Below the pieces are notes generated by a model. That model searched no databases and had not been told where the DNA came from. It saw nothing but the letters and a program-made list of their open reading frames with translations. The position numbers and the translations under genes were made by a program. This document shows positions 1-26,682 of a stretch of DNA of 26,682 nucleotides, piece after piece (position 1 is the stretch's first letter; each line of letters starts with the position of its first letter). The stretch lies in the IMG/VR virus record IMGVR_UViG_3300035698_007486, positions 1 through 26,682 of that record; one strand, given 5' to 3'. This stretch comes from a virus.

Positions 1-55
1 ATGATGCGTCTCCCGTACGTCAGTTTGGTGACGCGGCGTCGTGCCGCGATCTATG

Positions 56-208
56 CTAGGTGCGCGGCCAGCGTCGTGCTGAGTACAAGGCATCCGTTCC
101 CTGGGCATCCCTGCCCGAGCCGCGCATGTGGAAGCGGCCAGTGCCCGCCAAGGACTCACTGGCCGCTGTGCTGGTTTCCGTCGAGTTGATTGGTGCCTTG
201 GCGGGCAT
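56..208 (-). CDS. possible 50-residue leader or small protein, unknown function
   Basis: The ORF runs from ATG at 208 to TAG at 58-56 and gives 50 residues with no recognised domain, no membrane segment and a Ser/Thr/Ala-rich first half. Its start is well supported: AAGGAG lies at 220-215, six bases before the ATG, and a near-consensus sigma70 promoter lies just upstream, giving a 5' leader of about 16 bases. An in-frame upstream GTG at 250 falls before the predicted transcription start and is unlikely. The start-codon region can pair with the loop of a hairpin inside the ORF, so expression may be controlled by RNA structure. The transcript could equally be a structured non-coding RNA with a chance ORF. 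The promoter and ribosome site are seen directly; that a protein is made is inference. Confidence 0.45.
   Translation of the reverse strand: MPAKAPINSTETSTAASESLAGTGRFHMRGSGRDAQGTDALYSARRWPRT
133..167 (-). repeat. perfect 11-bp inverted repeat with 13-base loop
   Basis: The arms at 133-143 and 157-167 are exact reverse complements. The loop carries the CCTTGGCGGG element (minus strand) that also matches, in reverse complement, the translation start of the small ORF at 207-196. No T-tract follows on either strand, so a terminator role is unlikely. Confidence 0.85.
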
Positions 209-230
209 TTGAGGCTCCTTGCTACCTACC

Positions 231-260
231 AGTATACACAGGCGACCCACTTCGCGTCAA
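231..260 (-). promoter_or_regulatory. sigma70-type promoter, leftward
   Basis: On the minus strand a -35 box TTGACG (260-255) and a -10 box TATACT (236-231) are separated by 18 bases, each one mismatch from consensus. The start of transcription is predicted near 224. The promoter lies about 95 bases past the terminator that closes the long operon, so it opens a new leftward transcription unit that leaves the window. A strong Shine-Dalgarno (AAGGAG, 220-215) follows at once. TTGACGC occurs again 12 bases upstream (272-266), which could be a second -35-like element or part of an operator. Confidence 0.8.
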
Positions 261-283
261 CAATTGCGTCAAAATGCCGCGAT

Positions 284-307
284 GTTTCCTGTTCACGAAC
301 AAGAAAC
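284..307. promoter_or_regulatory. 24-bp operator-like palindrome
   Basis: The arms GTTTCCTGTTC (284-294) and GAACAAGAAAC (297-307) are inverted repeats with one mismatch in 11 and a 2-base centre. The centre lies about 71 bases upstream of the predicted transcription start of the leftward promoter. The size and symmetry fit a dimeric helix-turn-helix regulator site. As RNA it would form a hairpin, but no U-run follows, so a terminator is unlikely. The regulator is not in the window. Confidence 0.5.
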
Positions 308-356
308 GCCCGCAACGCGACACTTGGTACGCGGGACAAATTCGCTCGGCGCATAG

Positions 357-390
357 AAAAAGGGGCCGCCAGCGTTAGCCGACGACCCCC
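357..390 (-). terminator. intrinsic terminator of the long leftward operon
   Basis: On the minus strand GGG (389-387) plus GTCGTCGGC (386-378) pairs with GCTGGCGGC (373-365) plus CCC (364-362). This is a 12-bp stem with some G-U pairs, closed by the tetraloop TAAC and followed directly by TTTTT (361-357). It begins 18 bases after the stop codon of the last gene, where a late-operon terminator is expected. Confidence 0.9.
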
Positions 391-408
391 AGGGAACGGA
401 TGCTTTCG

Positions 409-648
409 TTACTTCTCTCTCCGCTCCACTACGGCGTCGTGGATGCGGTCCACGGTGGCCTGTAGGCGGTCCAGTCGCTTCATCACGCTCGTACGCTCGG
501 CTCCGGCCTTGGCGGCGTCCTCTCTGGTGCGACCAATGGCTGACGAGAGCCACAGGAACCCGGTTAGGATGCCACAAAGCAGCAACGCTTCCCAACCGAC
601 CTGCATACGCCGCCAGAAATTGCATCGGCTCTCTGTAACGTACGCCAT
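409..648 (-). CDS. small membrane protein with coiled-coil tail; possible holin or spanin-like lysis protein
   Basis: The 79-residue protein has a short polar N-terminus, one hydrophobic segment at about residues 18-38 and then a charged heptad-like helix to the C-terminus (LDRLQATVDRIHDAVVE). One transmembrane helix followed by a coiled coil is common among small phage holin-like, i-spanin-like and accessory membrane proteins, but no family is recognised. It is the last gene before the terminator, in a position comparable to the T7 holin/Rz region. The start at 648 is supported by GAGGG eight bases upstream, inside the end of the protease gene; the gap to that gene is three bases. No endolysin gene was seen nearby, so a lysis role rests on position and topology only. 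Confidence 0.75.
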   Translation of the reverse strand: MAYVTESRCNFWRRMQVGWEALLLCGILTGFLWLSSAIGRTREDAAKAGAERTSVMKRLDRLQATVDRIHDAVVERREK

Positions 649-651
649 TCG

Positions 652-1401
652 TCAGTCCCTCGCGTGTTTGAGTATGCGGCGAATCATGCGAGCATCGACC
701 GCGTATCCGTACGAGTCGCAGCCTGGAAACTTTGCGCTAACCAGCCCGATCACGTCGCCGCTGGCGTTGAACACCGGGCTGCCGCTACAGCCGGGGCGCG
801 TCGGACAGGTAATCCCAATCATGTTATCGGCGGACATCGTGACCCAGCCCGGCTCGATATGCCGGTCCACGCGGGCGGGTTTTGCCGGGTGCCTCGTCCA
901 CTTCGCGTACACCACCGCAACCGCCCGTTCGCCCACCACGGGAGTAGCAAAGGTCGCCGGGGTGTATGTCTCGCCCAAGGCAGGCCGCCATCGAATCGTG
1001 GCAAGGTCGCACGTAGGGTCACGCGCCACCACCTCGACCTCCTGCCCGTCAACGTGCCACCACAGGAATTTCACGGTCTGTTGCTCTACGGGCGGGACAC
1101 AGTGGTAGCACGTAACCCCGTAGACCCAGCCGTCGTCCTCAAACGCCACCACGCAGCCCACAGTGGCCTCTACAGGCTCTGTCGTGATAGTCAGGCTGTC
1201 GTCGTCGCCGTGGATGATATGCGCGGCCAGATAGGCGTATTCCATCCGCTTGGAGGACGATATGTCGATCTGCTGAAACGAGTACCCGTCCGGCACGACC
1301 ATCGGCACGACTTCCGGCGGGCGTAGTTGCGGCTGGCAGGCGGGGACGGCCAGGACCATCGCGATTGCTAACGCCTTGCAGATTAGCATTCGGATTCTCA
1401 C
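652..1401 (-). CDS. trypsin-like serine protease, predicted lipoprotein
   Basis: This 249-residue protein begins with a signal peptide ending in a lipobox (LAVPAC, Cys22), so it is predicted to be lipid-anchored outside the cytoplasm. The rest fits a chymotrypsin/trypsin-fold protease: His100 in VTCYHCV, Asp132 in DPTCDLATIRW and Ser206 in PGCSGSPVFN, in the correct order and spacing. Seven cysteines in the mature part could form disulfides, consistent with an exported enzyme. No PDZ domain follows, unlike HtrA/DegP. The start is a GTG at 1401: GGAGG lies six bases upstream inside the preceding gene, whereas the ATG at 1389 would be 18 bases away. It is translated right behind the 191-residue lipoprotein with a one-base gap. 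Possible jobs, all inferred, include cleavage of a surface protein, superinfection exclusion or help in lysis. Confidence 0.88.
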   Translation of the reverse strand: MRIRMLICKALAIAMVLAVPACQPQLRPPEVVPMVVPDGYSFQQIDISSSKRMEYAYLAAHIIHGDDDSLTITTEPVEATVGCVVAFEDDGWVYGVTCYHCVPPVEQQTVKFLWWHVDGQEVEVVARDPTCDLATIRWRPALGETYTPATFATPVVGERAVAVVYAKWTRHPAKPARVDRHIEPGWVTMSADNMIGITCPTRPGCSGSPVFNASGDVIGLVSAKFPGCDSYGYAVDARMIRRILKHARD

Positions 1402-1402
1402 G

Positions 1403-1978
1403 TTACACCTCCGCTCTCACGGCGGCAACTACCACCTTGGTCTTTGCGGACTGCCCCTCGCTCAACTTCGTCTTGAACTCAGCCTTCGCTGCCTCTGGGA
1501 CCGCCGCCTTGGCGTCCTCAACGGAGTTCACGATTTCACTGGTGGCCGCTGCCGCATCCGCCGCTGCTTGGTTGGCTTTCCGGGCCTTGCCGAACGCTAC
1601 TATCGTTGATGCGATCAGGACGCCGATTGGGGGCAGGTACGGAATCGCTCCGCTGATTATCCCGTCCGCTATGTCCCACTCGTTCTGCGCCCCGGCCAGG
1701 GCCTTGTCGAGCTTCGCTTGCACGTCCTGAATCGTTACCAGTTGCTCCTGAAGGTCTTTGGCTTCGGCGATCTTCTCGTCCTTCTCTGGCCCGTCCGGCA
1801 TCGCTTCGTAGCTCTCCACGAGAGCCGCAAGTTCCGCCTCCTTGGCTGCGAGGAACTTCTTGGTAGACTCCGACGTGTCCCTCATCGCCTGAATGTCGGC
1901 TGGCGTGCATCCCTGCGCAGCCGCCATAAAACCCAGGCCCACCAGGCACAGTACGAGTAGTCTGATTGTTCGCTTCAT
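1403..1978 (-). CDS. lipoprotein with coiled coil and internal hydrophobic segment; possible unimolecular spanin
   Basis: The 191-residue product has a basic N-terminus, a hydrophobic core and an imperfect lipobox (AAAQGC, Cys24). Next comes a charged helical region at about 36-100, likely coiled coil, then a hydrophobic stretch at about 106-130 (IPYLPPIGVLIASTIVAFG) and an Ala/Lys-rich helical tail. A lipid-anchored N-terminus plus a later membrane segment is the topology of unimolecular spanins such as T1 gp11, but those usually end at the membrane segment while this one continues about 60 residues. The start at 1978 has AAGGAG at 1990-1985, six bases upstream. The frame stays open far upstream inside the giant gene, but that part is a shadow. 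A single-membrane lipoprotein of unknown function is the conservative reading. Confidence 0.82.
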   Translation of the reverse strand: MKRTIRLLVLCLVGLGFMAAAQGCTPADIQAMRDTSESTKKFLAAKEAELAALVESYEAMPDGPEKDEKIAEAKDLQEQLVTIQDVQAKLDKALAGAQNEWDIADGIISGAIPYLPPIGVLIASTIVAFGKARKANQAAADAAAATSEIVNSVEDAKAAVPEAAKAEFKTKLSEGQSAKTKVVVAAVRAEV

Positions 1979-2028
1979 GTGAATCTCCTTCCCCGTGTGG
2001 GGTGATGTGCAGCCCCCTTGGACTGCTG
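1979..2028 (-). other. 50-base gap before the lipoprotein gene
   Basis: This is one of the largest gaps in the operon. It holds the AAGGAG ribosome site at 1990-1985 and a short G/C hairpin, CCCC-ACAC-GGGG on the minus strand (2002-1991), directly before it. No promoter or terminator was recognised. The 4-bp stem is too short to be called a terminator but could influence ribosome access. Confidence 0.5.
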
Positions 2029-5000
2029 TTAGTACGATGAGCCTTTGAGTGGCGACACGTACTTCTTCTTCTTCTTCGGCGTACGCTTGCCTCGCTTCTG
2101 CTTGTACGTCTGTACGCCTACGCCGAGCATTGCCGCGATACCAAGCGCCACGCCCTTCGGTATGCCATGTTCCGCAATCGCGTCCCATGTGTCTTGAAGG
2201 GCAAGCGGAGCCAGAGTGCCAAGGAAAATCTGCTTGGCGTCCATCTTCTCGCCAATGACGTTCTCGCCCTTGAAGATGCTGTAAGCAACTCCGGGGCCTG
2301 GGGCGAGCTTGGTGCGGATGAAGCGGGTGATGATGTCGCCAACGTCGTCGCCGCCGTACGGGACATTCGGCCCCTTGAGCGGAACGTCTCTGCCCGTGCC
2401 GGTAGTCTTTCTGCCTGTACCCAACCTTGACGCGAACACAAGCGTCTGTGACATGCCGCCAAGCGGGTCTATGCGGGTATCGCCAAAGCGAATCTTTCCG
2501 AAGTCCGTGGAGTTCGAGTCCCAAATCACAGTCACGTCCCAGTCGTCTGGCAGCAGCCCAACAGCGAGGTATATGGCAGCCAGCGCAGCCGCTATCTTCG
2601 CGTATTCCAGTGCCATAATAGCGGCAAGCTTGAACTCGCCGCGCGCAAGCGGCATCCATATCGGAACGCCAAGGGCCATCTCGAATCTGCTCAAGAGCAG
2701 TCTCGGGGAGAACAGCAACGCGCCAAGCCCGTTGAGTATTGAGGCCATCTTCGGGCCAGACACCACGCCCCGGCCAGTGAACATATTGGCTGCGGCGGCA
2801 ATGAGTTTCGCCTGTTTCGTCGTTATCTTGCCGTCCCTGGCAATCGCGTCGGCCCACGCATCAAACAGATTAGCGCGTAGCACGTTACCAGTTGCGATGT
2901 ACGCTCGCTCTGACGGCGCGATTAGGTACTTCCCGAGAACGGGAATCTTCTGCCCTATGCCGTAGCCGAACTCTTCCGCTCGCTGGCCCAGCGTGCCTTC
3001 GGTCGTAGCGAACGCCAGCCCTCCCATGTCGTACATCGGAGCCCAGTAGCGAGAGTTGATGGAGTCAACCAGTTTATTCAGGTCGTCGTCCGACTTGATG
3101 GCACCAAGCGACTTCGCGAAGGAGTCCCAGCCTAGTTTCGGGTGTGACAGTATTCCGAACAACCCCTGCCTGCCGATGAACGACAGGTCGGAACTAGCAA
3201 GCAGTTCTCTAGGCAACATGCTTAGGCTATGCGCCAGCCGGGCCGTCTTCTTCAGATTGCTTTCGCGTTTCATGGTCTCTTTGCGGATAATCTCGTCAAT
3301 CTTCTGCTGGGCAACGCGAACCTTGTGCCGCAACTTGATCTGATCTTGCGTAAGGACTCGCTCGACACGCTTCTTCTTCTCGACGTACTGTCCCGTAGCC
3401 AACTGCTCTTGGGCAGACGCGAGCTTCGCAAGCAGCCTGGCCGTGTACGCTGCCTCCAAGATAGCCTGTCGCCTAGACGGGTCAGCTAGGTCTGCCGCGT
3501 CCTGCAACGACTTCAATTCTGCGCGAACGGCGTCACGCTGCGCCCTGGCTGCTTCCAACTCTGGGTCAGCCTTGCGTAGCAGCCTCTTCTTGCCTGGGAA
3601 TAGGTCTAGCGCGTCAATCCGCTTCTGTATGGCCGCTTCTGACCGCTTCGTGGACGCAATGGCGAGCCTGTTCCATTGCTCGTCAGAGATGGGTTCCTTG
3701 GGGAACATCTTGGCGTAGTCGGCCTTGATGGCGTCGTACTCTGCCTGCATGGCCTGCAACTCGGGGTCGGTGTAGTCAATCCGTGCAGGAGTCCTCGCAC
3801 GAACGCCGTCCTTCATCGCCTTTGCCAACATCGCCATGCGGTTGCGCATGTACGTCATGCGCGTCTGCTTCACGGTCTTGTTCTGCGTGTCTGGGTCGGT
3901 CGCCACGAGTCCGTCGCGAACCATGTTGTCGTGGACCTTGTTCCTGAGTCGCCTCGCCTCCTCGGACTCTTCCTGACGGCCGCGCCCGGTGCTCTTTGGC
4001 ACTACGCCACGAGTTACGTCTTTCAGCTTGCCAAGCTGTAGCAACTGCGCTCTCAGGTCTTGCAGGGTTATCTCTAGCCCTTCCTTGGACGCAGGCTTGA
4101 ACTTGCCATAGCCAGAGATAGCGTTCCACGTATCCTCAGTGGTGAAGTCGGGGTCGATGTCAGATAGGACGCCGTGGACGGCTGCTACCAGCGCGTTCCG
4201 TTCTCTAGACGACAGAGGGAACTTGCCTTCAAGCCCCATCTCTACAATGAAGTCCTTTGTCAACTGCCGCACTGGGAATACTATCTCGTGCAGCGGCTTG
4301 CCCTCGGCGGACGCAGCCTTCATTCCAGCGACGTTTTGCTCGCGTAGCCCAGCGGCAAGAACCTTCTTTGATTCGGCCCAGAGTTGCTTCAGTCGCGGCT
4401 TAATTACGTCGGAGTGCTGTGGCATTGCCTCAAGCATAGCCCTAGACCACTCAATGAGCGAGCGGGAGCCAGCCTCTAGGTGGTACGCGCCAATCCTAGC
4501 AAGACCAGCGATCCCGCGGGCGAACGCCTCGGCGGGGTTTCCGAACAGTGTCACGGAAGACAGCAGCTTGTTGTACTCGTCCTGCTTGATGAACTTGTTT
4601 GTTCTGCCGTATGCCTTTGACTTCCTCTTGGACTTCTTGCCCGCCTTCTTCTCGGCTACTTGGTCGGACTTCGCTTCGAGCGCCATCCGGTCAATAGCGG
4701 CGGCTTGCTCGGCCTTGTCTGCCCGCGCGTTCGCGGCATCCTCGGCTTTCGTTCGCGCGGCAATCTCGTCCGTCAAGCGTTCAAACTCTGCCCGTTCAGA
4801 CTTGGTAAGCGGCTCTCCGCCCTTGGCGATAACCATCTGCCCAACCTTGCGGAGATTGGAGTAGTCTGCCAGCTTCATAGCCTGCCGCATTACGCCCCAT
4901 CTGCCCCACGCCTCTCCCTCAATCTTGCCAGCCTTTTGAATCCGTGCAGCCTCGATCTCAGTTTCAATCAATATGGCCGTGGCGTCAAACTGGGCCTGCT

Positions 5001-8000
5001 CTCCTGTGGCTTCATCCAGTTTTCTTTGAGCGGAGTTGCGCGAGTTGACGACTGTGCGGACGTGCTGGGCCAGGATTGCTCCGCTTCCTGGGCCAATGTC
5101 AGGCTTCTCGCCGTCTAGGATGCGGGTGATTATCCTTTCCCCGGCCTTCGGGTCTTCGGCTAGGGCCTTAGCGGCATCTGCTTCCCACTCTTCAACAGAT
5201 TGAGCCTCTGTCCCCTCGAACGGAATGCGACCACTACCCTCAACAATCGCCTCCGTGACCGCGTTCTTCATGGATGTAACATCGTCCTCAAGAGCGGCCC
5301 GCTCGGCTGTGCGTTCCGGGGTGGCCTTCTTCGGCGCGACGGGTTCCTGCTTGACTCGCCTCGGCTCGGCCTTCGCGTTAGCCTCCTTCAGCGCCTTCTG
5401 TACGTCCTCGTACTCCCACGCCTCTTTCGCCATCTCCGAGAACGCGGGCATGTCCACGCCCTTGATGCCGAAGTCCTTCGACATCTGGGCGATGGCCCCT
5501 GCCAGGGTGCGGATGTTCTGGTCTATCATGTCTATGAAGAGGATAGACGCCTTGTAGATGAGGTCTAGGCGCAGGTACGGGTTCAGGCCCGCCTCCTCGG
5601 GAGACAGCCCGCGCTGCAAGTCCTGCTTGTACTTGTCTACTGTGGCCTTGGCGATGAGTCGCCCGCCCTTGGCTTCCGCCTCTCCCCCCTGGGGGGTGGC
5701 GGGAGTGTCGCGTTTGCCGGAATCACGCAACTCGCGTCCCTTGTCGGTCAGCCTTGCGCGTTTGCCGCTCTTGGCATCCACGACCTCAATCACGCCTTCT
5801 GAGATAAGGTCTCGCCACGCCTTGCCGCCATTTTCCCATTCGCCCAGCGGCACAGCGGCCCGTACTCGACCAAGGATGCTTTTCTCGGCAAGGCCGAGTT
5901 TTGATTTCGACAGGGCTTCGACGAACGCCTTTCGGTAGGCGTCGTATTCAGACTGGTTGCGTTCCGAGTCGGCCTTCTCTTTGGCCTCTCGCGCCGATTT
6001 GTCGGTGTCTCGCGCGGCTCTCGCCTTGGTCGCAATATCCTTGATTTGGTCGAACTGGTACGATCCATTGATCTTGGTTCGAGAGCCCTCGATGCCGTCC
6101 GCTTCAAGTGCCGCGTTCGTTTGCATGCGAAGGGACGAAAGGCGACTGCCGCGAATGCGCCCGCGCAACCTATCGGAGAGTTCCTTCTGGGCTAAGAGCG
6201 GGTTTTGTAGCACCTCTCGGGCGAGGTCGGCGGTCGCGGTCGCTACGGCCTGCGTGTCGCGTTCAGCCGAAAGATGCCCAGCCCCGTCCGATTCCTTGGC
6301 CTTCGCATCGGGAGCCATCTTGTTGAGTTCATCATGGAGCGAGTCAAAGGCTGCGTCGTACAGGGCATTACCTTGCGAGCCTCTCTCCTCCGACGACAGA
6401 CTCGCCAGCTTGAGCTTGTGCTTGGCCGCGATTTGCAGGATCGGGTTATCGGACTGCTCGGCGGCATCCTCCATCTGTGCATCAATCCATCCACCGCGCA
6501 AGTTCTCTTGCCGCTCTCTCGCATCAAGGTCAGCCTGCTTGAGCTTTTGTGCCTTTGTCTCCAGTCGATCCCGCTTCTTTGTGCCAACCCGCGTGCGTTC
6601 AGCCTCGTTTTTCGCGTCAGAGAATGCCCTGAAGGCCGCATCCGTCTCAGCCTCGGCAACATCAAATGCCTCGTCGGCCGCCTTGCGCTCGGGCGTGCCT
6701 AGCTTCGGCGTAGTTCGCGGCCTCTCCGCTTCCCCTCCCTTGTCTTGGGCGGGGGCTGGGACGGCTGCTTCCTCTACAGCAGCTTCGCCCGTGAGAGCCT
6801 TGGCGACAAGAGACTGGATGCGGGCGCGCTCCTTGGGGTCAGCCTTCGTGAGTTTCTCGGCCCGCATAGGAGTGACGCGCCTGGACTCCATCATGCGGAG
6901 AATGGCGGCAGCCGCGGCCTTCTTCGTCGCGTGGTCCGTACCCAAGCCCAGCGAGTCGGCAATCGCGATGACCTGCGCCTTGTTGAAGCGGCGGGTGTTC
7001 AGGGCGTTCTCGACGGCCTTGAACATACTGCTATCGGTCGTAAGCGATGCGGCCTGCGCGTGAACAGCCTTGATAGCCGTCACCGCATCGGAAACGGCTG
7101 CTTCCTCTACAGGGGCCGGGGCCTTCGCGGGGGCCTTCTCCCCTTCCATAGCGGCAAGGGCAGCGTCGGCCCACTTCTCGCCTCGGTAGTCTTCTAGGAC
7201 AGAGAGGGGGACAGGCTTGCCGTCTTTCAGGGCCTGTTGGACTAGGTCGGAGTGCTTGAGCGGAGTGTACGATTTGCCTGGGGCGGTTTCCGAGAACCAC
7301 GCCACGATGGTCTTTCGGCCAGCCCGCCGCGCGGCCTCCACACGCCTACGATTGATGCTGCGAAAGCCCCCGCCGTCAACCCTGACGACAGTTGCTGGCG
7401 GCGGCTCGGTGCCGTCTCGATACCACGCCTCATACTGCTCCAAGTCGGCGCGAATCTCAGGGGCATCCACATCCTCTCCGGGGAGAAGGTCGGCAATCTT
7501 AAACTCGCGGAGTTGCTCAATGCTCCCATCTTGCGGGTCCACCCGCCATGTTCCAAGGGGCGGGATGTCGCCTTTGTGTCTGCCCTGCGATTTGCCTACG
7601 GCGGGCGTCCATTCCGCCTCAAGTTCGGCGCGCGTCATCTGCGACGGGTCCGCCTGCTTCTGTCCTTCGGGGGCGGGCTGGGGCTGGGCTTTGGCTGCGG
7701 TTGCGGCAAGCAGCTTGGCGAGTCGGTTCAACTCAGGAAGCGTCTCGTCGCGAAGCATTTCGCGGACAGCCTCGTCCTCAGGGGCTTGATATGACCGCAG
7801 GTACTCATTGGCCTTCTTCTTGTTGCCTTTCATCTTGCCAGAAGCAACCGATTCGGCCTTGCCGTGCTTGGACTGTAGTTTGTCAAGAAGCGACTGCACC
7901 TGGTCGATTTTACGGGTAATGTCGCGGCCAGGGGTCACTCGTGTCGGGACCAGCGAGCCGTACACGTCAGGATAGACTGACGTGGCCTGCGGGTGTCCAA

Positions 8001-11000
8001 AGACTAGGTTTGATGCGATGCCTTCCTCTGGGATGCGGTCGGCAAGGAAGTCGTTTACTTCGGCCAGCATGTCAAGATGTGACTGGACGACCGGCCTGCC
8101 CATGTCTCGGTTCGTGGCGATAACGTCTTCAAGCATCTGCTTGCGGTCTTCGGCAGCCTGCTTGGACTCTTTCCATTTTTGGGCTTCTTTGTCCATTGCT
8201 GGAATGGTAGCATCGGACACCTGCGAAGGCAAGTACGCCTGCACGTCCGACTTCTTCACCGTCCCGTGCTGGCCTGTGCCTGGAACCTTCGCAAGGTCTA
8301 CGTTGTTCTTCTCGGCGAGCTTGCGCGCGGCGGGGGTTGCCTTCGGGGCCTTGGCGGGGGCTGCGGCCTTCTTCGCCTTGCGGGCTGCGGCCTCGTCAGC
8401 CTTCCGCTTGGCAAGCATCTCTTTCTGGCGGTTCAGGGCGTTGATGTCGGCGGCCTGCATCTTCTCGGACATCGACTGCTTCTTCGCCTCTACCGCCTCC
8501 CTACGCGCCTTGATGACGGGCTTCGCGACCTTCGGCTTGCGCAGCGTATTGGCTTCCACACCAGAGAGCGAAGCCGCATCCTGTTTCGTGTACGGGCCGC
8601 GCAGCCCGGAGTTGTCTTGGTCCTGCTCGCGCCACTCGGCCTTGTCGCTGTCGTTCAGATACCAGCCGCCCGGCGCGGGGATCGTGGCACCAGGCTTCAG
8701 AGTGAATCGGATTGCGGCAGGCGCGCCTAGCGCAGTCCCAGCCTCTTGCCGAACGGAAACCGAGCCCGGCACGATGCTGTCGGAATGCTTCTTGGCCCAC
8801 GCCTTCGCCGTGCGGGCCGAGCCAAACGTGTACTCTGTCTCCCCTTCCGCCTTGGCGTCGTCGCCCTTCGGGGCTTCTACCGTAACAGGGGGAGCGGGGG
8901 GCTGGGTAGTTTTTGTGACAGGGACCGCTTCGTCTGCCTTGGGGGCAGGGGGCCGGGCTTTGGAGGCGTCGATTGCAGTCTTGGGCGGGACGGCTTCCTT
9001 GTCGGCCTTCGCCTTGGCCCGAATCACGTCGGCGGCTTCTTGGCCTACGGCGGCGCGCAGCCGTCTGAGTGTGGTTCCATTGGGTGCCGCGAGGTATGCC
9101 TTCTCCGCATCCACAGCCTCTGCCTCAGTCGCCGTAGCCTTATTGGCCTCGGAATCAAGGAAGTCGCGGGCCTTGTCGCCAACAAGGGCGTCAATCCACT
9201 TCTCTCCGCGAGCAAGAGCCTCTGCTACGCGGTGCTTGCCGTCAAGCACAAGCACGCGGGGCGGCGCGCCGAATTGGCCCTCAACGCGACCAACCTCTGC
9301 GATATTCTCGTCAACGATTATCGGGCCAGTCGTCTGCGATGTCCCCTTCGGCGCGGAGGCAATGCCTACCGAGGCGAGAGGGATGCGCATGGGAGCGAAC
9401 TGCTCGCTGGCTACCCATCTGTCAGACAGTGTTTCGGGCGACTTGCCCTTATTGCTCGGCTGTGACGCAAGCACCGCAGCCACATCGGCCCGAGTTGCCC
9501 CGCCTACCGCAGCGGCCTGTGCCTTGGCCTTCTTCTCTGCGTCCTTCGCCATCTCCGCTTCGTTCGCCTTGGATGTGTCGGCGAGAATAGACTCAATGGA
9601 CTGGTCGGACTCTGCCTCTGCCTCAGCGCGGCGCTTCTGCTCCTCGCCGATGATGCGCAGGTTGTGCAACTGGTCGAGTACGAGTGCGGCAATTTCGCTG
9701 CTGGTTCCTTTGCGGGCAGTAGTCGTGGCGCGGTCTTTCGCGTGGCCAGCCAGCGACTCCAGCTGCTCGTCCGTCAGGTTGCGCACGAATGGAGGCTCGG
9801 CTTCGCCTTCTAGTACGATGCCAGCAAGCTGCCTCGTGCCATACTCTGGCGCGACTCCTCCACCAGTGAACCCGCCCTGTTCGAGTGGCTTTTGCAGTCG
9901 CTCCGGCAGCCGGGTAACGTCAGTCGGGTCCAGCCGGGCTACATCCGACGTGCTTGCCGTGCTGTCGGACTTGTACGGGGACTCGGCGGGGGCTTCTGCG
10001 GGCTTGGGGGAAGGAACGGGGGGCTTCTCGGCGACTACAGGCGCAGGAGCCTCCACAACGGGCGTGTCGGCCGCTTCAAGGGGGGTAGGAGCGACGTTCG
10101 GGCCAGGAGTGGCCTCAGAGGGGGGTTCGGGAGATAGGGCGTCTGGGGGCGTGGAAACTGTGGCGTCAGGGGCTTGGACTGATGCGTAAACTTGCCCGTC
10201 TGGGGCATCCTGGGTAGACGCTTGTACGCCAGATTCGATACCTTCCATGTAGAACGGCTGTGCTGGAGCGCTGATTACCGACTCTAGGCCAGAATCCGGC
10301 ACGCCAGACTCAGCCGCCTCTCGAATCAGCTTGGATTCAGACTCGATCAGTGCCTTTAGCTCGGCCCTCGCCTTGAGCGACTTGGTTTTCTTGATGTTGC
10401 CGGGTATGGATGCCACTCTTGCCGCTGCGCCGGGTACGACGAGGACGCCCAGTTCCGACTTGAAGCCCTTCGCTGTAGCCCAATTGGCATCGTAATTCTT
10501 GTCCAGCCGAGCGGAGTATCGTAAGACGCCCTCAAAGCGTTCTTCCAGCCACTCTGGGATCACTCCGTTATACGCGACCTTTTTGAGGCCAGCCCGCATT
10601 TTCGGCGAGACCACGATGGATTTCAAGAACTTCGCCATGCCGGGGTTAGCCAGCATCGGACCAAAGCCCTTACGGATTGCCTTGCGCGCCGCCAGCCCTC
10701 CGACCAGAGCTTCGCCAGACGTTTCTGCCAAGGACGCGATGAATGCGCCCGCCGTGGCGCGAATAACGGCCTGCAATGGAGTCGTGTTCTCGTCGCGGGC
10801 GATCTCGATACTTTTGCCGTCGGGAGACACGTATGGCGAGTAGTTCATCAGCTCGTTCTGGACGTATTCCTTGGCGGATAAGTTCGGAGCGAACGCAGTA
10901 CGGGCAACGCCCGCGCCAATCCAGCCAGCACCCTTGACAAACATGCGAGCGCCGAGACTCCGCAGGGACACGTGCGCGGCATCTAGCAGTTTCATCGCCG

Positions 11001-12234
11001 CTTGGCGGGCAAAGGCGCGCCCCGCTGTCGCAACGCCCCCTGTCGCGGCAAACGTAAGCATGTACGGGACCATCTGGCCTAAACCAGAGACAGCCATCGC
11101 CTGCCAAGTAGACCCGAGCTTGCCCTCACGCAACTGCTTTTCCATGCGATTGAGCACCCGGTCAACTCGGGCGGGCATTTCGGCTAAAATCTCTTCTTGA
11201 ATCTGCTTTGGCGTGGCTTCTTTGTAGACTTTGCCTGTGCCGTAGATAGAGCCAGACACGGCTTGGCCTAGCTTTCTGTCCTCAAGGCGGCGTTTAGCCT
11301 CCGTCTCCGGGTCATAAAGCACCCTCAAATCCTGCGCGCCAGCCGCGTCCTTGATCGTGGAGACCAGAGGGATAAGCTCCTCGGCGTTCTTGAAGGTGTC
11401 GAGTAGCTGCTCCTCGAACGTGACTTCGCCCTCGGGCAGACCCTGTTCAGTAACATGCGCCAAGGCGTCTTCGTCGGACACGCCCTGGCCCCAGCCAGCC
11501 ATAGCCTGCTTATACTCTGCCGCCGCTTGCTGCGTCTGCTCGCCAATCCGGCGCGTCTTCTCCTTCTCAATCTTGAGCATCGTCAGGCGCTTCCATCGAG
11601 TGAAGTCGCCCTTGGTTCGCGCATGCTTCGCTTCCATGCCGTACCAAGCCTCATCGTGCCCGACAAGCTCCTCTTCTTCTTTCATGCGGGCATCATACTC
11701 AGCCTGCCCCCTCTTCGCCATCTCGGTCGTGGGCTGCTTCGTGGCGAGGTCCATATAGCCGCGAACCTCTGTGTCGTACTCCGAAGCGTCTGCGGACTTG
11801 AGCGTGAACCATTTTCCGGTGGGGATGTGGTAGTATTGGCGAATCTTGTCCTCGCCTCCACCTCGGCGAAGTGACCGTGCAGCGTTGCCCATCCTTTTTT
11901 CAAGCATCAGCCAGGGGCCGCTACGCAGGGCTTTCGTTGGACTGCCGTGTTTTACTGGCATCTCCTTGGTAAGAGCGAAGTCGCCAGTGGGCCATCTCCG
12001 AGCCACTTGGTCAGGTGCGTCCGCGCCAGCAGTGTCGGCTACGGGGCGCTGGGAGATTGGCCTCATCCCCTGCTGGTCGGCGAAGTCCAGCTTTCGCTGC
12101 TCAATCATCGCATCGGCAGGATGCTCTAACTTGGGGACGGCGGGCATCGCGCGGATTTCGTCTAGCAGCGACGCGGGCTTCTGGCGACTCGACGGCATCG
12201 CGCGGATTTCGGCAAGCAGGGAGTTATCGCTCAT
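2029..12234 (-). CDS. giant polyvalent internal virion / DNA-ejection protein, 3401 residues
   Basis: This occupies over a third of the window. Visible modules in order: a duplicated SLL(A/D)EIRAMP motif at the N-terminus; hydrophobic Gly/Ala-rich segments at about 377-520; a Pro/Ala-rich linker at about 675-755; a ParB-like module at about 945-1025 with DGKHR; an E3-binding (PSBD)-like module at about 1299-1336; a second, degenerate ParB-like module at about 1570-1650; a possible winged helix at about 2119-2172; helical modules at about 2190-2272 and 2541-2620; an AISGYGKFKP module at about 2700; and a C-terminal module from about 2989 with LASSDLSFIGRQG and a hydrophobic helix at about 3204-3229. 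These resemble phage 'large polyvalent proteins', which are thought to enter the cell with the DNA. Position after the 245- and 644-residue proteins matches T7 gp16. No lytic transglycosylase or RNA polymerase motif was seen. Its ATG overlaps the previous gene by 11 bases. Confidence 0.88.
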   Translation of the reverse strand: MSDNSLLAEIRAMPSSRQKPASLLDEIRAMPAVPKLEHPADAMIEQRKLDFADQQGMRPISQRPVADTAGADAPDQVARRWPTGDFALTKEMPVKHGSPTKALRSGPWLMLEKRMGNAARSLRRGGGEDKIRQYYHIPTGKWFTLKSADASEYDTEVRGYMDLATKQPTTEMAKRGQAEYDARMKEEEELVGHDEAWYGMEAKHARTKGDFTRWKRLTMLKIEKEKTRRIGEQTQQAAAEYKQAMAGWGQGVSDEDALAHVTEQGLPEGEVTFEEQLLDTFKNAEELIPLVSTIKDAAGAQDLRVLYDPETEAKRRLEDRKLGQAVSGSIYGTGKVYKEATPKQIQEEILAEMPARVDRVLNRMEKQLREGKLGSTWQAMAVSGLGQMVPYMLTFAATGGVATAGRAFARQAAMKLLDAAHVSLRSLGARMFVKGAGWIGAGVARTAFAPNLSAKEYVQNELMNYSPYVSPDGKSIEIARDENTTPLQAVIRATAGAFIASLAETSGEALVGGLAARKAIRKGFGPMLANPGMAKFLKSIVVSPKMRAGLKKVAYNGVIPEWLEERFEGVLRYSARLDKNYDANWATAKGFKSELGVLVVPGAAARVASIPGNIKKTKSLKARAELKALIESESKLIREAAESGVPDSGLESVISAPAQPFYMEGIESGVQASTQDAPDGQVYASVQAPDATVSTPPDALSPEPPSEATPGPNVAPTPLEAADTPVVEAPAPVVAEKPPVPSPKPAEAPAESPYKSDSTASTSDVARLDPTDVTRLPERLQKPLEQGGFTGGGVAPEYGTRQLAGIVLEGEAEPPFVRNLTDEQLESLAGHAKDRATTTARKGTSSEIAALVLDQLHNLRIIGEEQKRRAEAEAESDQSIESILADTSKANEAEMAKDAEKKAKAQAAAVGGATRADVAAVLASQPSNKGKSPETLSDRWVASEQFAPMRIPLASVGIASAPKGTSQTTGPIIVDENIAEVGRVEGQFGAPPRVLVLDGKHRVAEALARGEKWIDALVGDKARDFLDSEANKATATEAEAVDAEKAYLAAPNGTTLRRLRAAVGQEAADVIRAKAKADKEAVPPKTAIDASKARPPAPKADEAVPVTKTTQPPAPPVTVEAPKGDDAKAEGETEYTFGSARTAKAWAKKHSDSIVPGSVSVRQEAGTALGAPAAIRFTLKPGATIPAPGGWYLNDSDKAEWREQDQDNSGLRGPYTKQDAASLSGVEANTLRKPKVAKPVIKARREAVEAKKQSMSEKMQAADINALNRQKEMLAKRKADEAAARKAKKAAAPAKAPKATPAARKLAEKNNVDLAKVPGTGQHGTVKKSDVQAYLPSQVSDATIPAMDKEAQKWKESKQAAEDRKQMLEDVIATNRDMGRPVVQSHLDMLAEVNDFLADRIPEEGIASNLVFGHPQATSVYPDVYGSLVPTRVTPGRDITRKIDQVQSLLDKLQSKHGKAESVASGKMKGNKKKANEYLRSYQAPEDEAVREMLRDETLPELNRLAKLLAATAAKAQPQPAPEGQKQADPSQMTRAELEAEWTPAVGKSQGRHKGDIPPLGTWRVDPQDGSIEQLREFKIADLLPGEDVDAPEIRADLEQYEAWYRDGTEPPPATVVRVDGGGFRSINRRRVEAARRAGRKTIVAWFSETAPGKSYTPLKHSDLVQQALKDGKPVPLSVLEDYRGEKWADAALAAMEGEKAPAKAPAPVEEAAVSDAVTAIKAVHAQAASLTTDSSMFKAVENALNTRRFNKAQVIAIADSLGLGTDHATKKAAAAAILRMMESRRVTPMRAEKLTKADPKERARIQSLVAKALTGEAAVEEAAVPAPAQDKGGEAERPRTTPKLGTPERKAADEAFDVAEAETDAAFRAFSDAKNEAERTRVGTKKRDRLETKAQKLKQADLDARERQENLRGGWIDAQMEDAAEQSDNPILQIAAKHKLKLASLSSEERGSQGNALYDAAFDSLHDELNKMAPDAKAKESDGAGHLSAERDTQAVATATADLAREVLQNPLLAQKELSDRLRGRIRGSRLSSLRMQTNAALEADGIEGSRTKINGSYQFDQIKDIATKARAARDTDKSAREAKEKADSERNQSEYDAYRKAFVEALSKSKLGLAEKSILGRVRAAVPLGEWENGGKAWRDLISEGVIEVVDAKSGKRARLTDKGRELRDSGKRDTPATPQGGEAEAKGGRLIAKATVDKYKQDLQRGLSPEEAGLNPYLRLDLIYKASILFIDMIDQNIRTLAGAIAQMSKDFGIKGVDMPAFSEMAKEAWEYEDVQKALKEANAKAEPRRVKQEPVAPKKATPERTAERAALEDDVTSMKNAVTEAIVEGSGRIPFEGTEAQSVEEWEADAAKALAEDPKAGERIITRILDGEKPDIGPGSGAILAQHVRTVVNSRNSAQRKLDEATGEQAQFDATAILIETEIEAARIQKAGKIEGEAWGRWGVMRQAMKLADYSNLRKVGQMVIAKGGEPLTKSERAEFERLTDEIAARTKAEDAANARADKAEQAAAIDRMALEAKSDQVAEKKAGKKSKRKSKAYGRTNKFIKQDEYNKLLSSVTLFGNPAEAFARGIAGLARIGAYHLEAGSRSLIEWSRAMLEAMPQHSDVIKPRLKQLWAESKKVLAAGLREQNVAGMKAASAEGKPLHEIVFPVRQLTKDFIVEMGLEGKFPLSSRERNALVAAVHGVLSDIDPDFTTEDTWNAISGYGKFKPASKEGLEITLQDLRAQLLQLGKLKDVTRGVVPKSTGRGRQEESEEARRLRNKVHDNMVRDGLVATDPDTQNKTVKQTRMTYMRNRMAMLAKAMKDGVRARTPARIDYTDPELQAMQAEYDAIKADYAKMFPKEPISDEQWNRLAIASTKRSEAAIQKRIDALDLFPGKKRLLRKADPELEAARAQRDAVRAELKSLQDAADLADPSRRQAILEAAYTARLLAKLASAQEQLATGQYVEKKKRVERVLTQDQIKLRHKVRVAQQKIDEIIRKETMKRESNLKKTARLAHSLSMLPRELLASSDLSFIGRQGLFGILSHPKLGWDSFAKSLGAIKSDDDLNKLVDSINSRYWAPMYDMGGLAFATTEGTLGQRAEEFGYGIGQKIPVLGKYLIAPSERAYIATGNVLRANLFDAWADAIARDGKITTKQAKLIAAAANMFTGRGVVSGPKMASILNGLGALLFSPRLLLSRFEMALGVPIWMPLARGEFKLAAIMALEYAKIAAALAAIYLAVGLLPDDWDVTVIWDSNSTDFGKIRFGDTRIDPLGGMSQTLVFASRLGTGRKTTGTGRDVPLKGPNVPYGGDDVGDIITRFIRTKLAPGPGVAYSIFKGENVIGEKMDAKQIFLGTLAPLALQDTWDAIAEHGIPKGVALGIAAMLGVGVQTYKQKRGKRTPKKKKKYVSPLKGSSY
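7285..7520 (-). other. degenerate ParB-like module 2 inside the giant protein
   Basis: Residues about 1570-1650 read REFKIADLLPGEDVDAPEI, then PPPATVVRVDGGGFRSINRR and RVEAARRAGRKTIVAWF. The layout follows a ParB-like fold (entry strand, helix, strand, signature, helix, strand), but the GxHR signature is replaced by INRRR, so a catalytic role is doubtful. Assignment is by pattern only. Confidence 0.5.
8230..8341 (-). other. E3-binding (PSBD)-like module inside the giant protein
   Basis: Residues about 1299-1336 contain ATPAARKLAEKNNVDLAKV followed by PGTGQHGTVKKSDVQAYL. This matches the peripheral subunit-binding domain pattern of 2-oxoacid dehydrogenase E2 subunits (A-x-P-x-x-R-x-x-A-x-x-x-x-V-D-L, then G-T-G-x-x-G-x-[IV]-x-x-x-D-[VI]). 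No lipoyl or acyltransferase domain accompanies it. Similar small helical modules also occur in DNA-binding contexts, so the binding partner is unknown. Confidence 0.75.
9160..9400 (-). other. ParB-like module 1 inside the giant protein
   Basis: Residues about 945-1025 run from MRIPLASVGIA through GPIIVDENIAEVGRV to VLVLDGKHRVAEALARGEKW and IDALVG. The GxHR signature followed by an A-x-x-x-G helix and a final beta strand is typical of ParB/sulfiredoxin-fold modules found in phage polyvalent proteins. Some relatives are nucleases or ATP/CTP-binding; activity here is not known. Confidence 0.75.
12143..12211 (-). repeat. tandem N-terminal SLLxEIRAMP motif, 51-base period
   Basis: An identical 18-base block (ggcatcgcgcggatttcg on the plus strand) occurs at 12143-12160 and 12194-12211, exactly 17 codons apart and in frame. 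It encodes two copies of a short amphipathic motif, (S)LL(A/D)EIRAMP, at the very N-terminus of the giant protein. Repeated short linear motifs at the start of phage polyvalent proteins are familiar; a role in packaging into the capsid or partner binding is inference. Confidence 0.85.
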
Positions 12235-14158
12235 AGTAGTCTAGGGCGTCCTTCTTGACCTTGGCGTCCTTTTTGGCCTTGCGCTCGTAGGCTTCTAGCT
12301 TGGTTGGCTTGGGATTCCGCAGCTTGTCTATGGCCTTTCTCTCTTCCGCCTTCCGTGATCCATTCTTCTTGGATGGCCTATCGGTCTTGGGCGGGTTTGC
12401 CTTGTCGTATTCCAGGGCGGCTTCGTATAGTTCCTTAATCGCGGCTTTCTCGCCGTACGTCAATGCCTTCGTCGCGTCAGGCCCGAGAGACGCGATTGCT
12501 TTCTCTACTTTCGCTACGGTCTTCGCCATACGGAACGAGTCGAGCGCCTTGCGTAGTCCGGCGTGCTTTGTCGATTCAATCGCTGCGGGAAGCGGCTTCG
12601 TCATAGCAATGTCGGCCGCTTTGTCAATCGCCTTGTTAAGCGATATAACGTCCTCTGCGCCTTCGACCGATTCTACCAGGCTCGGCTGCCAGTGTCTAGA
12701 CTTTCCGTCGTCGTATACAACGACTACCGTGCCCTTGTCCTTGCCATTCGCCACCCGGAACATCCCGCGAATCTGCTTGTTCGTATCGCCAAGTTCGCCA
12801 GCGCCCTCCTTCAGCGTGAGCAGCTTGCCCGGCATGGGCGAGGTGAACTCTCGCTGCGGCACTCGTGGAGCGGGAGTCGGTGCGCCGTCGCCTATTTCTC
12901 CCGCCAGGTCAGACGGGTCTGCCTGGGGGGCTTGCGGCGGAGAAGATACTACCTCGCCTTCGCCTATTTCTCCCGCAGAGTCAGACGGGTCGAGCGGCGT
13001 GTCGGCCATATCGCTGGCCTGAAGTTCGCCTGTCGGGTCGGCCAGCGATGGTTCTGCGGCGGGGGGCGTCGCGGCGGGTGCGGCGGGTGCGCCTGATACG
13101 CCTGGAGAGCCAGTACCAGCGGCAGGTGGGTCGGGGGAGATACCAGCGATTGCCACCTCGGCGTCCGCCACTTGCTGACGCAAGCCGCCGCCCGGAATCG
13201 CGGTTCTGGTCGTGACCACCTCTCCATCAGCCCCCTCGGTTTCCGTAACGCGAATGCCTGTTAGGGCTTCATCTGCGATCTTGCGGTGCTTGTCAGACTC
13301 AGATCGCCTTCTTTTCGCCGTGGCGATAGAACGCCTCGCGGTTTCGATGGCCTCCCGCTTGCCTTTGGACTCATCGGACGCCTTCTCGCCATCAGCCATT
13401 GCCTCGGCAGCTTCCAAGTCGGCCTCGGCACCAGTTAGCGCGTCATCGCTTTTCCAGAACATCTTCTCCATCTCGACAAAGCGGGCTTCTTGCCTTTTCG
13501 CCTCTTCCGCAAGCGGCTTTAGGCGAGCCTTGGCCTGCGCAACCTTGACTGCGGCCTGACGCTTTGCTACGGCGGCGGATTCAACCTTCGCCTCTTTGTC
13601 TGCCAGCGCCTTTGCGGCGTTGCCCGCGGCAAATACTCGCTCATCTTCCTCCGACAAATCGCCGCGCGCGCCCTCGTCGTAAGTTTTCAGGCCCATGTTC
13701 GCAAGCTGGGTCAGTATCTTCGGCGACACGGCGTTATTGCTCTCGCCCAACTGCTTTTGGATGGACTCTAACTTTTGGCGTATCGTTTTGGACGCGATTT
13801 TTTTGGGATTGAGCCTCATTACGATGCGTCGAAGGCCGTCGTAATTCTTCGCCTCTAGCTCCTGCGCATACTCCTGCTTGACCTTAAAGAGGTTAATATC
13901 CTGGGTGTACTTGTAGTTCTCTCGGCTCTCGAACTTCTTCGTTTCCCAGGTGCGATCTTCAATCTCCTGTGCGCGCTCTGCGGCCTGATCGGAAGCGGCG
14001 TCGGCTCGATTGATGTTGTATCGCCTGTCCCATTCGCCCTGCTGCTGCTGCTGGGCCTGCTGCCGGGCGAGATGGTCGGCACGCGCCTTGGCGTACCCGC
14101 CGAGAGAGGCTACGTTCGCCAGCGTATCGGCGCGGCCGTGTTGTACTGTAATCGGCAT
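12224..14158 (-). CDS. coiled-coil internal virion protein (T7 gp15-like position), 644 residues
   Basis: No catalytic domain is visible. The N-terminus (MPITVQHGRADTLANVASL) resembles the start of many phage internal virion proteins. Residues about 30-330 are charged, Gln/Ala/Lys/Glu-rich and probably coiled coil. Residues about 340-460 form a Pro/Ala/Asp-rich linker with a duplicated DPSD(S/L)AGEIG(E/D)G motif. A small globular stretch follows (FRVANGKDKGTVVVVYDDG) and then a lysine-rich helical C-terminus ending in DYYER. The gene sits between the 245- and 3401-residue genes, like T7 gp15 between gp14 and gp16. Its stop overlaps the giant gene's start by 11 bases, implying coupled translation. 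AGGGGG about six bases before the ATG is a modest ribosome site. Confidence 0.78.
   Translation of the reverse strand: MPITVQHGRADTLANVASLGGYAKARADHLARQQAQQQQQGEWDRRYNINRADAASDQAAERAQEIEDRTWETKKFESRENYKYTQDINLFKVKQEYAQELEAKNYDGLRRIVMRLNPKKIASKTIRQKLESIQKQLGESNNAVSPKILTQLANMGLKTYDEGARGDLSEEDERVFAAGNAAKALADKEAKVESAAVAKRQAAVKVAQAKARLKPLAEEAKRQEARFVEMEKMFWKSDDALTGAEADLEAAEAMADGEKASDESKGKREAIETARRSIATAKRRRSESDKHRKIADEALTGIRVTETEGADGEVVTTRTAIPGGGLRQQVADAEVAIAGISPDPPAAGTGSPGVSGAPAAPAATPPAAEPSLADPTGELQASDMADTPLDPSDSAGEIGEGEVVSSPPQAPQADPSDLAGEIGDGAPTPAPRVPQREFTSPMPGKLLTLKEGAGELGDTNKQIRGMFRVANGKDKGTVVVVYDDGKSRHWQPSLVESVEGAEDVISLNKAIDKAADIAMTKPLPAAIESTKHAGLRKALDSFRMAKTVAKVEKAIASLGPDATKALTYGEKAAIKELYEAALEYDKANPPKTDRPSKKNGSRKAEERKAIDKLRNPKPTKLEAYERKAKKDAKVKKDALDYYER
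12888..12991 (-). repeat. 32-base imperfect direct repeat encoding DPSDxAGEIG
   Basis: Positions 12888-12919 and 12960-12991 match at 29 of 32 bases, 72 bases apart and therefore in frame. They encode the two DPSD(S/L)AGEIG motifs in the linker of the 644-residue protein. High nucleotide identity suggests a recent duplication or slippage event, or a conserved peptide-binding motif. Confidence 0.8.
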
Positions 14159-14171
14159 GGAGGCCCCCTAG

Positions 14172-14909
14172 TTAGACCGGCTTCGTGACTGCGGACGGAG
14201 GTGTCGGGCGTTTGAACCGGCCCTTGCCCAGCACGGCTTCCATCGCGGCCTGTTGCGGGTTGACGGTGTTTGCCGACACGGCGGACTGCAATGGAGCCCC
14301 CGCAGGCGGCTGGTACATCCCGGCCCCAGCGTTCGCCATCGGCTGCATGTACGACTGCGGGTTCGGCCCCGCGTCGGTACGAGACTGGTAGATGTTCGCC
14401 CGCATCCCCGCCATGCGCTCGCCCAGGTTCGCGTAGCCGCGATTCGCCTCTTCGGCGCTACGACGCTGCATCGCACCCAACACCGTCGCGTTGCTCATGC
14501 CCCGGCTCATCATGCTCTGTAGGCCGTGCGACATCGAGCGGTCGGTATTGGTCTGGATGTCCTGCCGAGCCTGATTGCCAATCCCCGCCACGGCGGCGAG
14601 TGCCGACCCGTAGCGAGACTCATTGGCGCGGTTCGCGGCGTCCTGCTGGGACTGTAGCTGGCCCGCAAGGCGGTTGCGCTCTGCCATGAACGAGCTTTGG
14701 CGGTTGCGCTGCGCGGCGGCAGCCTGCCTTGCCTGACTCTTCTGCTTCAGTGCGAGCGAGTCGGCGGCGTTGCGGGTCATCACTGTTTCCAGCGTGCCGC
14801 GTTTCTTTGGCGTGGGATTGAGCTTGAACCCGCCGCCCTCATCATAATCCCAGGGCTGTTCTTCTATCCACTTCGCGTCTTTCCACCGTGGTTCTGTACC
14901 CTTCGCCAT
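14172..14909 (-). CDS. small internal virion protein (T7 gp14-like position), 245 residues
   Basis: The protein is rich in Ala, Gln, Arg, Ser and Asn and has no signal peptide or catalytic motif. Residues about 45-165 are predicted helical and include RYGSALAAVAGIGNQA and SMMSRGMSNATVLGAMQRR. The 'S/M-R-G-hydrophobic-x-N-A/T-T-V' pattern followed by a long helix recurs in phage ejection-type proteins I remember, but no named family can be assigned. The C-terminus is Pro/Gln/Ala-rich and probably flexible. It is first in the 245-644-3401 trio, comparable to T7 gp14. GGAGG six bases before the ATG lies in the end of the previous gene, with a one-base gap between stop and start. Confidence 0.75.
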   Translation of the reverse strand: MAKGTEPRWKDAKWIEEQPWDYDEGGGFKLNPTPKKRGTLETVMTRNAADSLALKQKSQARQAAAAQRNRQSSFMAERNRLAGQLQSQQDAANRANESRYGSALAAVAGIGNQARQDIQTNTDRSMSHGLQSMMSRGMSNATVLGAMQRRSAEEANRGYANLGERMAGMRANIYQSRTDAGPNPQSYMQPMANAGAGMYQPPAGAPLQSAVSANTVNPQQAAMEAVLGKGRFKRPTPPSAVTKPV

Positions 14910-14910
14910 A

Positions 14911-15774
14911 CTATCCCTCCATATCCTTCAGCAACGCCCCCAGCCTCGTGGGCAGGTCGGCTATTGTCCATTGATGCTCTTTGACCATCGCCACCATGTG
15001 CGCCATCGCGTCCGGGCACAGGTGGCAGTCTTTCGTCTGCAAGCCTTCGGTAATCGTGCTGGTGTCCTTCTCGTCGTCCACGCAGTAGCACACGTACGGC
15101 TGACGGTACAACGCCTCGCCGTAGCACAGCACAGGCAACCCAGCCTCAATCGCCTGCAACCCGCACGTCGAGTTAATCGTCGCTACCGCACACGCGCCCT
15201 CGAACGCATCTTCAACCGTTGGGCTTTCATCCAACTTCGCGCCCGAGTTGTGTAGCTCTCTAACTAGCTCGAAGGGGAAAGCAGCCTGCGGGTGGGGTCT
15301 GACTCGTAGCGGCAGCGCCGACTGCTCCGCGAGCATGTGGACCCACGGCGCCATTCGCTTCCACGGGCTGAGTGCCCGTATCTGCATGTCGTCCTCGCAT
15401 TGCAGAATCACGAGTAGGTCGCCGTCGCGTACGCGAAGATGGTCCTGCGGCGTGTACTCAGGCACTTTCGGAACCCAGGACGCCAGCGAGTTGATGCCAG
15501 CCGGGTCCAACTGGAACGTGCCGTCCTGCGGTAGCCAGCCGAGTTCGGCGTACAGCGTATGGGCCGTGTCGGTTAGGCACTCGTGTATCTTGTCATAGAC
15601 GGGATGCACGCCGTTCCACATCACGGCCAAGTCGCAACTTCGCAACGCGGCCAGTGGCGGGTTGTCGTTGTGCCAGCGGAACGTATAGTAGCCCAGCGTG
15701 CCCAGCGCCGCCGCAATCGCGTCCAGCGTCGGCTTGGAGCGAGGATCAGGGCGGGTCTCTACTCCGGCACGCAT
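14911..15774 (-). CDS. KpsC/KpsS-like capsular polysaccharide (Kdo-type) glycosyltransferase
   Basis: The 287-residue protein shows the C-terminal nucleotide-sugar-binding half of GT-B enzymes of the capsule-synthesis family: RVRPHPQ at 157-163 and TINSTCGLQAIEAGLPVLCY at 199-218, followed by GEALYRQP. In KpsC/KpsS these segments bind CMP-Kdo, so a sugar transferase using a Kdo-like or related donor is likely; the actual donor and acceptor cannot be read. Family members are often longer, so this is a compact single-domain form. It ends the sugar cassette. GGGGAG lies eight bases before the ATG, with a three-base gap after the methyltransferase. A possible role is modification of virion or host-surface glycans. 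Confidence 0.72.
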   Translation of the reverse strand: MRAGVETRPDPRSKPTLDAIAAALGTLGYYTFRWHNDNPPLAALRSCDLAVMWNGVHPVYDKIHECLTDTAHTLYAELGWLPQDGTFQLDPAGINSLASWVPKVPEYTPQDHLRVRDGDLLVILQCEDDMQIRALSPWKRMAPWVHMLAEQSALPLRVRPHPQAAFPFELVRELHNSGAKLDESPTVEDAFEGACAVATINSTCGLQAIEAGLPVLCYGEALYRQPYVCYCVDDEKDTSTITEGLQTKDCHLCPDAMAHMVAMVKEHQWTIADLPTRLGALLKDMEG

Positions 15775-15777
15775 ACG

Positions 15778-16449
15778 TCACGCTCCCCGCTGCGGCAAAA
15801 CCCACTGCCCGCCAGTAGGCTCGCCCGGAAGATACAACTGCGCCTCCGACCACCCGCTGCCTTCGCCCGTACCCTGCTTGAGATGGTCTTTGATAGTAAA
15901 CTCGGCTGGTTTTACCACAACAGCCATCGCGTTCAGGCTGTTCTCGGCAAACGCGCCGTCGCGGCAATCCCACCCAGCCAAGGCCAGAAGGTACGCCAAC
16001 TGGTGTGCGGAGAACCCCGTGTGAACGTGACCAGCCAACACATCGGCCCGGAATCGCGGCACCGCCACGTACAGCCGCCCGCCAGTTCGGATGGCATGGC
16101 CCCATGCGTGAAGCGTGCCAATCGCGTCTCGCGAATGCTCTAGGACGTGGTGGGACCACCCGGCCCCGTAGCTTCCAGGCCCCAAGTCGTCCCACGAACC
16201 CTCGATGATGCCGTAGCCGCTCTCCGCCGCATGGGTCACTCCGGCCTCGGGCGGGCAGTGGTCTACGCCAACCGCGAGCTTGCCTCCCGCAATCATCTTA
16301 GATACGTGTCTCCCGTGCCCGCAACCGAAGTCCACGATGTCGTCGTCGCCTGAGTCAAGCAGAACTTCCAGCAGTTCGCGATAGTGCGGCTCGAACCTCT
16401 CGTCGCTGTCCACCAGTGCCTGCCAATTCGCCATTTGACAATTCATCAT
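15778..16449 (-). CDS. class I SAM-dependent methyltransferase
   Basis: Residues 38-48 (DIVDFGCGHGR) form the SAM-binding motif I and Asp63 in VGVDH is the acidic residue after beta strand 2. SHHVLEHSRDAIGTLHAW and IRTGGRLYVAVP follow the Methyltransf_11 pattern. The substrate is not visible; placement among sugar enzymes suggests O- or N-methylation of a sugar. The start at 16449 is chosen because GCAAGGAGAGCAAGGATGA, the ribosome-binding cassette shared with two neighbouring genes, sits exactly at this ATG. The gene consequently overlaps the end of the glycosyltransferase gene by 95 bases, which is unusually long for this operon. Confidence 0.88.
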   Translation of the reverse strand: MMNCQMANWQALVDSDERFEPHYRELLEVLLDSGDDDIVDFGCGHGRHVSKMIAGGKLAVGVDHCPPEAGVTHAAESGYGIIEGSWDDLGPGSYGAGWSHHVLEHSRDAIGTLHAWGHAIRTGGRLYVAVPRFRADVLAGHVHTGFSAHQLAYLLALAGWDCRDGAFAENSLNAMAVVVKPAEFTIKDHLKQGTGEGSGWSEAQLYLPGEPTGGQWVLPQRGA

Positions 16450-18565
16450 CCTTGCTCTCCTTGCTAGCCCTGAAGTCTTCGAGTGCTTGCAAAAACTGGC
16501 TATCCTGCTCTCCCTTGGACGCCTTGGTCATCTGGCCGTCATGCTGGCGGTATAGGTAATACGGGTTTTGCACGAAGCCCCATCGCATCTTCGCTCCGAT
16601 CGCGCGGATGTTCCAGTCGGCGTCGGGGCATCGTGGGTACTTGTCACTGAACCCGCCTACCTTATCGTAGACCTTCTTCCACGCCACAATCGAAGCCCCG
16701 ATTGGCCCTGTGTTCTGAAAGTTGCCCAGGTACTTCTCTTCCTGCATCCCGTGGTTGTCCATCAGCGCCTGCGGCTTGCCGTCCTTATTGGCCCATACGC
16801 CGCCGCACGAGAGTAGGTCAATCTCGCCCGCGTGCTGCAAGAGCGTCATCGCTTCGGCTTCGATCCGCCGTGAGTCCTGCACGTCGTCGGCGTCCATTCG
16901 CGCAATCATGTCACCTTCCGCCAGTTCCAGGCATTTGTTGAACGCGCCTGTGTAGCCAAGGTGGCTGATTCGCCCGACGTATATCCGAGAGTCCTGCTCC
17001 GCGAACGCCTGGGCGATCTTCAGCGTGTCGTCACGCGACCCGTCGTCGGTGATGATGAGTTCCCAGTTCTGGTACGACTGGAGAAGGCACGACCGAATCG
17101 CGTCCCCGATGTAGTCCTGCACGTTGTAGGCTGGCATTAGGATGCTGACCTTGGGCAGTTTCGTACCCAAGCCGCACAGGCTGCGAATGTAGTCGTGGCC
17201 CACCGGACCCGACCAGTGCATTACGCTCGCGGCGGGGTCGTTACCCTCCATCCGCAAGTGCTGGAACGTGCGGGGCAGAATCACCACGCGGTCCATGCGG
17301 CGCTGAATCATCGTGTTCAGGGCGTCCTGATTGTTCTGGAACTTCGCGGACAAGCAATGCTCCGCCCACTCGCTGATTGTCGGATCGCCCCAGTGGTAGG
17401 CCACAACCCCGCCCGCCAGGGGCTTCGGGTTCCCGGCACCGAACGGCGTGTAGGGGTCTGTGTGGAACCCGATCTTGTCATTGGCGATCAGTGGGAATAG
17501 CGACGATAGGCAGTCCCGCACTTCGCAGTCCAGGTCCAGCCAGATCGTGCGGTTGAACGGCGTCTTGAGCATCGCCAGCGGCATCATGTGCATCACCGGC
17601 ATTCCGCCGGGCGGCTTGTAGGCAATCACGCGACCGCGTGCCTTGCAGAACGCCACGAGTTCGGGCGACATTCCCATATCCACGAAGACGACAGGGAGGT
17701 CGTTGTGCTTGTGGTAGTGAATCCACCACCACGGAATCATCCATTCGCTACTGGCGTCCGATGCGACCATTACGCCGTCAGAGTTCTCGCGCGCCTCGGG
17801 TCGCCACTGGCATAGCTCGGCCACCGCGCCGAACATCGTCGGCATCTCGGGCATCACCGGCATTCGGCCTTCGGACGCCTTCAGGGCCTCGTCCAGCGGC
17901 ACGTAGTCTAGGTGCTCATTGGCGGGGCTGTCCGGCGTGCAGGAGATAATCTCAATACCGTGCCGCTCGGCTTCGGCCCGCACGAAACCCAACTGAGTGC
18001 AGATTCCTTCGTACAAGTCCTTGTTGTGCTTCTTGGCAGCGGGCGTCATTGCCACGTCGTCGTGGCAGTAGTCGCCCTTCTCGGCGGAGAAGTCCGTACC
18101 GACGAGATGGATTCGCTTCGCGCCCATCCAGATCAGGACGTGCAGGGTGATCCAGAACGAGTTGCCGACCCACAGGAATTCCGCGTTATGGGCTCGCCGC
18201 GTGAACATCTCCTGCAAGCCGCCGGGCGTGCCCGTCGCCGTATAGACGTTGGGATACTGCATGAGTGCCCGGTCGGCTACGCTGTCGTGCATGTACTTCG
18301 AGCCAATGACCTTCGGGAACGGCTTGTTCCACACGTCGCGGTCGTAGCACTGCGCCCCGTCCATGCACAGCCACAGGTCCGGCTTCGGGATGTGCGGGTA
18401 GGCGGTATTGACCGCCGCCGTGAATACGCCAGGCCGGTCGAATACGGTGGGGTCTACGTCCTTGAGGCTGGGGCCGGGGCAGCACAGATAAATGTCGCAC
18501 CCGAAGTCCTTCCTCGCCCAATTCGTCGGGACCAATCGCTCGCCGTCGTGAAAAAGAAGACTCAT
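16355..18565 (-). CDS. three-domain glycosyltransferase fusion, 736 residues
   Basis: Three modules are visible. Residues 1-230 have a Rossmann-like layout with CCPGPSLKD (28-36), AVNTAYPHIPKPDLWLCMDG and GNSFWITLHVLIWMGAKRI followed by HLVGTDFS, resembling DUF115/MptE-like and GT42 sialyltransferase-like proteins. Residues about 262-460 look like a GT-A/GT8-type transferase with a DxD motif in WLDLDCEV (342-349) and a late MHWSGP. Residues about 472-700 are a GT2 enzyme: PKVSILMPAYN, ITDDGSRDDT and the metal-binding MDADD (557-561). The protein is soluble, with no membrane helix. Its ATG overlaps the dehydratase stop by four bases (ATGA). From about residue 698 (KESKDDE onward) the sequence is the ribosome-binding region and 5' end of the methyltransferase gene read in another frame, so the last 35-40 residues look like a read-through tail. 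Three sequential transfers on one glycan are a plausible inference. Confidence 0.85.
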   Translation of the reverse strand: MSLLFHDGERLVPTNWARKDFGCDIYLCCPGPSLKDVDPTVFDRPGVFTAAVNTAYPHIPKPDLWLCMDGAQCYDRDVWNKPFPKVIGSKYMHDSVADRALMQYPNVYTATGTPGGLQEMFTRRAHNAEFLWVGNSFWITLHVLIWMGAKRIHLVGTDFSAEKGDYCHDDVAMTPAAKKHNKDLYEGICTQLGFVRAEAERHGIEIISCTPDSPANEHLDYVPLDEALKASEGRMPVMPEMPTMFGAVAELCQWRPEARENSDGVMVASDASSEWMIPWWWIHYHKHNDLPVVFVDMGMSPELVAFCKARGRVIAYKPPGGMPVMHMMPLAMLKTPFNRTIWLDLDCEVRDCLSSLFPLIANDKIGFHTDPYTPFGAGNPKPLAGGVVAYHWGDPTISEWAEHCLSAKFQNNQDALNTMIQRRMDRVVILPRTFQHLRMEGNDPAASVMHWSGPVGHDYIRSLCGLGTKLPKVSILMPAYNVQDYIGDAIRSCLLQSYQNWELIITDDGSRDDTLKIAQAFAEQDSRIYVGRISHLGYTGAFNKCLELAEGDMIARMDADDVQDSRRIEAEAMTLLQHAGEIDLLSCGGVWANKDGKPQALMDNHGMQEEKYLGNFQNTGPIGASIVAWKKVYDKVGGFSDKYPRCPDADWNIRAIGAKMRWGFVQNPYYLYRQHDGQMTKASKGEQDSQFLQALEDFRASKESKDDELSNGELAGTGGQRREVRAALSRTAGSSA
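16446..16464 (-). repeat. ribosome-binding cassette, copy 1 (methyltransferase start)
   Basis: The minus-strand sequence GCAAGGAGAGCAAGGATGA is identical over 19 bases to that at 19593-19575. It contains AAGGAG and the start codon. In the frame of the overlapping upstream gene it encodes KESKD. Confidence 0.9.
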
Positions 18566-18585
18566 GCTTGCTCTCCCTGCCCTTG
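18562..18585 (-). repeat. ribosome-binding cassette, copy 2 (glycosyltransferase start)
   Basis: The minus-strand block matches copy 3 (19598-19575) at 22 of 24 bases and ends in the ATGA stop-start overlap. It carries GGGAG about seven bases before the ATG. Confidence 0.85.
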
Positions 18586-19578
18586 CGGTGTGTACTCAGG
18601 TACGACAGCCAGAAGCGCATCGACTGTAGCAGCGCCGCTTCCTAGCCTGCGAATGGCGTCCCAGTCCGGCTCGCCTGTGTCCTTGTACGCGAATACCTTT
18701 GGGTGTGCCGTGGGTTTCGTGTCGGCGTAATCCAGCGGCTCAAACAGCCGCTCGCCGGGACGCGCTCCCGTAAACTCGATGTCAATGTCCTTGCCGCTCA
18801 GCGCAATCATCTGCCGGGCCAGGTCCACAATCTTGACCGGCTCGCCCATGTCCAACAGGTAGATACGCCCCGACTCTCCCAACGCCGCCGCCTGTAGGAC
18901 AAGCTGCGCGGCCTCTGGGATGGTCATAAAGTACCGCTTCATCTCTGAGTCGGTGACAGTGACCGGCCCGCCCGACTCAATCTGTCGGCGGAAGGTCGGC
19001 ACCACAGAGCCACGAGAGTCCAGCACGTTGCCGAAGCGGACGGCTACGGTGCGGCAAGCTTCCTCTGGGCAAGTGCAGCAATACAGTTCGGCGGCACGTT
19101 TCGTAGCGCCCATAATGGACGTAGGCTGAATCGCCTTGTCTGTGGACAGCAAGACAAACGCCTTGCACCCAGCCGTGCGCGATGCTCTGTGCGCGTGCGC
19201 CGACCCGCCGAAGTTCGTGCCAAGCGCCTCTTCCGGATGTCGCTCCAACATGGGAACGTGCTTGTATGCAGCGGCGTGAAGCACAATATCAGGCTTCTCT
19301 TGAGCCCACACGGCCTCCACCCGCTCGGGCAGCCGCACGTCGCATAGGTGTGCCTCGGTCGGCACCCGGCCCTTCAGTTCCTGTTCGATGTCAAACAGCG
19401 GCGTCTCGGCGTTGTCCACCAGGACCAGCTTCTTCGGAGAGAAGCGGCACACTTGGCGGCACAACTCGCTCCCGATACTCCCGCCTGCCCCGGTCACTAG
19501 GACCACTTGGTTGTTCAGGAACTCAGACACGGCCTCCATGTCCAGTTCCACCGGCTCCCTGCCCAGTAGCTCGTTCAT
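18562..19578 (-). CDS. nucleotide-sugar 4,6-dehydratase (CapD/PglF/WbpM family), soluble form
   Basis: An extended short-chain dehydrogenase of 338 residues. VTGAGGSIGSEL (28-39) binds NAD(P), HAAAYKHVPMLE follows at 101-112, and STDKAIQPTSIMGATKR (145-161) is the active-site block. Met156 at the classical Tyr position, with the Asp-Lys pair, is the pattern of the PglF/WbpM/CapD branch, which converts UDP-GlcNAc to a UDP-4-keto-6-deoxy sugar. Later GARPGERLFEPL is also typical. PglF and WbpM normally carry N-terminal membrane helices; here only about 22 residues precede the Rossmann core, so it should be cytosolic. No aminotransferase or acetyltransferase is present to finish a bacillosamine-type sugar, so the pathway must use host enzymes or another product. 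The start at 19578 is set by AAGGAG in the cassette. It overlaps the preceding gene by 56 bases. Confidence 0.92.
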   Translation of the reverse strand: MNELLGREPVELDMEAVSEFLNNQVVLVTGAGGSIGSELCRQVCRFSPKKLVLVDNAETPLFDIEQELKGRVPTEAHLCDVRLPERVEAVWAQEKPDIVLHAAAYKHVPMLERHPEEALGTNFGGSAHAHRASRTAGCKAFVLLSTDKAIQPTSIMGATKRAAELYCCTCPEEACRTVAVRFGNVLDSRGSVVPTFRRQIESGGPVTVTDSEMKRYFMTIPEAAQLVLQAAALGESGRIYLLDMGEPVKIVDLARQMIALSGKDIDIEFTGARPGERLFEPLDYADTKPTAHPKVFAYKDTGEPDWDAIRRLGSGAATVDALLAVVPEYTPQGQGEQA

Positions 19579-19870
19579 CCTTGCTCTCCTTGCCCTTGTA
19601 CGGAAAATGCTGGTTCAGTGTCTTTTGCCGCCCCTTACAGCCCCCGCATGGCGGGATACCAAGCCGCTTCGTTATTTTCGCCACGGTGTCGCCCAGTCCC
19701 CGGCTAGGATACTCACCCCATCCGTACCCCTCTGGGCACGGGAAGTCGTCTTGCGAAAGCCCCTTGAACGCCCTGCGTATGCTCTGCCTCCACTCTCGCC
19801 CACCCTCCAAGTCCCGACATGTAGGACAGTGGGCGTGCCCGTGGCACAAGTCTGTGTAGTTGTGACTCAT
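19523..19870 (-). CDS. small Cys-rich phage protein with GLGDTVAKITK motif
   Basis: The 115-residue protein starts with CHGHAHCPTC (9-18), a possible metal-binding cluster, and has a conserved-looking core GLGDTVAKITKRLGIPPCGG then CKGRQKTLNQHFPYK (58-92). I remember similar GLGD(T)xAKxTK...C-GGC-KxRxxxLNxxFPYK segments in small proteins of unknown function encoded by many tailed phages. Those end soon after FPYK; here the frame continues 23 residues through the ribosome site and 5' end of the dehydratase gene into a Gly-rich tail (GQGAGGTGHGG), as if the native stop was lost when the sugar cassette was inserted. The ATG at 19870 overlaps the previous stop by four bases (ATGA); the longer frame to 19951 is not needed. 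Two-site zinc binding is possible but unproven. Confidence 0.78.
   Translation of the reverse strand: MSHNYTDLCHGHAHCPTCRDLEGGREWRQSIRRAFKGLSQDDFPCPEGYGWGEYPSRGLGDTVAKITKRLGIPPCGGCKGRQKTLNQHFPYKGKESKDERATGQGAGGTGHGGRV
19575..19598 (-). repeat. ribosome-binding cassette, copy 3 (dehydratase start)
   Basis: The cassette carries AAGGAG seven bases before the ATG and is shared with the starts of the glycosyltransferase and methyltransferase genes. In the overlapping upstream frame it encodes KGKESKDE. Confidence 0.9.
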
Positions 19871-20520
19871 CCCATCGCTACCGTGACAGTCCCGGTGTAG
19901 CCTACGGTCCCCAATGCGCTCAAAAGACAGCCCACGCAACTGGCCCCGCACCCTGTTTCATTCGGGTGTGGGCCGAACGTGTCCGAGCAGTCCGACTGGC
20001 CTGGGTTTAGGAACTCGGTTGTGTACCCAGACAGGTAGCTACCCTCGAAGAAGGTAATCTGTCCCTCGTCTGGATGCTGATAGTACGCCTTGACGTTGAG
20101 CACGTTGCCTGCGTACTGGTAGAAGATAGTCCAGTCTACGGCGCTTGAACCCGTCGCACCACCTACCGAGCATCCGCTATTGAACCACGACTTAGTAAGC
20201 CCGCCCGCGTAGGTCTTGCCCCACTCGCATGGCCCGGCCAGTTGAGACAGCGTGTGCGCTGAGTTGATGCTCGGGGTGAGGGCGTGCTGCGAATATGCGT
20301 TGATGTCATGGTCCTGCGAGCAGGCGCAAATCGCCACGTCACTGAATGTCGCCGTCACTTTAGCCGGGGTCGGTGCAATGGTATGGTCGCAGTAGAAGCA
20401 CGAGTCGCCTACCTCTTCACAGCAGCATTCATCTGTTTCCTGCACGCCCCACTTGCCCGCCGAGTTCAAGATGAACTTCGGATTCGTGCCGTCGTAGTTG
20501 TCTACGGTCCACTTAGCCAT
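19867..20520 (-). CDS. Cys-rich structural-type protein, 217 residues, unknown function
   Basis: Thirteen cysteines are spread as DECCCEEVGDSCFYC near residues 31-45, then ICAC, GPCEW, SGC, and a C-terminal cluster with SDC, TGCGASCVGC. The segment C-x-Y-C...P-x-K-V-T-A-T-F-S, followed later by L...GPCEWGK, resembles a Cys-rich module I remember from phage structural and environmental bacterial proteins. No signal peptide or membrane helix is present. It lies among tail genes, so a virion surface or tail component is likely. The ATG at 20520 shares one base with the upstream stop (TAATG), so translation is probably by reinitiation; the longer frame to 20808 overlaps the previous gene and is a shadow. 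Cysteines could bind zinc or form disulfides after release. Confidence 0.8.
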   Translation of the reverse strand: MAKWTVDNYDGTNPKFILNSAGKWGVQETDECCCEEVGDSCFYCDHTIAPTPAKVTATFSDVAICACSQDHDINAYSQHALTPSINSAHTLSQLAGPCEWGKTYAGGLTKSWFNSGCSVGGATGSSAVDWTIFYQYAGNVLNVKAYYQHPDEGQITFFEGSYLSGYTTEFLNPGQSDCSDTFGPHPNETGCGASCVGCLLSALGTVGYTGTVTVAMG

Positions 20521-21008
20521 TATGCCGAGCAGCCCGCCGCGTCCAGGGCCTCGTTCGGGTCGAACAGCTTGAAGACGCCCAGGTCGTAGAAGCCCGTGCC
20601 GTACGAGCCCGCCGCCGGGGCAACCATCGGACCCACGGCGGGACGCTTCTTGTTCGGGGCCAGCGCCGCGCCGCCGCCCAGGGCGTTCGAGGCAAGGTCC
20701 AGCACGGTGTAGGTGTAGGAGCAAGGCTTCGCCAGTCCACCCGCCGAACCGCCGCTCTGTGTGACCAGAACGGGGAACATGCCAATCTGCGCGAGTTCCA
20801 GGCCCCACGACTCGTCGTCAAAGTCGATGAAGATGCCGCCAGCCGGGTCGGCCTTCAGCGGGCCTTTCAGCAGCGCCGAGTACCGCCCGTTCTTGTCGCC
20901 GACGATAGTGAGATTGTCGCCCAAGAACCCGTCGTAGATGAGGCTGACGGCTCGCTTGCACCCGTCAAGCGTCTGGGGGTCGCGCGGTATCTTCGCTCGC
21001 TCTGGCAT
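20520..21008 (-). CDS. phage structural-region protein of unknown function, 162 residues
   Basis: No domain is recognised. The first half (GCKRAVSLIYDGFLGDNLTI, GIFIDFDDESWGLEL) looks like a compact alpha/beta fold, and the second half is Gly/Ala/Pro-rich with Phe and Tyr near the end. There is no signal peptide or membrane segment. It sits between the nozzle-like gene and the Cys-rich gene with TAATG stop-start overlaps on both sides, so its output is probably tied to the nozzle-like protein. A tail accessory protein is a position-based guess. Confidence 0.78.
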   Translation of the reverse strand: MPERAKIPRDPQTLDGCKRAVSLIYDGFLGDNLTIVGDKNGRYSALLKGPLKADPAGGIFIDFDDESWGLELAQIGMFPVLVTQSGGSAGGLAKPCSYTYTVLDLASNALGGGAALAPNKKRPAVGPMVAPAAGSYGTGFYDLGVFKLFDPNEALDAAGCSA

Positions 21009-23128
21009 TAGATGCGGTGCCTACCGCCAGGAGCCACGTCCACAGCGACAGACTCCATCGCCCACGCACTCTCGCCGTTGTTCTGTATCTTCAAGGCGTG
21101 TGCCCCGCCGCGTACCCGTGTGCGGTCGTCCTGGTTGCGCCCGGCTTCCCACATACCCGTCGCCTTGGCCGAACCGCTCGTCACGGCCTCCATCGTGTCA
21201 GAGGAGTACAGGCCCCACGTCGCGTTGCCGCTAGTGGATGAAAGCGTACCCACCGTGCGATTGACCTTCGCGTCACCCATCGGACCCGCAAACCGCTGGG
21301 GATGCAGCCACGCATACGACGCGATCGCCGTACTGGTCGCGCCTGTCGAGTCGGTCGCTACAGAGTCGTCAAAGATGAATAGGCCCCCGGCACGAGAGCC
21401 CATGAGCATCTTGCGCAGCGAGGGGTCGCTTGAGTAGAATACCGACGCACAGGTCGGGTCGTGACTCGTCGTGTAGGTCTCGGGGAAGAAGGCGTTGTTC
21501 CGCACGTCGTAGAAGTGGTGCGAGCCGATTGTACCCGCCCTGGGGGTTGTGAAGATGTTGATGCCGTGCCGCTCGGCGTCGTACGAGCATGAAATGTGGT
21601 TCAGCGTCGTGTCCACGTTGCCCAGCGTCGGAATCCGCTTCCACGACAGGTTCTCCGGCTTGCCGCCCGGTGCCATCACGTAGAAGCCTTCCGCCCCCAT
21701 GAAGAACAGGTTGCCCTTGGGGTCTTGGCACCACGCATGTTTGCCGACAATCCCCACCCCGTCAGACCGCTGGTCGAGCCAGCCGCCCTCCATCGGGTCG
21801 CCGCGCATCACCCACAGGCTTTGCGCACAGCCGATCACTAGCCGATTGTCCGTCATCGGGCACAAGGCCGTCACGGGGTCGCGGACCTTGCCCATCTGGC
21901 CCAGGTTGCCCGCTACGGCGCTCTGGGCGTCGTCGTGCCCGTAGTCCCAGTCGAAGGCGTTGTCCTGCCTACTCATGTACCAGTTCGCCGGGTCGTTCTG
22001 TGAGCCCGACAGTACCACGCGGTTTCGCCAGTTGCAGACCAGCGTAGCGTCTTGGATCATCTCGCCTTCGCGGGTCTCCCAGGTACTCAGGGTGTCCGCA
22101 ATCGGATCGTAGACCTTCGGCGCGGAGCCGTTGACGATAAACAGGAGCCCGCCATGACCCGCACCCATGCCGCCAGACGACGCGCCCGCGTTGCCTTCGG
22201 AAGTCAGTGCGGTAGCGCCCACGTACAGATTGCCGCCCGACAGGCACGCGAGCTTGCGTTCCGACGCCGTGGGGCGCGTGACGCCGTTCAGAGCCCAGTC
22301 CGACACAAACACGTCAATGAAGGACGATGCGATACTGCCCGGCTTCGGGTTGCTCTTGGTGAGTTGGAAACCGGCCGTCGTGCAGGTCTGCCCCACGCGG
22401 GGCTTGCTGATTTCCGCACGGCCAGACTCGTTTTCCCAGTACAAGTGAATGTTCTTCTCGTCCGCTTCGACCCGGAGATTGCCGCCACGCTCCGCCGCCG
22501 ATGCGCCGTAGTTGAACGACCGGCGTTTCGTCGATCCGCCCGCCTGCAAGCCAAGCGTCATCGTCATCAGATACGCGCTCTTGGGGAACCCGACGTACTC
22601 GTTGGCGACTTCCACCCACGCCTGGCACCCGTTCGTGCCTGTAGTCGTAGAGCCAATATAGAACAGAGCCTTCCCGTTGGTAGGGTTGTTCCATCGCACG
22701 CCGGTAGACAGCGTAAAGTCGTCCCAGTGGTCCGTACTGAGAATCTTGTTGTACTTACCGGAGTCCACATCCGAAGCCGTGGAGCCGAGGTGTACTTCGC
22801 CGCCCTTGTGCTGCATGGCAGCGCCCGCACTCGACCACCCAGTACCAGAGACAGACTTCAACGCCGTCGTGCCGGAATACTCGAAGTCGTCGTTGTAGTA
22901 CGTGCTACTGCCCCAGCCGGTGTCGAACCAGTCAACCCACTGGGTCTCGCCGTTGAGACTATGCCCAACGGCGAGACCTGGGCGGGTTCCCCCACGCGCT
23001 CGCTCGGCGTCCACCGAGTACGCGCGCACATTCCCCAATGACGGGGAAGTTTCCTTGGGCTGGTTAGTGAAGGCCCAGTTCGTGTCCAGGCCACCCAAGG
23101 GGAACGGCAATGGGACGGTTTGGCTCAT
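21008..23128 (-). CDS. large tail protein, nozzle-like (T7 gp12 position), with lectin-like insertion
   Basis: The 706-residue protein starts MSQTVPLPFPLGGLDTNWAF and continues with NVRAYSVDAERARGGTRPGL, an N-terminal pattern I remember from large podovirus-type tail proteins. Residues about 75-285 look like a jelly-roll or concanavalin-like insert (DDFTLSTGVRW, GKALFYIGS, LRVEADEKNIHLYWENESGR). From about 290 the repeated beta-strand units (ACLSGGNLYVGA, GGLLFIVNGSAPKVYDP, RLVIGCAQSLWVMRG, KGNLFFMGAEGFYVMAPGG) fit a beta-propeller, as in T7 gp12. The start at 23128 is chosen because it follows the preceding stop by two bases; the frame is open to 23182 but that would overlap. Assignment as the distal tail tube is from fold pattern and order, not from a match. 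Confidence 0.75.
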   Translation of the reverse strand: MSQTVPLPFPLGGLDTNWAFTNQPKETSPSLGNVRAYSVDAERARGGTRPGLAVGHSLNGETQWVDWFDTGWGSSTYYNDDFEYSGTTALKSVSGTGWSSAGAAMQHKGGEVHLGSTASDVDSGKYNKILSTDHWDDFTLSTGVRWNNPTNGKALFYIGSTTTGTNGCQAWVEVANEYVGFPKSAYLMTMTLGLQAGGSTKRRSFNYGASAAERGGNLRVEADEKNIHLYWENESGRAEISKPRVGQTCTTAGFQLTKSNPKPGSIASSFIDVFVSDWALNGVTRPTASERKLACLSGGNLYVGATALTSEGNAGASSGGMGAGHGGLLFIVNGSAPKVYDPIADTLSTWETREGEMIQDATLVCNWRNRVVLSGSQNDPANWYMSRQDNAFDWDYGHDDAQSAVAGNLGQMGKVRDPVTALCPMTDNRLVIGCAQSLWVMRGDPMEGGWLDQRSDGVGIVGKHAWCQDPKGNLFFMGAEGFYVMAPGGKPENLSWKRIPTLGNVDTTLNHISCSYDAERHGINIFTTPRAGTIGSHHFYDVRNNAFFPETYTTSHDPTCASVFYSSDPSLRKMLMGSRAGGLFIFDDSVATDSTGATSTAIASYAWLHPQRFAGPMGDAKVNRTVGTLSSTSGNATWGLYSSDTMEAVTSGSAKATGMWEAGRNQDDRTRVRGGAHALKIQNNGESAWAMESVAVDVAPGGRHRI

Positions 23129-23130
23129 TA

Positions 23131-23397
23131 CTAGCCAATCGCCGAGAAGGCGGCAGACGTGCCAGTGCCGAGATTCGTCCACAGAATCCCGCCGGTCGAA
23201 GCGCCGGACGCGGTGATGTAGATGCAGTTCGTGGCGTAGTCGTCCGAGCCCGCGGCAGGAGCGGTAGTCGTATCGCCGATAGCCAAGGCATACGTCGGCG
23301 CGTCCACGGTGCCACGGTTAATCATGGCAATCTCGCCGCCTACGTACTCAAAAATGCTGTCTTTCAACTTCTCGGGAAGGTTGTGTTGCCTACTCAT
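23131..23397 (-). CDS. small virion-associated protein, 88 residues
   Basis: The sequence NCIYITASGASTGGILWTNL followed by GTGTSAAFSAIG at the C-terminus matches a pattern often seen in small phage head-fibre, decoration or structural proteins (a beta-rich 'G-x-[IL]-[YF]-x-N-x-G-T-x-x-S-x-x-F' end). The N-terminal part (LPEKLKDSIFEYVGGEI) may be a helical anchor. AGAGAGGA lies about seven bases before the ATG at 23397. It sits between adaptor- and nozzle-like genes. Confidence 0.75.
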   Translation of the reverse strand: MSRQHNLPEKLKDSIFEYVGGEIAMINRGTVDAPTYALAIGDTTTAPAAGSDDYATNCIYITASGASTGGILWTNLGTGTSAAFSAIG

Positions 23398-23416
23398 GGT
23401 TAGTCCTCTCTTGATG

Positions 23417-24451
23417 CTAGGTTTCGTACGTGACCGTTCCGGTGCGTTCCACCATTGGATAAGGGAAATCAGAGTTGTCCCCGTTGTAGCCCAGGGTACT
23501 CGGCTTGTTCAGTGCGTCGATGTCAATCGCGGCGGCCATGTACTTATCCGCCTTCTGTCGCTCGCGGTCGCCGTCAGGGCTCAGGTCGTCCTCCTGCTCC
23601 GCTGCCATTGCCCGAGCGAGTTGCTTCACGGCCCGGTGGATCGTAGGCACGCCCTGCAAGTTGTTGCTCAGGGCGTCCTGCTCCTGCCGGTAGTGGTAGT
23701 AAAACGTGGTGGTACTGCCCGGCGTGGGATACCACTTCAAGCGGTAGCGGCTGTGGTCGCCCGCGCTATTGCCGATGGGCTCCACCGCGTAGTATGTCGG
23801 CTGGCCCGAAGCCGCGCCGCCGTTGGAGTACCACTCGTCGATATGGCCGGGGCTGCGCTCCTCCATGCGTACGCCGGAGTCTGAGTTGCCGTAGTAGATA
23901 CCGCCGCCGGGCTTGAGCCCCTCGAAGTCGGCGGGTAGCGTGGACGTGGTAGAGCCCGAAGTCGCCGTGACCGTGGAGGCCGGATACAAGAAGCTCCACT
24001 GGTAGACCTTGCCCGAGCGCGGGTCCAGGCCCATCAGCATCTCGGCCCATGCGTCGTTGCTGATTCGCTGGGCGCGGGTCAGGTTCGTACCGGAAGGCGA
24101 GTCGCCCGTACCCAGATACCGCGAGACTTCGTTGTAGATGTCGTCGTAGGTCTGGTTGATGTCCGTATCGGACGTGGGGCCTTTCTGTGTGTCGGCCACG
24201 TTGAACGTGCGCCCGTTGTAGACAAACTTCAGGTGGTACGAGTATGTCAGGTCGTTGGCCGGGTCTGTGAACGAATAGCGATACGCCCCGCTCCCGAGCG
24301 AGGTCATCGTCTGGCCCGTAGTCCCGCCCGCGATAGTCGCGCCGGTATCGTTGCGGCGAATGCCGTAGTCGGCAGAACTCCACCCGATAGTGGCGGTAGT
24401 TACGTCCGTCCCGGTGCCGCTGACCTTGAATGTCCGTTGGATAACGCTCAT
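23417..24451 (-). CDS. head-tail adaptor-like protein (T7 gp11 position), 344 residues
   Basis: Residues 1-85 form an Ig-like or BppU-N-like beta domain (TTATIGWSSADYGIRRNDTG, LGSGAYRYSFTDPANDLTYS). From about 95 the layout resembles tail-tube/adaptor proteins: a helical region DIYNEVSRYLG and AQRISNDAWAEML, then YQWSFLYPASTVTAT, TLPADFEGLKPGG, and a late helical region QLARAMAAEQEDD. T7 gp11-like and P22 gp4-like adaptors share helix plus 'W-x-F-L' and 'LP-x-D-F' elements. GGAG lies about six bases before the ATG, three bases after the preceding stop. The N-terminal beta domain is an addition relative to the simplest adaptors. Confidence 0.7.
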   Translation of the reverse strand: MSVIQRTFKVSGTGTDVTTATIGWSSADYGIRRNDTGATIAGGTTGQTMTSLGSGAYRYSFTDPANDLTYSYHLKFVYNGRTFNVADTQKGPTSDTDINQTYDDIYNEVSRYLGTGDSPSGTNLTRAQRISNDAWAEMLMGLDPRSGKVYQWSFLYPASTVTATSGSTTSTLPADFEGLKPGGGIYYGNSDSGVRMEERSPGHIDEWYSNGGAASGQPTYYAVEPIGNSAGDHSRYRLKWYPTPGSTTTFYYHYRQEQDALSNNLQGVPTIHRAVKQLARAMAAEQEDDLSPDGDRERQKADKYMAAAIDIDALNKPSTLGYNGDNSDFPYPMVERTGTVTYET

Positions 24452-24454
24452 GGG

Positions 24455-26682
24455 CTACTCCACCACCACGTCGTTGTCTTCGATAGTCACGCTAATGGCA
24501 GTCCCGCCCGATATGGCAGTCCCCACGTCGTCCTGGTCCTTCGTGCTGGTCGAGCCCGCCGCGTTGTAGAACGTGTGCCAGTTCACGCCGTCTAGGGCAG
24601 GGATGCTCGTGCCCGCGATACCAGTGATATTCACGTTCGCAGAGGCAGCAGCCCCCACGTCGTCTACCGTCTGAGCCGTCGTACTGCCCGCGTTCTCGAA
24701 GAACGTGTCGATGTTCTTGCCGCCCGTCGCGCTGACAGTAAAGCCCGCGAAACGGTTGACGTTGACCCCGGCTGTGACGGACCCAGCCGCCCCGGTGACG
24801 CTGGCCGCGACGACTGCGCCGCCGCCCACGTTGTACGTTCCGCCGTCGAACGCAGACTCGGCGTTGTTCGCCGCCGTCGTGTCGCCAGAGATAGCAATCA
24901 CGTCCGCATCGACCTGATTCGTTACCGTAGTCGCCACGGCAATCGTCTGGTCCTCGTTCCAACGCGCGTCGTCTGTGAACGTGCCCGCGAACCCGCCCGA
25001 CACGTTGTCGGTGACGCTCGCATTCCCTCGCAGCGTCAAGTCGCCGCCCGCGCAGTCGGTGTGAATGACGACACGATAGTTGCCGTCAATAATGCACTCG
25101 TTCGTCGCGGCAAGCGTATTGAGTTGGATGCCGCCGTGGTAGTCGCGGAAGTATGCAGAGGCGTTTGCCACAAAGACGATGATATTCGCTCCGCCAGCCG
25201 TGACGCCATCGCCGCAGCTATAGAAGAATGCTTCTTTGCTGTCGGTCAGGGTGATTGTGCCGTTGAATGTGCAGTGCCGGGCGTGTACCATGCCAAGCGT
25301 AACAGTGCCGATATGGCAGGTGTCGAAATGGGTTTCGGACGTGCCGGCCACGCCTACGCCGGTGACATTAGCGCCCACGATCTGAGCGTTGTCGATAGTC
25401 TGCCCGCCAAGGGCGAGGGCGTACCCAGACCCCGAGAACTGGTAGTCGGTACTATCCGAATCCAGAGTAATCGAGCCGATGACGTTGAACGACTCGATCC
25501 CGAGCGAGGCTGAAAGCGTCTTGGCAGCAGCCCATGTGCTTACGGGATTGTCTGCCGTGCCGTCCACGTAGATGGCCGTGCCCGTATTACTCTCGTTGGT
25601 GTTGATCCAAATCATGCCGTTGGCGTAGCCGGCGCTTTGGGCCACCACCGCATAGGCGCAGGTGAGGCGGTCACACCCGAAGGCCGTTCCGTCTGTCGAT
25701 AGGATTCTGAATCGCACCTTGCCGATGTCCGCACCCGTGCCGACGTGTGCATTCGTCAGGTCGAATATGCGATTCTTGACCGTCTGGTCGTTCTTTGTGT
25801 CAAGCGTGCCTACCTGTTGCCAGGCCGGAGTGCCTGCCCACTTATAGGCAAACACGTCGTAGGTCGCGGCATCTGGGTTGGCATACCCATCCCATGTGAC
25901 CTGGACCGGAACGCCGTTGCCGCCCACGGAGAACTCGTAATACACGTCGGTCGAGGTGGAATCGTCCTCGACGATGTGGAATACTCCGTTCAGTTCCACC
26001 GTATTGGTGTAGGTGCCTGTCTCGGGCTCGGCCCCAACCTTCTCGAAGCTGGTGGCCGTAGTGGCGATGGCAGCGGAACCGGTGGACAGGTTGTTCACGC
26101 GGTCCAAGATGGAATCCACGTCGGCAGGAATGTTCGCGGCGTCGAGTTCGGCCAAGCGAGCTTCGGTGGCGATGGATGCCAGAGCCACAGCGTCACGGTT
26201 TGCTTCAAGAGAATCGTCGGCCACCGTATATGTGCTGGTGTCGGAGGTCTTCGACAGCATGTTCGAGATGACCGTGCCGTCAGGCACTTCGGTCGTCATG
26301 TCGGCATTGCTCGCCACGGCGGTCTTCATTAGGTGGTCGAGGTTCAGGGCCACAAGGGCGTCGTTCGCCTCGCTCTCGACTTCCGCCTTCATTCCCGTGG
26401 ACATGCCGCCCAGGTCGGTCAGACTGGCCCCGGCGGTCCCGAGCAATGTCGCGGCGGTTCCAGCGGCGTCCGGCGTGGTGGTGTTGAATCCAGTCGCCGT
26501 GATCCACGCGGAATCGCCTTGCGTGCGGAGTGCCGCGTTGCCGTAGGTGACATGTGCCAGGATGGTGTTGTTGTCGGCGGTCTGCGGCGTGTTGCCGGTG
26601 TAGGTCGTAAGCGTTGACACGGTCCCGATTAGGTTGCCTGTGATCGTGCCAGTGACGTCACCGATGATATTGGCCGTGAGTG
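24455..26682 (-). CDS. beta-helix / fibre-type virion protein, N-terminus beyond the window
   Basis: The frame stays open to the right edge, so only the last 741 or so residues are present. The edge carries GDVTGTITGNLIGTVS, a Gly-Val-Thr repeat typical of phage fibre beta-structures, so the GTG at 26620 is not the true start. Next is a helical segment (ALVALNLDHLMKTAVASNAD, DGTVISNML, DSLEANRD) common in phage virion proteins, then a beta-sandwich, then a right-handed beta-helix-like stretch starting at MIWINTNESNTGTAIYVDGT and DNPVSTWAAAK, with repeated C-x-I/F-x-G-T-I/V-T-L turns (CHIGTVTL, CTFNGTITL). The C-terminus has two similar units, TFFENAGSTTAQTVDDVG and TFYNAAGSTSTKDQDDVG. No glycosidase residues can be named. 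It heads the visible structural genes and is likely an external fibre, spike or decoration. Confidence 0.82.
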   Translation of the reverse strand, partial: LTANIIGDVTGTITGNLIGTVSTLTTYTGNTPQTADNNTILAHVTYGNAALRTQGDSAWITATGFNTTTPDAAGTAATLLGTAGASLTDLGGMSTGMKAEVESEANDALVALNLDHLMKTAVASNADMTTEVPDGTVISNMLSKTSDTSTYTVADDSLEANRDAVALASIATEARLAELDAANIPADVDSILDRVNNLSTGSAAIATTATSFEKVGAEPETGTYTNTVELNGVFHIVEDDSTSTDVYYEFSVGGNGVPVQVTWDGYANPDAATYDVFAYKWAGTPAWQQVGTLDTKNDQTVKNRIFDLTNAHVGTGADIGKVRFRILSTDGTAFGCDRLTCAYAVVAQSAGYANGMIWINTNESNTGTAIYVDGTADNPVSTWAAAKTLSASLGIESFNVIGSITLDSDSTDYQFSGSGYALALGGQTIDNAQIVGANVTGVGVAGTSETHFDTCHIGTVTLGMVHARHCTFNGTITLTDSKEAFFYSCGDGVTAGGANIIVFVANASAYFRDYHGGIQLNTLAATNECIIDGNYRVVIHTDCAGGDLTLRGNASVTDNVSGGFAGTFTDDARWNEDQTIAVATTVTNQVDADVIAISGDTTAANNAESAFDGGTYNVGGGAVVAASVTGAAGSVTAGVNVNRFAGFTVSATGGKNIDTFFENAGSTTAQTVDDVGAAASANVNITGIAGTSIPALDGVNWHTFYNAAGSTSTKDQDDVGTAISGGTAISVTIEDNDVVVE
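24520..24720 (-). repeat. two C-terminal repeat units of the fibre-type protein
   Basis: The protein segments IDTFFENAGSTTAQTVDDVG and WHTFYNAAGSTSTKDQDDVG share F-(F/Y)-x-x-A-G-S-T-x-x-x-x-x-D-D-V-G and are followed by A-rich and T/I-rich strands of similar kind. This is an imperfect protein-level duplication with lower nucleotide similarity. Confidence 0.7.

Follow-up and report, generated by a model that had tools for sequence, protein, structure and literature searches.

A candidate small phage gene whose start codon is predicted to fold into an mRNA helix beyond an operon terminator

In the operator of Escherichia coli rpsO (S15), a pseudoknot at the ribosome-binding site includes paired bases from the coding sequence and governs how accessible the start codon is (PMC3858243). 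The c4 RNA of phages P1/P7 and the sar RNA of P22 are phage transcripts complementary to translation-start sequences, and the antisense complementarity of c4 is probably displayed in loops (PMC12197685). IsrK, from prophage Gifsy-1, is a short phage transcript that serves as an mRNA and as an sRNA at once (PMC12197685). Ordinary bacterial and phage mRNAs may also carry a start led by a Shine-Dalgarno (SD) sequence partly inside a local helix, which is opened by the 30S subunit. The phage region described here resembles rpsO, c4, sar and IsrK in parts only. In contrast to rpsO, a full pseudoknot appears sterically impossible and the hairpin is located 3' of the start; there is neither a known protein ligand nor an Rfam match. 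Unlike c4 and sar, the region has no antirepressor gene in view and no Rfam match, and its 12-base complement targets the start of its own RNA. As with IsrK, one short transcript could act both as messenger and as pairing RNA, although no sequence relation to IsrK is shown and we only infer such a dual function. The start would be opened by the 30S subunit as in ordinary structured mRNAs, but here the helix consists of 12 perfect base pairs and shares bases with another perfect hairpin. The Rfam search returned nothing at the gathering threshold over the whole window; below threshold, positions 1-420 gave chance-level matches only, and families of the c4/sar type gave none up to E = 5 in that interval. 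A plus-strand match to DUF3800-IV (24.4 bits against a cut-off of 60.7) was rejected as chance because it tracks the same imperfect inverted repeat, 133-153/196-216.

The window, that is, the whole stretch of DNA analysed, is a linear virus fragment of 26,682 bases from IMG/VR. All its listed genes point leftward, and the operon closes at a strong intrinsic terminator at 390-361 on the minus strand (13-pair stem, 4-base loop and T tract), which alone folds at -24.7 kcal/mol. Their predicted products are an SU10-type adaptor, a virion protein and glycan enzymes, besides a 3401-aa protein, one protein carrying a lipoprotein-like signal, a trypsin-like protease and a 79-aa protein, the last with only a sub-threshold match to Rz-like spanins. 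The glycan genes (14914-19578, minus strand) are placed among structural genes and include capsule synthesis-like, methyltransferase, family 2 glycosyltransferase and polysaccharide epimerase genes. Three successive gene starts of the glycan region (16450-16470, 18566-18586 and 19579-19599, minus strand) carry a near-identical leader before the ATG, GC-AAGGAG-AGCAAGG or close to it. The studied region is bounded by the operon terminator and by the contig end, near which an assembly error may be present; positions 1-410 have no long match anywhere else in the window.

Immediately beyond the terminator, the minus strand carries the promoter-like hexamers TTGACG-18-TATACT (260-231, 10/12 consensus matches), one of only two sites in the window that reach this score. 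They stand immediately 5' of an ATG at 208, and we infer a transcription start near 224, which would leave a 16-base leader. Within this leader, the SD sequence AAGGAG (220-215, minus strand) is separated from the ATG by a 6-base spacer. The pattern AAGGAG-N4-9-ATG is found at four sites on both strands of the window, against 0.8 expected by chance, and the three others open genes of 338, 223 and 191 codons. ATG 208 is therefore most likely a genuine translation start, as judged from an SD-spacer-ATG pattern shared with large genes and from the promoter directly upstream. It opens a frame of 50 codons (208-56, minus strand, stop TAG at 58-56; MPAKAPINSTETSTAASESLAGTGRFHMRGSGRDAQGTDALYSARRWPRT), so that promoter, SD, start codon and open frame follow each other in the correct order for a coding gene. 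The codon log-likelihood of the frame is +1.7 bits, where coding sequences average 19.3 (sd 8.6) and non-coding ones -18.9 (sd 12.6), and its GC content by codon position is 0.54/0.70/0.76 against 0.62/0.47/0.75 for the phage. The 50-aa protein matches none of Pfam, PHROGs and the phage records. A frameshift into the other frames was rejected, since codon scores there are negative. An antisense frame of 50 codons on the plus strand (60-212) scores +10.9 bits and is thus more phage-like than the minus-strand frame; it is disfavoured, having no clear ribosome-binding site and no family match.

The RNA expected from this promoter contains two perfect helices. Helix A joins 207-196, which includes the U and G of the start codon, to 153-142 by 12 bp, and hairpin B joins 167-157 to 143-133 by 11 bp around a 13-base loop. 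Read along the transcript, the strands are A (207-196), B (167-157), A' (153-142) and B' (143-133), in this order; bases 144-153 of helix A lie within the loop of hairpin B, and bases 142-143 belong to both helices. Two smaller hairpins follow: one of 5 bp at 116-103, found in the minimum-energy fold, and one of 6 bp at 48-32, beyond the stop codon, found in the fold of 224-32, with no T tract after it. All these elements, together with the operon terminator and the near-consensus leftward promoter past it, had been reported by the first-pass annotation and were recovered at the same positions. Neither helix is accounted for by chance, as each is met about once in 1000 shuffles. Of 2000 dinucleotide shuffles of region 1-224, 0.1% contained a perfect local hairpin with 11 bp or more, and 0.05% a complement anywhere of 12 bases or more. 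When the 50-aa protein was kept fixed and codons were drawn from phage usage, the corresponding counts were 0/1500 and 6/1500; when its own synonymous codons were permuted, they were 13/1500 and 23/1500. The stability of the whole fold of 224-1 is ordinary (z = -1.46). Perfect hairpins are compatible with coding, since the frame of the predicted virion protein contains one of 13 bp (22943-22978, GGTCTCGCCGTTG-10-CAACGGCGAGACC), the longest perfect local hairpin in the window.

Pairing probabilities were obtained from equilibrium models over successive transcript lengths, which are not kinetic simulations. In these models helix A appears once position 142 has been transcribed, with a predicted pairing of 0.97-0.995 in every transcript reaching that base, and hairpin B never competes, its ensemble probability being at most 0.004 in all modelled transcripts. 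Opening the start region would, in the model, take 12.5 kcal/mol. This is a high value, yet within the 2.6-22 covered by 13 other phage starts. A pseudoknot between the hairpin loop and the start codon had been suggested earlier. In a pseudoknot of the H type, the linker between both 3' strands must cross the second helix. Here the loop strand ends at 144 and the 3' strand of hairpin B begins at 143. With zero bases left to cross a second helix of 10 bp, the full pseudoknot is sterically excluded, as judged on geometry read from the sequence, and the two helices do not stand together as in an S15-like operator. With hairpin B intact, helix A could keep at most about 5 bp, at its 196/153 end, which would leave the AUG free; full helix A and hairpin B are mutually exclusive.

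We consider it somewhat better than even that the region carries a small and ordinary phage protein gene, preceded by its promoter and ribosome-binding site and with its start codon folded over in the mRNA. The 50-codon gene probably opens the following leftward transcription unit, the larger part of which would lie beyond the contig. After initiation by RNA polymerase, the first codons would pair with codons 19-23 to form helix A. Because the first codons would be locked in this way, translation would begin only once a 30S subunit, captured by the strong SD, had opened helix A, and basal expression would be moderated by the helix over the start. Hairpin B would be another way to fold these bases, adopted after passage of a ribosome or if helix A is prevented, and no stable component of the resting RNA. 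Any regulatory function of the folded start is putative. Helix A is rarely produced by chance, and a plain gene leaves this unaccounted for.

Several other readings give the helices more, or less, to do. Helix A, closing the start, and hairpin B, leaving it open, could exchange under the action of a protein, an RNA or the ribosome, and so form a translational switch acting on the small gene or on the genes after it. Both helices are perfect and rare, they have bases 142-143 in common, most of the 3' arm of A is contained in the loop of B, and their isolated energies are similar (-21.5 kcal/mol for A and -20.4 for B). However, in context helix A stands at about 0.99 and forms first during transcription, and we see no ligand, no relatives and no Rfam match, so that we regard such a switch as unlikely. 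The two-helix exchange proposed in the first-pass annotation thus holds on paper, in that the helices exclude each other, and is weakened by the modelled balance between them; nothing points to a trigger. The same annotation had also envisaged a free-standing structured ncRNA; the transcript is better read as the mRNA of a small gene, and no terminator that could end a discrete short RNA was called within the window on the minus strand below 361, though one may lie past the contig end. At the other extreme, the helices could have no function and be by-products of polymerase template switching, which would have left short inverted duplications to accumulate in a weakly constrained stretch separating two transcription units. 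Template switching between the arms of inverted repeats is a known route to arm identity in yeast (PMC8604942). Perfect inverted repeats of 11 bp or more within 320 bases are clustered: of five in the whole window, three are inside the first 410 bases. This clustering and the weak coding statistics of the 50-aa frame agree with such an origin. Nevertheless, a well-formed ribosome-binding start lies under one of the helices, and the presence of the right long repeat arm in a 3' UTR would be a coincidence; we hold this origin to be distinctly unlikely.

That arm belongs to the best inverted repeat of the region, which was absent from the first-pass annotation and surrounds the promoter as well as the small gene's start (87-105 and 388-406; 16 bp perfect between 90-105 and 388-403, 19 bp at 95%). 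No inverted repeat longer than 12 bp arose in 400 shuffles of 1-410, and 20 Markov copies of the whole window gave no 16-bp inverted repeat within 320 bases. The left arm falls inside the 50-codon frame, and the right arm occupies most of the short 3' UTR of the operon. This arm lies past the stop of the 79-aa gene (409) and reaches 3 bases into the terminator stem. From its sequence, the repeat would let the new RNA anneal to the upstream operon's mRNA at its 3' end. Whether as an mRNA alone or as an mRNA and sRNA together, the transcript from 224 might then be a regulatory RNA that pairs through 105-87 with operon mRNA 406-388, between the last stop codon and the terminator, and alters termination or stability of the operon; in a read-through RNA the two arms would close a large loop. 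The local duplex amounts to -41 kcal/mol and the net cofold gain to about -18. We nonetheless think this role quite improbable, as the arm is partly paired within the 224 transcript, the target contains no start codon and no relatives were found. It is very unlikely that one transcript combines everything, being a messenger for the 50-aa protein with a two-helix switch at its start and a binder of the 3' end of the late-operon mRNA at the terminator; such a dual messenger and pairing RNA would, if true, link the two transcription units. Least probable of all, and in our view highly so, is an invertible segment, in which a recombinase would flip 106-387 between the 19-bp arms, reverse promoter and terminator together and thereby turn the leftward genes on or off. 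The repeats do flank the promoter (260-231) with perfect 16-bp arms 282 bases apart, and fimS is an invertible promoter of comparable segment size. On the other side, no recombinase is found among the family matches of the scanned window proteins, the left arm lies inside a reading frame, and a single orientation is known.

The search for relatives relied in part on protein-based scans, the reach of which is limited to close relatives. Among viral contigs, queries with the 50-aa frame, the protease, the C-terminus of the 3401-aa protein, the adaptor and the virion protein returned no relatives. The epimerase query gave one match of 42% in a viral contig (L011), the examined part of which shares no other window protein, and it was not retained as a relative. 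Phage records, plasmids and bacterial genomes likewise yielded no relatives. An exact scan for the arm of the long repeat hit nine contigs, all unrelated. The exact hairpin scan hit one viral contig (L012:8736-8758), in which 23 bases (TGAGTCCTTGGCGGGCACTGGCC) are identical to window 158-136; this contig has no window protein in common and is otherwise unrelated, and the identity was taken as chance. The phage thus represents a lineage without relatives in the searched collections.

If the small gene with a folded start is all there is, the region is an ordinary one. Should the arms prove functional, it would be an uncharacterised RNA control point between the late genes of the phage and the genes that follow them, with the 16-base match to the operon's 3' end as the feature that most deserves testing.
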